Shown here one piece after another: positions 1 through 64,000 of a DNA stretch of 64,000 nucleotides. Positions within the stretch are counted from its first letter, which is position 1. Each line of letters begins with the position of its first letter. Both the position numbers and the translations under genes were made by a program. Origin of the DNA: Ruegeria sp. Ofav3-42 (GTDB taxonomy: Bacteria; Pseudomonadota; Alphaproteobacteria; Rhodobacterales; Rhodobacteraceae); assembly GCF_022347725.1 (NCBI RefSeq), contig NZ_JAKRGB010000007.1, positions 186,001-250,000 of the forward strand, read 5' to 3'. The notes below the pieces were generated by a model, which ran no database searches, was not told where the DNA came from, and was given only the letters and a program-made list of their open reading frames with translations.

Positions 1-470
1 ACAATTTTCACTATGAGATGGAGTTGGCGGTCGCGATCGGCAAATCGGTATTTCGTGCAGGCAGTTCCGAGGCGCTGAGTGCCGTTTACGCCTATGGATG
101 TGCCCTGGATATGACGCGCCGCGATCTGCAAATCCGCGAGCGGAACAAGCAGCGTCCTTGGGATTTGGGCAAGGATCTGGAAAATGGCACCGTATTCGCG
201 CCCTTGACCCGCGCCGCAGATTGGACCCCGGACGACGACAAACGAATTCACCTGAGCGTGAACGGCGAGACCCGGCAAGACGCGACGCTGGAAGAGATGA
301 TCTGGAAGATTGACGAGATCATTTGCCATTTGTCTGGTTTCTACCACCTGCGACCCGGCGACCTGATCCTGACCGGCACCCCGGCAGGCGTCGGCCCCGT
401 CCAGGCAGGCGACGTTTTGGAAGGCGGAATTGATGGGTTACAGCCAATCAGCCTGACTTTGGCGCGGTAA
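1..470 (+). CDS. Fumarylacetoacetate hydrolase family protein (3' part)
   Basis: The reading frame is open from the first base, so the true start lies outside the window; the ATG at 18 is internal. About 155 C-terminal residues are visible. They carry FAH-fold features: the acidic/lysine-containing core around RERNKQRPWDLGKD and the late block RPGDLILTGTPAGVGPV, which forms part of the metal-binding active-site wall in this family. Members hydrolyse or decarboxylate C-C bonds in catabolism of aromatic or keto acids (fumarylpyruvate hydrolase is the commonest annotation for short bacterial members). The exact substrate cannot be read from this fragment. It converges with the minus-strand glycosylase gene, whose stop lies 7 bases downstream. 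Confidence 0.85.
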   Translation, partial: NFHYEMELAVAIGKSVFRAGSSEALSAVYAYGCALDMTRRDLQIRERNKQRPWDLGKDLENGTVFAPLTRAADWTPDDDKRIHLSVNGETRQDATLEEMIWKIDEIICHLSGFYHLRPGDLILTGTPAGVGPVQAGDVLEGGIDGLQPISLTLAR

Positions 471-477
471 AAAGACT

Positions 478-1692
478 CTATTTAGGGTCTTTCAGCCAAT
501 CTGCAGCGAATTCCACGCTGTCGAGGCCGGTAAATCGGCAGACGCGACCGAGTTCTGATTGCAACCTGCTGGTCCGTGCATCGGACCAGCGCACGGATCG
601 TTCCGGCCATAACGCGTTGATCTGAAGCACGCCGCGATCCCGTTGTGCCTTCATGTCTATGCGACCGATCATTCGGTCACCTTCTAGCAGCGGGAACACG
701 TAATATCCGTAAGTCCGCTTTGCCGCTGGAACGAACACCTCAATCCGATAGTGGAACCCGAACAGCCGCTCGGCGCGGTTGCGGTCCCGCAGCATGGGAT
801 CAAACGGACTGAGGACACGGATGCGGCCAGACGGGCGTGGCACTGTATTTGCAACTTCGGTAAGAGGCGGGCGAGCGATCACTTTGCGCAGCTTTCCGTC
901 CGCACAATTAATCTCGACTTCCTCCAACACACCCTTTGTTAGACCCTTTTCGCACCAGGATTTAGCCTCGGCAACAGAAACAGTATCCCAGAACGCGGCC
1001 AATTCCCCCGAAGTGGCAAACCCCAACCGATCCAACGCTGCATTGCACAGCCAGTTCACTGTTTCCTCGGCGTCGCAGGGCGCATTCCCAGGGCACAGAT
1101 GTGTTTCGATTACCCGCTCTGTAAGGTCATAGCGTTTTTGAAACCCCTGCCGCCCGACAACTGTCAGCGCGCCCGAGCGCCAGAGGAACTCCAGCGCGGT
1201 TTTCGAAGGGTGCCAGTCCCACCAGCCGCCCGAGCCCTTTTTCTCATCCTTGCCAACATCGGATGAGGACACGGGTCCATGGTCGCGGATGTGCTGCAGG
1301 ACCGTTGCAAACTGTTGTTCAAACCCGTCCCGGCGCCAGTTCTTCCACCGGGATTTCAGCAAATCCGCATCGCGCTGAAAGCGCAGGTGCCAATGGGGAT
1401 AAAACTCCATGGGAATGACGGCTGCGTCATGGGTCCAATGCTCAAACAAAGCCCTGTCGCGTTCGTACAGGCGTTTGAGATTGCCCGCGCGATAGGATGG
1501 CCGCCGCGAATACAGGATCATGTCATGCGCGCGCGCGACGGTGTTGATACTGTCCAACTGCACAAAGCCAAGCCGATGGATCAAATCCAGCAGGTCCGAC
1601 CCTTTTGCGCCGCCAGACGGCGGCTCAGCCAAGGCATGGCGATCCATGAACAGCGCGCGGGCCGTCCGGTTGTCCAGCCGTTGAAGCGCCAT
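478..1692 (-). CDS. ycaQ: YcaQ/AlkX-type winged-helix DNA glycosylase
   Basis: This 404-residue protein matches the HTH_42 (YcaQ/AlkZ) family in length. These cytosolic monofunctional glycosylases unhook interstrand crosslinks and remove bulky N-alkylated purines. Tandem winged-helix folds occupy most of the chain. Near residues 46-60 the segment FVQLDSINTVARAHDMIL contains the Gln-Leu-Asp of the QxD catalytic motif that distinguishes YcaQ from AlkZ (QxQ). The conserved block ALFEHWTHDAAVIPM follows. The start at 1692 gives the family-typical N terminus (MALQRLDNRTARALF). It lies 4 bases downstream of the LacI-type gene stop on the same strand, so the two may be cotranscribed. The fold is clear; crosslink substrate is inferred from the family. 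Confidence 0.85.
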   Translation of the reverse strand: MALQRLDNRTARALFMDRHALAEPPSGGAKGSDLLDLIHRLGFVQLDSINTVARAHDMILYSRRPSYRAGNLKRLYERDRALFEHWTHDAAVIPMEFYPHWHLRFQRDADLLKSRWKNWRRDGFEQQFATVLQHIRDHGPVSSSDVGKDEKKGSGGWWDWHPSKTALEFLWRSGALTVVGRQGFQKRYDLTERVIETHLCPGNAPCDAEETVNWLCNAALDRLGFATSGELAAFWDTVSVAEAKSWCEKGLTKGVLEEVEINCADGKLRKVIARPPLTEVANTVPRPSGRIRVLSPFDPMLRDRNRAERLFGFHYRIEVFVPAAKRTYGYYVFPLLEGDRMIGRIDMKAQRDRGVLQINALWPERSVRWSDARTSRLQSELGRVCRFTGLDSVEFAADWLKDPK

Positions 1693-1696
1693 TAAA

Positions 1697-2722
1697 TTAG
1701 CGCCGCTTCAGCGTGTCGCCATAGCTGATCTTGGGAGTCAGGGTTATACGCGCGTCGACTTCGGCTGTGGGATCGGCCAATTGCGCCGCGATGATTTCAG
1801 CTGCTTTCCGGCCAATCTCCAACCGGCAGGCGTCCATTGTGGCCAGTTTGCGTGGCAGACCCTGCAGAAGCTCGACATTGTTGAAACCCGCCAGACCGAT
1901 CTGCCCCGGCACGTCGATCCCCTGATCCAGCAGGTATAACAGCCCGCCAGCGCCAATCATGTCGTTGGAGTAATACAGGAAATCCAAATCCGGGGAACGC
2001 TCCAGCATGGCTTGGGTCATCTCGCGCCCTTTGGCCAGAGCCGACCCGCCGGAATAGAACTCGCGATCCTCTATCTCGACTCCGTGTTTTCCCAGAACTT
2101 CGGTAAAGCCTTCGAACCTTTTTCGCGCACGGTGGTCCAGCGGCATCTTGGTGCCCATGAAACCGATATGTTGATAGCCGGCTTTCAGGATCGCCTGCGC
2201 CATCTCACGCCCAGCGCGGCGATGAGAGATCCCAACCATGGCATCCACAGGCTTGCCGTCTGTATCCATGACTTCGACCACCGGAATACCCGCAGAATCC
2301 AGCATCGCCCGCGCCGCCTCTGTGTGTTCCAGCCCCGCGATGATCACACCGGATGGCCGCCACGAGAGCATCTCGTACAGCACCTTTTCCTCTTTTTCCG
2401 GCATATAGTCGGTGACGCCTACGACCGGCTGCAATTCAGTGTCTTCAAGCACCTGGTTGATACCTGTCAGCACCTCAGGGAACACCATGTTCGACAGCGA
2501 AGGGATGATCACCGCCACCAGATTCACCCGGCTGGAAGCCAACGCGCCTGCGATCTTGTTGGGCACATACCCCAACTCTTTCGCGGCGGCCAGAACGCGC
2601 GTCCGTGTGGCGTCCGAGACGTCACCCCTGTTTCGCAGAACCCGGCTGACCGTCATTTCCGACACTCCGGACGCTTCCGAGACATCACGAAGGGTAAGCG
2701 GGCGTTTGGTATCTGTTGTCAC
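1697..2722 (-). CDS. LacI/GntR-family transcriptional regulator
   Basis: The predicted protein has 341 residues, normal for LacI regulators. An N-terminal helix-turn-helix reads LTLRDVSEASGVSEMTVSRVLR, with the hinge-helix region near ALASSRVNLVAVIIPSLSN. A periplasmic-binding-protein-like effector domain fills the rest. I place the start at a GTG (2722), which puts the HTH about nine residues from the N terminus as usual; the longer open frame begins with TTG at 2791 and would add an atypical tail. The subclass resembles gluconate-type (GntR) repressors, but the ligand is inferred only. No cognate sugar operon is visible next to it. Its 3' end is followed directly by the YcaQ-type gene. Confidence 0.8.
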   Translation of the reverse strand: MTTDTKRPLTLRDVSEASGVSEMTVSRVLRNRGDVSDATRTRVLAAAKELGYVPNKIAGALASSRVNLVAVIIPSLSNMVFPEVLTGINQVLEDTELQPVVGVTDYMPEKEEKVLYEMLSWRPSGVIIAGLEHTEAARAMLDSAGIPVVEVMDTDGKPVDAMVGISHRRAGREMAQAILKAGYQHIGFMGTKMPLDHRARKRFEGFTEVLGKHGVEIEDREFYSGGSALAKGREMTQAMLERSPDLDFLYYSNDMIGAGGLLYLLDQGIDVPGQIGLAGFNNVELLQGLPRKLATMDACRLEIGRKAAEIIAAQLADPTAEVDARITLTPKISYGDTLKRR

Positions 2723-2836
2723 TGGGGCACCTGCGATGTTGTTTTGCCCGATGGTAGCGTGAACAGAGGAAGTTTTACAACCATTGTGCAAAGGTCATGA
2801 CAACCCCGAAAAACCAAGGTACAGAGGGCGTTGCGC

Positions 2837-2913
2837 GGCCCCGTGGCTCAACTGGATAGAGCAGCCCCCTCCTAAGGGGCAGGTTGCAGGTTCGAATCCT
2901 GCCGGGGTCGCCA
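2837..2913 (+). tRNA. tRNA-Arg (anticodon CCT)
   Basis: A full cloverleaf can be folded. The acceptor arm GGCCCCG pairs with CGGGGTC (one G-U). The D arm is GCTC/GAGC, the anticodon stem GCCCC/GGGGC has loop CTCCTAA giving anticodon CCT, and the T arm GCAGG/CCTGC has loop TTCGAAT. A discriminator G and an encoded CCA follow. The anticodon reads AGG, arginine. The last bases of the gene are repeated 6.9 kb downstream and an integrase starts just after it, so this tRNA is the attachment site of an integrated element. Confidence 0.97.
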
Positions 2914-2914
2914 G
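2897..2914 (+). repeat. Left attachment-site repeat (tRNA-Arg 3' end)
   Basis: Eighteen bases, TCCTGCCGGGGTCGCCAG, cover the 3' T-arm strand, acceptor strand and CCA of the tRNA. They recur exactly at 9830-9847 in direct orientation. Flanking bases differ on both sides, so this is the full extent of identity. This is the signature of site-specific integration into a tRNA gene. Confidence 0.9.
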
Positions 2915-2950
2915 CGCCGTTTTCCCCTTATTTTATTGACGTTTGACTTT

Positions 2951-2989
2951 CCGTGGTGGTACCAGTCGTACCACATATTTACACCACGG
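2951..2989. promoter_or_regulatory. Nested inverted repeats before the integrase
   Basis: Two palindromes lie between the left att repeat and the integrase start. CCGTGGTG (2951-2958) pairs with CACCACGG (2982-2989), and inside it GTGGTAC (2956-2962) pairs with GTACCAC (2968-2974). The right arm includes ATTTACACCACG (2977-2988), which matches ATTTACACTACG at 9752-9763 near the right att repeat at 11 of 12 positions. Location suggests integrase arm-type binding sites or an autoregulatory operator. Confidence 0.45.
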
Positions 2990-3001
2990 AGACCCCGAAG
3001 A

Positions 3002-4375
3002 ATGAGCGACACGAGGAACCTTGAGCAACCACGTGGACCCGGCACGGCTTGGCGGGTACGCATGTCGACGCCGAAAAATCTTATCGGGACTGAGAACCCA
3101 GAGACAGGCGAACCTTTCGGTCGCACCATCATACGCAACCTTGGGGGCTGCCGACACTTAGCGACAGCACGGAAACTCAGGGATATTGAGATTTCCAAGA
3201 TACGAAAGCTGGAACTACAACGACAGCGCTATGGGGACGCAGCGGCAGACCGATGGGCAGAGGCTATGGCAGACCCTGACCCAGAGGCAGCAATGCTGGC
3301 CCGTGATGTGTTCTATGATGAAGTTGAAAGATCGCCCAAAGAGGTGCGGGCGGCATTTGGTGCAAGAGGTATGGCCAAGTCCAAACCTTTGGCTGAGATG
3401 GTGGAGAAATTTATTGAGGCACGTGCGCCGGGGAACGCCGCTGGGTACACCCCTCTGAAGGGCTCTACAGTCAACGACTTCAGGACAGCGATACGCTATC
3501 TGGTCGACAACCTAGGCAGTGACATATCCAACCTGCATGTAGACGATCTCGCGGACGTTGAGGCGGTGGCATTCAGGGAATACCTAGGGGGCATCGTGTC
3601 TGAGCGGACAAAGCAACCACTGGCAGGGGCGACCATTCAGAAGCTCATGACACAACTGCGCATGTTCTGGTCATGGACGGTCGAGACAAAGGCCACAAGC
3701 CACACTTCAGTGGAACCCTTCACGCTGCCCAGAGGTGTCACTCGGGTGGCTGCTACGCCGAAAAAAGAAAGGGTGATGTATAAACCGGAGCAGACCAGCG
3801 CTTTGTTTGAGGCGCGGCCACAGGGCACACCTATGGGCGCTCTGATGCGGTTGGGGCTAATTTTGGGTACACGTATCTCAGAACTAGTGCGAGTCACTGT
3901 TCAGGATGTAGACGCCGATGGCGCTGGGCTAAAGATCATCGTTGGCAAAAGCGAAAATGCGAAGCGATGGACGCCGATACCTGCAGAGCTTCAAGAGATG
4001 GTGGCTATGCTACGTGAGGCGGCTGAGGATAGTGAAGGCGATAAGGGGCGACTTCTGGGGGCGTTCAGTTTGGACAAACGGACGGGCAACAGCAAGCAAG
4101 CCAGCCAGTCATATAGTCGGCTTCGGGATGATGTTCTGGGCCGACCCGAAGGCAACGTGATGCTGGACTTTCATTCGTTCAGGCACACGTGGCGGACCAT
4201 CGCACATAGGGCGGGCGTTGACGACAGGGACGCTGTGCAGCTTGGTGGCTGGTCTAAGGATGAGCGCAGGGCCAGCGAGATATACAACCACGGGCTAGGG
4301 CGTGATGAGTTGCGGCAGGTGCAACGTAAGATCGTCGATAGGATGCAGACTGATGGGTACCTTAAGGCGCTGTAA
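3002..4375 (+). CDS. int: Tyrosine-type site-specific integrase
   Basis: The protein has 457 residues from the ATG at 3002, which has GGAG about 11 bases upstream; a longer TTG-started frame from 2936 would run through the palindromes and is less likely. Tyrosine recombinase landmarks are in order. A SAM-like core-binding region lies near residues 120-220. The first catalytic Arg is in LILGTRISELVRV, the His-x-x-Arg box is in DFHSFRHTWRTIAHRAG, and the nucleophilic Tyr is probably that of ASEIYNHGLG near the C terminus. The box II triad therefore looks complete. It should catalyse integration and excision at the tRNA-Arg att repeat beside it. No excisionase is recognisable. Confidence 0.93.
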   Translation: MSDTRNLEQPRGPGTAWRVRMSTPKNLIGTENPETGEPFGRTIIRNLGGCRHLATARKLRDIEISKIRKLELQRQRYGDAAADRWAEAMADPDPEAAMLARDVFYDEVERSPKEVRAAFGARGMAKSKPLAEMVEKFIEARAPGNAAGYTPLKGSTVNDFRTAIRYLVDNLGSDISNLHVDDLADVEAVAFREYLGGIVSERTKQPLAGATIQKLMTQLRMFWSWTVETKATSHTSVEPFTLPRGVTRVAATPKKERVMYKPEQTSALFEARPQGTPMGALMRLGLILGTRISELVRVTVQDVDADGAGLKIIVGKSENAKRWTPIPAELQEMVAMLREAAEDSEGDKGRLLGAFSLDKRTGNSKQASQSYSRLRDDVLGRPEGNVMLDFHSFRHTWRTIAHRAGVDDRDAVQLGGWSKDERRASEIYNHGLGRDELRQVQRKIVDRMQTDGYLKAL

Positions 4376-4453
4376 GCGTCACTTCACTGCGGTACTCAAA
4401 ACCATTCCAAGTATGCCAAGCACAGTTTCAAAGAAGGTTATGGGAGATATTCG

Positions 4454-4969
4454 ATGGGCGCAATTGATGGGGTGCCACTACTTCTTTCTGCAGGAGAGAC
4501 TACGGCGCGGCGGGTAGAAAATACAGTGACTGAGCTTCACAATCTAATTGATGAGCAAGGAGGACGGACTGTCTTCGTGAATGGTCTCCGGCTGGCCACT
4601 GCTCAAATTGAGATCGCCGCAGTTGGTATCTTTTCTCTGTTCGAGGCGCGGCTGCAGTCCCATTTCCCCCAAGGTTCGTTTTTCAAGAAGCTCAAAACGC
4701 ATCTAAATGACCTAGGAGAGACCGACCTCTCAAATGACATCTGGCACTACTACTTGGCAATCAACGTACTGAAGCATGGACAAGGTGGCAGTTACGAGGA
4801 GTTGTGCAAGTCCTCTAACCTCCCGTTTTCAATAAAGCTGCCGGGGGAAGCCTTTTTCAACGAAGGCGACGTCGCCGAACCAGAAGGGTTGATAGACGTT
4901 ACCGCAAAGGGCTTTTTCGAGGGGCTTCTTCATACATTGGAAGAGGTTCGAGTGTCATTGGAAGGTTGA
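4454..4969 (+). CDS. Hypothetical protein, element cargo
   Basis: This 171-residue protein starts at an ATG behind GGGAGA, a plausible ribosome site. I do not recognise its family. It has no signal peptide or membrane segment. The first half is likely helical (ETTARRVENTVTELHNLIDEQG), and a central stretch NDIWHYYLAINVLKHGQGG is rich in aromatic and polar residues. The C terminus is acidic. It stands alone between the integrase and the recombinase remnant, a usual place for accessory cargo genes in integrated elements. Its function is unknown to me; being the only intact gene in that stretch makes it a candidate for a host-modifying role, but this is inference. Confidence 0.65.
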   Translation: MGAIDGVPLLLSAGETTARRVENTVTELHNLIDEQGGRTVFVNGLRLATAQIEIAAVGIFSLFEARLQSHFPQGSFFKKLKTHLNDLGETDLSNDIWHYYLAINVLKHGQGGSYEELCKSSNLPFSIKLPGEAFFNEGDVAEPEGLIDVTAKGFFEGLLHTLEEVRVSLEG

Positions 4970-5064
4970 TCGAATGTCAACCGTGGGTGACAATTTGCGT
5001 TGGTCGCTGCGACATGCCCCGGGGTATTTTGGCAAAAAAATCTGAGTGCCAGAGATAAAAAGTA

Positions 5065-5352
5065 GTGCTGCGCATACCCCCCGGTGGGGCCACCTCAGGA
5101 CCAGCTCTCTCCACCTGCGGGAAGTTCCCTTTAGGGGCCGTTGCTCAGTTTGAACGTGAGGTGATGCTTGAGAGGCAGCGGGAAGGGATTGCGAAGGCCA
5201 AGGCTGAAGGGAAGTTCAAGGGACGCCCCGCAATGGATGAGGACAAGGCAACAGCCATCCGTGAGGCATTCCAGAGCGGTGTGAAACCGAAAGACATCAT
5301 GGCTGAGTTTGGTATCAGTCGAGCGAGCGTTTACCGCATCGGGCGGAGTTGA
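5065..5352 (+). pseudogene. Serine recombinase (resolvase/invertase), C-terminal remnant
   Basis: From about 5136 the frame encodes GAVAQFEREVMLERQREGIA and then a Hin-type helix-turn-helix (KPKDIMAEFGISRASVYRIG). This is the last third of Tn3-resolvase/DNA-invertase family proteins: the end of the long E helix plus the DNA-binding domain. The catalytic N-terminal domain with its Ser nucleophile is absent. Residues before GAVAQ (MLRIPPGGATSGPAL) do not resemble the family, except that CGKFPL may be a shifted remnant of the usual TPTGKL. I read it as a truncated, inactive gene. A small DNA-binding product cannot be excluded. Confidence 0.75.
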
Positions 5353-5856
5353 CCCTCATACAAGCAGAAAACCAATTTACCCACATCATTGCCCTGTACC
5401 ACGTTAGTATCTGCCTGACCTACTGATTGCATCCGAAGGCGTGATTTGCCCCCACTATAGCCGTACACAAACGTCTGACGAGCTAGTTAACCCCCATACA
5501 AGCCGTACATACAATTTCCGAATTGCCTCGTTCCATGGAAGTGCGAGGCGATGTCAGCGTGGCGTTATCACCGACCGTCAAGGAAACTGATAGCAGACCA
5601 TCTGTGGTGGGGCGTCCTGCATGCTGGACGTCTCACCCTAGCATATCCCGTGAGTTGTCCCGTGGGCTTCCCTGAAGCGGAACCTATCGGGCACTTCATG
5701 TGTGTTTCCATTCATTGTTGTCATGAGATGGCGGGGCTTAGGTCCCGTCAGATTACTTCGACGTGTCTGTGCATTAGGGCGTTATCAGTTGAAAAGCCAA
5801 GTTGCACACAACTCATGAAGCGAACCCTCAACCCTTGTTAATTGGAGCCAAGAGCA
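5353..5856. other. Non-coding stretch inside the element
   Basis: No convincing gene is present in about 500 bases. An open frame at 5551-5841 has no family resemblance and a poor start. Short near-repeats are visible: CATACAAGC occurs near 5357 and 5496, and CCGTACA near 5461 and 5505. These may be remnants of phage regulatory DNA or an origin-like region, but nothing specific can be named. Confidence 0.4.
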
Positions 5857-6222
5857 ATGAAAGCCTCTGAACTCAACACTGAGAATGTCGCGACCACACG
5901 CGACAACATACCTGTCACGTCAATAGCAAAAGACCCCCGATTCTGGTTTCGCTCTGGTGAAGCACCCAGCACCAACCACATCGACACCCTAGCGAAAGCC
6001 TTACGGTCTGGTCGAGAACTGGACCCGATACTGCTCTGGCGGGAATGCGATGATACAGGCAGCCATACCGGGCGATTGATCATCATGGATGGGGGCCTCA
6101 GGCAGCGGCGTTACCGGGTTCAGCGTGGATGCCCTACTGGGCGACCTATACGGTCAGCACGCGACCAACAAAGACCGCATCAACATGAACCTAGAGAACA
6201 CGACCGACCAGCTTGCCGCTGA
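5857..6222 (+). pseudogene. ParB/sulfiredoxin-like N-terminal domain, truncated by deletion
   Basis: The start is an ATG at 5857 behind GGAGCCAAGAG. Residues 1-75 resemble a ParB-like nuclease/partition fold: a strand pair NIPVTSIAKDPRFWF, a helix HIDTLAKALRSG, then LDPILLW and GRLIIMDGG, the usual spot of the ParB box strand. After about 6085-6110 the frame turns into Arg/Pro-rich residues that are merely the shifted frame of the downstream virion gene. This marks a deletion junction that removed the rest of this gene and possibly the 5' end of the next. ParB-like proteins of this size in podoviruses often lie in early regions far from virion genes, which supports a large internal deletion. 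Confidence 0.55.
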
Positions 6223-8191
6223 ACGTGATGCTCTTGGCACCAACTACACGCGCACCGTCGCAAGCCTTCCGTCAGTCCAGAAGCCAAGAGCGCTTGGATA
6301 TGCGGCTGAACGCAAGCGCGCCATCGTCGACGAGTACAATAACAACTTCGACAAGGACAACGGCGACATTGACGCCTTCCTTGCCCAGTACGCCGAGAAC
6401 GACTTCGCGGCCTACGGGGACAACCCCTTTATCATGTCAGGCTACCGGGAAGGAATGGGGGGGCTGTTTAATGCGGTCAAAAACCAGCACTCCGAATACC
6501 AATCTGGTCTGGTCAAAGAACAGACAGGCACCAACTTTGTTAGCGTCACTCGGGGAGCAATCGACACAGCCATTGCAAGCGGCGGGGACATCATGCCTCA
6601 CGTTCGGGCCATCTACACCGACCATAAGAAAGCCCTCGGGTTGACCTATGCGGAGATGGATGACCACGTCATGATGGTTGCTGCCGAGTACGCAGCAGCC
6701 GGTGACTTCGCAACGGTGGAAGCAATCCTGAACTATGAGGCTGTCGGAGACGACGGCACCAAAGTGGGTTCCTTCTCTCAGCGCCCGAAGTATTCCGAGA
6801 AAGCTGCCCAGCTATTGGAAACCGCCAAGGCCAACCAAGGGAAGCACCTGAGGGAAGCCAACACTGCGACTATGGTGGACCTGAGTGTTGCCGCTTCGGT
6901 GGGTGGGCTGTCACCTGAACAGATCGTCCAACTGGATACACTGAAGAAGAGTGAACAGATCAGCCAAAGGGAGCATGAGGGTTTGCTTGAGCAGAACCGC
7001 AAGGCTCTGAAACGACAGACGGCTGAAGCGTGGTCCGACAACATCAAGCTGGAAGCAGGTAACGAGGCCCTCAAGATGGTGCTTGAAGGACGTGCTTGGC
7101 AGATCATGGACCAAGAGGTGGTTAACCCTCACACAGGCGATACGATCAGTATCACCCGTGAGGAACTGGTTCAGAAGAACGCCGAACACATCATGATGAC
7201 GCTGGAAGGCAAAGGTTCCACACCGGCAGTCATGGCGCAACAACTCGGCGCGATGGGTATCGACTACAAGTATCCCAAATGGCAGGCGGCTATGACCTTT
7301 GGGCACATTGCAATCACTGACGCTCTGGCTTCAGTCGACGCTAACGGTCAAGTTGAGCTACCTGAACGGGCAACCGTTGGGTACGACCTTTACAAGGGCC
7401 TGAGCGACAACCCGCAGGTTCGTGGACGCCATGTTTCTGATGAGGCGGAAGCGATCTACCGTGACGCTGAGTTGTTGGAGAGCCTTGGATGGGAGCCGAA
7501 TGAGGCCCTTCTCAAGTCCGCTACGATTGACCGTAAGGGTGGTCGGAAGTCCCTGTCATCCTCTGTTGAGCGGGGCGAGTTCTATACCGCCGTAAAAGGA
7601 CTGGTGAAACGCCGTGGGTTCCTTGGCTTCGGCGAGAATGTAGCCAATGGTCAGCGAGTATCTCAGGATATTGAACACATGGTCCGCGTTCAGATGGACC
7701 TCGGCGTCCCGATGGAGAAAGCTATCGATAACTCGGTCGAACTCTGGGAACAGAGCCACACCGTGATCAACGGTGCTGCCATCAACACCCGCGACATCTG
7801 GGTGCCGGGCAACATGGATGAAGCCTCCACGGCCTACCTGACAGCATTCGCTGCGGCCTCAGGGGACGACGTCGATGAGCTGACCCTCATGCCTACGTTC
7901 GATGGTTCCAACTATTGGGTGGTCGCCTACAAAGGCAACGTGGCTCACTCAGCGGACGGGACGAAAGAACTGCCCAACCGCATCCACATCACACAAATCC
8001 AACAGGCTGCCGTCGATGCTCTTGAGAGCGCAGGGCCATCCTTGGACGACGTGAACTCCACCATCCAGAAACGCTCTGACTTCATCGCTGAACAGGAAGC
8101 CAACCCTCCTGAGCAGACGAAGGTCACCATCTCACCGGACATCTCAGCGAACCCGCTGCTGGCTCCGATCAACAGAGGTGAAGACCGATAA
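6089..8191 (+). CDS. T7 gp15-like internal virion protein
   Basis: This 700-residue protein is close in size to T7 gp15 (about 750). It is largely helical with no signal peptide. The second half follows the gp15 pattern: a block on ejected-core residues (ELLESLGWEPNEALLKSATI), a region ending in DIEHMVRVQMDLGVPMEKAI, and a C-terminal beta-like segment (NTRDIWVPGNM). gp15-like proteins form part of the internal core ejected by podoviruses to build the DNA channel across the cell envelope. The assignment rests on architecture recalled from T7, not an alignment. The 5' end overlaps the ParB-like frame by 134 bases at a deletion junction, so the ATG at 6089 may be a fortuitous start of a 5'-truncated gene. 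Confidence 0.55.
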   Translation: MGASGSGVTGFSVDALLGDLYGQHATNKDRINMNLENTTDQLAAERDALGTNYTRTVASLPSVQKPRALGYAAERKRAIVDEYNNNFDKDNGDIDAFLAQYAENDFAAYGDNPFIMSGYREGMGGLFNAVKNQHSEYQSGLVKEQTGTNFVSVTRGAIDTAIASGGDIMPHVRAIYTDHKKALGLTYAEMDDHVMMVAAEYAAAGDFATVEAILNYEAVGDDGTKVGSFSQRPKYSEKAAQLLETAKANQGKHLREANTATMVDLSVAASVGGLSPEQIVQLDTLKKSEQISQREHEGLLEQNRKALKRQTAEAWSDNIKLEAGNEALKMVLEGRAWQIMDQEVVNPHTGDTISITREELVQKNAEHIMMTLEGKGSTPAVMAQQLGAMGIDYKYPKWQAAMTFGHIAITDALASVDANGQVELPERATVGYDLYKGLSDNPQVRGRHVSDEAEAIYRDAELLESLGWEPNEALLKSATIDRKGGRKSLSSSVERGEFYTAVKGLVKRRGFLGFGENVANGQRVSQDIEHMVRVQMDLGVPMEKAIDNSVELWEQSHTVINGAAINTRDIWVPGNMDEASTAYLTAFAAASGDDVDELTLMPTFDGSNYWVVAYKGNVAHSADGTKELPNRIHITQIQQAAVDALESAGPSLDDVNSTIQKRSDFIAEQEANPPEQTKVTISPDISANPLLAPINRGEDR

Positions 8192-8192
8192 A

Positions 8193-8214
8193 GGTTCCCG
8201 CTTAGGCGGGGGCC
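8193..8214 (+). terminator. Putative hairpin terminator after the virion gene
   Basis: GGTTCCCGC and GCGGGGGCC can pair around a TTAG loop (with two G-U pairs), 2 bases after the virion gene stop. No T-tract follows, so efficiency is uncertain; the position between two genes fits a phage intergenic terminator. Confidence 0.35.
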
Positions 8215-8249
8215 TCCCCATCCTCCTAACGAACGAAGAAGAACCCCAA

Positions 8250-8711
8250 ATGAGAAACACTGAAATCACCATTCACACCGACGGTTCTTGCCGTGGCAAT
8301 CCCGGTCGCGGTGGCTGGGCGGCAGTCGTCCGAAGATACGAGGACGGCAACGAAATCAAGAAGCGGCCCGTCTGTGGCAGTGTCACACACACCACAAACA
8401 ACAGGATGGAAATGACAGCTGCCATCAAAGGCATTCGTCAGATCAGACGCGACGAAAAAGCCCAGATCACGGTTTATTCCGACAGCCGGCTGCTTATCCA
8501 AGGGATGACCAAATGGGTGCCAAAATGGCAGACTAACGGCTGGCGTAATGCGGGTGGGAAACCCGTCGAGAACCGCGACCTTTGGGGAGAGCTTTTGGCC
8601 GCATCAGACGGATTGAACGTGCAATGGGAGTGGGTGCGGGGACACGCTGGGGACCCAAGGAATGAAGAAGTCGATGGGTTGGCGGTAGCGGCAGCCAACA
8701 AGGTCGCGTGA
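8250..8711 (+). CDS. rnhA: Ribonuclease HI
   Basis: This 153-residue protein has all catalytic features of RNase HI. They are TDGSCRGNPGRGGWA (first Asp), NNRMEMTAAIKGI (Glu), VYSDSRLLI (Asp), GHAGDPRNEEVDGLA (His and last Asp). It cleaves RNA in RNA-DNA hybrids in the cytosol, removing primers and R-loops. I chose the ATG at 8250 rather than the open frame at 8178 because it puts the first strand at residue 3, as in the family; the ribosome site is weak. It sits directly after the virion gene in the element and is likely a phage replication gene, distinct from the host copy expected elsewhere. Confidence 0.93.
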   Translation: MRNTEITIHTDGSCRGNPGRGGWAAVVRRYEDGNEIKKRPVCGSVTHTTNNRMEMTAAIKGIRQIRRDEKAQITVYSDSRLLIQGMTKWVPKWQTNGWRNAGGKPVENRDLWGELLAASDGLNVQWEWVRGHAGDPRNEEVDGLAVAAANKVA

Positions 8712-9015
8712 ATGCCTATGGAAAGTAGAGAATACATCTCAAGCTGTCCCCGTTCCGAGGGGGGCAGCAGTGTTTTAACCACTGAAACTCGCCACGAAAA
8801 TTTATACAGATAGGTTAAACAACAGTCCCCGCCGTAGCCCCCGCCGTGACAACTTGTGGAGTGCAAGAACCCGCGCACAATATGTGGAGAGCTCACAAAT
8901 TTTTTCTTTGAAAAATGGACAATTTGCCATTTTATAAACACATAGTGCTATCAATTACGACGAGACTTGCTTATTCGGCGGTAAACCCGTTAAGCGCTCT
9001 CGGGGGAGATTCGAT
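8712..9015. other. Non-coding stretch, AT-rich toward its end
   Basis: No gene is supported in these 304 bases. CCCGCCGT occurs twice in close succession near 8827-8845. AAAATGG (8912-8918) and CCATTTT (8927-8933) form a 7-bp inverted repeat in an AT-rich segment that probably holds the promoter of the small-protein/retropepsin pair that follows. Confidence 0.4.
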
Positions 9016-9261
9016 ATGACAAAGCTACTTGAGATTGAAATCCAAACATACAACGAGAAGCTTCCCGAGCTTCTTGCACACGCTGGCAAATTTGTCCTCA
9101 TCAAGGAAACAGAAGTAATCGACTACTTCGACGCTTACGCGGATGCCCTAAAAGTTGGGTACGAAAAGTTTGATGATGGCGTGTTTCTGGTGAAGCGTAT
9201 TGCCCCGTCCGAAACTGTTGCGTTCTTTACTCGGGATATCGTCACTGAATGCCGAGTATAA
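9016..9261 (+). CDS. Small conserved protein paired with a retropepsin
   Basis: This 81-residue protein starts at an ATG preceded by GGGGGAG with ideal spacing. Its sequence has a compact alpha-beta look: a helix TYNEKLPELLAHAG, a strand FVLIKETEVIDYF, then DAYADALKVGYEKF and FLVKRI. I recall similar short proteins (…GKFVLI…YEDAL..GYE.F…FLVKQI…) encoded directly upstream of aspartyl proteases in other bacteria, but know no function. It overlaps the protease gene by 13 bases, so they are translationally coupled. It could be a substrate, regulator or partner of the protease. Confidence 0.75.
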   Translation: MTKLLEIEIQTYNEKLPELLAHAGKFVLIKETEVIDYFDAYADALKVGYEKFDDGVFLVKRIAPSETVAFFTRDIVTECRV

Positions 9262-9695
9262 CACTGAACTACGGAGCTGCTGGACCTCTTCTACAGGTCA
9301 TGGTCGGTCTCAGCGCCCCGCATTCGGCGGCGCTAACACGCCAAGGAAAAACCCCACCAATTCCCGTTCTGGGCACGTTTCTGGTCGACACAGGCGCGTC
9401 AGGTACGTGCGTCGACCCCGGATTGGTTGCACCTTTGGGTCTGACCCCAACTGGGTCTGTCGATATGCAAACACCATCAACCAATGGAAAGCCAGTTTCC
9501 TGCCCTCTGTATGACGCAAGCTTAATCGTACCAAACGGCACAGCAGGAACACTACCGTTCGTTATTGATGCGCTTCCCGTAATGGAAACAACCCTACGAC
9601 CTCAGGGAATTGACGGTCTGATCGGGCGTGATTTCTTATCGCAGTGCGTTTTGATCTGTAACGGCCCGACGACTATTATGACAATTTGCTACTAG
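9249..9695 (+). CDS. Retropepsin-like aspartyl protease
   Basis: This 148-residue protein carries the retropepsin signature. VLGTFLVDTGASGTCVDP holds the catalytic Asp-Thr-Gly-Ala-Ser at about residues 49-53, and IDGLIGRDFLSQCVLICNG is the later hydrophobic-Gly motif that packs behind the active site. With one DTG motif, activity would need a homodimer. No signal peptide is evident, so a cytosolic role is expected. The start overlaps the upstream small gene by 13 bases. It is the last gene before the right att repeat. Bacterial proteins of this type are often annotated as clan AA aspartic protease, with no established substrate that I can name. Confidence 0.85.
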   Translation: MPSITLNYGAAGPLLQVMVGLSAPHSAALTRQGKTPPIPVLGTFLVDTGASGTCVDPGLVAPLGLTPTGSVDMQTPSTNGKPVSCPLYDASLIVPNGTAGTLPFVIDALPVMETTLRPQGIDGLIGRDFLSQCVLICNGPTTIMTICY

Positions 9696-9719
9696 CCGCG
9701 CAGGTCAGGTTTTGTATGT

Positions 9720-9770
9720 AATTTGACGTAGTGTAACTATCATCACACCAGATTTACACTACGTCAAATT
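9720..9770. repeat. Perfect 17-bp inverted repeat at the right element end
   Basis: AATTTGACGTAGTGTAA (9720-9736) is perfectly complementary to 9754-9770, with a 17-base spacer. The right arm continues the motif ATTTACACTACG that also occurs beside the left att site. There is no T-tract, so a simple Rho-independent terminator for the protease gene is less likely than paired integrase arm sites, although it could act as a bidirectional stem-loop. Confidence 0.7.
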
Positions 9771-9829
9771 CAGACATTATCCTTGCTTTTCAATTGCCTA
9801 TCTTGAGGGTTTGCGCTGGCGCGAAAGCT

Positions 9830-9847
9830 TCCTGCCGGGGTCGCCAG
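9830..9847 (+). repeat. Right attachment-site repeat
   Basis: This is the second exact copy of the 18-base tRNA-Arg 3' end, in the same orientation as 2897-2914. It defines the distal edge of the integrated element. The rest of the tRNA gene is absent here, so only the copy at 2837-2913 is functional. Confidence 0.9.
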
Positions 9848-9980
9848 ATTGCCCATCAAGACAACCTCTTCTAAGTGCCTTAAAAAGCTTGGTTGCAAAG
9901 GTACCGGTATCTATGCCCTGTCAGCGCGGTGTTGAGCCACCACAAACCGATTTCGCCAATTTGACGGAAAACGTAGGGCG

Positions 9981-12890
9981 TTAGCCCCACGCTTCCGATA
10001 GTATCGCGCGGAATTCCTGTACGATCCACTCTGCGGACGAGCGGCGACGAACTGACTCCATTATTTCCTGAGCATACTTCCACGATGCAGACCCGTAATC
10101 GTCGTTTAGCTCGAAAAGGAAACGCTCAATCTCGTCCAACTCGGTGCTAGGTACATAATACGGGTAATCGTCGCCCAAATAAAACCGGTTGTCGCCGACA
10201 TCGCGTTCGCAAAGGATCACGGCACCGCATTTTGCGGCGACAAAACCTTTCGTGAACGGCTTGAAGCCATCAATCTTGCGAACGTTTCGGACCGCAAAGT
10301 GGGCGTTGTAGTTGCCCAATTTGGTCAACCAGCTGTCTTCAAGTTTGTTTGTCGTTATCAGGTTGTAGTCAACGAGGTGCCCGAGGGTTTCGCTGCCAAC
10401 CGTATTTACCAGCTCGCCAAAATACCCAACCCTCAACTTGTCTTCCGGGGCCGCGGCGACATCAATTCTGAGATCCGCATGGTGTGTCAACAAGTAGCTG
10501 GGTGTCGATGAAGAGGTGGCTCTGATACTCTCAAGACCGTTAAGCGATGCCGCGATGATCATATCATAATGCGAAGCCTTCTCAGGCGATACCACAGCGT
10601 CTACAGGGTCAGCTGCAATCGCAACATTACGCATTCTAAGATCGTGTATCTGGCTATCGCTGATCCGGTCCATAAGACGCTTTCCAACCACGACAAAACT
10701 ATCCTCCACCGAGGTTAGGTCGGTCGTACATGAAACGGCAGCCGTATCCTGCAACTGTTCTTTCAGCAGCGATGCCAACTGATTGGATCGCATAAATGCA
10801 GACCCAAACGAGCGGCTTTCTTCATCAAACAGAAATGCCACCTTTGGCTGCTGCTTCGGTTTTGTTAGTTTCCTTTGAACGCGCGGTTGGTGCGGCAATT
10901 TAGTAAACAATACGTTGTTGCGGGAGTCTCCCAGAGAATTGGGGAGCGCAAGCGGCTTCGGCCCTTTTTTGTGTACCAATTGGTAAAAGCTGATCTGCTC
11001 GCGGCAGGACTGCGTGGTTACTTCCTGCCACCAAGCTTCCATCAAGTCCTTGATTTCCGGGTTATGGTGTTTGCGCCAGATAAAGGAGCATTCGTAGAGG
11101 CCGGCGTTGCGTGGAAAACCCTCCGCTTCATATTTTGCCATCTGATGGCTGACAATTTCAGGATCATCCTCGTTCATCAGGATGATCGTTTCGGCCTCAT
11201 CAACGATATCATCCCGGCTTGGGTGCCTCCACATGACAAAGTCATGCGCTTGCAGCCATTTGGCGACAAAGGAATCCAGGCGCCCCTTAAAGAGCGTATT
11301 CGCATCGACAAATAACGAATATTCCCGGTCGGGGAAAACCTCATGTGGCATCAGTTTGAAATATTTTGCCGCAAGGTTCGAACTGGTGTGCGACGGCTCT
11401 CGGCGTTCTATCGTCCATCCAGGCGCAGAGATATCTTGATCGGTGAAGCAGACAAACTCAATACCGTTGTGCTCCGTGCACACGGGCGGCAGCTGATCGT
11501 AGTCCCCAAACAAAGACGTATAGATGACCAACCCGTCAGGGATTTTGGTCGACCCAACGAAGTTCTGAGGCCGAACTATCGGCCCTTGCTGGGACGTACT
11601 GCTTGTGTTGGCCAAAAAGCGTGGAAGCATCGATTGATCAAAGCTTTGGCCTGCGGTTTCAATCTCTTGGCTCAGTTTGGCAAATTTTTCCAGCGAGCCA
11701 CGAAAACCAAGGCGGCGCTCGGTCAAGATTGCATCCAGCGCTGCGGAATACACAGCGGACATTTTTAGCCGGCCTTCGAGTTGAACAAACGCGTGCCGGT
11801 TATGAATGATGTGCGTTTCAAGCGCAGCAAGTTCGCCATTCAAACTGCGTTTGGGGTCTCGTTTTGCGATGCTCTTCCGAATACGCCGACGTGTTTTTTC
11901 GCTTAACGGCAAACGGCTTCTGGCCAGCTTCTTGAGAATGCTATAGCGAAGTCGGTCTTTCATAAGTTTCGACGGGCGTGATCGTGCCTTAGCGATTTCT
12001 TCGCGAAGTTCGTGGCTTCCGTTGGCTATGCGCGCCGTCACATCCCAGGCTGAATTCAGATCCTTGCTGTATTCGTTGGTTACAGTTTTAACTTTTTCTG
12101 CAAAATCCGCCCGGAGTTCATTGATAATCTGAGAGCTTGCGGCGTTTTGGCTTTCCAGCTTTCCTAATTTCTCGCTCCACGAAAGATCGTTCTTTCCTAA
12201 TTTCTCGCTCCATGAAAGATCGTTGCTCTGGGCGTAAAACAACGCATAGATAGCATCACGTCCGGCTTCAGAAGACGCTAACTGCCTAAATTCCGAAATT
12301 TCCGGTGTCGCATCGCGGCCAAAAAACAGAACCCCAAGCCCGTGCTGAAACGGAAAGTTGATCGTCGTGTATTGGGTTTCAAGCTCCGCCCAATACTCAA
12401 TTACCCCGAAGTCTCCGCGGCGAACTTCCGTGTCGTGAAACAAGACGATTGCATTCTGAGAAAGCTTTGGAATCCAGCTTTCGAAATCCTCCTTGACATC
12501 CGAGTAACGATGTCGGCCGTCGATATGCAAAAGGTCGACTGATCCATCCGGAATATCATCCAACGCGTCGGTGAAAGTCTTTCTTAGCAGCGTGCTAAAG
12601 TTGCCGTACTTCGCATTCTCCGCTTCAACCGTTTCAAAGACGTCATTATCGTAAAATCCTGCGTGTTCGTCACCCTGCCAGGTATCTACAGCAAAGCAGC
12701 GTGTCTGCAGTTCATTTTCTTTCACAGCCTGGCAAAATGAAAAATAGGAAAACCCAAAATGCGAGCCAAGTTCGACAATCGTCGACGGGCGCATTGCCTT
12801 GACCAACCAAGAGGCAAAATGCCCGTGACGGAGCCAGGCTGACGTTGGAACGTACGAAGGCATTGAAGCTGCTTGACCCAGAAATTTCAT
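9981..12890 (-). CDS. Giant fusion: methyltransferase, coiled coil, DUF616-like glycosyltransferase, GT-B-like domain
   Basis: This 969-residue cytosolic protein has four parts. Residues 25-185 form a class I SAM methyltransferase of the Methyltransf_24 type: VELGSHFGFS is motif I, then LLHIDGRHRY and VLFHDTE. Residues about 235-330 are charged and helical, with a short exact peptide duplication (NDLSWSEKLGK). Residues about 453-670 match the DUF616/TOD1-type glycosyltransferase fold, with VIYTSLFGDYDQL and the DxD-like LFVDANTLFKG. The end (about 680-969) resembles a GT-B glycosyltransferase acceptor/donor pair. It probably adds a sugar and a methyl group to a surface glycan. It shares head architecture with the 1514-residue protein at 15992-20536, so both likely act on the same polymer. 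Confidence 0.75.
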   Translation of the reverse strand: MKFLGQAASMPSYVPTSAWLRHGHFASWLVKAMRPSTIVELGSHFGFSYFSFCQAVKENELQTRCFAVDTWQGDEHAGFYDNDVFETVEAENAKYGNFSTLLRKTFTDALDDIPDGSVDLLHIDGRHRYSDVKEDFESWIPKLSQNAIVLFHDTEVRRGDFGVIEYWAELETQYTTINFPFQHGLGVLFFGRDATPEISEFRQLASSEAGRDAIYALFYAQSNDLSWSEKLGKNDLSWSEKLGKLESQNAASSQIINELRADFAEKVKTVTNEYSKDLNSAWDVTARIANGSHELREEIAKARSRPSKLMKDRLRYSILKKLARSRLPLSEKTRRRIRKSIAKRDPKRSLNGELAALETHIIHNRHAFVQLEGRLKMSAVYSAALDAILTERRLGFRGSLEKFAKLSQEIETAGQSFDQSMLPRFLANTSSTSQQGPIVRPQNFVGSTKIPDGLVIYTSLFGDYDQLPPVCTEHNGIEFVCFTDQDISAPGWTIERREPSHTSSNLAAKYFKLMPHEVFPDREYSLFVDANTLFKGRLDSFVAKWLQAHDFVMWRHPSRDDIVDEAETIILMNEDDPEIVSHQMAKYEAEGFPRNAGLYECSFIWRKHHNPEIKDLMEAWWQEVTTQSCREQISFYQLVHKKGPKPLALPNSLGDSRNNVLFTKLPHQPRVQRKLTKPKQQPKVAFLFDEESRSFGSAFMRSNQLASLLKEQLQDTAAVSCTTDLTSVEDSFVVVGKRLMDRISDSQIHDLRMRNVAIAADPVDAVVSPEKASHYDMIIAASLNGLESIRATSSSTPSYLLTHHADLRIDVAAAPEDKLRVGYFGELVNTVGSETLGHLVDYNLITTNKLEDSWLTKLGNYNAHFAVRNVRKIDGFKPFTKGFVAAKCGAVILCERDVGDNRFYLGDDYPYYVPSTELDEIERFLFELNDDYGSASWKYAQEIMESVRRRSSAEWIVQEFRAILSEAWG
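12160..12225 (-). repeat. 33-base tandem duplication within the fusion gene
   Basis: Two adjacent 33-base units (12160-12192 and 12193-12225) differ at only two positions. Each encodes 11 residues around LSWSEKLGK, so the frame is kept. It lies in the helical linker after the methyltransferase domain and looks like a recent slippage event that can vary linker length. Confidence 0.85.
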
Positions 12891-13529
12891 TAGATTTCTA
12901 CTGACTTTCGCTTTGTAGGTGACAATTTACGACGCCTCGTTATTCCAGCTGTGCAGCAAAAACAACTGTGTCATCGGAAATGCCACAGCCTGTCATTCGT
13001 GGATACAGGTTTTGCCTTGTGTGCAAAATTAAACCGCATGCATTCAACGGTGTCCAACATGGTTTCAATGCGGGGATCTCAACTTTCCGCTGCGATTGAA
13101 TTTACAAGATGGCTTTCTGTCAAGAACATAAAATTAAATAATAAAATAATGAAGCGGATGGGTGAGTTTGGCGCGCCGTTCGGTCTCGGTATTTCGGCAC
13201 CGGCTTTGCGGGTCAGTCGCTACCAAACTTCCCTGCCGCAGAATGCCCGCCTGTCATGCCCTCAGACAGCTTGTCCAGCCAGATCGGCGCGCGAGCCGGA
13301 TCGTCAGCTTGGCGGGAATCCGCCTGCGAGTTCTGCGTTTTGAAAAGTCGGAACACGGGCCTCCCGGTTCTGATCTGGCGGGCAATTCAACGCGGGTGCT
13401 TTGGTTTCCGCAGCCTGTCAAGTGAAGCACCATTGATGCCGGTGCTAATACCAAAGAACGGTGGCGAACCGATCAGAAACGAAGCAGGCTAGTAGAACCC
13501 GAGCCTGCAAAGACCCAGCGCGGCTTGGA
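12891..13529. other. Intergenic stretch without recognisable gene
   Basis: About 640 bases separate the fusion gene from the broken methyltransferase. Several short open frames in different phases (for example 13254-13454 on the minus strand and 13162-13425 on the plus strand) are rich in Arg, Ser and Pro and look like shadows of high-GC non-coding DNA. A short AT-rich segment near 13120-13150 contrasts with its surroundings. It may be debris of a lost gene or insertion sequence. Confidence 0.4.
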
Positions 13530-14193
13530 TCACTTGATGCCGTTCATCGGGCCAGTAATTGGGACCTGACGGTGGCCTTGTGGTCTCCGCTCGAAGGCGA
13601 CGACGCTGTCATAGCAGGCAATGTAGTCTGTCGACCGGGTGAATTCAGTCTGGGGCAGCGCGCCACGCGTATGTATTACGTTTATTTCGTCAAGTTTTGA
13701 TTTGACGAATTCCATAAAGCTGCCTTCCGCGCCAAAGCCGCCGTGATACTCGGGCCAGTAGCATGTGTGTGTCTTCTACGATACAACAGCCATTTTTGGT
13801 CAGCCGATGATAAAGTGGCTCAAACGACGCGATCATATGCGGCATCATGTGGCTCCCATCGTCGAGAACGACGCCAATTTCAGGGTATTTGGTCGAAATC
13901 TCTTCGATAAGTTCCGGATCGTTCTGACTACCGATGAATATTTCGATGTCCGTATATTCGTGCTCTTTGCATTCCGGATTGATGTCGATTCCGATAACCT
14001 TGCACCCTAGGCCAAGATATTCCTTCCACATCTGCAGGGACCCGCCTCCAAAGACACCAATTTCCAGCATGACAGGCGACTTGATTCTGAATCTTTCCAA
14101 GTGGCGCTCGCAAATGTTGAAATAGTGGACCCATTTGTGCAGGCGTTTGTTGGCGTTGTTCAAAAAGCACCTGTGAAGAGAATCTATGGACAT
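13530..14193 (-). pseudogene. SAM-dependent methyltransferase, frameshifted in an AC repeat
   Basis: Residues from 14193 read as a macrocin/CmcI-like class I methyltransferase: MLEIGVFGGGSLQMWKEYLG (SAM motif I), GIDINPECKEHE, then VVLDDGSHMMPHMIASFE and CCIVEDTH. At a short AC/GT dinucleotide run (13764-13772 on the plus strand) the frame shifts. In the -1-phase frame the expected family sequence resumes at once (CYWPEYHGGFGAEGSFMEF) and continues to a stop at 13530, ending HTRGALPQTEFTRS and VAFERRPQG. One extra AC unit (or one base fewer) would restore a single gene of about 220 residues. The gene is inactive as read, phase-variable, or the sequence has an error here. It likely methylates sugars of the surface glycan. 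Confidence 0.85.
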
Positions 14194-14671
14194 TTCTTCG
14201 TGCTCCGCTTTGCATCTGCTGACAGCGACTAAGCCAGTTTCCGGAGGCTATCAACAAGCTGGCCGAATTTTTGAACAGCGTAATCGAGCACGGAACCTGT
14301 TGAATGGGCATCGTCATCAGATCTTGTTTCTGATCGTCTTGGGGATGCGTGCCCCCGGCGCGATGCTCTGTTTCCAACAAAAACAGGAAAACGGGTTCGT
14401 TATAAGAAAACGTTTCTGAAATTTGGTGGCCAATCGGCTATGGCAGCCCCATTCGTGCAAAGTTATGTGTCACCTTCATCCATGCGCCAATCGCAACTGT
14501 GACGTTAGTTATAATGGGCAGCAAATCTCAGCCTGAGGTGGCTATCCTACCGTTCTGTATGCACGCTACAAGCTGGTCAAATTAGCAACCTTGCGCTTAA
14601 CCTTGTATGCGCTCACCTTTCGAGTTAGGGAGGCGGGATTGCGGAAAGTAACTTAGAGGGTAGTGCGTCGC
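14194..14671. other. Divergent intergenic region
   Basis: These 478 bases lie between two divergently read methyltransferase genes and should contain promoters for both. I see no coding sequence and no clear -35/-10 pair I would commit to. AGAGGG at 14655-14660 is the ribosome site of the plus-strand gene. Confidence 0.4.
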
Positions 14672-15436
14672 ATGAAGTGCAATTGCTGCGGTTCGGAAGA
14701 TTGGAGAGACATGGGTTCCAGGAAGGGAGTCCGATGTGGCCAGTGTAATTCACTGGAACGAACACGGTTCGTGAAACTCCTTCTGGACAAAAACGAACTT
14801 CCCCGCCCCGGTATGCGGGTGCTGCATTTGGCGCCGGAAAAATCGCTTGCTGGCATACTAAGTCGCGAAAACATTGACTACGATCCCATTGACATTGAAC
14901 CCGGGAATTTTCCCTTCTGTACCGTGCGCAAATTCGATCTTTGCGAGGATGCCGCAAACCTTCCCTCCAACCACTACGATTTAATTATTCATTCACATGT
15001 GATGGAGCATATACCCTGTAACGTCACGGCGGTGCTTTTTCATCTTCACCGTGCACTGAAGCCAAGCGGGATGCATTTCGTATGCGTGCCGTTCATGGGC
15101 GGGACATCCGCTGAAGACCTGGGCGATATCAGTAAAGAGGATGCCATCGCTTGGTTTGGGCAAAATGATCACGTAAGGCGGTTTGGTGCAGCTGATGTTC
15201 ACCGAAATCTGGGTATGATATTTAACATTCCCACAACTTACTCCATGCTTAACTACGCCACGGTCAAGGAGTTGGACGAAGCAAACATTCCGGAAAGGGA
15301 ACGCAACGGATTTACCGGCTCATCAGTATTTCCACTTAAGAAAGACGATCTTCTTCTACAGGTTTCTGAGCCGCACAAACAACTCCAGCCTCAAGAAAGC
15401 CCGAAACTCTTCTCAAAGATTTTTGGTCGAGCGTAG
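14672..15436 (+). CDS. SAM-dependent methyltransferase with N-terminal zinc ribbon
   Basis: The predicted protein has 254 residues. It opens with a four-Cys ribbon (CNCCGSEDW…VRCGQCNSLERTR), then a Methyltransf_11-like domain. LHLAPEKSL stands at SAM motif I, YDPIDIEPGNF supplies the acidic end of strand 2, and YDLIIHSHVMEHIP and ALKPSGMHFVCVPF are the post-I and later motifs. This zinc-ribbon/methyltransferase layout is common in polysaccharide clusters. I prefer the ATG at 14672 over the GTG at 14663 because AGAGGG is 11 bases away, instead of 2. Its acceptor is unknown; sugar O-methylation is the likely role given its neighbours. Confidence 0.8.
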   Translation: MKCNCCGSEDWRDMGSRKGVRCGQCNSLERTRFVKLLLDKNELPRPGMRVLHLAPEKSLAGILSRENIDYDPIDIEPGNFPFCTVRKFDLCEDAANLPSNHYDLIIHSHVMEHIPCNVTAVLFHLHRALKPSGMHFVCVPFMGGTSAEDLGDISKEDAIAWFGQNDHVRRFGAADVHRNLGMIFNIPTTYSMLNYATVKELDEANIPERERNGFTGSSVFPLKKDDLLLQVSEPHKQLQPQESPKLFSKIFGRA

Positions 15437-15484
15437 CGTCGGTTGGTACCGTTTGCTTGGAGTGTGCTTTGCAATTGCACCCGG

Positions 15485-15800
15485 TTAAGCTGAGATCAAA
15501 GCCAATGTCAGGACACGTACCCAGTAAATTTCTATTGCTGCGAGAGTGATGAAAAAGAAGACCTGTGGTTGCCTTTCGAACATGGTCTCGAGTCGGTTGC
15601 GCAGTTTGTGCCTAAATTTGTCTTAATTCGCGGTTGCCTTGTGCGGCGTGTAAGCGGGGATGCAGGTATGCATCCCCCTGTCTTTCAAAGCTCCTCTATG
15701 CCAGTAGACGTCATAGCTTCGATCACCAAGCAGCCAATCAACACGTGACCGGCTCCTCCGCAACGCCGTTACGTCGATGTGGTTACGGGGCCGTCTGGCT
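15485..15800 (-). pseudogene. IS5-family-like transposase remnant
   Basis: On the minus strand the frame reads NHIDVTAL, then VDWLLGDRSYDVYWHRGALK, GMHTCIPAY, an in-frame TAA, then KLRNRLETMF and a diverged tail ending near 15485. The typical IS5-group DDE transposase sequence is DWLLGDRGYDADWFREALK…RNRIEIMFGRLKDWRR, so this is clearly its C-terminal half. The stop codon, the loss of the GRLKDWRR block and the missing N terminus show it is dead. No terminal inverted repeats were identified. It records past insertion-sequence activity inside the polysaccharide region. Confidence 0.7.
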
Positions 15801-15962
15801 CTATCTCACGCACAGAGTTTTTCTGACGAATTTCTTCATTGCGAAGAAATGGCACTTTATGTGACCCATTACTTTTGCGCAGCCCTGGTGTTCAACACAC
15901 AGGCCAGCGTATCACTGGGTTTCGAAAAACCGCGATACATGAGTAACAAGGAGGGTTCTCTC

Positions 15963-15995
15963 ATGCCATTCGTTGAACTTTTGCAAAACCGCTAA
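15963..15995 (+). other. Orphan gene start: strong ribosome site with a 10-codon frame
   Basis: AAGGAGGG (15948-15955) sits 7 bases before an ATG that opens MPFVELLQNR and then stops. The frame ends 4 bases inside the 3' end of the convergent giant gene. Such a good ribosome site over so short a frame suggests the leftover 5' end of a gene lost by rearrangement, near the dead transposase. A genuine 10-residue peptide is possible but less likely. Confidence 0.35.
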
Positions 15996-18900
15996 CTATT
16001 AAACAAAGCGTTCTTCTGCTTTTCGTAAAGCCGTTCAACACTACGCTCATTGTAGCAATAGGTTCGCGCCGCATCTCGGATGGATTCGAGCTTTTCCCGA
16101 TCCTCAAAAAGGTCGCTTAGTGCCGCGATCCAGTCAGCCTGTGTGTTTTCGACCAGAATTCCGCAACCATGTGTCTCGATCGTCGAGCGATAAGACACAA
16201 CATTGGAAACCACGGGGGCAATTCCAAGTGCGCCGTAGTCCAGCAGTTTCAGATCGGACTTTGCTGAATTGAATGCGCTGTCTTCCAGCGGTGCCAGCCC
16301 AATGGCGAATTGCCCCTGCTCTCGTAGCCAGCGAACAAAACGGGGGTAAGAACCCTGCGATGGGTCTGGCGAAACAACATTCAGCCAAGGACGCTTGGGA
16401 GCGTTGGAAGTTACTCCGATCAAAGTAAGAGAAAAGTCGTAGCGCGCAGCCAACGACTCCAACGCGCCAAATATCATAGCAAAGTCAGAGTCGTGCGTGC
16501 GGGTCCCCGCATAAATAAGGCGCAATGCATTAGATCCTAACGCGAAATCGTTCCGGTAGTTTCGCCAGAGTCTGGGATCGATGCAGTTTTCCAATACGGT
16601 TGGATTGAACTCAGCGTAACGCTGCGCCAAAACGTTTGTCGAAACCCAAACCTGTTCGGCGGCGTTCATCACCGTTTCAAAGGCTGCGACCTTTGGCTTG
16701 TAGAACTCAAACTCTGGGTGGCGTTCGTCGATCAGCCTAAAATCGTCATCGTTGTCCATGATGAGCCGTGTACCCGACGCTTTGCACGCACGGATAAAAT
16801 CATCGGCCTGCTGCTCAGTGTCGAACGCGGTCCGCTGCACGATAGCCACATCGCCTGATGCCTCCGCCTCGCGCGCGGGAATGAGACCGAATTCGACCTC
16901 TTCAAACGCGCTTTCGCTCGTCAGCGGGCAATACAGTCGGATAAACGCGCTGCTTTGAGGATAGCTACCATCCTGCCGGATGATGCCGTTTACTCTGAGC
17001 GTCCTCTTTCGCAAAACCGCCGGTGCGGGATTACGCACGTAGGAATATTGGCGCAACGTGGACACATCACCAAGAATGACCTGAGCACGCTTGTCGAAAC
17101 TATAACTGTTCCTAACCAGTTCCGAGAGCTCATCGGTGTTCGCTGCCGATTCAGAAACTGCTTCTTTAAGGTCATCGGGACCGGCAACCTGCCGAACCCC
17201 GGACCCAAGCGTATAGGAAACTGCCGGAATTTCGTCCGAGATCAGCCGCCCGCCGCACGCCAGAACATCAAAGATCCGGTTGGAAATAAAACCAAACTCC
17301 CGCATGGATTGCCAATGATCATTCAAAACCGCCGTTGCGCCTTTGTAGTATGACGGCAGTTCCGCGTTGCTTATGTTTTCGCCTTTGATCATGCGGGCCG
17401 GTAGGAATTGATCCCAAAGCGTCCCGTAAACGTCGACATCCACGTCTGCGTCCACCGCCCAACGCACGATCGGTCTGTACTCATTGCGCGAGTTTCCGAC
17501 GAAGAGGACATTGGAACCATTGGTTGCGGCTTTGACCGAAGGTCTGAACCGATCCGTGTCTGTTGCCTGAAGCAAGGGTTTGACGGTTGTCTGCACGATG
17601 GGTTGCAGGAAATTCGCGTAACTGAGAGATGCCACATAAACCAGATCGTATTGTTCCATCTCTTCAAACGAGACCTGATCAGGATGGCTTATGACCCAAA
17701 GGACGTTCATCTGGCCAGAAGGCGGTTCAAATCGGCTTAACCCTCGAATGCACAGGTTTACGTCATCGCCACGTCGCGTTTTTCCCCAATCCTCCAAGAA
17801 ATCGATGGAAACCTGACAGCCAAGTTCACGACATGATTTTGCCAGGGCCTCGGCGTAGTGGTAGTCTCCCCATTGTTGCTTTTTTTGCTCTGGCGCGGGA
17901 ATCTTGATCGAGATCTGCGCGGTTTCGCTATGCTTTTCGACAGGCAGAAGTATCCCCATTCCCTCCGCGATACGGTCGAGCGTTTCGTGCATTGGTTCTA
18001 CGCTACCAGAGGTGACATTCGCAATTTTGACCCCACGGTTGTCGGAATCCACCAAGCCAACTTTTGACGCTGGATCGGATGCCATCGACATGCCGATTAC
18101 CCTTTCCAGCGTTTGTTCTACCTGACCGTCATTTGTGGCGCGACCATGGTATACGGGTGTTTCGAATAAGTACCCCGAAATCTCGGCCAGAAGGTTTGGT
18201 CGAATCCAGAACATGGACCCGGCAAAAAATCCCCAAGGCCGCGAAGTGTTTTCTGAAATCTTCAGGCCGCCGGTCAATTCCCGCAGCAACCTTTTTGTCT
18301 GATCCGAAGTTGCAGTTTCCCACATCTTGTAGGTTTCCTTAGGTCCCACCGCTTGAACCAACGGGTCATCGAAGGATGACAGGATAGAACGTACCAGTTC
18401 CTCAGAACCAAGTACGCCATCCTTCATAGTATCCCGCCAGGCGCTGCCCCAAGGATCTACGTTGCGCTTGGTGTGAAGCTTGCAAACCAGATCGTAGTTG
18501 AGCAGTGTCGGAATGATGTCCAGGAATGGGCCGATATCTTGGCCAACGTTTGGATAATATTGGATAACTGCGTCTGGATGCTGGGATTTGATCCGAGCGA
18601 TTTCCTGACTGTATTCTTGCAGTGGTGTGGTCACGATCAGATCGAATGGTTCTGGGATATTCGACAACTTATTCAAAAATTCATCAATGTACTCCGGATC
18701 GTGCACGTGAAACACGACCGCGATACGCCGTCGCTTGTCGCTTACAGTATAGCCACGACCTTCATACAATCGCTGAATCGCTGCGAGCTGAATACCACGA
18801 GCCAGGTTCTGGTAATCCGTGTTGTTTGCATACTCACTTTTTGAAATTCGATCTGTGCGTGAGTCGTTGCTGTAGTCCACACCTATATACGGGGCGCCAA

Positions 18901-20536
18901 GTATTGGCGTTTTCGAGGCGACCCTAAGAATAAAGTCCCAATCGACTAACCTGCGAATGGACTCATCATATCTACATTTCGCATACATACGGTGCATGCA
19001 AAATGCGTTTTGGTCGATGTAGTTTCCCTTGATGCACGTCGTCAGGCTAAAGTTTTGGAATAGGTAACGAACCGGGGTTTCTTCCCCTTCGTGCAGAGAG
19101 ATACCGCAATAGGCCGATTTCAGATCATGAGCGCGCAGAAAGCGAAGCATGGTCTCCAAGTAGTCCGAGCGCCAAGCGTTGTCAGAGTCAAGGAAGAAAA
19201 CCCATTCGTTCCGAACGCGTTCAAGCCCGGTATTCCGTGCTGCAGAAACACCACCGCGTTCAAGCTTTTTGAAATAACGAATTCTGCCGTCGTCTAGAGA
19301 CTCAACGACCTCCGCCGTATTGTCGTCGCTGCCGTCGTCGACAATGATCAATTCCCAATTCGCATGGCTTTGGTGCAACACGGAATTGATCGCAGCGGTT
19401 AGCAAATTGGCGCGGTTATACGTCGGCATGATCACGGAAACGGTCATCTCTGCGACCGAAGGTACTCTTTCCCGCAATCTGTTCAGGAATTTCGCTTCTT
19501 CCTCGAAATCCCAGTTTTCGTGAATAGTTTTTTTAATTCTATGGCAGTATTGAGATTGGCTAACCTCGATCTCAATTCGCTTTGGATCACGTTTTTTAGC
19601 AGAGCTTAAGAATCGGTCGCGGCGACGCTGCGAAAAAATCCAATCTTTCTTCGACAGAGAATACAGCATACGCGAAACAACTTTTCGCTTGAACTGTTTC
19701 AATGGCTTGATGCGTGCGTCTATCAAACTTTGACGCATCTCATCTCGATCTCTTTCAAGTTGATTGTGAGAAACCTGCAATGAGTGGTTCTGTCTACGCA
19801 ACATTTGATTTGCCATCTCACGCGAGGCCAGCTCTTCGTCTAGATGGGTAAGTTTCTTACTTGTTTCACCAAGTTTGCGATCTGCAGTCATGAGGCCGTC
19901 GATTGAGGAAAACAGCGTTAATATTGTATCGTTTTTAGCTTCATTTTTTGCGTATTCATAAAGATCGGTTAGTCCTTCTGCGGCTTCGTTTCCCCAAAAC
20001 AGAACGCCTAGGCCGCCGCCATGCGTGAAATTCAATGATGTTCGACCATCGCTGATCTCACTCCAGTAACGATTATTTCCAACGTCCAGACCGTGACCTT
20101 CCGTTCCGTGAAGCAGGATCATTGCAGTCGACGAAAGCTTCGGAGCCCAAACTTCAAGACTGTGTTTAACAACTTCGTACGAGTGTTGCCCCCCAAAATG
20201 AAGTAAATCCACACTGCCATCTTCAAAATCTTCTGGCGCCTCTTCAATGGTCTTGCCCAGCAAACGGCTGAAAGAGGCATATTTTTCATACTCCTCGACA
20301 ATCCTACCAGCGTGCTCGTCCATTCCCAAAGCGTTGATGACAAAGCACTCTGTGGCAAGGTTCGATTCGCGGACCGCCTCGCAAATTGCACAATAAATAT
20401 AACCTGAATTACCAAGCTCGACGATGCGCTTTGGCTTCATCGCCCGGGTAAGCCACATTAAGAATGGGCCATGTTCATACCCAGAAGCTTCGGCAACGTA
20501 GGTAGGAAAAGTGATTTTGTGATTGAGAAAATTCAA
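15992..20536 (-). CDS. Giant fusion: degenerate methyltransferase, GT2, RgpF-like and two GT-B-like domains
   Basis: This 1514-residue cytosolic protein reads as a chain of glycan-building modules. Residues 20-190 align by eye with the methyltransferase head of the 9981-12890 protein, but key positions are lost. A helical linker follows (about 230-340). Residues about 364-480 are a GT2 (GT-A) glycosyltransferase: VSVIMPTYNRANLL, IIVDDGSDDNT, and FFLDSDNAW as the DxD site. Residues about 600-830 match the rhamnan-synthesis RgpF family (VCKLHTKR, WGFFAGSMFWIRP). Two GT-B-like regions follow (about 880-1170, with NRIFDVLACGGRLISDE; about 1190-1514, with KLLDYGALGIAPVVSN). It probably assembles several linkages of a rhamnose-containing polymer, consistent with the rfb genes nearby. 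Confidence 0.85.
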   Translation of the reverse strand: MNFLNHKITFPTYVAEASGYEHGPFLMWLTRAMKPKRIVELGNSGYIYCAICEAVRESNLATECFVINALGMDEHAGRIVEEYEKYASFSRLLGKTIEEAPEDFEDGSVDLLHFGGQHSYEVVKHSLEVWAPKLSSTAMILLHGTEGHGLDVGNNRYWSEISDGRTSLNFTHGGGLGVLFWGNEAAEGLTDLYEYAKNEAKNDTILTLFSSIDGLMTADRKLGETSKKLTHLDEELASREMANQMLRRQNHSLQVSHNQLERDRDEMRQSLIDARIKPLKQFKRKVVSRMLYSLSKKDWIFSQRRRDRFLSSAKKRDPKRIEIEVSQSQYCHRIKKTIHENWDFEEEAKFLNRLRERVPSVAEMTVSVIMPTYNRANLLTAAINSVLHQSHANWELIIVDDGSDDNTAEVVESLDDGRIRYFKKLERGGVSAARNTGLERVRNEWVFFLDSDNAWRSDYLETMLRFLRAHDLKSAYCGISLHEGEETPVRYLFQNFSLTTCIKGNYIDQNAFCMHRMYAKCRYDESIRRLVDWDFILRVASKTPILGAPYIGVDYSNDSRTDRISKSEYANNTDYQNLARGIQLAAIQRLYEGRGYTVSDKRRRIAVVFHVHDPEYIDEFLNKLSNIPEPFDLIVTTPLQEYSQEIARIKSQHPDAVIQYYPNVGQDIGPFLDIIPTLLNYDLVCKLHTKRNVDPWGSAWRDTMKDGVLGSEELVRSILSSFDDPLVQAVGPKETYKMWETATSDQTKRLLRELTGGLKISENTSRPWGFFAGSMFWIRPNLLAEISGYLFETPVYHGRATNDGQVEQTLERVIGMSMASDPASKVGLVDSDNRGVKIANVTSGSVEPMHETLDRIAEGMGILLPVEKHSETAQISIKIPAPEQKKQQWGDYHYAEALAKSCRELGCQVSIDFLEDWGKTRRGDDVNLCIRGLSRFEPPSGQMNVLWVISHPDQVSFEEMEQYDLVYVASLSYANFLQPIVQTTVKPLLQATDTDRFRPSVKAATNGSNVLFVGNSRNEYRPIVRWAVDADVDVDVYGTLWDQFLPARMIKGENISNAELPSYYKGATAVLNDHWQSMREFGFISNRIFDVLACGGRLISDEIPAVSYTLGSGVRQVAGPDDLKEAVSESAANTDELSELVRNSYSFDKRAQVILGDVSTLRQYSYVRNPAPAVLRKRTLRVNGIIRQDGSYPQSSAFIRLYCPLTSESAFEEVEFGLIPAREAEASGDVAIVQRTAFDTEQQADDFIRACKASGTRLIMDNDDDFRLIDERHPEFEFYKPKVAAFETVMNAAEQVWVSTNVLAQRYAEFNPTVLENCIDPRLWRNYRNDFALGSNALRLIYAGTRTHDSDFAMIFGALESLAARYDFSLTLIGVTSNAPKRPWLNVVSPDPSQGSYPRFVRWLREQGQFAIGLAPLEDSAFNSAKSDLKLLDYGALGIAPVVSNVVSYRSTIETHGCGILVENTQADWIAALSDLFEDREKLESIRDAARTYCYNERSVERLYEKQKNALFNS

Positions 20537-20899
20537 GACGTCTCGTCCGGCTTAGTTTGCTATTTTTGGCCTGCTTAAGTACGACGCCCTGTATCCATAC
20601 ATTTCAGTTTGAATTCCAGCTATTCGTGCGTTGCCTGCTATTCGAACGCCAAGCATTGGTGCGCCTACCTCTGTCGTATTTAAAGCCCATTGCAGTTGGA
20701 TGACCAGATTAAATCGTTACCAAGATCGAAAAAAACAGAGGTAATATGTTGCCTGCTGGCGGGCGTTGGAGGAACTTTTGCTGAGTGGCTTAGAGCAACT
20801 GATCGGGCCGCGAGGCGAGGAGTGGATTCAATCATCGGGCGGGCAGGCGGCTGAAAACAACGACCCCCTCATGTCTCAAGGTGCCAGCGTGTTTCCCGG
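20537..20899. other. Intergenic stretch between two minus-strand genes
   Basis: These 363 bases should hold the promoter of the giant fusion gene. On the plus strand a 43-codon open frame ends at 20906 (LLSGLEQLIGPRGEEWIQSS…) behind GGAGG near 20770, but it has no recognised relative and overlaps the ABC-transporter stop. I treat it as unproven. Confidence 0.35.
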
Positions 20900-22699
20900 C
20901 TACTGAGACTGGTCTGCGATTTCAGCAACGGCCTTCGGTTCACTTTTCCTGAATTGCTGATCGAAAAGACTGCGGAAACTTCCGTTCATTTGCATCAGCT
21001 CTTCCAGATTACCCTGTTCGACCACCGCGCCGTCCTGAACAACCATGATTTTGTCGGCTTCAAGAATGGTCGAGAGGCGATGTGCAATAACGATCACCGT
21101 CATACTCTGCGTCAGGGCATCCAGTCCTTTTTGCACCAAAGACTCCGACTCTGCGTCCAGCGCGCTGGTGGCTTCATCCAGCAGCAGTATCTCGGCGTTG
21201 CGCAAAATCGCGCGAGCGATGGCAATTCGCTGCTTTTGACCACCGGACAAAAAGGTTCCGTTCTCACCGACAGGCGTGTCATAGCCATCAGACAGTTCAC
21301 AGATGAAGTCGTGCGCGTGCGCGGCCCTTGCAGCCTCGATTACCTCGTCGTCTGTCGCATCAGGCGCTGAACAGCGCAGGTTTTCCATCACGGACGCAGA
21401 GAACAGGAACGTGTCCTGCCCCACATATGAAATTTTTTGCCTCAGCGAAGAATATCGGGCGTCCTGGATATTCTGGCCGTCAATTTCAACGCTACCTTCA
21501 TCCGGGTCGTAGAACCGCATGATAAGGCCGAATATCGTTGATTTTCCGCCGCCGGACTGTCCGACCAAAGCAGTGGTTTTCTGGGCTTCGAAAGTCACAT
21601 TCATGTCTTCGATAATCGGCATTGATCCGTGATAGCCAAAGGTAACGTTTCGCAAGGCGATCTCGCCCGGACCTTCAAGCAGGTCGCGTGCCTCGGGGCT
21701 TTCCGGCATCGTGTCTTTCTGATCCAGAAGTCCGAACAGCATGCCGACACCGACCATGGCGGTCTCGATCTGAACGCGCATCCGCGACAAACGTTTCGCA
21801 GGCTCGTAGGCCATAAGCAAAGCGGTGATAAAGGACATCAATTGCCCTGCCGTCGGTTGTTCACTGCCCGCAATTCCTAGCGTGCTGACGACAAGAACAC
21901 CGGCAACGGCCAGTCCGGCCAGAAATTCCATCAATGGGCTGGCGATTGATTGCAGGCGCGCAATGTCATTCGCACGATCTTCGACTTTCCGAATGGCCGT
22001 ATCCATGCGGGTGATCATTTTATCTTCCAGCGAAAACACCTTGATCACCTTGATCCCAGCAGATGTTTCCTGCAGGACGCGGATGATTTCGGCCAAAGAT
22101 TTGAACTCGGCCTGCATAATTGCACGTACGCTTTTCAGAAGTTGCCGGACACCGAACAGGGCAACGGGGCCGACAACGAAGAACATGACCGACAAAACGG
22201 GCTGCTGATACACCATGACGATCACAAGGCCCACCAGTGTCAGTGCATCGCGAACGAAGCCGGTGACAATGACATCGATAAGCCGACGCGCGGCCTGCGC
22301 ACCATGCGTTGTACGCATGAGAAGATCTGCGGATTCGTTCTCAGCGAAGAATGAAACGCCGTGCCGAAGCAGCTTGCGATAAACGCGGTCCTGCTGCACC
22401 GCAACAATCCGGTTGCCCGCACGCGCAAGGTAGATGGCCTGCACATAGGAAGCCACCGCTTTGGTCAGGAACAAGAGAACGACGCCGAGAGCGATCATTG
22501 CAGCCCATTCGCGCATGTCTGGGCTGATCATCGCATCGACGATGTACTCCATCATGTAGGCAGAGCCAGCGGTGGTCGCAGCAACGGCGATCATTGCTAC
22601 GATGGCAACAGCATAAAGGCCCCCTTGAGCAAAAAAGCTCTCGCTGATGAGGCGGCCCATGTAGCCTGATCGCCACTCGGTCCAGGCACGCTTAATCAT
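20900..22699 (-). CDS. MsbA-like ABC exporter (fused membrane and ATPase domains)
   Basis: This 599-residue half-transporter has a six-helix exporter domain (about 20-320) and an ATPase domain (about 350-580). The ATPase motifs are complete: Walker A ALVGQSGGGKSTIF, a Q-loop (ISYVGQDTFLF), signature LSGGQKQRIAIARA, Walker B ILLLDEATSALD, and the switch His in VIVIAHRLS. Such proteins dimerise in the inner membrane and flip lipids or lipid-linked glycans. Its position in the polysaccharide cluster suggests a lipid-linked sugar as cargo, but MsbA-type lipid A flipping or drug export cannot be excluded from sequence. It is read divergently from the GT25 gene. Confidence 0.9.
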   Translation of the reverse strand: MIKRAWTEWRSGYMGRLISESFFAQGGLYAVAIVAMIAVAATTAGSAYMMEYIVDAMISPDMREWAAMIALGVVLLFLTKAVASYVQAIYLARAGNRIVAVQQDRVYRKLLRHGVSFFAENESADLLMRTTHGAQAARRLIDVIVTGFVRDALTLVGLVIVMVYQQPVLSVMFFVVGPVALFGVRQLLKSVRAIMQAEFKSLAEIIRVLQETSAGIKVIKVFSLEDKMITRMDTAIRKVEDRANDIARLQSIASPLMEFLAGLAVAGVLVVSTLGIAGSEQPTAGQLMSFITALLMAYEPAKRLSRMRVQIETAMVGVGMLFGLLDQKDTMPESPEARDLLEGPGEIALRNVTFGYHGSMPIIEDMNVTFEAQKTTALVGQSGGGKSTIFGLIMRFYDPDEGSVEIDGQNIQDARYSSLRQKISYVGQDTFLFSASVMENLRCSAPDATDDEVIEAARAAHAHDFICELSDGYDTPVGENGTFLSGGQKQRIAIARAILRNAEILLLDEATSALDAESESLVQKGLDALTQSMTVIVIAHRLSTILEADKIMVVQDGAVVEQGNLEELMQMNGSFRSLFDQQFRKSEPKAVAEIADQSQ

Positions 22700-23312
22700 T
22701 GAATTCTCCAGATCATGAAATCATGCGCTCGCTCAGATAACCTATAATCGATCCTGTCTAAAGGGCAGATCAAATGACGCGACAGAGTTGCCCATTTCGT
22801 ACGGGGCACAGAGTCTCACGCAAATAGGTTTATGCGGCGGGTCGCGCAAGTGCCTGTTGCTGAATTGGATGACTGCGACGTTGCGTATTTATCGCAGGGT
22901 GCATGCGACATGCGCGTAAGAACTGGCCGAAACGGCGGAATTTGGCACTTTCAATTCAACACAATACCACATTTGCACAACTTTTGAGCGTTCCGAAGGT
23001 GTCTCCTGAGCAGGTGTAGACTCTGGGTCGTAAATGAAAGGGATATGGCCGGCAAAACTCTGCACAGGGGCACTTGGCAGCGCCAAACGATTTCCTTCGT
23101 AGTTTCATCGTGATATGTTAACGTCAGGAGGCAAGGATGGCTCGATGTTTCAGGGCCAGGCATTGGAATGTGAATTCGTTAGTGGCTTGTGGGCGGTTTT
23201 CTGCCGTTTGAAATTGTTGATGTGTCATGGAAAAAGGGATCGACCTTTTACGCTTGTGCTTGGTAAATACGGTCCATACTAACGCCGTGGAAAAATTAAT
23301 GGTAATAGGTAA
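22700..23312. other. Divergent promoter region
   Basis: About 610 bases separate the ABC exporter from the GT25 gene. It should contain promoters for both strands. The only feature I can support is a 24-codon frame with a perfect Shine-Dalgarno sequence, listed separately. Confidence 0.4.
23137..23211 (+). CDS. Possible 24-residue peptide with strong ribosome site
   Basis: AGGAGG (23126-23131) is placed 5 bases before an ATG opening a frame of 24 codons (MARCFRARHW… to FSAV). The product is basic in its first half and resembles nothing I know. It may be a leader peptide for the GT25 operon about 100 bases downstream, a small protein, or the surviving 5' end of a lost gene. Only the ribosome site supports it. 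Confidence 0.3.
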   Translation: MARCFRARHWNVNSLVACGRFSAV

Positions 23313-24109
23313 GTGTCGATCAAGGCCGTCATTCTGAGTCTGCCCAACGACGTGGAGCGGCGACGTTTCTGCGAAGACGAGTTTGCGCGCCTTGGCTTGA
23401 GTCACGAATTCAGCGACGCCATTTCTGGTGGCCAGTTGAACAACTCGGAGTTGCAGAACTTTTATGATGCGGAGATGAACCGCATCAAGTTCAAACGACC
23501 GCTCAGCCGCAGCGAAGTCGCCTGTACCTTGGGGCATCGCCAGATATGGCAGGAGATTGTGGATTCTCAGGACCCTGTAAGCCTTGTTCTGGAAGATGAT
23601 GCCACATTCGTGCAGGATCCCAGGCCATTTTTTGAGGCGCTTAACGAATGTGGCGAGTGCTTTGAAGACGTCATGATCAAGCTGGACGGCGTGTCCGGCA
23701 ACAACGGGCAAGTGATAAAATCCGTTGCAGATCAGGACCTTGTTCTTTCAGATCGCCTTCCGCCCAGAACCACGGGTTATATCATTGGCCGTCGGGCGGC
23801 CGCGCGCCTTCTGGCACTTGACGCTCCGATTGCGCGACCGATTGATATCGATCTGAAATTCTACTGGGAGCACAATGTGCCAATCCTGACGCTTGGGCAG
23901 AAGATGGTCGCAGAGCGCGAAGAGTTCGACAGTACGATTGACCATTGCCGAAGCAGTACCAAACCGGGTTCGACCTTGGCCAGACTCGTTCGCAACTTGC
24001 TCTATCAGGCCAAATACACACACGGACGGTTGAGCCATCCTTTGAACCCGGACATGATTGAGGGGCTCGGCCCGTTAATGAAGGCCGATAGTCGGGTCCG
24101 GAATCGCGT

Positions 24110-24113
<4 letters not shown>
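23313..24113 (+). CDS. Glycosyltransferase family 25 (LPS-type)
   Basis: The 266-residue protein starts with a GTG (MSIKAVILSLPNDVERRRFC) and shows the GT25 pattern. The N-terminal strand-helix is followed by SEVACTLGHRQIWQEIVDSQ, then LVLEDDATFVQDP, whose Glu-Asp-Asp stands at the nucleotide-sugar/metal site. GRRAAARLLAL and PIDIDLKFYW are late conserved blocks. GT25 enzymes transfer galactose or related sugars to lipooligosaccharide or glycans in the cytosol. It begins a tight operon: its stop overlaps the next start (ATGA), and UDP-galactopyranose mutase is third. Acceptor and sugar are inferred. Confidence 0.88.
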
Positions 24114-26150
<2,037 letters not shown>

Positions 26151-26283
26151 ACGCGCCGGGCCGTTTCGGTCCAGCGCCTACGCGTTTTACGTTCTAGCCT
26201 GATCGGATCGAACATCTTTGTTCCGCAACCAACGTGGATGCGCATCACGTGTGGTCGTCTGGTGCTCCGGCGCGGTGTCGGGC

Positions 26284-27153
26284 CTAATCGCTCAGCAAGG
26301 AACCAAGGTAGGTGCCATAGGTCGATTTTGCGAATAGCTTGGCACGCTTCTCAAGAGCGGCATCATCGATCCACCCATTGCTCCAAGCGATCTCGTCCAG
26401 GCTACCGGTCTGCATTCCCTGGCGTTCTGTCAGAGTTCGCACAAAGCTCCCCGCCTCCAACAAAGTGCCGTGCGTACCTGTATCCAGCCATGCAAAACCC
26501 CGGCCCATTGTTTGAACATCAAGCAGGTTTTCGTCCAGGTACATCTGCAAAAGCGACGTAATTTCAAGTTCGCCGCGCTCAGAAGGTTGGACTTGCTTTG
26601 CCCGGGCCGGTGCATCGCCATCCAGGAAGTACAGGCCAGTGACCGCATAGTTTGATGGCGGCACTTCCGGTTTCTCAATAATCTGGTGCACCTTTTTACC
26701 CTCGAAGGCAACGACGCCGTAACGTTCCGGATCGGCCACGCGGTACGCAAAGACTGTGCCGCCCTGTTTGTTGGCATCAGCATCGGCCAAAAGGCTCGGG
26801 AGGCCGTGGCCAAAGAAGATGTTATCCCCCAGGATCATCGCTGAAGGAGCACCCGCGAGGAAATCTTCTGCCAAGGTATAGGCTTGTGCCAGCCCATCGG
26901 GAGAGTCCTGCACAATCCAGGTCAGTGACAAGCCATATTGGCTACCGTCACCAAAAAGGCGGACGAACTGCTCCTGATCCTGCGGTGTTGTGATGATCGC
27001 GACCTCGCGAATCTGCGCCAGCATCAAAACGCTGAGAGGGTAGAAGATCATCGGCTTGTCGTAGACCGGTAGCAGCTGCTTCGAAACAGCCATCGTGATC
27101 GGGTAGAGCCGTGTTCCCGAACCTCCGGCAAGAATAATTCCCTTACGTTGCAT
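26284..27153 (-). CDS. rfbA: Glucose-1-phosphate thymidylyltransferase
   Basis: This 289-residue protein is the normal size for RmlA. It condenses glucose-1-phosphate with dTTP to give dTDP-glucose, the first step of dTDP-L-rhamnose synthesis. The signature LAGGSGTRLYPITMAVSKQL binds the nucleotide and is followed by PVYDKPMIFYPLSVLMLA. MILGDNIFFGHG holds the metal-binding Asp, and IIEKPEVPPSNYAVTGLYF and ARGFAWLDTGTH-like (GRGFAWLDTGTHGTLLEA) are family blocks. It is the last gene of the rfbCBDA operon, 3 bases after rfbD. Confidence 0.97.
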   Translation of the reverse strand: MQRKGIILAGGSGTRLYPITMAVSKQLLPVYDKPMIFYPLSVLMLAQIREVAIITTPQDQEQFVRLFGDGSQYGLSLTWIVQDSPDGLAQAYTLAEDFLAGAPSAMILGDNIFFGHGLPSLLADADANKQGGTVFAYRVADPERYGVVAFEGKKVHQIIEKPEVPPSNYAVTGLYFLDGDAPARAKQVQPSERGELEITSLLQMYLDENLLDVQTMGRGFAWLDTGTHGTLLEAGSFVRTLTERQGMQTGSLDEIAWSNGWIDDAALEKRAKLFAKSTYGTYLGSLLSD

Positions 27154-27156
27154 GCG

Positions 27157-28035
27157 CTAACCTTTCGAAGGCGGGTTTTTGACCTGATCTGACTGCGCCA
27201 GCACGTCCGCAAGGCCTGCTTTCCAGTCAGGGCGTGACAGCCCGTAGACCTTTTCCAACCGCGAGCAATCCAGCCGCGAGTTTTGAGGGCGCTCAGCGGG
27301 GGTCGGGTACGCGCTGGTCGGGATATTTTCGACTGAGGTCGCAAGCCCTGCCTGCTGAAAAATCTCACGCGCGAAATCTGCCCAACTGGTATCCGGCGCG
27401 CCGGTATAGTGGAACAGGCCGCCATCGGCCTTTGATCCCTTCTCGGCCATGGTCAATAGCGTGGCGGCGATATCCGCCGCGGGCGTGGGACCGCCAATCT
27501 GATCTGCGACAATGCTCAGTTGATCACGGTTTTCGGCCAATCTCAGCATCGTCTTCACAAAATTATTTCCGTGCGCCGAGAACACCCAGCTCGTACGCAG
27601 GATTCCATGCCAGCCACCGGCCGCAGCCACCTGTCTTTCGCCTTCCAGCTTGGTGCGTCCGTACACGCCAAGCGGACCTGTTGGGTCTTCTGTCGATCTC
27701 GGGGTGTCACCAGACCCGTCAAAGACGTAGTCGGTCGAGACGTGGAGAAATGGAATACTACGCGCCGCTGCCGCGTGCGCCATAGCTCCTGGTGCGTCGG
27801 CGTTTACCACTTGGGCAATATCGCGCTCACTTTCGGCCTTGTCGACAGCAGTATAGGCGGCGGCGTTAATCACGACATCCGCATCCGTATCGCGAATGCG
27901 TTCGGCGCACATCGCCGGATCGGTCAGATCGGCTTCCGATCGTCCCAGCGCTTCCACCACTATGCCACGTGTGGGCGCTTGCTTTTGCAGTTCCGTGGCG
28001 ACCTGCCCGTTTCGACCAAAGACAAGAACTTTCAT
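27157..28035 (-). CDS. rfbD: dTDP-4-dehydrorhamnose reductase
   Basis: The 292-residue protein is an extended short-chain reductase performing the last step of dTDP-L-rhamnose formation. It starts with a Rossmann signature ([16 protein letters not shown]). The catalytic region is [13 protein letters not shown]…[13 protein letters not shown], with the Tyr-x-x-x-Lys in YGRTK and Thr in [24 protein letters not shown] and TPAADIA follow as in RmlD. Its start overlaps the rfbB stop by 4 bases, so the operon is translationally coupled. Confidence 0.96.
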
Positions 28036-29072
28036 TTGGCCACACCAAGTCGTTCACCGACGCCGTCGCGTGCCAAAAGCGCGTTCAGCCATGCTTCGTT
28101 GTCCAGGTACCACTGAACCGTCTGCTCCAGACCGGTTTCTGGCGTATACGCCGGATGCCAGCCGAGGTCCTCGACGATCCGTGTCGGGTCAATCGCATAG
28201 CGACGGTCGTGACCGGGGCGATCCGTGACGAAAGTGATCTGTTCAGCATAAGGTGTTTTGGCCGGACGAAGTCGATCCAGAATGCCGCACAGCAATTTGA
28301 CCAGATCAAGATTTGTCATCTCGTTTTCGCCGCCGATGTTGTAACTCGAGCCGGATGAGGCTTTTTCGAGCACCAGCAACAGCGCTTCTGCGTGATCTTC
28401 AACATGCAGCCAGTCGCGAATGTTATCGCCTTGTCCATAGATCGGAATCGGCTGCCCTGACAGAGCTTTCAGGATCACGACCGGAATCAGTTTCTCGGGA
28501 AATTGGAACGGGCCGTAATTGTTGGAACAATTTGTTAGAACGATCGGCAGCCCATAGGTCTCGTGCCACGCGCGGACAAGGTGATCCGAACTCGCCTTCG
28601 ATGCCGAATAGGGCGAGTTTGGCTGATACGGGCTGTCTTCGGTGAAAAAGCCGGTCTCCCCCAGAGACCCAAAGACCTCATCAGTCGAAATGTGGTGAAA
28701 GCGAAAGTCTGCGGGCTTGCCAGCCTCGTTCCAATAAGCGCGCGCGGCTTCCAACAAAACGTAGGTGCCCGTCACATTGGTATCGATAAATGCGGCAGGG
28801 CCATCGATAGACCGATCAACATGGCTTTCGGCCGCAAGATGCATGATCGCATCTGGCTGGTGAGTTTTTAAAACGGCTGCCATCGCTGCAGCATCGCGGA
28901 TGTCGGCATGTTCAAAGGTATAGCCCGGCGCATCCGCGACCATCGCGACATTGTCGAGGCAGGCTGCATAGGTCAGCGCATCCACATTGACGACCGAGTG
29001 GCCCTGCGCAATTGCACGGCGAACAACGGCGGACCCAATGAAACCGGCGCCTCCGGTAACCAGAAGTTTCAT
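28032..29072 (-). CDS. rfbB: dTDP-glucose 4,6-dehydratase
   Basis: This 346-residue NAD-dependent enzyme converts dTDP-glucose to dTDP-4-keto-6-deoxyglucose. It shows the N-terminal glycine motif [18 protein letters not shown]. The catalytic set is [10 protein letters not shown] (Thr, Asp, Glu) and [15 protein letters not shown] (Tyr-x-x-x-Lys). [18 protein letters not shown] and [18 protein letters not shown] are the usual nucleotide-binding blocks. It overlaps rfbC upstream and rfbD downstream by 4 bases each. Confidence 0.97.
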
Positions 29073-29638
29073 TTGGCATCCTCAAAAGTAAAGGGGGATT
29101 CTTGACCCGATAAGAGCAGCGCCGCAGCGTCCTTGTCCGAGAGCTTTACCTCGGCCGGCTTCAGCGGCCATTCGATGCCGATGTCAGGATCGTCCCAGCG
29201 TATGGCGCCTTCGGTTTCGGGGGCGTAGGTATCAGAGCACTTGTATACGATTTCGGTGTCAGGCTCCAACGTCATGAACCCATGGGCAAAACCTGCAGGA
29301 ACCAGCAGCATGCACCCATTTTCGAAACTCAGTTCTGCTCCAACCCATTTACCAAACGTTGGTGATCCCTTGCGAATATCTACAGCGACATCGAAAAGTC
29401 TTCCACGTCCGCAGCGTACAAGCTTTGCTTGTGCCTTCGGTGGCGCCTGAAAGTGGAGGCCGCGGACAGTTCCAAGTTCGCTGGACATAGAGTGATTGTC
29501 TTGGACGAAAACTGTCTCGATCCCGGCAGAGGAAAACTCGTCAAAGTTGTATGTTTCTTCAAAAAAGCCGCGATGATCGCCAAATCGCCTTGGCGTAATC
29601 AGCATAACCTCTGGTATGGTGAGGGATTTGAATTCCAT
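29069..29638 (-). CDS. rfbC: dTDP-4-dehydrorhamnose 3,5-epimerase
   Basis: The 189-residue cupin-fold epimerase is of standard length. Its landmarks are [36 protein letters not shown] (the His of GLHFQ is the catalytic base), [21 protein letters not shown] and [21 protein letters not shown]. It inverts C3 and C5 of the keto-sugar to yield the L-rhamno configuration. It leads the operon, so the promoter should lie in 29639-30092. Confidence 0.97.
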
Positions 29639-30092
29639 AATAAACAGTACCTATCTGTGCCAGATTACTACGCAAGCAGGGTCAAGAATGGGCTAGCGCA
29701 ATCGGCATCGCTCGACAATATCGAAATAAGCCTAAATCCGAAAATTGGGATTAGGAAGGAGTCCACGGGGTCTGCTAGGCGTTCATCGTAATTTTCTTGG
29801 TGATCGGCTTTTTATCAGGACCCGAACAGTGGTGGGCCGATCATCAGCTCTGTTTGCCGAACTAGCTATAGCGGAAACGGCGGTCTGTCCCAATCAATCA
29901 CTCGGTCAATCCGATTCAAAAAAGAACTGATCTCAAGCTATGGGTGGCCTTTTGTGCTTTTGTTTTCCTCCGCTTCCACCCTTAGACGATCTGGAACATT
30001 ATTCCTCAAATTCTGTGAGGCCTCTGGTCGCCAATATCAATACTTGGTATCACGCGTGTTGAAGTTTACTCGCATCGCATGCTGGAGGGTAC
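29639..30092. other. Divergent intergenic region upstream of rfbC
   Basis: These 454 bases separate rfbC (minus) from a HAD-domain gene (plus) and should carry both promoters. I see no coding sequence. The composition is more AT-rich than the flanking rfb genes. No operator could be singled out. Confidence 0.4.
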
Positions 30093-31907
30093 ATGCCTTC
30101 GCTAGAACGAAACAAGGCTGAGGTCGTTCGACGGACGGGGTTTACATTTTCCACCATCTCCAATCTGATCGAAAACCACGATGTCATATCGTTCGATGTT
30201 TTTGGTACACTGTTGGCAAGCTACCTGTTCAGTCCGGATGGGGTTTTGCGATACATGGAGCAGACTCTAGGCGTAGATGGCTTTGCCGCTGCAAGATTGA
30301 AAGCAGAACTGCTTGCCCGGCGACGATTCGGGACGCGCGAAGCGCCTGAAGCCAGCCTGAACGAAATCTACGAAGTTCTTTCAGTTCTTTTACCGAGTCA
30401 TGGTGTCACCCCGGGTGAAGAATTGGAGTTTCGGAAAAGTCTGGCCTATGCGGATCAGTCCATTGGGCTGCTTGCAAAGGTCGCCCGGGAAAAGGGCAAG
30501 CGGGTAATCGGGGTGAGCGACACCTGTTTAGACAAAGCGCAGTTGTCGAATCTGCTGGACTCGCACGGGATTGAATTGGATGTGTTATACACCTCGTTGG
30601 ATCACCGGCGCGATGCGCTTGGGAACGTCAACGGACGCATTTTTCCACACGTAGCTGAAAGGGAAGGGGTTGCACCACACCGTATCCTGCATCTTGTAGA
30701 GAACCAATCCAATGACTTGGAAAACGCCTTAGCGACTGGATTGACAGCGATTCACGTTCGAGCGCCTCATGAGTGCATGAAGCAGGATGAAAGTCCGTTC
30801 GTTCAAATCAACTGCGGCGAAAACACGCTGACTGAAGAATTTATCCAGGGCCAGATTGCAGCTCGCATGCCGCAGGTCGACCCCAAGGAGCCCGACCTCT
30901 ATTCATATGGATTCAATGTGTGTGGGCCGTTGCTGCTCGGGCTTTGTGACTTTGTTGCAAACCGTGCAAAACAGGATGAGGTCGAGCAACTCCTTCTGCC
31001 TGAACATCAAGGTTACATTGTGGGACAGGGATTGAAGATCCTGCAACTTCCGGTGCCGAAAGTTTCGACCATCGATACCAATAAAGTATTGAGCGATAGC
31101 CCCTCAGCAGTCTCTGATACCGAGCAGAAACATCTGCGACGCCATATTGAAAATGTTATTGGGCAACGGAAACAAAACGTTGCAGTTCTGGATATCGACT
31201 GCAGTCTTCCAACTTTCGGTTCGGAGGCGCGGCCTTATATGTATTGGTACTGTCTAATAGGGCAGAGAGGCTCGGGCGATGGGTCAAATACCTCGGCCTA
31301 CTTGTTCGACGAACTGAGTGCAGCGAGCATAGAAATGTTTGAAACGAACGTCGTCGAGCCGGTTTACTTGCTGTTTTCAAAGTCAAACTCAGAATGCGGT
31401 GAAAGCACGCCTTCAAGTGCAGAAAACAGTGCAGCCAAGTGGGTCAGAGGACTCGCAGCTCAATGCGTCCAGCGAGGTGCTCTTGATTTCCTTCGAGCGA
31501 TTTCTCCCAGCAAAAACGTCATAAACCGCCGAGAGCTGGCAGATTACAACCGGCAGTGCTTTTTGCGTCTAACGGCGAGACCGACAGAACGAGAACACTG
31601 CGCTTTCGAAGGTGTTCCGTTAAACATAGATGGCGGTGAAAAGGCCCGAAGAACTATTGGGGCATCTTGGAAACCTGAGATTGCAACGCCTCAGAATTCT
31701 ACCTCCTTGCGGGGTCAAGATGACGAGCGGCAACTGCATAACTATGAACTGCTGCTTCCAAATGCCATCAAACAACTGTCTCTACGTGATGACATCGGTC
31801 AATTGAATTGGTTTCGCATAATGTTTCGCCATCCGTTGAAAGTTTCATATTGGAACTCCGTCCGGCGTTACCTACGTCGAAAAAAGACGAGGTTGGGCCA
31901 TAAATGA
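30093..31907 (+). CDS. HAD-domain polysaccharide-cluster protein with degenerate active site
   Basis: The 604-residue protein has an N-terminal HAD fold (about residues 20-225): VISFDVFGTLL for motif I, KRVIGVSDTCLD for motif II, and HLVENQSNDLENA where motif IV (GDNxxxD) should be. In the paired protein at 32799-34838 this reads HIGDNRHADG, so Gly-Asp has become Val-Glu here, and the motif III Lys region (DALGNVNGRIF) also lacks the expected Lys. Catalysis is doubtful. The C-terminal 350 residues are unfamiliar, with no membrane segment. Related HAD proteins occur in capsule and O-antigen clusters. The stop overlaps the next gene by 4 bases. Confidence 0.65.
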   Translation: MPSLERNKAEVVRRTGFTFSTISNLIENHDVISFDVFGTLLASYLFSPDGVLRYMEQTLGVDGFAAARLKAELLARRRFGTREAPEASLNEIYEVLSVLLPSHGVTPGEELEFRKSLAYADQSIGLLAKVAREKGKRVIGVSDTCLDKAQLSNLLDSHGIELDVLYTSLDHRRDALGNVNGRIFPHVAEREGVAPHRILHLVENQSNDLENALATGLTAIHVRAPHECMKQDESPFVQINCGENTLTEEFIQGQIAARMPQVDPKEPDLYSYGFNVCGPLLLGLCDFVANRAKQDEVEQLLLPEHQGYIVGQGLKILQLPVPKVSTIDTNKVLSDSPSAVSDTEQKHLRRHIENVIGQRKQNVAVLDIDCSLPTFGSEARPYMYWYCLIGQRGSGDGSNTSAYLFDELSAASIEMFETNVVEPVYLLFSKSNSECGESTPSSAENSAAKWVRGLAAQCVQRGALDFLRAISPSKNVINRRELADYNRQCFLRLTARPTEREHCAFEGVPLNIDGGEKARRTIGASWKPEIATPQNSTSLRGQDDERQLHNYELLLPNAIKQLSLRDDIGQLNWFRIMFRHPLKVSYWNSVRRYLRRKKTRLGHK

Positions 31908-32662
31908 AGGTTGCCAAAAACGATCCGTTGAAGATTTTCGTTCCCTTTGTGAATGAACGAATGGCAGGTGACCTGTTCTCCAAAAACCCAAACTTACGGG
32001 ACGTAGATGTTAATCTGATCGACAATCGTGGTCGTTCAGCGGGGCTGCCAGAACTCTACAACGAGATCATCGAGAAGCACTTGGGTGAGGATGCGTGGCT
32101 GTTCTTTGTACACGAGGACTTTGAAGTTCAGGGCGAATTGTTTGATACAAAAAACTTGGCAATCGAGGCAATATACGGCACCTTCGGTGTAAAATTGAAG
32201 GGGCATGTCCCGGTCAGTTTTGGTCGACATAAATGCAGCGAGAAAGATGGCACTTCGGTGCTGCAGGTTGGTTTGCCGGTGACTTCGCCGACCTGGGTTG
32301 AAACGTTGGACTGTGTGGCGGTCATGGTTCATACCCAGCTTGTAAGGGATCGCCCGGGATTGCGATTTGATGAGGTTCTGACTTTCGACCTTTATGCTGA
32401 GGACCTCTGCATCAATGCGCAGGAGAATTTTGGTATACCAGTTTTGGTTTTGCCTGTTGAGTTTCAACACTACTCAAAAGGCTTTGTCACCGAGCGTTAT
32501 TGGCGCGGAGTACAGTACTTGGGTGAAAAATACCCAAATGTTGGTGTGCCCGGGAGCTGCTCATTCATTGGTGGAAAATCGCAAGAACTAGAAGACCATT
32601 TCACATATGACATTCCAGCTAACAGAAAAAAACGCCATACCCGTGAGGCAAGGAAAGTTTGA
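31904..32662 (+). CDS. Putative GT-A-like glycosyltransferase
   Basis: This 252-residue protein starts in the ATGA overlap with the HAD-domain gene. It opens with a strand-helix pair LKIFVPFVNERMAGDLF and continues with RSAGLPELYNEIIEKHLGEDAWLFFVHEDFEV, where HEDFE lies at the position of the GT-A DxD-like site. A later segment FDLYAEDLCINAQENFGIPVLVLPVEFQHYSKGF resembles the acceptor region of GT2-like enzymes that act in capsule or O-antigen synthesis. No signal peptide is seen. The class is inferred; the sugar is unknown. Confidence 0.65.
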   Translation: MKVAKNDPLKIFVPFVNERMAGDLFSKNPNLRDVDVNLIDNRGRSAGLPELYNEIIEKHLGEDAWLFFVHEDFEVQGELFDTKNLAIEAIYGTFGVKLKGHVPVSFGRHKCSEKDGTSVLQVGLPVTSPTWVETLDCVAVMVHTQLVRDRPGLRFDEVLTFDLYAEDLCINAQENFGIPVLVLPVEFQHYSKGFVTERYWRGVQYLGEKYPNVGVPGSCSFIGGKSQELEDHFTYDIPANRKKRHTREARKV

Positions 32663-32798
32663 TAACCTCTGAACGCACTGGTCCCTTTCACGGGCAGCGT
32701 AAGCGCTTGGATGGCCGTAGCGGTGTCATCCGGTTTCAAGTTACTCTGTGGCGAAATCTGTATCTAAGACTAGGATACCTGCTGAGAAAAGCACGCGG

Positions 32799-34838
32799 CT
32801 ATAGCTTGATTTTCTTTCTTTTTCGCAAAACAAACTTTAGTAGGGCATACGTCAAGGGATTGAGTTGAGCTCCGTATGCAGCGCGCCACCGGCTGTTTTT
32901 GGCATTGCGGTAATGCGTATTGCGTTCACCAATTCGAGTCAGGCTTTCACCAGTTGTATCACCCACCCCAGCAAAGACTCTGACGTCCTTGAACCTGAGT
33001 GCGTCCTGACGATGAGGTTTACTCAGAAATTGACGCATGTCCCGTTCATCTTTCGATGCGGCATACTTGGATAGTGTCTCCACGGGCATGGCTTGCAATA
33101 CGGATTCGATTGCACCCAGCGCGGCATCTTGAATTCGTTTCGCCCGTTCGAAGTTGATAGCTTCAAGTTCGCTAACCTCCGCTAGGTCCCAGGACATTTC
33201 GCCGGTTTCATCTTCGCTTATTCTGAGGACGCTGCCATGATCTGCTGAGCAAAGGAACTCTACGATGTCCCGGAAATCATCCGCCCAAGGTTGCAATGTG
33301 GAGGGCAGTCCATTTGATGTTGCATAGCTTTCGTATTCTAGACCGTTACGTCTGAGAATCGTCGTTGCGTGCCAGCCTGTTCCGAAATACAAGCCCAAGA
33401 TATCAGCTTTGGGTTCCACGATCTCGCAAATGGAACGTTGTAAGCTTCCGCGCCAGCCGACATCAAAAACAGCGGTTTTTGAACCGGCAGGAAACGCCGA
33501 ACGATAATACTTTGTCAGTACGGCGCGTTCGTTTTCAAAGGATTCATAGAAAACGTCGGGGTTGTCCTTCAGAAGCCCCAAAACCCTTTTCCGACCTTTT
33601 CGTGACAGTTGCTCAGCGGCATCGAAGTTGTTGTTAGCGAACAATTCCTTGAGTTTTGCACCACCAGAGATTTTGGTCAAAAAATCATCCAGTGACGCAG
33701 ACCCCTCCAATGTGGCGTGTAGCATTCCACCAATGGTCTCGGGGTCCAGAACCGTAAATGGCAACGTTAGCAAGCGCCGGGATGCGGCCACATATTGGGT
33801 GTCATATTTTTCCGGCCACAAAAGCTCAAAGGCCGCCTTCGGAAACAAACCGTCACGGGCCAGAAACGCGACGCGTGAAATGTCCTTTTTGTCCATCTCC
33901 TGTTTCATCCAAATCAACAGTGAGGTGATCCATGGAGCGACTAGAACCGCTCCGAAAGCTTCGAAGTACTGTTCTTCGGACAGGCTTCGAAAATCCAGCT
34001 TCTCAGAGTCGCAGTGATGCGTTTCCAGAAAATTCGCAATAAAAATTTGTGAAATAGGGCGGGTTCCCGCAAGCAGATTGGAATGGCGCTTTGGCTTCGG
34101 GGACCTAGACGGTAAGTCCTTGCTGGCGAGCACCACGTGAGATTGCATGCCGACACCAGCTGCCATTTTGCCATCGGCATGCCGGTTGTCTCCGATGTGC
34201 AAAATGTGGTCTTTCGGAACCCCGAAGTATTCGACTACGTCGTCGAACAGGCTGCCTGTGTGTTTGGTTTTTCCTTGCTCATTCGAAACGAAAACACGCT
34301 CCCAGCCAGTTATACCTTTTGCGAGCAGAACACGTTCGAGATAGTCCTGCGGTAGGTACATATCCGATGTGATTACGAACCGTTTTTTGGTCTTCTTTAT
34401 TTGCTCTACCAGCTTGCTGCCAAAAGTGGTTGCGTGAAGCAGGTCCATTTCTGTTTCCAGTTCGAGCTTTTTTATCTGCTCCGCCTGCTCGTAGGAGCAA
34501 TTCGTGAACTGCTGAAAACAAAGATATATCTCGTCGAGAGAAACGTCTTCCAATCCTTTCTCACTTGCGTCTTCTCGGGCCAACTGTTCGGCCGCCACGC
34601 GGTAGTCTTTGAAGTGCTCGGTTACTTGTCTTGTTTGCGTATGCTCTGAAACGAACTCGAATGCATCTATGGGAGACTTGCAGTGACGAAAAAGGAGCGT
34701 GTCGAAAATATCTACAGACAGGAACTCATAGTCCCCAACCTTAGCAAGCACCTCTTCGCTGGGAGATACAATGATGTTTTTTCTTCGGTCGTTTTTGGGT
34801 GCCAAAGTAGTCTCACATTGATTAGGTTTGCCTTCCAT
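32799..34838 (-). CDS. HAD-domain protein of a surface-glycan cluster, active site intact
   Basis: This 679-residue protein has an N-terminal HAD fold (about 35-250) with all motifs: SVDIFDTLLFR (nucleophile Asp), RFVITSDMYLP (motif II), GKTKHTG (motif III Lys) and HILHIGDNRHADG (motif IV). The first motif has Phe at the place of the second Asp, as in dehalogenase-type members. The C-terminal 400 residues contain FLARDGLFPKAAFELLW, a motif I have seen in large HAD proteins encoded with glycosyltransferases. Sugar-phosphate hydrolysis or glycan transfer is plausible but unproven. The 3' end converges on the GT-A-like gene. It seems to be the functional relative of the degenerate protein at 30093-31907. 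Confidence 0.75.
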   Translation of the reverse strand: MEGKPNQCETTLAPKNDRRKNIIVSPSEEVLAKVGDYEFLSVDIFDTLLFRHCKSPIDAFEFVSEHTQTRQVTEHFKDYRVAAEQLAREDASEKGLEDVSLDEIYLCFQQFTNCSYEQAEQIKKLELETEMDLLHATTFGSKLVEQIKKTKKRFVITSDMYLPQDYLERVLLAKGITGWERVFVSNEQGKTKHTGSLFDDVVEYFGVPKDHILHIGDNRHADGKMAAGVGMQSHVVLASKDLPSRSPKPKRHSNLLAGTRPISQIFIANFLETHHCDSEKLDFRSLSEEQYFEAFGAVLVAPWITSLLIWMKQEMDKKDISRVAFLARDGLFPKAAFELLWPEKYDTQYVAASRRLLTLPFTVLDPETIGGMLHATLEGSASLDDFLTKISGGAKLKELFANNNFDAAEQLSRKGRKRVLGLLKDNPDVFYESFENERAVLTKYYRSAFPAGSKTAVFDVGWRGSLQRSICEIVEPKADILGLYFGTGWHATTILRRNGLEYESYATSNGLPSTLQPWADDFRDIVEFLCSADHGSVLRISEDETGEMSWDLAEVSELEAINFERAKRIQDAALGAIESVLQAMPVETLSKYAASKDERDMRQFLSKPHRQDALRFKDVRVFAGVGDTTGESLTRIGERNTHYRNAKNSRWRAAYGAQLNPLTYALLKFVLRKRKKIKL

Positions 34839-35070
34839 GATGCTCGGTCAAGAGAACGACAAAAGCTCGAAATTACGTTTGCGCAGTTATTCGTTTAACG
34901 GGCTCGGATTATCAAGCTGAAACTGACCCGAACTTCTTGATAGCGCCAGTGAGAAACAGTACTTTCTGCGAGATTTTTGCTTTGATACATTTAAGCGTAG
35001 CTTGAGGTCCAAGTGGCAATCTTGGACGAATCGGACAACTGTTCAAGCCGATTGTCACAATTGATCTGCC

Positions 35071-36099
35071 CTATGGTGTTTGCGCAGCTGGTTCCGGGAA
35101 CCGTGCGCGCGTGCGGTTAGCAAAAGCGACAAGCGACAGCATCACCGGAACTTCGACCAGTACGCCCACGACCGTGGCCAAAGCGGCACCCGAATTCAGA
35201 CCGAACAGGCTGATGGCTACGGCGACCGCAAGTTCGAAAAAGTTCGATGTCCCAATCATGGCGCAAGGTGCGGCGATCCGGTGCGGGACCTTCAGTGCAT
35301 AGGCGGCACCGTAAGCCAGAGCAAAGATGCCATAGCTTTGGATCAGGATCGGTACCGCGATCAACACGATCACCAGCGGTTTGGCCAGAATGGTCTGGCC
35401 CTGCAGACCAAACAGGATGACGACCGTAGCAATCAGCCCCATCACCGACCATGGTTTGACGCGGGCCGAGAACGCATCGATGGCCTCCTGTGATCCGAGT
35501 CTTTGGCGCGTAATCAGACCGGCAATCAGAGGCAGAACCACATAAAGCACAGTTGCCAGAACCAAAGTCTGCCACGGCACCTGAATATCGGTCACACCCA
35601 GCAGGAAAGCCACGATAGGTGCAAACGCAACCACCATGATCAGGTCGTTCACCGAGACCTGCACCAGCGTATAGGTCGCGTCACCTTTGGTCAGGTGAGA
35701 CCAGACGAATACCATCGCGGTGCAGGGTGCCGCACCCAGCAGGATCAGCCCCGCGGTGTATTGGGCCGCGTCTTCGGGCTGAATCCACGGGGCAAAGACG
35801 TAGTCAAAGAACAGTACCGCCAGAAAGGCCATGGTGAACGGCTTGATCAGCCAGTTGACCACCAAAGTCACGATCAGGCCACGCGGCTGGCGCGCGACGC
35901 CTGCAACCGCGCCGAAGTCGACGCTGACCATCATCGGGTAGACCATCGCCCAGATCAGGATGGCCACGACGAGGTTGACGCTGGCCACCTCGGCAGAGGC
36001 GACCAGTTGGACCAGGCCGGGCGCGGCGAGGCCGATCAGCACGCCGCCGATCATGGCGAGGGCGACCCAGACGGTCAGGTAACGTTCGAAGATGCTCAT
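35071..36099 (-). CDS. acr3: Arsenite efflux transporter, ACR3 family
   Basis: The 342-residue protein has about ten membrane helices and fits the Acr3/ArsB bile-acid-transporter-like fold. The conserved region [18 protein letters not shown] contains the single Cys in helix 4 needed for transport in Acr3 proteins. [12 protein letters not shown] and [20 protein letters not shown] are further family blocks. It expels trivalent arsenic across the inner membrane using the proton gradient. It is the last gene of the operon, overlapping arsJ by 4 bases. Confidence 0.95.
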
Positions 36100-37373
36100 G
36101 TATATGCCTCATTCGTCTGATCGGTCAGCTTGCCGGATGTCAGCGCAGCCAACGCGACCATGATTGCTGCTGTACCCAAGACGAGGGCAAGCCCGCCGAT
36201 TTGATATGTCAGACCTGACAGAACGGTGCCCACCAGGCGGCCCGTTGCGTTGGCCATGTAGTAGAATCCGACATCCATCGTGACCCGCTCGGACTTGGTG
36301 AAGGCCAGGATCAGGTAGGAATGAAGGGAGGAATTGACCGCAAATATTGCGCCAAACGCCAACAGGCCCACGACCAGTGTTGCGGTCAGCCATGTCTCGG
36401 GGCCTGACGAAAACAGGACCGCGACGGTCAAAGCAGCCGGAACACAAAACAGGGCAACAGCCCAGTTGCGGGCGGCGCGGATCAGGACGCCTTCGGTCCG
36501 TTCATTCGCGCGCAGGATTTTGGGCGCGCTGGCCTGAACGGCTCCGTATAGGATGACCCAGACGGCCATGAACGTGCCGATCATAAAGAACGCCGCGCGG
36601 TTCCCTTCCTCAGTGCCGTCCGAAAGAACGGCGTAGAAGTAAATCGGGATACCGACTACGAACCATACATCCCGAGCGCCGAACAGAAAGACCCTTGCTG
36701 CTGACAGCCAGTTCACGTTGGATGATTTTGAGAAGACCTCGGAGAACTTCGCGCCTTTGCGTCCCTTCGGCAGGCCCGGCGGCATGAACAGGATGACGGC
36801 GATAAGGATCACCGCCAGAACAATCGCCATGGCCAGCGTGGCCCAGACAAAGCCGAGTGTTGCCAGCAATGCAGCGCCCAGTAGGAATCCCAGTCCTTTC
36901 ACCGCATTTTTTGAGCCGGTCAGAACCGCAACCCAGCGAAACAGACCGCCACCCTCGGTAGGTGCCAGCAGTTTGACGGCAGATTTCGAGGACATTTTTG
37001 CCAGATCCTTGGCGACCCCACTGGCTCCCTGAACAGTCATCACAAAGACAACTTTGGCTGGAATTGCCCAATTAGGATCTAGTTGCGTGAGCACAAGCAA
37101 CGCCCCAACCTGCAGCGCCAACCCAGCATAGAGCGTCGATGCCAGCCCGAACCGGGCCGCGATCCAACCCGCCGCAAGGTTCGTTCCCATACCGGCGATT
37201 TCGTAAAGAACAAACAGATATGCCAGCTGAACCGGCGAGAAGCCCATTGTATGAAAGTGCAACAGCACCAGCATACGCAGGGCCCCGTCAGTCAGCATAA
37301 AGGCCCAATAGGCCGCCGTGACAGCGATATAGGCCGACAGACCTTCGGGCCTCTGTTCGGGCCCCCTTGTCAC
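36096..37373 (-). CDS. arsJ: ArsJ organoarsenical efflux MFS transporter
   Basis: The protein has about 425 residues with twelve predicted helices. The opening [24 protein letters not shown] and [19 protein letters not shown] are typical of ArsJ. ArsJ exports 1-arseno-3-phosphoglycerate, the unstable product made by the adjacent GAPDH, which then breaks down to arsenate outside the cell. I place the start at a GTG (37373) sharing GTGA with the upstream stop; a longer frame from 37442 would overlap the GAPDH gene needlessly. The gene order gap-arsJ is the usual one for this pathway. Confidence 0.92.
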
Positions 37374-38368
37374 AGCGAGGCACCAACCATCAGGGCAACA
37401 TCGACCAGACGATGCGCATAGCCCATTTCGTTGTCGTACCACGCATAGATCTTCACTTGCGTGCCGTTCACCACCATGGTCGACGGCGCATCAACAATCG
37501 AAGAGCGTTCGTCATTGGTGTAGTCGGTCGAAACCAAGGGCCGCGTTTCATAACCTAGGATCCCCTTAAGCTCACCTTCGGCGGCAGCTTTGAAATACGC
37601 GTTGACCTCTTCGACTGTGGTTTCGCGTTCCACCTCGAATACGCAATCCGTCAGCGATGCGTTCAACAACGGGACCCGCACGGCGTGGCCGTTCAGCCGT
37701 CCTTTGAGTTCGGGATAGATCAGCGTGATCGCTGTGGCCGAGCCTGTGGTGGTCGGGATTAGCGAGTTCAGCGCTGACCGCGCCCGGCGCAGGTCCTTGG
37801 CCGGGCGGTCCACAATGGTTTGGGTGTTGGTCACGTCATGAATCGTGGTCATCGACCCGTGGCGAATACCGAGGTTTTCGTGGATCACCTTGACCACGGG
37901 GGCCAGACAATTAGTTGTGCAGGACGCTGCGGTTACAATGCGATGCGCGGCGGGATCGTAGGTGTCATCATTGACGCCCACGACGATGTTGGCGGTCGGG
38001 CCATCCTTGACCGGGGCCGAGACGACAACCTTTTTCACACCAGCTTCGAAATACGGTGCCAGCTTGGCTTCGGTCTTGAATACGCCAGTGCAGTCGATCA
38101 CCACATCGACGCCGTCCAGCGGCAGGGAACCCAGATCCTTGGTGCCAATAAACGGCAGGCGGGTGCCGTTGATGGTAACACTGCTTTCGTCATGCTCGAA
38201 TGCGGCATCCCAGCGCCCATGCACGGTGTCGAACTCCAACAGGTGTGCATGCATTTCGGGGTCACCGACCGCGTCGTTGATCCAGGCGACATTTGCGCCT
38301 TTCTCAAGCAGCGGTTTCAGGGCCAGTTTTCCCATCCGGCCCAATCCGTTCACAGCGTAGGTGGTCAT
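37370..38368 (-). CDS. gap: Glyceraldehyde-3-phosphate dehydrogenase of the arsenic operon
   Basis: This 332-residue enzyme has the NAD-binding start [14 protein letters not shown] and the active site [20 protein letters not shown], where the first Cys is catalytic. [18 protein letters not shown] and [17 protein letters not shown] are phosphate-site blocks. Located between arsR-arsC and arsJ, it is of the arsJ-associated class, which uses arsenate in place of phosphate to make 1-arseno-3-phosphoglycerate for ArsJ. It probably is not the main glycolytic GAPDH. It overlaps both neighbours by 4 bases. Confidence 0.93.
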
Positions 38369-39198
38369 TTCATATCCTCAGCAGAAGTTCTGCCGATTTC
38401 GTCGACAGCAGATTGAAGTGCGATCCGGTCGAGGCTTTCGACCGGCAAAGAGGTAAAGGCCTCGATCCGGCGCTTGAGCGCGCCGTAGGCATTCTGAAAC
38501 GCCAGGCTTTTTTCGGCATCCGTTCCATGGGCCTTGACCGGATCCGGCATGCCCCAATGGCCGCTGATCGGCTGGCCTTCCCAGGCCGGGCATTCTTCAT
38601 TCGCGGCTTGATTGCAGACGGTAAAAACGAAATCCATCTCAGGCGCGCCGGGCGCGGCAAATTCGGACATATGTTTGGACCGCAGGACCGATGTGTCATG
38701 CCCTTTGTCGCCAAGAACCTGTACGGCGAACGGGTTGAGCTCGGATGTGGGCTGCGTTCCGGCCGAATACACATTGAACCTTTCGCCGCCGAGGGAACGA
38801 AGCAACGATTCAGCAAAAATCGAGCGGGCAGAGTTGCCCACGCACAAAAACAATACGTTGTATTTACGGTCTGTCATTGTCTCATTTCCTTGAGCGAAGG
38901 GCATGCAGATGTCAGGGCGACCACGACAGCAATCGACGATCAGGTAATCGAGCATTTGCTGCACGTTTTTCATTTCAATCGAATAGAGCAGAGACGTTCC
39001 CAAGCGCTCCTGTTTGACCAGGCCCGATCGCTGAAGCGCGTTCAGGTAGTTCGACAGGGTACTGGCCTTTATGTCGAGCTCCGCCGCCACCTCTCCTGCA
39101 GGAACGCTGTCAGGAAAACGTCGCATTAACATGCGAAACACAGAGATACGCTGCGGATGACCCAGTATGGCTAATTGGTCTGTTACCTGTTCTGTCAT
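38365..39198 (-). CDS. ArsR regulator fused to ArsC arsenate reductase
   Basis: One 277-residue chain combines two proteins. Residues 1-105 form an ArsR/SmtB winged helix: [23 protein letters not shown] and [21 protein letters not shown], then a Cys cluster [12 protein letters not shown] likely to bind arsenite. Residues 110-265 form a thioredoxin-coupled, low-molecular-weight-phosphatase-type Ars[11 protein letters not shown] is the Cys-x5-Arg loop (Val replaces the usual Thr), followed by [15 protein letters not shown] with the resolving Cys pair, and HWGMPDP. The chain would sense and reduce arsenic. The gene leads the operon, and a palindrome overlaps its start. Confidence 0.93.
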
Positions 39199-39220
39199 AT
39201 TTCATGAATTATTGAAATAT
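39197..39220. promoter_or_regulatory. Candidate ArsR operator
   Basis: ATATTTCA (39197-39204) and TGAAATAT (39213-39220) form a perfect 8-bp inverted repeat with an 8-base spacer. The left arm overlaps the start codon of the arsR-arsC gene. AT-rich palindromes in the promoter-proximal region are typical ArsR operators. Binding here would block the operon, and arsenite would release it. The overlap with the start codon is unusual. Confidence 0.6.
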
Positions 39221-39422
39221 AAGGTCCTGGTCAATCGAAATTGTGTGGCCGGCGAAACTTCAGGTAAAACCCTGAAAAAGAGTGAGTTTTCGAACCGGGA
39301 TATCACCCCTGGAGGTCCTCACACGGCCAGGGCCGAGGGAATCATCCTCAAAGTCGCCTATGGTGCCTTGAGATTTCGAGGCTTGCACGTGCCAGCACGA
39401 CCGTTTAAACGAACCTTCGTTT

Positions 39423-39498
39423 GCCTCAATAGCTCAGCTGGTAGAGCAGGTCCTTCGTAAGGACAAGGTCGGGGGTTCGAGTCCCTCTTGAGGCACCA
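39423..39498 (+). tRNA. tRNA-Thr (anticodon CGT)
   Basis: The acceptor arm GCCTCAA pairs with TTGAGGC. The D arm GCTC/GAGC, the anticodon stem GTCC/GGAC with loop TTCGTAA (anticodon CGT, reading ACG), and the T arm with TTCGAGT follow. An A discriminator and encoded CCA end the gene. The outer anticodon-stem pair is a G-A mismatch, so the stem is slightly weak, but the cloverleaf is otherwise standard. Confidence 0.96.
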
Positions 39499-39584
39499 TT
39501 CTTCATCAAAACTCTGACGAAGAATTCGGTCAAAGGCGTTGGAATGCTCTCTGTTTGGCTGTCACAACCTGAGCGCACAAAGCC

Positions 39585-40019
39585 CTAAACGCATTCCTTT
39601 ATGCCCAGCCCTATCAGGTATTCACCAGAAACAAACAGAAGCTCATCCGGACCCGCAAATCTGGCTTTGGACATAAACCAGTTTCGTATCGGATGAGGGT
39701 AGTACCGGGAAAGCGAAGCGCTTTGTCTGTCGAATTCATCGACCGTCATTTTTACTCTCTTGAATCGATGGGGGCCATGAAAGCCAAACATCGTATCTGG
39801 TGAAATGCAGACATCATCCGCGCCCAGCAACATGGTGCAGCTGGAATGGCAATACTCTCCAATGATCTGGAATTGCGCGTTGGTCTTGTTGGCGATTTCA
39901 ATCTGTACCATGCGGTCCACAATTCGTCCGCCCGGATCATCGACAACCTGTATCTCATTCGATGCCGCCGGCACACTCATCAGAAAGAGCGCTGCCAACG
40001 CTGCTGTAGTGCCTCTCAT
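39585..40019 (-). CDS. Predicted periplasmic ClpP/crotonase-fold protein
   Basis: This 144-residue protein has a signal peptide (MRGTTAALAALFLMSVPAASN), so it is exported. The motif IGEYCHSSCTMLLGADDVCI, followed by DTMFGFHGP, resembles small periplasmic proteins of the COG3904 type that share the ClpP/crotonase fold; the Ser in HSSC stands at the nucleophile position. The expected later His is GFHGP, so a hydrolase active site is conceivable. No partner gene is adjacent. The family match is from memory of this motif and is moderately sure. Confidence 0.65.
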   Translation of the reverse strand: MRGTTAALAALFLMSVPAASNEIQVVDDPGGRIVDRMVQIEIANKTNAQFQIIGEYCHSSCTMLLGADDVCISPDTMFGFHGPHRFKRVKMTVDEFDRQSASLSRYYPHPIRNWFMSKARFAGPDELLFVSGEYLIGLGIKECV

Positions 40020-40191
40020 CCGCCCGCCTGCTCAAAAGGGTGGAGTTTTTTGGTTTTCAGCAGGTTTAACAGAAAATTGGGTACGCAGAAATACACCCTA
40101 GAAACGAGAGAAAAACCTGTGGGGACAAGGCCTCACTCGGCGACGGATCGGAATATGCGCGCTGCGCGATGGTGCGTCTTGAACAGGCGCC

Positions 40192-42120
40192 TTAAGCTCG
40201 TTTCTCGCCGATGGTTGCGACACCCAGAACGGATAGCACTTTGGCCTCGATCTGCTCGGCATTCAAACCCGCGACCGCATACATATCGGCGGGGCTGGCC
40301 TGATCGATGAATGTGTCGGGCAGCACCATCGAGCGGTACTTCAGCCCGTGATCGAACACGCCTTCGTCCGCCAAAAGCTGCGCCACATGGCTGCCGAATC
40401 CACCAACTGCACCTTCTTCGATCGTGATCAGGGCTTCGTGGTTTGTCGCAAGGTCCAAAATCAGGTCGCGGTCCAGCGGTTTGGCAAAGCGAGCATCGGC
40501 GATGGTGGGGGTGATCCCCCGCGCAGATAGAGCTTCAGCTGCTTTCTGAACTTCGGCCAGCCGGGTCCCAAAAGACAGTAGCGCGACGCGTGCGCCTTTC
40601 TGGATGATCCGGCCCTTGCCGATCTCCAGTACTTCACCGCGCTCGGGCAGGTCGACGCCCACGCCTTCGCCTCGCGGATAGCGGAAGGCAATTGGGCCGT
40701 CGTTGTGCGCGGCGGCTGTGGCCACCATATGCACAAGCTCTGCCTCATCGGCAGCGGCCATGACGACCATGCCCGGCAGGTTGGCCAGATAGGCGATGTC
40801 AAAAGATCCCGCATGGGTCGCGCCGTCAGCACCGACCAGACCAGCACGGTCGATGGCAAAACGCACCGGCAGGCGTTGGATCGCCACGTCGTGCACGACC
40901 TGATCGTAGCCGCGCTGCAGGAAGGTGGAATACATCGCACAGAAGGGCTTCATGCCCCCGGCGGCCAATGCAGCTGCAAAAGTCACGCCATGTTGTTCCG
41001 CAATCGCAACGTCAAAACAGCGAGACGGGTAGCGGTCGGCAAACAGGTTCAGGCCGGTGCCGTCGGGCATCGCAGCAGTCACGGCGACAATCTTGTCATC
41101 GCGCGCTGCTTCTTCGACTAAGGTCTTGCCAAAGACCGAGGTGTAGGACGGTGCATTGGACGGAGCCTTCTTCTGCTCACCGGTCACGACGTCGAATTTC
41201 GCCGTGGCGTGGCCCTTGTCGCGGGCCTGCTCGGCGGGGGCGTAGCCTTTGCCCTTCTTCGTCAGCACATGGATCAGGATGGGTCCAGTAGCCCGCGCCT
41301 TGACCGTTCGCAAAACCGGCAGCAACTGGTCCATGTCGTGGCCGTCGATAGGGCCGATATAGGAGAACCCAAGCTCTTCGAAGAACGTACCGCCCATCGC
41401 CATGCCCTTGAGCATTTCCTTGGCGCGCTTTGCCCCCTCGCGGAAAGGCTCCGGCAGCAGTGAGACCGCGCCCTTGGCTGCGGCCTTCAGATCGTGGAAC
41501 GGTGCTTCGGTATAGATCCGGGACAGATAGCTGGACAACGCGCCAACCGGCGGGGCAATGCTCATCTCGTTGTCATTCAGGATGACGATCAGGCGTTTCT
41601 TCAGATGGCCCGCGTTGTTCATCGCTTCAAAGGCCATACCGGCGGACATCGAACCATCACCGATCACGGCAATCGCATCGCCCAATCCTTCGGGCGTCAC
41701 GCCGCCCAGATCGCGAGCGACGGCAAATCCCAACGCAGCGCTGATCGAGGTCGAGCTATGTGCCGCACCAAACGGGTCATAGGGGCTTTCGCTGCGCTTG
41801 GTGAAGCCGCTTAGCCCGTCTTTCATCCGCAGGGTGCGGATACGTTCGCGTCGCTCTGTCAGGATTTTATGCGGATAGCACTGGTGCCCGACATCCCAGA
41901 TGATCTTGTCGCGCGGTGTGTCGAATACCGCATGCAGTGCTGTGGTCAGTTCGACCACGCCAAGTCCCGCGCCCAAATGACCGCCGGTGACGGACACGGC
42001 CGAGATCGTCTCGGACCGCAATTCCTGCGCCACCTGATGCAACTGCGCGTCCGAAAACTGCTTGAGATCCGCAGGGCGGCTCACAAGGTCCAGCAGGGGT
42101 GTGTTCGGGCGGTCAGACAT
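40192..42120 (-). CDS. dxs: 1-deoxy-D-xylulose-5-phosphate synthase
   Basis: The 642-residue thiamine-diphosphate enzyme joins pyruvate and glyceraldehyde-3-phosphate to give DXP, the entry to the MEP isoprenoid route. [35 protein letters not shown] is visible in parts, with the TPP/Mg GDG…N motif. [42 protein letters not shown] and [20 protein letters not shown] include the catalytic Glu and the pyrimidine site. Length and start fit the family. It lies 14 bases downstream of ispA in a xseB-ispA-dxs operon. Confidence 0.97.
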
Positions 42121-42134
42121 TTGGCGTTCCTGGC

Positions 42135-43001
42135 TTAGCTGTCCCGGGCAATAACGAAGCGAGCCGCGTCCTTCAAGGTTTCAGCCTTCGCACCGTACTC
42201 ATCCAATGCGGCACAGGCCTGATCAATCAACTCTGCGGCGCGTGATCTGGCTGCGTCCAAGCCCAGCAGGGAAACAAACGTGGCCTTGCCCGCCACGGCA
42301 TCCTTTTGCAGTCGTTTACCGGCCTTCTCGGCATCACCTTCTACATCCAAAATGTCATCAGCGATTTGAAAAGCAAGTCCAAGCGCTTGGGCATATTGGC
42401 GCAAGGGTTCAGGGTCGGCCTGCGCCAGACGGGCCCCTGCACAGGCCGACCATTCGATCAGCGCGCCGGTTTTGCCGGCCTGCAGAGTCGTGATCTGCTC
42501 AAGTGTCAGAGGCTCAGCCGCCGTCTCGGCCGCGATGTCCAGCGCCTGACCCAATACCATCCCCTGCGCACCGCTGGCTTTGGCCAGTGTTAGAGCCAAA
42601 TCGGCGCGAACCTCGGCATTCCCTACCTCGGGTCGGGTGCACAGCTCAAATGCCAGTGTCTGCAGGGCATCTCCGGCCAGAACTGCAGTGCCGTCATCCC
42701 ATTTCACATGCACCGTCGGGCGTCCGCGTCGCAGATCGTCGTCATCCATACAGGGCAGGTCATCATGAACCAGTGAATAGGCGTGCAGGGCTTCGATCCC
42801 TGTTGCAGGCCATATCGCTTGCGCGACGTCGACGCCATGCATCCGGGCGCTTTCCAGAACCAGAAACCCGCGCAACCGCTTGCCGCCCTGCGTGGTGTAG
42901 GCCATCGCACGGGTCACATCCAGATCGTCCAGCGCGCTCAGGACCAGATCGAACTGAGCCTGAATCCGCGCGGCGTCTTGCGCCAGAATTTCCTTGAACA
43001 T
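42135..43001 (-). CDS. ispA: Geranyl/farnesyl diphosphate synthase
   Basis: The 288-residue all-helical prenyltransferase has both Asp-rich motifs: [19 protein letters not shown] (first) and [19 protein letters not shown] (second), plus [14 protein letters not shown] near the N terminus. It condenses DMAPP/GPP with IPP in the cytosol. Its start touches the end of xseB without a gap, and dxs follows, so it belongs to a compact isoprenoid operon common in proteobacteria. Confidence 0.95.
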
Positions 43002-43244
43002 TTACTGACCTTCGACAGGGGTCGTCCCGGTTGGCTGCCCGTTGGCGTCCAACGTGATGGCTGCCACTTTTTCCTCGGCGCGCTTCAACTCGTCTTCACA
43101 GCGCTTTTTCAATGCGGCACCACGCTCGTACAACGCAATGGACTGATCCAGCGCCACGTCACCACGCTCCAGCTGGCCGACAACGGCCTCAAGCTCTTTC
43201 ATGGCTTGTTCGAATGTCATCTGATCAACAGGAGTATCGGTCAT
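43002..43244 (-). CDS. xseB: Exodeoxyribonuclease VII small subunit
   Basis: The 80-residue protein has the typical XseB sequence TFEQAMKELEAVVGQLERGDVALDQSIALYERGAALKKRCE in consecutive parts, forming two helices that bind the large subunit XseA. Exo VII degrades single-stranded DNA. It precedes ispA and dxs, the standard proteobacterial order, and overlaps the deacetylase-family gene by 4 bases at its start. Confidence 0.95.
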   Translation of the reverse strand: MTDTPVDQMTFEQAMKELEAVVGQLERGDVALDQSIALYERGAALKKRCEDELKRAEEKVAAITLDANGQPTGTTPVEGQ

Positions 43245-44167
43245 CGGGCTGCCTTCATCAGTTCTTCCACATGGGCGCGAGTGGCCTCGGCAAGTGCGTT
43301 CAGATCATACCCGCCCTCCAGAGTCGAGACGATACGGCCCTGACAAAGTTCGTCGGCAATCTTGCACAACTCAGCTGTGACCCACGCAAAGTCACCGGTG
43401 GACCAGTTCAAATTGGCCAGTGGATCATCCTGGTGGGCATCAAAGCCCGCCGAGATGATGATCAGTTCCGGCTTGAACGCGCGCAGGCGTGGGAAGGCCT
43501 GCGTTTCGTAAGCTGTCCGCATCTCAGCCCCACCTGTGCCGGGCGCTAGCGGTATGTTCAGTACGGTCTCATAAGCGCCGGTTTCATCCGGACGCCCCGA
43601 TCCCGGCCACAGCGGCATTTGCTGGCTCGTGATTACCAACGCGCGTGTCTCATCCCATAGCAAATCCTGGGTGCCATTACCGTGGTGCACGTCGAAATCC
43701 ACGACGGCCACGCGTTTTAATCCGTGGTGATCCAGCGCGTGCTTGGCGGCCAGCGCCGCATTACCAAACAGGCAGAACCCCATCGCCGTTTCCGTTTCAG
43801 CGTGGTGCCCGGGCGGGCGGATCGCACAAAACGCGTTTTGGACGTCGCCCCCCAAAACCATGTCCACTGCGCGCACCACGGCACCAGCCGCGCGATAGGC
43901 CGCATCCACAGAGCCCGGCGACATAAATGTGTCTCCGTCAATCTGCGTGAAACCGTCCGACGGTCTGCTGTCACGAATATCGCGGATGTAGCTTTCGGGG
44001 TGCACGCGCAGCAGATCGTCATCTGCGGCCAATGGGGCCGTCACACGCATTAGGTCGAGACCCTCAAGCGCATGCAGAATGTGCTCCAAGCGCGCCACCC
44101 GCTCGGGGTGACCTTGCGGTGTTACGTGGTTAAGGCAATCGGCATGGGTCAAAAGGGCAGTTGTCAT
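43241..44167 (-). CDS. Histone deacetylase-family (class II-like) hydrolase
   Basis: The 308-residue protein has the zinc-hydrolase motifs of this fold: FCAIRPPGHHAETETAMGFC (the tandem His), VAVVDFDVHHGNGTQDLLW (zinc-binding Asp and His), ISAGFDAHQDDPLANLNW (second zinc Asp) and STLEGGYDLNALAEA (Gly-Gly-Tyr). Bacterial members deacetylate acetyl-lysine, acetylpolyamines or related amides in the cytosol; the substrate is unknown here. Its start is 69 bases downstream of the petR stop, and its stop overlaps xseB. Confidence 0.93.
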   Translation of the reverse strand: MTTALLTHADCLNHVTPQGHPERVARLEHILHALEGLDLMRVTAPLAADDDLLRVHPESYIRDIRDSRPSDGFTQIDGDTFMSPGSVDAAYRAAGAVVRAVDMVLGGDVQNAFCAIRPPGHHAETETAMGFCLFGNAALAAKHALDHHGLKRVAVVDFDVHHGNGTQDLLWDETRALVITSQQMPLWPGSGRPDETGAYETVLNIPLAPGTGGAEMRTAYETQAFPRLRAFKPELIIISAGFDAHQDDPLANLNWSTGDFAWVTAELCKIADELCQGRIVSTLEGGYDLNALAEATRAHVEELMKAAR

Positions 44168-44236
44168 CGGGATCCCATCTTCATCTGGCTAAAAATATCC
44201 TCGCCGAAGGCACAAAATCGCCGCGCAGCGGCAATA

Positions 44237-44938
44237 TCAATCGGGCGCGAGCATGTATCCGGCGCCCCGCACTGTCTGCAAATAGCGCGGCTGCTTGGGA
44301 TCCTGTTCGATTTTGCGACGCAGACGGGTGATCTGAACATCCACCGCACGTTCCTGCGCCTGCCCCTTATCACGTCCTAGATCCTCGACCAGTTTGGCCC
44401 GGCTGATCGGCTCACCGGGCTGGGTTGAGAAGATCTTCATCAGCTGGCTTTCAGTTGCCGTCAGGCGCACCGGTTCTTCGCCCTGCCACATCTCACCACG
44501 CTCGATGTCATAGCGGATCGGACCGAGATGCAGAATTTTTGCAGCGGTATCCTGCGCCGGCGTTTCCGGCATCCGACGCAGGATCGCGTTGATCCGCAAC
44601 AACAGCTCTTTCGGCTCGAACGGCTTGGCCAGGTAATCATCGGCACCCGCCTCAAGCCCGGCAATGCGATGCTCGGTCTCGCCGCGCGCCGTCAGCAGCA
44701 GGATCGGCGTGGCATGGGTCTCGCGCAGGGCTCTGGTCAGGCTGACGCCATCCTCACCGGGCATCATGACGTCCAGCACGATCATGTCGAAATCCAGCCC
44801 GGACAACACCCGCCGCGCATGCGCAGCATCACGCGCAGCCGTCACCAAAAAACCGCTCCGCATCAGGAACTTCTTCAACAGGTCACGAATGCGTTCGTCG
44901 TCGTCGACGATCAGCAGGTGGGCGTCCATATCGCTCAT
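44237..44938 (-). CDS. petR: OmpR-family response regulator, PetR type
   Basis: The 233-residue protein has a receiver domain (1-120) with acidic pocket LLIVDDDERIRDLL, phospho-acceptor Asp in MIVLDVMMPGEDG and Lys in DDYLAKPFEPKEL. A winged-helix domain ends the chain (about 135-230: ATESQLMKIFSTQPGEP, DVQITRLRRKIEQDP, YLQTVRGAGYML). It overlaps a MarR-type gene by 4 bases. In Rhodobacter capsulatus petP (MarR-like) and petR lie together before petABC, and the pairing here supports the PetR name. No histidine kinase is adjacent. Confidence 0.88.
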   Translation of the reverse strand: MSDMDAHLLIVDDDERIRDLLKKFLMRSGFLVTAARDAAHARRVLSGLDFDMIVLDVMMPGEDGVSLTRALRETHATPILLLTARGETEHRIAGLEAGADDYLAKPFEPKELLLRINAILRRMPETPAQDTAAKILHLGPIRYDIERGEMWQGEEPVRLTATESQLMKIFSTQPGEPISRAKLVEDLGRDKGQAQERAVDVQITRLRRKIEQDPKQPRYLQTVRGAGYMLAPD

Positions 44939-45447
44939 GAGGTGGTATCCCGCAGTTTCGTATATGCATGACGCATATCAGCATCCATCATCGCTTCAAG
45001 CACTTTACGAAACCCTGACACCGCCTCAGGACCCGCCTCTTTATAAGCCGCGCGCATCCGCACGCGCTGGGCCTCAGAGAGTTTGGCTTCAAGCGCCTTG
45101 CCTTGTTCCGTCAAAAATAGGTGTCTTTCGCGTTTGTCCACCGATCCAACCCGGCTTTCGACAAGACCATCCTCGATCAGCGTGCGCAAAACACGGTTTA
45201 GAGACTGTTTTGTTACCCCGAGAATAGCCAGCAGGTTGTTGACTGTCGTCCCAGGTGCGCGGTTGATGAAGTGGATCGCCCGGTGATGCGCCCGACCATA
45301 AGCCATCTGTGTCAGGATGCGGTCCGGGTCGGCGGTAAAGCCGCGATAGGCGAAGAACATCGCCTCGATCCCCTGTCGCAACTGTTCGTCGGTCAAAAAC
45401 AGCAAACTCTCGCCGCCAAAGACTTGGGCGGGGCGCGTATCCGACAT
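44935..45447 (-). CDS. petP: MarR-family regulator, PetP type
   Basis: The protein has about 170 residues from the ATG at 45447, which has GAGG 7 bases upstream; another ATG at 45459 is possible. It has a winged helix typical of MarR: INRAPGTTVNNLLAILGVTKQSLNRVLRTLIEDGLVESR, then SVDKRERHLFLTEQGKALEA (the wing). PetP acts with PetR in Rhodobacter. Here both genes form one transcript, divergent from ilvE. Direct targets are unknown; control of cytochrome bc1 genes is inferred from the family. Confidence 0.85.
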   Translation of the reverse strand: MSDTRPAQVFGGESLLFLTDEQLRQGIEAMFFAYRGFTADPDRILTQMAYGRAHHRAIHFINRAPGTTVNNLLAILGVTKQSLNRVLRTLIEDGLVESRVGSVDKRERHLFLTEQGKALEAKLSEAQRVRMRAAYKEAGPEAVSGFRKVLEAMMDADMRHAYTKLRDTTS

Positions 45448-45607
45448 ATTATGCCTCATTCGTTACACCGAACCGAGTTTATGTCAGCGTTATTGACATT
45501 CCAAGGGCGGACAGGTATCGAATCTCAGTTTTTGCGCAACAATATGTCCGGATCGGACTTAAATCGCGCAACAATCGAAAAATTGATCCCGGTTCAGGAG
45601 GATTCGC

Positions 45608-46474
45608 ATGGCGGGGTATGATGATCGTGATGGAGTCATCTGGTTGGATGGCAAGCTGGTGCCCTGGCGCGAAGCCAATGTGCACATCCTGACCCACGCG
45701 ATGCACTACGCGTCTTCGGTGTTCGAGGGTGAGCGCGCATATAACGGTAAGATCTTCAAAAGCCGCGAACATTCCGAGCGTCTGATTGCTTCGGCCGAGG
45801 CTCTGGACATGCCGATGCCCTATTCGGTGGACGACATTGAGGCGGCCAAGGAAGAAGCTTTGAAGGCCAGCGGTCTGCAGGATGCTTATGTCCGTGCTCT
45901 GGTCTGGCGCGGCTCGGGCGATGATATGGGTGTGGCATCAGCCAAGAACCCGGTTCGGATGGCCGTCGCCGTCTGGCCATGGGGCGCCTATTATGGCGAC
46001 GCCAAGATGCAAGGCGCCAAACTGGATATCGCGGAATGGAAACGCCCCAGCCCGGAAACCATTCCGGTTCACGCCAAGGCAGCAGGTCTTTATATGATCT
46101 GCACCATTTCAAAACATAAGGCCGAGGCCAAAGGCTGCTCGGACGCTCTGTTCATGGATTGGCGCGGCTATGTGGCCGAAGCCACCGGGGCAAATGTGTT
46201 CTTTGTGAAAGATGGTGAGGTCCATACCCCTCTGGCGGACTGTTTCCTGAACGGCATCACGCGTCAGACCGTGATCCAGATGCTGAAAGATAAGGGCATC
46301 ACCGTCCACGAGCGCCGCATCAAGCCCGAGGAAATGGCCGATTTCGAACAATGTTGGCTGACCGGCACAGCGGCCGAGGTCACTCCGGTGGGGCAGATCG
46401 GCGACTACACGTTCGAGGTCGGAGATCTGACGCGCGAGATTGCCTCTGATTACGAGGCTCTGGTCCGCGCCTGA
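45608..46474 (+). CDS. ilvE: Branched-chain amino acid aminotransferase
   Basis: The 288-residue PLP enzyme is of fold type IV. VHILTHAMHYASSVFEGERAYNG is the N-terminal signature, HSERLIASAEALDMPMPYS follows, and HAKAAGLYMICTISKHKAEAKGC contains the PLP-binding Lys region. AEATGANVFFVKDGEVHTPLADCFLNGITRQTVI completes the pattern. It interconverts Val, Ile and Leu with their keto acids. AGGAGG lies at about 45596, a strong ribosome site. A hairpin terminator follows. Confidence 0.93.
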   Translation: MAGYDDRDGVIWLDGKLVPWREANVHILTHAMHYASSVFEGERAYNGKIFKSREHSERLIASAEALDMPMPYSVDDIEAAKEEALKASGLQDAYVRALVWRGSGDDMGVASAKNPVRMAVAVWPWGAYYGDAKMQGAKLDIAEWKRPSPETIPVHAKAAGLYMICTISKHKAEAKGCSDALFMDWRGYVAEATGANVFFVKDGEVHTPLADCFLNGITRQTVIQMLKDKGITVHERRIKPEEMADFEQCWLTGTAAEVTPVGQIGDYTFEVGDLTREIASDYEALVRA

Positions 46475-46497
46475 TCACATCCAAAAACGAAAACCAG

Positions 46498-46527
46498 AAC
46501 CCTCGCGAATTCGCGGGGGTTTTTCTT
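46498..46527 (+). terminator. Rho-independent terminator after ilvE
   Basis: CCCTCGCG and CGCGGGGG pair around AATT (one T-G pair) and are followed by TTTTTCTTT. The stem is 24 bases after the ilvE stop codon and points in its direction. Confidence 0.9.
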
Positions 46528-46601
46528 TGCCGTTCGTTCAAGGTTTTGTGCAGATCGTTCAGATGACTGGACGACTGCGCACGTGAGTGTACGTTACGAC
46601 C

Positions 46602-47552
46602 ATGTTGGACCTGCTCAGCGATATCCTCACCCGCCTGTCCCTGCGAGGAACATTCTACTTCCGAACCTCGTTCACGCCGCCCTTTGGCATTCAGGTGCCA
46701 GCGTTTCAGAACGTCGCCCGATTTCACTTTGTGCAGCGGGGAGAGTTGAAAGTACATGTCTCTAACACAGGCGAAACGCTACGATTGAAGCAGGGCGACC
46801 TAATCCTGATTCCTCACGGCACCGCCCATGCTCTGCTGTGCAATGAGGTCAAACCGTTGGATGCCTTGCCACTGGAACAAGTTCTGGAAGAGGCCGGGTA
46901 TCAGGGTGATGGCGTCCTGATATATGGTGGGGAGGACAAAAGCCGCGACACTCAGCTCATCTGCGGTCATTTCTCCTTCACCGGTCCGCCCGGACGGCAA
47001 GGTACCGGGCATATGCTGATTGACCGGCTCCCCCCATATATCCTGATCGAAAATTACGGCGAAGAAGCAGGGTCGTGGATTGAGGCCACACTGCGCATGA
47101 TCGGGTCCGAGATCAACGGCGCGCGGATTGGAGGTGACCTGATTGCTCTGAAACTGTCCGAAGTGCTGTTTGCCCAGGCCGTTCGCGCGCATCTGGAACA
47201 TCAAAGCCCCAGCGACACCGCTTTAGCCGGGTTCGCTGATCCACGAATCTCGCGCGCGTTGACCGCCTTTCACAAAGCTCCGGCAGAAAACTGGAGTGTC
47301 GAGACCCTGGCCCGCGAGGCCGGGATGTCACGCACTGCCTTTGCGCAACTGTTCGCCGATAAAATGGGAACGACGCCGATTCAATATCTGACCGATTGGC
47401 GGATGCAAATTGCTTGTCATGGTCTGACGGAAAGCCGCTGGAACGTCGCCGACGCAGCCGCCGAAGTGGGATACGCGTCTGAGGCAGCGTTTTCGCGGGT
47501 GTTCAAGAAACAGATCGGCCTGTCACCGGCTGCTTATCGGTCCATGTACTGA
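46602..47552 (+). CDS. AraC-family regulator with cupin sensor domain
   Basis: The 316-residue protein begins with an AraC-type cupin (Cupin_6) domain: GTFYFRTSFTPPFGIQVPAF, RFHFVQRGELKVHV, LKQGDLILIPHGTAHALL. Its C-terminal 100 residues have two helix-turn-helix units: WSVETLAREAGMSRTAFAQLFADKMGTTPIQYL and WNVADAAAEVGYASEAAFSRVFKKQIGLSPAAYR. I use the ATG at 46602 in place of an upstream GTG. The regulated gene may be the small membrane protein that follows 109 bases later, as is common for this class, but this is not shown. Confidence 0.9.
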   Translation: MLDLLSDILTRLSLRGTFYFRTSFTPPFGIQVPAFQNVARFHFVQRGELKVHVSNTGETLRLKQGDLILIPHGTAHALLCNEVKPLDALPLEQVLEEAGYQGDGVLIYGGEDKSRDTQLICGHFSFTGPPGRQGTGHMLIDRLPPYILIENYGEEAGSWIEATLRMIGSEINGARIGGDLIALKLSEVLFAQAVRAHLEHQSPSDTALAGFADPRISRALTAFHKAPAENWSVETLAREAGMSRTAFAQLFADKMGTTPIQYLTDWRMQIACHGLTESRWNVADAAAEVGYASEAAFSRVFKKQIGLSPAAYRSMY

Positions 47553-47661
47553 TCCAACCCAGTATTGAACGATCTGCAATCTTTCGCGGACGATGCGGAA
47601 TTAAACGTCCGAACCTTCTTGCCTAGCTTGAGGCCATGCCAAGCAAGGAAAGGAAGTTTCA

Positions 47662-48027
47662 ATGTCCGTTCGTTTCGTTACCCGCTCTGTTCACGCCTAT
47701 TTGGATTATCCCGTTGCCCTGGCCCTGATGGGACTGCCCTTTGTGCTAGGCTTGGGTCAGTCCAACCCGATAGCCTTGTGGTTGTCCGTTGCTACAGGGT
47801 CAGCCGCCTTTATTCTAACAGTCCTGACGGACCATCACTTGGGGATCTGGCGGGTTCTTCCCTACAAATTCCACCTGGCGGTCGATCTGCTGGTTGGTGT
47901 TGTGTTTCTGGCCGCACCCAGCCTGTTTGGGTTCACGGGGCTGGACGCGATATACTACTGGTTGAACGGCGCGGCGGTGGTCGCCGTCATCTCGCTGAGT
48001 GCTCCGGAAGAGGGTGTGACTGCCTGA
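47662..48027 (+). CDS. Small SPW-like membrane protein
   Basis: The 121-residue protein has four predicted membrane helices and short loops. YLDYPVALALMGLPFVLGLG and FHLAVDLLVGVVFLAAPSLFGFTGLD look like the duplicated two-helix unit of SPW-repeat-type inner-membrane proteins. AAGGAAAGGAAG lies before the ATG. It follows the AraC-type gene and is the likely target. Its function is not known to me. Confidence 0.75.
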   Translation: MSVRFVTRSVHAYLDYPVALALMGLPFVLGLGQSNPIALWLSVATGSAAFILTVLTDHHLGIWRVLPYKFHLAVDLLVGVVFLAAPSLFGFTGLDAIYYWLNGAAVVAVISLSAPEEGVTA

Positions 48028-48161
48028 GCAGACTATTCACAGGGTGTCACAATATCATCGTGATACTTTTAAGAATCTGAGCCGCTTGTTTTACAAACAG
48101 GCGGCTCACTGCCGCTCACCAATTGCGTGGCCCCGAAGGGTCACCAGACAGGAGAGCTTTG

Positions 48162-49730
48162 ATGACCCTAATACTACGCCCCAACCGCCGAGCCTTTTTG
48201 GCTGGCAGCACCGCCTTTGCCGCGTCTCTGTCCATGCCTGCGATCAGCCGTGCATCGTCGCGCCCCGTGTTCACCCATGGTGTCCAATCGGGTGATGTGG
48301 ATACCACTTCGGGCATGATCTGGACCCGCACCGACCGTCCGGCCCGCGTGATGATGGAGGTGGCGACAACCGAAAGCTTTGCCGACGCCCGTAAGCTGGC
48401 GCCACTGGACGCAATCCCGAACAGCGATTTCGCAGTAAAGCGGCTGGTTGACGGGCTGCCATCCGATCAGGACATATTCTATCGGTTCGTGGCCGCCGAT
48501 CTGAGCGATATCAACGTCACATCAGACCCTATTGTGGGCCAATTCCGCACTGCGCCGACCTCGCGCCGCAATATTCGCTTTGCCTGGTCGGGTGACACTG
48601 CCGGTCAGGGCTGGGGCATTGATGACGAAGGGATGCGCACTTACGCCACGATGGCGCAGCATAAGCCGGACTTCTTCATTCACTCTGGCGATACGGTCTA
48701 TGCCGATGGTCCGATGAAGGACGAGGTCGAAAAAGACGGACAGGTGATCTGGAAAAACACCACCCTGATTGACGAGAAACGCAAAGTGGCCGAGACGCTG
48801 GGCGAATTCCGCGCCCAGTGGAAATACAACATGATGGATGAGCATGTGCGGGCGATGAACGCCGTCTGCCCGACCTTCTTCCAGTGGGACGACCATGAGG
48901 TCGTCAACAACTGGTCGGATGCCAAGGACCTGATCTCGGATGATCGCTACACCGAGAAATCGGTGTACGTGCTGCAATCTCGCGCCGGTCGAGCTTTCCA
49001 TGAGATGACGCCGCTTCGTTTCACCCCTGCCGAACCGGGCCGGGTCTATCGCAAGATCTCGTATGGTCCGATGCTGGACGTTTTCTTTCTTGATCTGCGC
49101 AGTTATCGCGGACCCAACGGGCCGTCGATCGAGGAAGAGATCACCGATCAATCCCGCATTCTTGGAGCCGAGCAGCTTGCATGGCTAAAGCGCGAGCTGG
49201 CATCTTCGCAGGCGACATGGAAAGTGATCGCATCGGATATGCCGATCGGATTGATCGTCTGGGACAACTGGAAGGAACAGGCCGAGGCCGAGGCGATCTC
49301 GAATGGTGACAGTGGGCCGGCCAGGGGGCGTGAGTTGGAGATCGCCGATCTGCTGCGGTTCATCAAAACAGCCGGGATAACAAACACGGTCTGGTTCACG
49401 GCGGACGTGCACTACACAGCTGCGCATTACTATGACCCTAATAAAGCCCAATTTCAGGATTTTGAGCCGTTCTGGGAGTTTGTGTCTGGCCCGTTGCACG
49501 CCGGTACGTTCGGTCCTAATGGGCTGGATGGCACCTTTGGCCCCGAGGTGAAATTCGTCAAAGCACCAACCGAAGAGAAGGGCGCAAACTTGCCGCCCAG
49601 CGCTGGTCTGCAGTTCTTTGGTCTGGTCGACATTGACGGAAACACCCAGCAGATGACCGTGCGCCTGATGGACCGGGCGGATACCGAGCTTTGGTCGATC
49701 ACCCTGGACCCGCAGACCAAAGCCATCTGA
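48162..49730 (+). CDS. phoD: Alkaline phosphatase D / PhoD-like phosphodiesterase
   Basis: The protein has 522 residues from the ATG at 48162 with GGAGAG upstream. The N terminus is a Tat signal (PNRRAFLAGSTAFAASLSMPAIS), so it is exported folded. The N-terminal beta domain (HGVQSGDVDTTSGMIWTRTD) is followed by a metallophosphatase domain: RFAWSGDTAGQGW, FFIHSGDTVYADG, FFQWDDHEVVNNW, DVFFLDLRSYRG and WFTADVHYTAAHYY. PhoD enzymes are periplasmic Ca/Fe-dependent phosphatases that release phosphate from organic esters, often under phosphate limitation. No Pho box was identified. A hairpin terminator follows. Confidence 0.93.
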   Translation: MTLILRPNRRAFLAGSTAFAASLSMPAISRASSRPVFTHGVQSGDVDTTSGMIWTRTDRPARVMMEVATTESFADARKLAPLDAIPNSDFAVKRLVDGLPSDQDIFYRFVAADLSDINVTSDPIVGQFRTAPTSRRNIRFAWSGDTAGQGWGIDDEGMRTYATMAQHKPDFFIHSGDTVYADGPMKDEVEKDGQVIWKNTTLIDEKRKVAETLGEFRAQWKYNMMDEHVRAMNAVCPTFFQWDDHEVVNNWSDAKDLISDDRYTEKSVYVLQSRAGRAFHEMTPLRFTPAEPGRVYRKISYGPMLDVFFLDLRSYRGPNGPSIEEEITDQSRILGAEQLAWLKRELASSQATWKVIASDMPIGLIVWDNWKEQAEAEAISNGDSGPARGRELEIADLLRFIKTAGITNTVWFTADVHYTAAHYYDPNKAQFQDFEPFWEFVSGPLHAGTFGPNGLDGTFGPEVKFVKAPTEEKGANLPPSAGLQFFGLVDIDGNTQQMTVRLMDRADTELWSITLDPQTKAI

Positions 49731-49751
49731 TCGCTTTGGTCGATTTCTACG

Positions 49752-49775
49752 CGCCCCGACAGTTAGGTCGGGGCG
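49752..49775 (+). terminator. Hairpin terminator after phoD
   Basis: CGCCCCGAC pairs perfectly with GTCGGGGCG around AGTTAG, 21 bases beyond the phoD stop. A weak T-rich stretch (GTGTCCGTTTTC) follows. Confidence 0.75.
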
Positions 49776-49939
49776 TGTCCGTTTTCACTTGAATTTTCCG
49801 ACAAAAATAATCAGATAAAAGCCAAGGCCAGATGTGTTGACATCCAGCACAGGATTTCGAGGCGGTCCGCGGGCTTAGCGCATAAATTGGTGAGGGCGCG
49901 CCACCGCCTCGGAAACGACGCAGGTAACAGGGGTTGATG

Positions 49940-50137
49940 ATGGGCGATCCGCTCGACGAAATCATGGCGCGACACGAGGCTGCAACCGCCTGCGGGTGTT
50001 GCTGCGACGACGACTATTGCGCCTATGTCGATACGCCTAAAGCCAAAGGTCCTGACAAAGAGGATCTGTCGCTACCCCACAGCGCCGCAAGCCGACGCGG
50101 GTCGGTCAGGTTTCTCAACGAACACCAGAGGGTATGA
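49940..50137 (+). CDS. Small Cys-rich protein
   Basis: This 65-residue protein starts at an ATG 6 bases beyond AGGGG. Its core is ATACGCCCDDDYCAYVDTPK, with five Cys in nine residues plus acidic residues, which could form a metal site. I do not recognise the family. It converges with cobO, 33 bases from it. A link to cobalt or cobalamin is only suggested by that neighbour. The unusual composition and good start make it more than a random frame, but it is unproven. Confidence 0.55.
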   Translation: MGDPLDEIMARHEAATACGCCCDDDYCAYVDTPKAKGPDKEDLSLPHSAASRRGSVRFLNEHQRV

Positions 50138-50170
50138 CAGCCCCATTTGGGGCTGCTTAGGCTCTGATCT

Positions 50171-50770
50171 TCAGAAATCCACGCCGCGCTGGGCTTTGAT
50201 TCCGGCTTGGAACGGGTGCTTTTCCTCGGTCATTTCGGTGACCAGATCGGCATAGTCACGCAGCGCTTGCGGGGCGTCGCGCCCGGTCAGAAACACGCTG
50301 GTTTTTTCAGAGCGTTCGTTCAGCCCGTCGATCACCTGTTCGACCGACAGATATTCGTAGCGCAGCGCGATGTTGATCTCATCCAGCACCACAAGGTCGT
50401 AGTCGCCGCTGGACATCAGCGCGCGCGCCTTGTCGAATGCAGCGTTTGCGGCGGCGATGTCACGCTCGCGGTCCTGCGTGTCCCAGGTAAAGCCCTCGCC
50501 CATGGTGTGCCAGGTCACCAGATCGCGCTCTTCGAAGAACCGCCGCTCGCCGGTTTTCCATTTACCTTTGATGAACTGCACAACGGCGACCTTCTGACCC
50601 CAGCCCAGAGCACGGATCACAACACCGAACGCGGCCGAGGATTTGCCTTTGCCCTTACCGGTATTGATCAGAACCAGGCCGCGTTCCGGGTCGACGGCCT
50701 CGGACACTTTCTTGCGGTGCTGGGCTTGCACCTTCTGCATCTTTTCCTTGTGATCCTGCGCGTCGCTCAT
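50171..50770 (-). CDS. cobO: Cob(I)alamin adenosyltransferase, CobO type
   Basis: This 199-residue enzyme adenosylates corrinoids in the cytosol in cobalamin synthesis or salvage. The P-loop VLINTGKGKGKSSAAFGVVIRALGWG is near the N terminus. VVQFIKGKWKTGERRFFE and DYDLVVLDEINIALRYEYLSVEQVI match CobO/CobA(BtuR), as does the C-terminal KHPFQAGIKAQRGVDF. No other cobalamin genes and no B12 riboswitch were seen in the window. Confidence 0.96.
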   Translation of the reverse strand: MSDAQDHKEKMQKVQAQHRKKVSEAVDPERGLVLINTGKGKGKSSAAFGVVIRALGWGQKVAVVQFIKGKWKTGERRFFEERDLVTWHTMGEGFTWDTQDRERDIAAANAAFDKARALMSSGDYDLVVLDEINIALRYEYLSVEQVIDGLNERSEKTSVFLTGRDAPQALRDYADLVTEMTEEKHPFQAGIKAQRGVDF

Positions 50771-50827
50771 GGGAAACCCTCATCTTGTGTTGGGCACACC
50801 CTAGGGGAAGTTCTGCAAAGGTAAAGG

Positions 50828-51763
50828 TCAGGCTTTGGGATCGGTGACAGCGCGGGCCTTGCCACGCTCCAAACCCAACTGATGTTCGCGCCAGATCACC
50901 ACGATATTGCCCGCAATTACCAGTGCCGCGCCGGCCAGCATCACTAATGTCGGCAACTCGCTGAACCAGACATAGCCAATGACGATGGCAAACAGCATCG
51001 AAGTATAATCATAGGGTGCCAGCATCGAAGCCTGACCAAAGCGATAGGATGAGGTCACCAAAATCTGTGCAACACCGCCGATTAGACCAGCTAAAATCAA
51101 AAAGCCTGCTTGCTCCCATGTGGGCAGGACCCAACCCCAAAAGACCGTCAGCCCGGACAGGATGGTCGCGGTCATCGAGAAATAGAACACGATGGCGGCG
51201 GGATGGTCGACCTGTACCAACTGCCGGATATGGATTTGCACAAAGGCACGGGCGACGGTCGCGCCCAGAATGCACAATGCGCCGATGGTGGTGGCGGCTT
51301 CCATGTTGTTGCCACCCAGCCGAGGCCAGATCATGATCAGAACGCCAAACAGGCCGATGGCCACGGCGGCGATTCGGATTGTTCGGATGCGCTCACCCAA
51401 CATGACGGCTGCCAGGATCAGGGTGAAAATCGGCGTGGCGTATCCAATCGCAGTGGCTTCGGGCAAGGGGATCAAGCCGAGGCCGGTGAAGGTCAGCCCC
51501 ATCGCGGTGGTTCCCAGCACGCCGCGCCAGAAATGGCCCATGGGTTTGCGCACGACGAATCCCCGCGCCAATTCTCCGCGTGCAATCAGCCAGATCATAA
51601 TCACCGGAATGGCAAAGAGGGACCGGAAGAACACCATCTCGCCCGGCGGGAAGTGATCGGACTGCGCTTTGATTATGGCCGCCATGACGGTGAACAAAAA
51701 CACCGCGCTCGTTTTCAGAGCGACCGCCAATATGGGTCGATGCGATGTTAAGGGTTTTGCCAT
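50828..51763 (-). CDS. EamA/DMT-superfamily transporter
   Basis: The 311-residue protein has ten predicted membrane helices arranged as two EamA repeats (about 10-140 and 160-290). GEMVFFRSLFAIPVIMIWLIA lies in the first repeat and GLIGGVAQILVTSSYRFG in the second. I start at the ATG at 51763 (MAKPLTSHRP); the longer frame would overlap the HD-domain gene. Such proteins export or import small metabolites; the substrate is unknown. Its strand and tight spacing suggest cotranscription with the HD-domain gene. Confidence 0.88.
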   Translation of the reverse strand: MAKPLTSHRPILAVALKTSAVFLFTVMAAIIKAQSDHFPPGEMVFFRSLFAIPVIMIWLIARGELARGFVVRKPMGHFWRGVLGTTAMGLTFTGLGLIPLPEATAIGYATPIFTLILAAVMLGERIRTIRIAAVAIGLFGVLIMIWPRLGGNNMEAATTIGALCILGATVARAFVQIHIRQLVQVDHPAAIVFYFSMTATILSGLTVFWGWVLPTWEQAGFLILAGLIGGVAQILVTSSYRFGQASMLAPYDYTSMLFAIVIGYVWFSELPTLVMLAGAALVIAGNIVVIWREHQLGLERGKARAVTDPKA

Positions 51764-51807
51764 CTGCGCGAACCTGCGCCTTTGGCCGGGAAAGATCAAC
51801 GCATTGT

Positions 51808-52470
51808 TTACGGATTCGTCCAATCGGGTGGCAGAGGACTGCCGATCTCTTGCGCGAACTCTTCCAGAAACCTGATCATGCGTTGGATTCTTCGCTCGGC
51901 GATCTCTTTTCCGGTCTCTGTCAGCATGTCGCCCGGCAGGCGCAATAGTTTGACCTTCCAGTGATCGATCGAAAAATGCAGATCGTCCAGCGGGCGATTG
52001 GCGGCAAACGGGTCTGCCGGGTCATAAAGCGACCGTCCTAATGCCCCGGACACCGAGAAGTTTCTCGCGACACCAATCGCCCCCAGCGCATCCAGTCGGT
52101 CCGCATCGCGCAGGATGCAGGCCTCCGGCGTTTCCGGCGTGATATTGGCTGAAAAACTATGCGCTTCGATCGCGTGCTTGATCTCCTGGATCAGCTCGGT
52201 GCTGTAGCCAATTTTCGCCAGAATAGACTCTGATTCCTCGGCCGACCTGCGAGAAGCCAAATGTCGTTCGGGATCGTCCTTGGACAGATTCACCAGATCA
52301 TGCAGATAGCTGGCCGCCATCAACACTGGCATGTCGGTTTGGTCATCGGCGATGGCTTGGGCGTTCACCCAGACCCGGTCCAGATGGGCCAGATCATGCG
52401 CCGGGTCGGTTTCCATACGCTGCGCAACGACGGCGCGCAGGCGTGTGCGTAGATCAGCCGATCCGTCCAC
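51808..52470 (-). CDS. HD-domain phosphohydrolase
   Basis: The protein has 220 residues from a GTG at 52470 with GGAG 7 bases upstream; a longer frame starts inside aroC. The metal-binding set is present: the first His in HDLAHLDRV, the His-Asp pair in [10 protein letters not shown], a later His in IEAHSF, and Asp in [14 protein letters not shown]. This pattern fits YfbR/YedJ-like cytosolic phosphohydrolases. The substrate is not known. It overlaps aroC by 17 bases. Confidence 0.88.
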
Positions 52471-53554
52471 GGTTTTCTCCGATCTGGCCACGATGCAGCA
52501 GCAGGTGGTCAAGGATCACGCAGGCCATCATTGCCTCACCCACTGGAACGGCGCGGATGCCGACGCAAGGATCGTGACGCCCTTTGGTGATGATCTCGGT
52601 CTCTTCACCGGACTTGGTGATTGTTTTGCGTGCGGTCAGGATCGACGAGGTCGGCTTGACCGCAAAGCGCACTACAATGTCCTGACCCGTCGAGATGCCG
52701 CCAAGGATACCGCCCGCGTGGTTCGAACTGTATTGGGGACCGTTCTGTCCCATGAAGATTTCGTCTGCATTGGCCTCGCCCGTCAATTCGGCGGCGGCCA
52801 TCCCTTCACCGATCTCAACGCCTTTTACGGCGTTGATCGACATCATCGCAGCGGCCAGATCAGTGTCTAACTTGGCGTAAACCGGCGCGCCGATCCCGGC
52901 AGGTACGCCGCGCGCTACAACCTCGACCACAGCGCCAACAGAGTTTCCGGACTTACGCAGGTCGTCCAGATAGGCGGCCCAGTCGTCGGCCGCTTGGGCA
53001 TCCGGCGTCCAGAACGGGTTCTGTTCGATCTGGGACCAATCGAATTTGTCCCGGTCGATCCTGTGCGGGCCGATCTGGGTCATATAGCCGGTGATCTGCA
53101 CATTTGGAGCGATCTGCTTGACTGCTTCACGCGCCAGCCCGCCAGCGGCCACGCGCGATGCGGTTTCTCGGGCCGAGCTGCGCCCGCCGCCGCGATAGTC
53201 GCGAATGCCGTATTTCTGCCAGTAGGTTACATCGGCATGACCCGGACGGAACTTGTCCATGATATCGCCGTAGTCTTTTGAGCGTTGATCGGTGTTCTCG
53301 ATCATCAGTTGCACAGGCGTACCCGTGGTCTGGCCCTCGAACACGCCCGACAGGATTTTCACCTGATCGGGTTCACGCCGCTGAGTGGTGAACTTGTTCT
53401 GACCCGGTTTGCGCTTGTCCAGCCAATGCTGAATCATGCCCTCGTCGATCGTGACGCCGGGCGGGCAGCCATCGACGGTTGCACCCAGAGCGGGCCCGTG
53501 GCTTTCACCCCAGGTGGTAACGCGGAAGAGGTGGCCAAAACTGTTCATCGACAT
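52454..53554 (-). CDS. aroC: Chorismate synthase
   Basis: The 366-residue FMN-dependent enzyme removes phosphate from EPSP to give chorismate. Signatures: [20 protein letters not shown] at the N terminus, [31 protein letters not shown] in the middle (in parts), and [20 protein letters not shown] near the end. AAGGAG lies 8 bases before the ATG. It leads a minus-strand run with the HD-domain and DMT genes. Confidence 0.97.
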
Positions 53555-53673
53555 GGGGCATGCTCCTTTGAACGTCGTGATTAGCGGGCAAGGCCCTTGG
53601 CCTCAAGCAGAATTGCGGATTGGTAGGCGCCACCTTGCGGCGGCGCGAATGAGTATTTTTGAAAAGATGAAGA
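53555..53673. repeat. Intergenic copy of a TATTTTT…AAGATGAAG motif
   Basis: In the gap between ribH and aroC, GCGCGAATGAGTATTTTT (53644-53661) followed by GAAAAGATGAAG lies after a GC-rich GGCGCCACCTTGCGGCGGCG hairpin-like stretch. A related string occurs on the minus strand at about 44171-44204 (ATATTTTTAGCCAGATGAAG) and a weaker one near 5018 (GGGGTATTTTGGCAAAAA). It seems to be a dispersed intergenic element of this genome group, possibly a terminator-like repeat. Confidence 0.45.
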
Positions 53674-54114
53674 TCAGGCGGCCTGCGTCAGCGCCGCTCG
53701 GGTCGCTGTGACTTTGAGTGCGGCTTGCGCGGCTTCGCGGCCCTTTTCAACAAAATGAGCGCGGTAGATGGCGTTGTGGTGATCAGTCTCTTGGTATTGG
53801 TGAGGCGTCAGAGAGACGGACAGCACCGGGACACCTGTATCAAGACAGGCGCGCATTAACCCGTCGACCACAGCTTGCGCGACAAAATCATGCCGGTAAA
53901 TGCCACCGTCCACAACAAACGCCGCGCAGGCGACCGCGGCATAGCGGCCGGTCTGAGCCAGATCGCGGGCCAGCAGCGGCATCTCGAACGCACCAGGGAC
54001 GTCGAAAACGTCAACCTGATCGGCGGGGATAAGTTCCAGAAACCCTTTCAAGGCCTGATCAACAATATCGGAATGCCAGTTGGCTTTCACAAAAGCATAG
54101 CGGGTGTGTGTCAT
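53674..54114 (-). CDS. ribH: 6,7-dimethyl-8-ribityllumazine synthase, RibH2-like
   Basis: The protein has 146 residues from the ATG at 54114, which is 6 bases from AAGGAG; the ATG 3 bases upstream is too close. It condenses 5-amino-6-ribitylaminouracil with dihydroxybutanone phosphate in riboflavin synthesis. Landmarks: FVKANWHSDIVDQALKGF, VFDVPGAFEMPLLARDLA, CAAFVVDGGIYRHDFVAQAVVDGLM and PVLSVSLTPHQY. The short, stand-alone form matches the type II (RibH2) lumazine synthase of Brucella and relatives. An FMN riboswitch lies just upstream. Confidence 0.93.
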   Translation of the reverse strand: MTHTRYAFVKANWHSDIVDQALKGFLELIPADQVDVFDVPGAFEMPLLARDLAQTGRYAAVACAAFVVDGGIYRHDFVAQAVVDGLMRACLDTGVPVLSVSLTPHQYQETDHHNAIYRAHFVEKGREAAQAALKVTATRAALTQAA

Positions 54115-54184
54115 CATGATCTCCTTTCGCAACAGACACGTCACCCAAGGCGATCACGGGCAGGCGCACGGTAAGGCCGACACG

Positions 54185-54380
54185 CTGCACGTTCTCTTTC
54201 ATCCGGACTGTAACCGTCGGCTCTGGCTTCTCACCAGATCTGCTGACACTCTTCCATGGTTCCACAATTAGTCCGAAAACCGGTTCCCACTTTTCGGATC
54301 GTGGACACGGGCAAGCCGCTCGCGGGCTTACGGGTCGTAGCCCGCATACCGCCGGTGGGGAATTTCGCCCCGCCCTGAGA
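54185..54380 (-). promoter_or_regulatory. FMN riboswitch (RFN element)
   Basis: On the minus strand the transcript begins with CAGGGCGGGGCGAAATTCCC, then CACCGGCGG, and ends with the conserved AGCCAGAGCCGACGG, AGTCCGGATGAAAGAGAACG. These are the invariant stretches of the RFN aptamer, and the variable hairpins (GTAAGCCCGCGAGC and CCGAAAAGTGGGAACCGGTTTT) lie between them. It precedes ribH by about 70 bases, so FMN should repress lumazine synthase by blocking translation or transcription. Confidence 0.96.
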
Positions 54381-54439
54381 ACGCGCGGACCTTGCCAAGG
54401 TGCAGGCGGTTCTGCAAGAGATTTCGCAGGAGGACAGCC

Positions 54440-55069
54440 ATGCATCCCAACCCAGCCTTTCGCGTAGAAGAAACCGCACGCCACATCTCCTTTGCGCGTG
54501 ACCGGGCATTTGGTGTTCTGGCCGTGTCCACAGAGTCTGCGCCTTTGATCAGCCATGTCCCTTTTCTGCTGTCCGAGGATGGAGCACTGGCCGAGTTGCA
54601 TCTTGTCCGTTCCAACCCGATCGTTCGAGCAATAACAGGCTCTAAACAAGCTCGGATCGCCATAGTGGGTCCGGATGGGTATGTTTCGCCGGACTGGTAT
54701 GGGGTCGAAGATCAGGTTCCGACCTGGAACTATGTAGCTGTTCATCTGACAGGCCAGCTGGAGCAACGCCCGCAGGAGGAGATGTTGGACCTTTTGGATC
54801 GCCAGTCGGCGTTCTATGAGGCGCGCCTGTTGCCGAAACCTCCATGGGTCACCAGTAAGATGAGCCCGGACGCGCTGGAGCGGATGATGCGCATGATCGT
54901 GCCGTTATGCCTTCGAATCGACGATATTCAAGGCACCTGGAAACTGAATCAGAACAAAACAGATACCGCGCGCATGAACGCTGCTGAGCATATCGCGCGC
55001 GATGGATTTGGATCTGAACTTCAAGCTTTGCAGACGTTGATGAGCGCCGTCAATTCGGACCCAAACTGA
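54440..55069 (+). CDS. PaiB-like FMN-binding protein
   Basis: The 209-residue protein starts at the ATG at 54440 behind a perfect AGGAGG. It belongs to the PaiB/FMN_bind_2 family: MHPNPAFRVEETARHISFARDRAFGVL, in parts, is the N-terminal pattern, then VSPDWYGVEDQVPTWNYVAVHLTG and PKPPWVTSKMSPDALERMM. Members bind flavin and act as regulators of degradative enzymes in Bacillus or simply as flavin proteins. It is divergent from the FMN riboswitch-ribH unit, an apt neighbour for an FMN-binding product. DNA binding is not evident from sequence. Confidence 0.88.
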   Translation: MHPNPAFRVEETARHISFARDRAFGVLAVSTESAPLISHVPFLLSEDGALAELHLVRSNPIVRAITGSKQARIAIVGPDGYVSPDWYGVEDQVPTWNYVAVHLTGQLEQRPQEEMLDLLDRQSAFYEARLLPKPPWVTSKMSPDALERMMRMIVPLCLRIDDIQGTWKLNQNKTDTARMNAAEHIARDGFGSELQALQTLMSAVNSDPN

Positions 55070-55125
55070 CGGGTTTTGTTTTGCTTTTGGTCGTGTAGAG
55101 TTCGGGCAATTCAGGGAGATTGCTT

Positions 55126-55734
55126 ATGAAGCTCTATTTCAGCCCCACCTCACCATATGTACGCAAAGTTATGGTTTTGTTGCATGAGACCGACCAATTG
55201 CAGGATGTGGAACTGCTGTCCGTCGCGACGACGCCCATGTCTCCTGCCGAAACGTTGCTGGCCAAGGCGCCTTTGACAAAAGTTCCGGCGTTGGAGCGTC
55301 CGGACGGGCCAACTCTGTTCGATAGCCGCGTCATCTGCGCGTTTTTGAATGATCGCGCACAGGCCGGGCTGTATCAGGACGGCAGCGCACATTGGGATGT
55401 GCTGACATTGGAAGCTCTGGCCGATGGTATTCTGGATGCGGCGCTTTTGATCACCTACGAAGGCAGGATGCGGCCCGAAGACAAGCAATGGGACGGCTGG
55501 GCCGACGCGCAGTGGGACAAGATTGAACGCGCTTGTGCGGCGTTGAACCAGCGCTGGATGGCGCATTTGTCGGGGACACTGGATATGGGGCAGGTCGCTG
55601 TGGCCTGTGCGCTTGGCTACCTCGATTTCCGGCACGACGCGCGCGGTTGGCGCAAGGGCAACGATGCGTTGGCTGGCTGGTATGAGAAATTTGCCGAGCG
55701 CCCGAGCATGATCGCGACACGGCCGCCGGCCTGA
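55126..55734 (+). CDS. Glutathione S-transferase family protein
   Basis: This 202-residue protein has a thioredoxin-like N-terminal domain (MKLYFSPTSPYVRKVMVLLHE, with Ser in SPYVRKV near the expected glutathione-activating position). KVPALERPDGPTLFDSRVICAFL follows, with the cis-Pro and glutathione gamma-Glu site. An all-helical C-terminal domain ends the chain. The start is the ATG at 55126. It could conjugate electrophiles or act in maleylacetoacetate-type chemistry; no neighbour fixes its substrate. Confidence 0.9.
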   Translation: MKLYFSPTSPYVRKVMVLLHETDQLQDVELLSVATTPMSPAETLLAKAPLTKVPALERPDGPTLFDSRVICAFLNDRAQAGLYQDGSAHWDVLTLEALADGILDAALLITYEGRMRPEDKQWDGWADAQWDKIERACAALNQRWMAHLSGTLDMGQVAVACALGYLDFRHDARGWRKGNDALAGWYEKFAERPSMIATRPPA

Positions 55735-55788
55735 TCTTGGTAATCGAGGCGCTGGCCGCACCGAAATCAGGGCGGCGAGCGTTCGACA

Positions 55789-56232
55789 TCATTCGCTGAA
55801 GGTCGCCAGATAAGCCGCGATGTCATCCGCGCCCTTCTTCAGTTTGACGCTCATGTTCGGTCGCGCGGTTTCATCGTCGAGATACTCCTGAATGAAACCA
55901 ATCGGGTTTTTGGAGTAAGTGGCGATGTTTTCCTGCGTCCAGACCAGACCTTCCTCACCAGCGCGGATCATGTCGTCGGTGAACATTCCGACCGGCAGGC
56001 GCTCGCTTCCGTTTAGATAATCGTATTCGGTCCCGGCGACGCGACCGACAACTCCGTAAAGATTCGGGCCGGTGATGCCTCCTTTGACCAAAACCTCGCC
56101 ATCTTTGATGATCGCGTGGCACGAAGAACAGCGATTATAGAGTTTTTCACCTTTCGCCGGATCACCCGCCGCGTTGGCCTGAGTCGAAACAACCAGCGAG
56201 AGGGTCAGTATGGATGCAAAGAGTTTTGACAT
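55789..56232 (-). CDS. Class I c-type cytochrome
   Basis: The protein has 147 residues with a signal peptide (MSKLFASILTLSLVVSTQANA), so it acts in the periplasm. One haem site is CSSCH at about residues 34-38, and the axial Met may lie in DETARPNMSVKLKK near the C terminus. ITGPNLYGVVGRVAGTEYDY follows the family's Pro-Asn/Gly pattern. It resembles cytochromes c2/c550 that shuttle electrons from bc1 to oxidases, which fits its place divergent from petABC. Confidence 0.9.
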   Translation of the reverse strand: MSKLFASILTLSLVVSTQANAAGDPAKGEKLYNRCSSCHAIIKDGEVLVKGGITGPNLYGVVGRVAGTEYDYLNGSERLPVGMFTDDMIRAGEEGLVWTQENIATYSKNPIGFIQEYLDDETARPNMSVKLKKGADDIAAYLATFSE

Positions 56233-56715
56233 TGGGAACGTCCTGCTGAGGTTGGGCTTTCTCTGGCCCATCAGACATTCACGTTAAAAGTGCAATCAAA
56301 ATCAAACACGGCTATGCCATTGTAAAATATCTATTTTTTACTCAATATTTAAGCGATGCCGAATCCCGCAAAAGTTGAAATTAACGTGGCGAAATCTGGT
56401 CAAAAATTTGCAGATAAGAACCGCTCAGCAGGGCATTCGCCGAAGTTCGGGTCGGCGATTCCATTAAATGTGAGAAACCGAATCACATTTGGCCAGTTTC
56501 GCCACGATTGGCGGATTTCCCCGCTTTGGCCTGCCCAAATCTTGAATTTTAAGCCCTGCGTTGTGACATGAATGCCCAGATGCGGCGTAGTGCGCGCCTA
56601 TGACCGCTGGACGAACCGTTTTCTCCCGGCTAGATACCCGCTTTGAGACACCGCATTCGTGCGGTGCGCGAGCTATTTGCCCGTTCGCGGGCGCCAGAAA
56701 ACCGGAGAAAACCTC
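56233..56715. promoter_or_regulatory. Divergent region between cytochrome c and petA
   Basis: This 483-base region should carry promoters for both genes. Two palindromes stand out. CGTGGCGAAA (56385-56394) pairs with TTTCGCCACG (56497-56506), and within that span AAATGTGA (56466-56473) pairs with TCACATTT (56483-56490) over a 9-base spacer. The inner one resembles a CRP half-site pair but the spacing is wrong for CRP. They may be regulator sites or fold into the petA leader. Confidence 0.4.
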
Positions 56716-57300
56716 GTGTCCCACGCAGAAGACCACGAAGGCACTCGCAGAGACTTCCTCTACTACGTCGCTGGCGGCGCAGGTGTCGTTGCGACGGGTG
56801 CAGCCGTATGGCCCCTGATCAATCAAATGAACCCCTCGGCAGACGTTCAGGCGCTGTCCTCGATCCGTCAGGACGTAAGCGGGGTCGAGCCGGGCACGCA
56901 GCTGACCGTTAAATGGCTGGGTAAACCCGTATTTATCCGTCACCGCACCGGTGCCGAGATCCAAGAAGCACAAGAGCAGGACGCCGAGGGCGTTGGCGCG
57001 CTGCCTGATCCGCTCGCGCGCAACTTCAACCTGCCCGCGGACGCGCCGGCGACCGACGCCAACCGCGTCATGCCGTCGCCCGAAGGCGAAGCGCCGGGTG
57101 CGTGGATCGTTCAGATGGGTGTTTGTACCCACCTCGGCTGTGTGCCGCTGGGTGATGCCGGTGACTTTGGCGGCTGGTTCTGCCCCTGCCACGGTTCGCA
57201 CTATGACCTTGCCGGTCGTATCCGCAAAGGCCCCGCGCCTGAAAACCTGCCGATTCCGCCCGTTGAATGGGTGGACGCCACCACCATCAAACTCGGCTAA
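56716..57300 (+). CDS. petA: Rieske iron-sulfur subunit of cytochrome bc1
   Basis: The protein has 194 residues from the GTG at 56716, with GGAGAA upstream; the longer frame from 56659 lacks a family-like N terminus. The N terminus [20 protein letters not shown] has a twin-arginine and the membrane anchor. The 2Fe-2S site is [10 protein letters not shown] and CPCHGSHYD. It transfers electrons from quinol to cytochrome c1 in the periplasm. It leads petABC; petB starts 13 bases downstream. Confidence 0.97.
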
Positions 57301-57312
57301 GGGAGACCCAGA

Positions 57313-58644
57313 ATGTCAGGAATTCCCCACGACCACTATGAGCCAAAGACCAACGGCGAGAAGTGGCTGAACAGCCGTCTGCCGATCGTCGGCCTGATTT
57401 ACGACACCATCATGATCCCCACCCCCAAGAACCTGAACTGGTGGTGGATCTGGGGCATCGTCCTGGCGTTCTGCCTGGCGTTGCAAATCGTCACCGGTAT
57501 CGTTCTGGTGATGCACTACACCCCGCATGTTGACCTTGCCTTTGCCAGCGTCGAGCACATCATGCGCAACGTGAATGGCGGCTACTTCATCCGCTACCTG
57601 CATATGAACGGCGCGTCGCTGTTCTTTGTTGCGGTCTACATTCACATGTTCCGCGGCCTGTTCTACGGTTCGTACAAAGCCCCGCGTGAGATCACGTGGA
57701 TCATCGGTATGCTCATCTACCTGATGATGATGGGCACCGCGTTCATGGGCTATGTTCTGCCTTGGGGTCAGATGTCCTTCTGGGGCGCGACCGTGATCAC
57801 CGGCCTGTTTGGCGCCATCCCGTTCGTGGGTGATGCGATCCAGACCTGGTTGCTGGGCGGACCCGCGGTGGACAACGCCACGCTGAACCGCTTCTTCTCG
57901 CTGCACTACCTGCTGCCGTTCGTCATTGCGGCGCTGGTAATCGTGCATATCTGGGCCTTCCACACCACCGGCAACAACAACCCCACGGGTGTTGAAGTTC
58001 GCCGTGGGTCGAAAGCCGAGGCCGAGAAAGACACGCTGCCGTTCTGGCCTTACTTCGTGATCAAGGACCTGTTCGCACTGGCCGTGATCCTGGTCGTGTT
58101 CTGGGCAATTGTCGGCTTCATGCCGAACTATCTGGGTCACCCGGACAACTACATCGAAGCCAACCCGCTGGTCACACCTGCGCACATCGTGCCCGAATGG
58201 TACTTCCTGCCGTTCTACGCGATCCTGCGTGCCTTCACCGGTGAGGTCTGGGTCGTTCAGTTCGCCAGCTTCATCACCGGCGGCATCATCGACGCCAAGT
58301 TCTTTGGTGTGATCGCGATGTTCGGTGCGATCCTGGCGATGGCTCTGGCCCCCTGGCTGGACACCTCGACCGTTCGTTCAGGTAAGTACCGTCCGCTGTT
58401 CAAATGGTGGTTCTACCTGCTGATCATCGACTTCTTTGCCCTGATGTGGCTGGGTGCGATGCCCGCGGAAGAGCCCTATGCGACCTTCTCGCTGATCGCG
58501 TCCGCCTACTGGTTCGCCTATTTCTTCGTGATCCTGCCGATCCTCGGTGTGATCGAGAAACCTCTGGCCCAGCCGGAAACCATCGAAGAAGACTTCAACG
58601 CGCATTATGGCAAGGCTGACGCCGACGCCACGCCGGCCGAGTAA
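57313..58644 (+). CDS. petB: Cytochrome b subunit of bc1
   Basis: The 443-residue membrane protein is typical of alphaproteobacterial cytochrome b. Visible are the haem-binding region [47 protein letters not shown], the quinol-oxidation PEWY loop ([16 protein letters not shown]), and [18 protein letters not shown]. Eight helices are expected. It carries both b haems and the Qo and Qi sites. It is second in petABC, 17 bases before petC. Confidence 0.97.
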
Positions 58645-58661
58645 GAAGAGGGACCGGAAAC

Positions 58662-59447
58662 ATGTTCAAGAAACTTGCAATCGGTGCCGCGTTTGCTCTG
58701 GCCCTTGCGCCCGCCTCGACCTTTGCGGCAGGTGGCGGCGAACAGCACATCGAAGACTTCCAGTTCTCGTTCGAAGGGCCTTTTGGCACCTGGGATCAGA
58801 ACCAGCTGCAGCGCGGCCTTCAGGTTTATACCGAGGTTTGCGCGGCCTGCCACGGTCTGAGATACGTGCCCCTGCGTGACCTCGAAGCGCTGGGCTATTC
58901 GGAAGAAGAAGTGATCGCCTACGCGGCGGACAACTTCGAAGTCTTCGATCCCGAGCAGGACGATTTCCGTCCTGCAATCCCGACCGACCACTTCCCGGCT
59001 AATGACGGTGTTGGCGCACCGGACCTGAGCCTGATGGCCAAGGCCCGCGCCGGGTTCCACGGCCCCTACGGTCTGGGTATCAACCAGCTGTTCAAAGGCA
59101 TGGGTGGTGCGGAATACATCGCCTCGCTGCTGGACGGTTACACCGGTGAGGAAAAGGAAGAAGCGGGCACCATCCTGTATGAGAACAAAGCCTTCCCCGG
59201 AGGCTGGATCTCGATGGCGCCACCGCTGGCCGAAGATCAGGTCGAATTCACCGATGGCCATCCGGCCACTGTCGAAGCCATGTCCGAAGACATTGCGGCC
59301 TTCCTGATGTGGACCGCTGAGCCCAAGATGATGGAGCGTAAGTACTCCGGCTTTGTCGGCGTTATCTTCCTGACCTTGTTGTCGGTACTGCTGTACCTGG
59401 TCAACAAGCGCCTGTGGGCGGGCGTGAAGGGCAAAAAGACCGTCTGA
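58662..59447 (+). CDS. petC: Cytochrome c1 subunit of bc1
   Basis: The 261-residue protein has a signal peptide ([20 protein letters not shown]…), haem motif CAACH (near residue 60) and the C-terminal anchor [40 protein letters not shown] and [16 protein letters not shown] are family blocks. It passes electrons from the Rieske centre to soluble or membrane cytochromes c. It ends petABC, with a strong terminator downstream. Confidence 0.97.
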
Positions 59448-59471
59448 CCGATCTCTGATCAATACATTCCG

Positions 59472-59503
59472 AAAGGCCCGGTGCTTAGCGCCGGGCCTTT
59501 TTT
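59472..59503 (+). terminator. Rho-independent terminator after petC
   Basis: AAAGGCCCGG and CCGGGCCTTT pair perfectly around TGCTTAGCG and are followed by TTTT. It lies 25 bases past the petC stop and ends the petABC transcript. Confidence 0.93.
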
Positions 59504-59596
59504 CGTTCTCAGATCGCACAGTGTTATACTGGAACCGCCCCTTCCTGCTGCAGGGGGCATTCATTTTCACAGAAATCTATTTTGGGAGGACGGGTC

Positions 59597-60010
59597 ATGG
59601 ACACGCAAAGCAATGTCGAAAAGCTGCGGGCTGCCTTCGCGGCATGGAACGACAGCAAAGCGTCAGACATCGGGATGTGGGAAAAGTACACCACCCAGGA
59701 CTTGTGCATACGCTCGCTGGGGCGGGGTCAGTATGGGTTGGATTTCAGTTGCTCGCGGGACGGGCACGCCGAGTTGAAGGAGTATCTTGAGGATCTGACC
59801 GGTGCGTTCCGGATGGAGCACTGGACGTTGAAAGACACCATCGCTCAGGATGACCGTGTCGTCGGTATAGGTGTCACGGCCTGGACGAACAAGAAAACCG
59901 GAAGGACGGTGGAAACACCGATAGTCATTATCTGCCGGTTCCGCGACGGGCTTGTCTGTAAATACGAAGAATACTACGACACGGCCGCATTTGCTGCTGC
60001 CGCCACCTGA
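59597..60010 (+). CDS. SnoaL/NTF2-like protein
   Basis: The 137-residue protein starts at the ATG at 59597 with GGGAGGA upstream. It follows the NTF2-like alpha+beta barrel pattern: a helix SNVEKLRAAFAAWNDSKASDI, then SCSRDGHAELKEYLEDLTGAFR, and strand pairs VVGIGVTAWTNK and VIICRFRDGLVCKYEEYYDTA. Such folds are polyketide cyclases, isomerases or simple ligand binders. No neighbour defines the role. It converges with mtaB, 13 bases away. Confidence 0.75.
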   Translation: MDTQSNVEKLRAAFAAWNDSKASDIGMWEKYTTQDLCIRSLGRGQYGLDFSCSRDGHAELKEYLEDLTGAFRMEHWTLKDTIAQDDRVVGIGVTAWTNKKTGRTVETPIVIICRFRDGLVCKYEEYYDTAAFAAAAT

Positions 60011-60022
60011 TTGTGTCGTGCC

Positions 60023-61279
60023 TTACGCCGTCAGCTGCGACTGAGTCTTACCCGAGACGGTCGCGGTCACGATCTGACCTTCGGTTTGCGGTGTAGCGAA
60101 TGTGACTTCGGTAAACTGCTCGGTCCGGCCCATATGCGGATTTTCCATCAGGATGTGATGTGTCTTGCCGATCTGGGCTGTCAGATGTTTTGCAACCTGG
60201 GCCTTACCAGCGGCACGCAGGCGCGCGGCGCGGTCCTTGATGACATTGCCATTGATCTGTTGCGGAATACGAGCCGCCGGGGTGCCTTCGCGCTTAGAGT
60301 AGGGGAACACGTGCAGCCAGGTCAGGTCGCAATCCGTCACCAGCTTTAGCGAGTTTTCAAAATGTGCATCGGTTTCGGTCGGGAACCCGGCGATGATATC
60401 CGCGCCGAATGTCATCTCTGGGCGCAGCTTTCGGGCCTCTTCGGTGAAACGGATGGCATCATCACGCAGGTGGCGACGTTTCATCCGCTTCAGGATCAGA
60501 TCGTCCCCGTGCTGCAGTGACAGGTGCAGGTGTGGCATCAGGCGTGGCTCGGTCGCGATGGCCTGCATCAGGTTCTCATCCACCTCGATCGAGTCGATCG
60601 AGCTGATCCGCAGGCGCTGCAGATCCGGAACTAGTTTCAGAATCCGCATGACCAGATCGCCCAGTTTGGGCTGCGCGGGCAAATCTGCGCCCCACGAGGT
60701 CAGGTCAACGCCGGTCAGAACGACCTCGTTATAGCCCCGCTGCACCAACCGCTTGATCTGGTCCACCACGACGCCTGCAGGGACGCTGCGTGAGTTACCG
60801 CGGCCATAGGGGATGATGCAGAAGGTGCAGCGATGGTCACAGCCATTCTGGACCTGCACATAGGCGCGCGAGCGGGTGCCGAACCCGTCGATCAGGTGCC
60901 CGGCGGTCTCAGTAACGGACATGATGTCATCGACCTGTACAGCCTCGGTCTCGCCGATGAAATCTGCCGCCATGCCTTTCCAGGTGTCCGGCTGCATCTT
61001 TTCGGTGTTTCCGATGACCGCGTCGACCTCATCCATCTGAGTAAATGTTTCAGGTTCGGTTTGCGCCGCGCACCCGGTTACGATCAGCCGCGCATTGGGA
61101 TTTTCCCGCCGCAGCTTGCGAATCTCCTGCCGTGCTTTGCGCACAGCCTCGGCTGTCACCGCACAAGTGTTCACCACAACTGCGTCGGTCAGACCTGCCT
61201 GTTGTGACAGCTCTTTCATCGCCTCGGTCTCATAAGCGTTCAGGCGGCAGCCCAAAGTGGTGAATTTGGGCGCACTCAT
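60023..61279 (-). CDS. mtaB: tRNA t6A37 methylthiotransferase
   Basis: The 418-residue radical SAM enzyme converts t6A to ms2t6A at position 37 of ANN-decoding tRNAs. The N-terminal UPF0004 domain has FTTLGCRLNAYETEAM, VVNTCAVTAEAVRKARQEIR and IVTGCAAQTEPETF, whose Cys bind one cluster. NGCDHRCTFCIIPYGRG is the radical SAM Cys-x3-Cys-x2-Cys. The TRAM-like end is short. It is cotranscribed with dapF, overlapping it by 4 bases. Confidence 0.95.
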   Translation of the reverse strand: MSAPKFTTLGCRLNAYETEAMKELSQQAGLTDAVVVNTCAVTAEAVRKARQEIRKLRRENPNARLIVTGCAAQTEPETFTQMDEVDAVIGNTEKMQPDTWKGMAADFIGETEAVQVDDIMSVTETAGHLIDGFGTRSRAYVQVQNGCDHRCTFCIIPYGRGNSRSVPAGVVVDQIKRLVQRGYNEVVLTGVDLTSWGADLPAQPKLGDLVMRILKLVPDLQRLRISSIDSIEVDENLMQAIATEPRLMPHLHLSLQHGDDLILKRMKRRHLRDDAIRFTEEARKLRPEMTFGADIIAGFPTETDAHFENSLKLVTDCDLTWLHVFPYSKREGTPAARIPQQINGNVIKDRAARLRAAGKAQVAKHLTAQIGKTHHILMENPHMGRTEQFTEVTFATPQTEGQIVTATVSGKTQSQLTA

Positions 61280-62145
61280 CCCAATGACTCCAGAAACTCG
61301 GGCGTCAGAGTTCCCGAGAAGACGTGGCAGGTCGGCCCGGTCATCCAGACGCCATCATCGCGCCAATCGATCCAGATTATGCCGCCATCCAGCTCGATTT
61401 GAACCTTGCGCCCGGTCAGTCCGCGACGAACGGCAGCAACAGCTGTTGCACAAGAGGACGACCCCGACGCCAGCGTGATTCCCACACCCCGCTCCCAGAC
61501 GCGCATGCGGATATGATCCGGTCCGATGATCTGCGCAACCTGCACATTGGTCCGCTCAGGATACAGTGGATGGTATTCGTACCGCGCACCAAACTCGGTC
61601 AGAGGTATGGCTTCGGCATCTTCCACAAAAAATGTACAATGCGGGTTGCCCATCCCGGTGGCCGTAGGCGCACCCTCAATCGGCAGTTCCAGCGTATCGA
61701 CCTCTTCGGCCAGCGGAATCTCGCGCCAGTCCAGCTGCGGCTGCCCCATATTGACCGAGGTCAGCCCATCCCTGGCATCGCGGGCATAGAGCGTGCCGCG
61801 CTCAGTTGTCAGGGTCAGTTCGGATTTCCCCGATTCTTCCATCAGGAACCGCGCAATACAGCGCGTCGCGTTTCCGCAGGCGGCCGAGGTCGACCCGTCG
61901 GCATTGTAGAACACCAGATGCGCGTCCGATTCGCCGTTCTCAATCACAGCCAGTTGGTCGAAGCCGACGCCGAACTGCCGGTGCCCGATTCCCTTTGCCA
62001 GGGCAGGCGTAATCTCGGCCGAGTGCGCGCGCGCATCCACAATGACAAAGTCATTGCCCAGCCCGTGCATCTTCATGAAGGGCAATTCAGTGCTCTGTAA
62101 TCCTTGCATGGCGGGCATATAACCTTGCATCGGAAAGGAATCCAC
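61276..62145 (-). CDS. dapF: Diaminopimelate epimerase
   Basis: The protein has up to 289 residues; the true start may be an ATG at 62118 or 62109, since the family begins close to FMKMHGLGNDFVIVD. It converts LL- to meso-diaminopimelate for lysine and peptidoglycan. The two catalytic Cys lie in STSAACGNATRCIA and LASGSSSCATAVAA. GVGFDQLAVI and MGNPHCTFFVEDA are also typical. It leads the dapF-mtaB pair. Confidence 0.95.
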   Translation of the reverse strand: MDSFPMQGYMPAMQGLQSTELPFMKMHGLGNDFVIVDARAHSAEITPALAKGIGHRQFGVGFDQLAVIENGESDAHLVFYNADGSTSAACGNATRCIARFLMEESGKSELTLTTERGTLYARDARDGLTSVNMGQPQLDWREIPLAEEVDTLELPIEGAPTATGMGNPHCTFFVEDAEAIPLTEFGARYEYHPLYPERTNVQVAQIIGPDHIRMRVWERGVGITLASGSSSCATAVAAVRRGLTGRKVQIELDGGIIWIDWRDDGVWMTGPTCHVFSGTLTPEFLESLG

Positions 62146-62174
62146 CCTGTGGTGAAGATTCCTGAAAAAAGGGG

Positions 62175-62203
62175 TTGACCCCCCCGCGCCACCTGCCTAA
62201 TTA
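62175..62203 (+). promoter_or_regulatory. Strong sigma70-type promoter for tRNA-Lys
   Basis: TTGACC (62175-62180) and TAATTA (62198-62203) are separated by exactly 17 bases. The tRNA-Lys starts about 127 bases downstream on the same strand, and no gene intervenes, so this is the likely promoter. Confidence 0.65.
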
Positions 62204-62329
62204 GGCCGCCTATCGGGACGCCGGAAACAAGTTAAGTGACGGCGAAACGAGGTGCAAAATAAGGACTTGAACCCGGTCGGGAAAATGTCCTAGAGAGCGC
62301 CACGGATCGACAAGATCCAATAAAAGAGT

Positions 62330-62405
62330 GGGCCGTTAGCTCAGTTGGTAGAGCAACTGACTTTTAATCAGTGGGTCGCAGGTTCGAATCCTGCACGGCT
62401 CACCA
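62330..62405 (+). tRNA. tRNA-Lys (anticodon TTT)
   Basis: The acceptor GGGCCGT pairs with ACGGCTC (one G-U). The D arm GCTC/GAGC, the anticodon stem ACTGA/TCAGT with loop CTTTTAA (anticodon TTT), and the T arm GCAGG/CCTGC follow, with an A discriminator and encoded CCA. An integrase remnant lies just downstream, so this tRNA has also served as an integration site. Confidence 0.97.
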
Positions 62406-62501
62406 CTTTTTTCAATAAAAACAACATCCTGCAAGGCGTTCGGCCGCCACTGAAAGTATAGTAACTCCATATGGGGGCCGAATCCGGGGCCGTCGATTGT
62501 T

Positions 62502-62860
62502 TCAGGCCATGTTTTGATTGAGGATCGCCCGTGCCTCATCGGCAGCGGGACGCTTGGCATACTTCGCATACTTCTGGGTCTGTTGCAGGGTGGCGTGACC
62601 TAGCAGGAACGAGACTTTATCCAGAGGCATCCCGTTATTCAGGAGGCGAGTGGCATAAGTATCGCGGCAGGAGTGGATGGTTGCGCTCCCTTTTTCCGCA
62701 AGAACCCTCTTACTGGACGGACACATGGTCGCTATGGCTTCCCGTAGATTCTTCACCGCCTTATCCATCGATACGAATGGTTGGGGCTGGTTGTGAAGGC
62801 GGGATAGAACGTCGTACACTCGGTCACTGATCGGTACAAAGATCGCCTTACAGAACTTTG
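62502..62860 (-). pseudogene. Tyrosine integrase, C-terminal remnant
   Basis: The frame encodes ITKFCKAIFVPISDRVYDVL, then HSCRDTYATRLLNNGMPLDKVSFLLGHATLQQTQKYAKY. This contains the His-x-x-Arg box, the second His in LLGHA and the nucleophile Tyr of tyrosine recombinases. The N-terminal arm and core domains and the first catalytic Arg are missing. The upstream part of the frame (to 62900) overlaps the RES-like gene and is not integrase-like. It is the broken integrase of an element at tRNA-Lys. Confidence 0.85.
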
Positions 62861-63570
62861 TGATCCACCTTGTCATCAAGTACCGAAGTAACTTCAACAT
62901 ACTCCGCCACTACTAGCTCTAGGTGATTGTCAACGAAGTTCTTGGGGAACGTAAAATTTACTGCCAGCACCTCATCATTTGGATACTCGACCGAAGCATA
63001 GGCTAACGCGCACTCACCACCCCCCAAATTTTCTGGCATGGCTATTCGCATAAGAAGGTTGGCGATTGATGCAGTGTTTGGATAATACTCGCCTCCTTTT
63101 GTGCGAAACATCTTGCCAAATATCGTATGAGCATGGCGATCAGAAGACGATTTAAATCCTCTATGGGAACCGATGACGAGAGTATCAATTTCCTTTGGGG
63201 AAAAGCCCACCAACAACGCGTGTGCCTCTCGCTTCAGTTGCCACTTGCTGAGTGCGAACCGTTTCCCAATAGCTAGGTCTTTTTGTTCGGCAAAAACGTT
63301 TGAAGGGTGGTTCGCAGCATAGAGGACTTGTTGCCCTTCAAGATTGCAGCGGTTCAGCTTTGCATACTCTACTGGCGGATAAGATAGTTTTGATGACTCT
63401 AGTGGTAGATCCGCCCAAGGGACGGAACGGTATACAGAGTAACCTTTTTCAAACTTGCGTGCTGTGAAACTGCATTCAGTGATCAATTCGTCTAAGATGC
63501 GCACGCATCGCTCAGGATCAGTTTGCCGCTGGAAGGTCGCAATCCTTGATCTGAATTGACTGTAATTCAC
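62848..63570 (-). CDS. RES-domain-like protein (possible toxin)
   Basis: The 240-residue protein starts with a GTG (63570), with GAGGTAG 8 bases upstream. YSVYRSVPWADLPLESSKLS, YAKLNRCNLEGQQVLYAAN and NVFAEQKDLAIGKRFALSKW recall the RES fold: an N-terminal Arg, a conserved Asn-Pro/Gly strand and a Glu. RES proteins include NAD-degrading toxins normally paired with an Xre-type antitoxin, but no such partner is obvious here. The last residues run into the integrase remnant, so the C terminus may be chimeric. The assignment is tentative. Confidence 0.5.
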   Translation of the reverse strand: MNYSQFRSRIATFQRQTDPERCVRILDELITECSFTARKFEKGYSVYRSVPWADLPLESSKLSYPPVEYAKLNRCNLEGQQVLYAANHPSNVFAEQKDLAIGKRFALSKWQLKREAHALLVGFSPKEIDTLVIGSHRGFKSSSDRHAHTIFGKMFRTKGGEYYPNTASIANLLMRIAMPENLGGGECALAYASVEYPNDEVLAVNFTFPKNFVDNHLELVVAEYVEVTSVLDDKVDHKVL

Positions 63571-63814
63571 TTGGTTCTACCTCTGCCGCCATCGCAGTCC
63601 TTGATCGCCTGCCATAATTTCGCGCGTTCTATACATCAGGAACGCCGCAAAGTGGACATTCAACTCTCAGATGCGACCAAACTGCTACGGCGGTAACTGC
63701 CTGAAACGGACATGGTTCATCCAATGCGTCCGGCTTTATGCAAATATTTTGAGACGCGATCATGCCGAACTGCCGAGGCCTGTCTTAGTGGACGGTAGTT
63801 CACCGAAGGGCAGT

Positions 63815-64000
63815 TCAGTTTCGGCTGTCGTCGGAATACTTATTCAAGAACGGGTAAATTGACCTGCCTCTCGAAACCGCGGCATCCTCAGTAAAGACAA
63901 ATGCAGCAATCGATACGGGGTCAAGCCTTGTACCTTTTGTGGTTTCTAGCCACACCTCTGCTCCTAGGAAACTTTCAATTTCGTTGCCTATTAGGCTGTT
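63815..64000 (-). CDS. Partial gene running off the window edge
   Basis: On the minus strand a frame is open from the last base of the window to a TGA at 63815. Its 61 residues look protein-like: NEIESFLGAEVWLETTKGTR, then LDPVSIAAFVFTEDAAVSRG. I do not recognise the family. It lies upstream of the RES-like gene on the same strand, where a partner gene might be expected, but its sequence does not resemble an Xre/MbcA antitoxin. Only the C terminus is seen. Confidence 0.4.
   Translation of the reverse strand, partial: NSLIGNEIESFLGAEVWLETTKGTRLDPVSIAAFVFTEDAAVSRGRSIYPFLNKYSDDSRN

Follow-up and report, generated by a model that had tools for sequence, protein, structure and literature searches.

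The question raised by this locus is whether two small overlapping genes near the end of an integrated element, one of them coding for a retropepsin-like protease, belong together as a unit, and what such a unit could do. In the window, the whole stretch of 64,000 nucleotides that was analysed, a small gene on the plus strand (9016-9261, ATG start, 81 aa) is followed on the same strand by a gene for a retropepsin-like aspartic protease (9249-9695, ATG start, 148 aa, no signal peptide evident), and the ORF coordinates overlap by 13 nt (9249-9261). The protease reads DTGAS at its catalytic loop (residues 47-51, plus strand 9387-9401) and IGRD further downstream (residues 125-128, plus strand 9621-9632); the description in the earlier note, an 81-residue protein overlapping by 13 bases a DTGAS protease with the IGRD motif, was therefore exact. 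A GGGGGAGA stretch lies ahead of the ATG of the small gene, and no stretch comparable to it was found upstream of the second ATG, that of the protease, which lies inside the small gene. The source genome carries a single copy of the pair.

Chance or mis-called ORFs were ruled out by an ORF check and by comparison with the closest relative found, another Ruegeria locus (L006) with 75% identity in the small protein and 80% in the protease. Non-synonymous divergence from this locus was far below synonymous divergence, at 0.10 against 0.88 per site in the small protein (residues 1-62) and 0.14 against 0.77 per site in the protease. Because of these low non-synonymous rates, and because both genes turn up again, arranged alike, in unrelated DNA, a gene pair explains the locus better than chance, and both genes are under purifying selection.

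An att-bounded element of 6.95 kb carries the pair as its final cargo. The integration site is a tRNA-Arg (CCT) gene on the plus strand (2837-2913; ARAGORN, Rfam), and at the 3' end of this gene lies the left copy of an 18-bp repeat (2897-2914), which recurs as an exact direct repeat at 9830-9847. Between both copies, all on the plus strand, are a tyrosine integrase (2936-4375; Pfam Phage_integrase, E 1.1e-12; PHROG phrog_1, E 5.9e-28; residues from 2990 used in the search), an ORF of 171 aa (4454-4969) with no Pfam match at E<=1 and one PHROG match of unknown function (E 0.047), a C-terminal piece of a resolvase/invertase (5065-5352; phrog_125, E 8.5e-18, model positions 128-199 of 254), a 700-aa podovirus remnant of which the N-terminus matches internal virion proteins of the T7 gp14 type (6089-8191; Pfam T7_gp14, E 5.5e-8) and an RNase H (8250-8711 from its first ATG, the ORF being open from GTG 8178; Pfam RNase_H, E 2.2e-39). 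The 700-aa protein was matched in 7 phage records, 5 of which were Rhizobium phages; RHEph01, RHEph21, Pasto and TRX32-1 were distant Rhizobium-phage matches. Upstream of the pair there is a terminator-like hairpin (8743-8768, plus strand), found by consensus scan only, and behind it a perfect inverted repeat with 17-nt arms (9720-9770; RNA fold z -7.6 for 9700-9790), which may be a bidirectional terminator. The pair had been called element cargo, and this held, as the exact tRNA-Arg repeat encloses the tyrosine integrase, the phage remnants and the pair; the element is a degraded podovirus-like tRNA-Arg prophage in which the pair takes the place of cargo.

The left flank was present at full length in 18 of 18 same-genus genomes, and neither the integrase nor the pair was found downstream of the tRNA-Arg in the nine same-genus genomes inspected, over 1.5 kb in seven loci and 4 to 19 kb around eight, six of which were from the same genomes. 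This absence, together with the single copy, points to a strain-specific degraded prophage. The DNA downstream of the tRNA-Arg differs among same-genus genomes (L135-L142), making it a variable locus; genome G1047 has, near the tRNA, an ABC protein and a UDP-galactopyranose-mutase-like ORF known from the polysaccharide-type region of the window, and in G1050 the ABC protein is nearby. The window also contains two near-identical 33-bp tandem repeats (12159-12224) within a 969-aa ORF on the minus strand, and an FMN riboswitch on the minus strand (54187-54386).

In Pfam, the larger protein scores 33.0 bits against Asp_protease_2 (E 9.8e-8), for which the cut-off is 24.3. DTGA is invariant in the 15 proteases of alignment A4, from which L004, L009 and L022 were left out (frameshift, deletion, contig end), and a wider alignment shows it unchanged in 32 of 34; two partnered proteases have an altered motif, DTRA in L049 and DNGA in L055. 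The second motif, hydrophobic-hydrophobic-Gly, is present as LIGRD, with G126 invariant and D128 nearly invariant in A4. No solved structure was found for the protease by sequence search. Its predicted structure, a monomer with a mean pLDDT of 92.2, has the retropepsin fold, and the best match among solved structures was APRc of Rickettsia (5c9f_A; Z 12.8, 1.9 A over 113 residues, Foldseek E 4.6e-5), with Z scores of 11.8 for the Rous sarcoma virus protease and 11.3 for the HIV-1 protease (3dck_A; 2.2 A over 98 residues). With a single-lobe DTG, the second Gly motif and the predicted fold, the protein can be assigned to the retropepsin-like aspartic proteases (clan AA).

In 30 of 36 proteases, among them 6 that start with GTG or TTG, the first residue after the start is a proline, which suggests that the enzyme is synthesised with its final N-terminus rather than released from a precursor by a cut. 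The N-terminal PSITL presumably resembles the PQITL start of the retroviral enzymes; as residue 4 of the model falls on HIV residue 1 in the structural alignment, only the conserved proline is claimed here and not this likeness.

The small protein is best described as a putative DUF5678-like domain (about residues 1-62), with a score under the Pfam cut-off, joined to a conserved tail (residues 63-81, AFFTRD...C; codons 9202-9258, plus strand; delimited by low-pLDDT blocks and conservation). It matches DUF5678 (PF18929) at E 0.0059 and 16.8 bits, where the cut-off is 23.2, and among 18 relatives six reach E<=0.1, the best having 8.5e-5. The model (pLDDT 81.5) runs helix-helix-strand-strand-helix-strand to about residue 61; from there the tail is unstructured, with pLDDT block means of 68, 53 and 57. 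Its helical N-terminal part and its tail are extra relative to DUF5678. The predicted viral proteins that it resembles include a DUF5678 protein of Pandoravirus neocaledonia (TM 0.64, E 9.7e-3) and a second Pandoravirus DUF5678 model (TM 0.49, E about 0.01); the BFVD models A0A2U7UD66 and A0A2U7UG46 are Pandoravirus DUF5678 proteins of similar predicted fold. Against solved structures nothing was found at E<=0.001, the best second-look Z being 4.0. The window protein matched no DNA-binding family in Pfam or PHROG, and one of the 18 relatives matched Pfam HTH_52 (E 0.019). DUF5678 proper was tried as a guide to distribution and discarded as uninformative, being found in 0 of 150 phylum genomes and also in 0 of 14 control genomes.

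Across seven close relatives, tail and core are equally conserved (mean pairwise identity 0.56 and 0.54), although part of the conservation of the tail can stem from the overlapping protease start region, above all where the tail is of the LGxxSHA type. The invariant tail residues are E66, F71, R73, D74 and C79. Conservation equal to that of the core suggests that the tail binds a target of some kind. Other clades carry other tails, namely LGxxSHA, ALGLL and PASVxF. The FF pair of the tail is encoded about 21-26 nt upstream of the protease start, which is outside the usual ribosome-binding range.

To what extent the two genes go together was determined from both sides. In 23 loci gathered by protease similarity alone, a small gene lay just upstream in 17, the match being weak in L016 (E 0.054) and L018 (E 0.0013), and no upstream small gene was present in the other 6 (L012, L013, L014, L019, L020 and L024). 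A profile of 15 partnered proteases chosen from these loci gave matches in 39 of 385 genomes of the class, and all 20 of the strongest places (E<=1.6e-10) have the small gene directly upstream, a result which is tempered by the profile itself, since one built from partnered proteases favours partnered relatives. The next match, in genome G333, has neither partner nor DTG. The weaker matches without partner include a 5'-truncated gene (G626) and members of a different retropepsin family (G615:C142 and others), intact DTG being found in both groups, and long secreted-type ORFs. At L085 (G597:C154) the small protein ahead of the retropepsin has diverged further (E 0.0013 with the profile), and the pairing may reach beyond the family.

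From the other side, a profile of the small gene found 31 places in 21 of the 385 genomes. Twenty have the protease directly downstream, once with an in-frame stop, and nine are orphans; the remaining two are a place with a 5'-truncated protease remnant (L036) and a false positive in a long ORF (L045), which stays in the denominator and is not counted as an orphan. In the 385 genomes, then, the partner exists without its effector, and a strong match to the effector without the partner was not found. Decay does not always spare the partner, as both genes are damaged in G358 and in the first copy of L009. At L009 (9690-10702) the damaged pair is followed by an intact second small gene, a duplication with decay.

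The small gene is first in all 36 pairs, and 31 of these overlap (28 as scripted, before the starts of L011, L021, L094 and L041 were set anew by inspection, in part from the Met-Pro pattern), with offsets from -46 to +7 nt; overlap is thus the rule. The offset of -13 is seen in 7 pairs as scripted and in 8 with a better start for L021. Distances between partners correlate with distances between proteases (Mantel r 0.735 over 34 pairs, L004 and L022 being excluded; 0 of 5000 permutations as high). The pairing is real and old, and its layout, two overlapping genes with the small partner first, is like that of type II toxin-antitoxin systems.

We therefore read the pair, tentatively and with slightly less than an even chance in our own estimate, as one inherited unit of a cytosolic retropepsin and a dedicated controlling partner, carried as selfish (addiction- or defence-like) cargo of the degraded tRNA-Arg prophage. 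Control by the partner is proposed because of the asymmetry between the two genes, in which the partner can be alone and the strong protease match is not, and because of the coupling and the conserved flexible tail. The partner would be translated first, and ribosomes finishing it could start the protease, so that the overlap would allow the protease to be made only together with its partner. The DUF5678-like domain would bind the protease, while the tail would lie in or near the substrate cleft as a pseudo-substrate inhibitor or a cleavable guard. The dimeric protease would be set free when the partner is lost or becomes diluted once the element is gone, or on a trigger such as infection, and could then cut host or phage proteins. 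As the mode of control, inhibition is favoured over substrate supply or cleavage. The role, either selfish retention or a superinfection/defence function carried by phages and elements, is the weakest step, a guess backed by the mobility, by an orphan partner on a phage and by a weak match of the protease to the PADLOC model PDC-M08B. In its boldest form, which we consider possible but rather unlikely, the retroviral-type protease would act as toxin in a mobile system of addiction or abortive infection, the DUF5678-like antitoxin would keep the dimer inactive by threading its tail through the cleft, and phages would answer with an orphan antitoxin such as that of L098. Phage-borne antitoxin mimics are reportedly known for DarTG (PMC11481870).

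The small protein might instead be an adaptor, which does not restrain the protease and captures substrates, or a location, and presents them. In two genomes the small domain forms an in-frame fusion with a ParA-like ATPase and has no protease (L039, 646-1734; L040, 1264-1833), and in others it stands alone, as a binding module would; in addition RimB, a bacterial retropepsin, is reported to act within a module of several proteins on a single C-terminal tail dedicated to it (PMC11957791). However, the overlap, the fixed order and the lack of strong partnerless proteases in the genomes searched fit joint control better, and the conserved tail would require a separate role. We consider an adaptor unlikely.

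Another possibility is that the protease has its partner as substrate, and that a cut in the tail of the partner yields an active regulator or a signal. The bonds cut by retropepsins resemble hydrophobic motifs such as those found in the tails (FFTRD, LGYYSYA, ALGLL), and the tail is unstructured in the model. The tail was rejected as a certain substrate, since codons near the overlap also encode the start region of the protease. The orphan partner of L098 keeps the tail although no adjoining protease gene overlaps its codons, and structure comparison found no helix-turn-helix or other effector fold in the partner, both of which argue against this reading and make it distinctly unlikely. The tail kept in this orphan also speaks for the favoured reading, control by the partner.

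The earlier note had placed the pairing in unrelated bacteria, and this was confirmed: it recurs in Alpha-, Beta- and Gammaproteobacteria, in a 'Deltaproteobacteria' MAG and in Verrucomicrobia, Hydrogenedentes and Poribacteria. Carriers include Ruegeria, Methylobacterium, Roseateles and Steroidobacter, with Verrucomicrobia, 'Deltaproteobacteria', Hydrogenedentes and Poribacteria represented by MAGs. One locus (L107, G377:C98, 70-5340) contains five small-protein/protease pairs in tandem, mutually diverged, as in an expanding array. Mobility, also claimed before, holds for part of this range, as the pair is found in the integrated element, on five IMG/VR virus contigs (L002, L003, L004, L092 and L094, the protease frame being broken in L004) and on a Methylobacterium plasmid, the sole match in 72,556 plasmid records. 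The profile of alignment A3 was set aside for the viral scan as too diverse. A sixth IMG/VR contig, from an uncultivated phage, has the small gene alone (L098, 9989-10234), followed after 64 nt by an ORF of 190 aa (MAETNPEVTRK...).

Some of these contexts could indicate that the pair is a factor of the phage life cycle, used in assembly, lysis or lysogeny control, as it lies near head genes in L002, directly before the portal gene in L003 and about 2.5 kb downstream of a peptidoglycan-binding/CHAP protein in L007. Such a role is very unlikely, however, as many pairs lie in ordinary chromosome, and the 50,697 isolate phage records contain no match for the window protease, the window small protein or two further proteases.

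Whether the pair lies in mobility or defence islands was addressed with a neighbourhood survey, of the kind suggested in the earlier note, using 131 of 133 chosen neighbour proteins beside 35 pairs (the 2,374-aa ORF of L091 and window 12951-13340 were omitted; neighbour genes came from a longest-ORF script with GC-position weight, and some may be false). No Pfam family was found in more than two neighbours, and the families listed were mainly metabolic or housekeeping. Likewise, no PADLOC model matched more than two of the 131, counting the 25 listed of 111 models, as raw counts without a control set and with many of the 25 probably matching one protein; double matches were PDC-M72A and ankyrin, and single defence matches were a type I specificity subunit, SspH and mad8. 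A shared third gene was dismissed, because the neighbours of the window and of L002-L009 had only the pair and its antisense shadows in common, apart from two matches to L014 that were kinase-like. Among the matches listed, an integrase is near the pair in the window, on plasmid L005 (8.8 kb), in G468 (0.4 kb) and on two virus contigs. Close relatives are mobile, and many distant pairs are in ordinary chromosome. The survey thus upheld mobility for the close relatives; defence islands were unsupported, the neighbours of the 35 pairs being mostly unrelated. Of the contrary outcomes named in the earlier note, housekeeping contexts were found in part, as the wider family is often in ordinary chromosome, while an inactive protease and genes that do not co-occur were not: the genes co-occur and the protease looks intact. 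In one already paired genome a second pair of a different kind was seen (L117, 17018-17507, minus strand), in which a 94-aa protein overlaps a short DTGF protein; neither had a Pfam or PADLOC match.

The largely ordinary neighbours of the wider family would also suit a host regulatory or stress protease pair without any link to mobility, its patchiness being due to gene loss only, and other bacterial retropepsins are reported to act in stress tolerance (PMC12239564). This is highly doubtful, since the distribution is patchy: by profile search, 21 of the 385 class genomes have the small gene, as do 9 of 398 in a phylum draw (paired in five of these nine and alone in four, all of one genus), and the protease was found in 4 of 295 genomes of the family. 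In addition, the window copy is on an element that was not found at this tRNA in the nine same-genus genomes inspected. That the pair is a decaying passenger, a prophage leftover without present function, has next to no chance of being right, for although the element is degraded to a resolvase piece and one virion-protein remnant, both genes are intact, with non-synonymous change far below synonymous against Ruegeria.

The pair is real and well conserved and, as far as could be searched, mostly in open papers with few subscription papers or preprints, undescribed. In 5.39 million open papers one paper was found for DUF5678, which judging by its title has no bearing on it, and no literature was found on PDC-M08 or on the combination of retropepsin, bacterial and prophage. 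Few bacterial retropepsins have known partners or roles. A retropepsin-plus-partner unit on phages, plasmids and prophages would be a compact, genetically tractable system for the roles of non-retroviral retropepsins; it could teach how a dimeric aspartic protease stays safe in the cytosol and show whether addiction or defence against phages makes use of retropepsin proteolysis. DUF5678-like proteins would also gain a first hypothesis of their function.

Several known systems can be compared with the pair. The window protease matches PDC-M08B of the PADLOC candidate system PDC-M08 weakly (E 3.9e-5) and partially, and a second PDC-M08 model at E 0.011; PDC-M08B also matches three of five other proteases tried (best 1.3e-6), and none of six small proteins matches any PADLOC model at E<=1. 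With APRc (RC1339, Rickettsia conorii), for which we know of no gene partner, and with the retroviral proteases (family A2), the window protease shares the fold, DTGA and IGRD-type motifs at 14-20% sequence identity. It has no signal or membrane segment, whereas APRc is reported to be membrane-embedded (PMC4140852). The RimB and Rlo retropepsins of Pseudomonas are, as reported (PMC11957791, PMC12239564), likewise bacterial retropepsins in an operon-encoded module with a C-terminal tail as target; as described there, the Rlo enzymes are secreted, whereas no signal peptide is evident in the window protease, and RimA is a cyclic-di-GMP phosphodiesterase (PMC11957791), which rules it out as a precedent for the small DUF5678-like partner. 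The toxin-antitoxin and protease-repressor modules COG2856-Xre and ImmA-ImmR are also mobile two-gene operons with a protease (PMC2701414), and that survey makes no mention of aspartyl or aspartic proteases. As presented there, these modules join a zinc protease to an HTH partner, whereas the pair in the window joins an aspartic protease to a DUF5678-like one.
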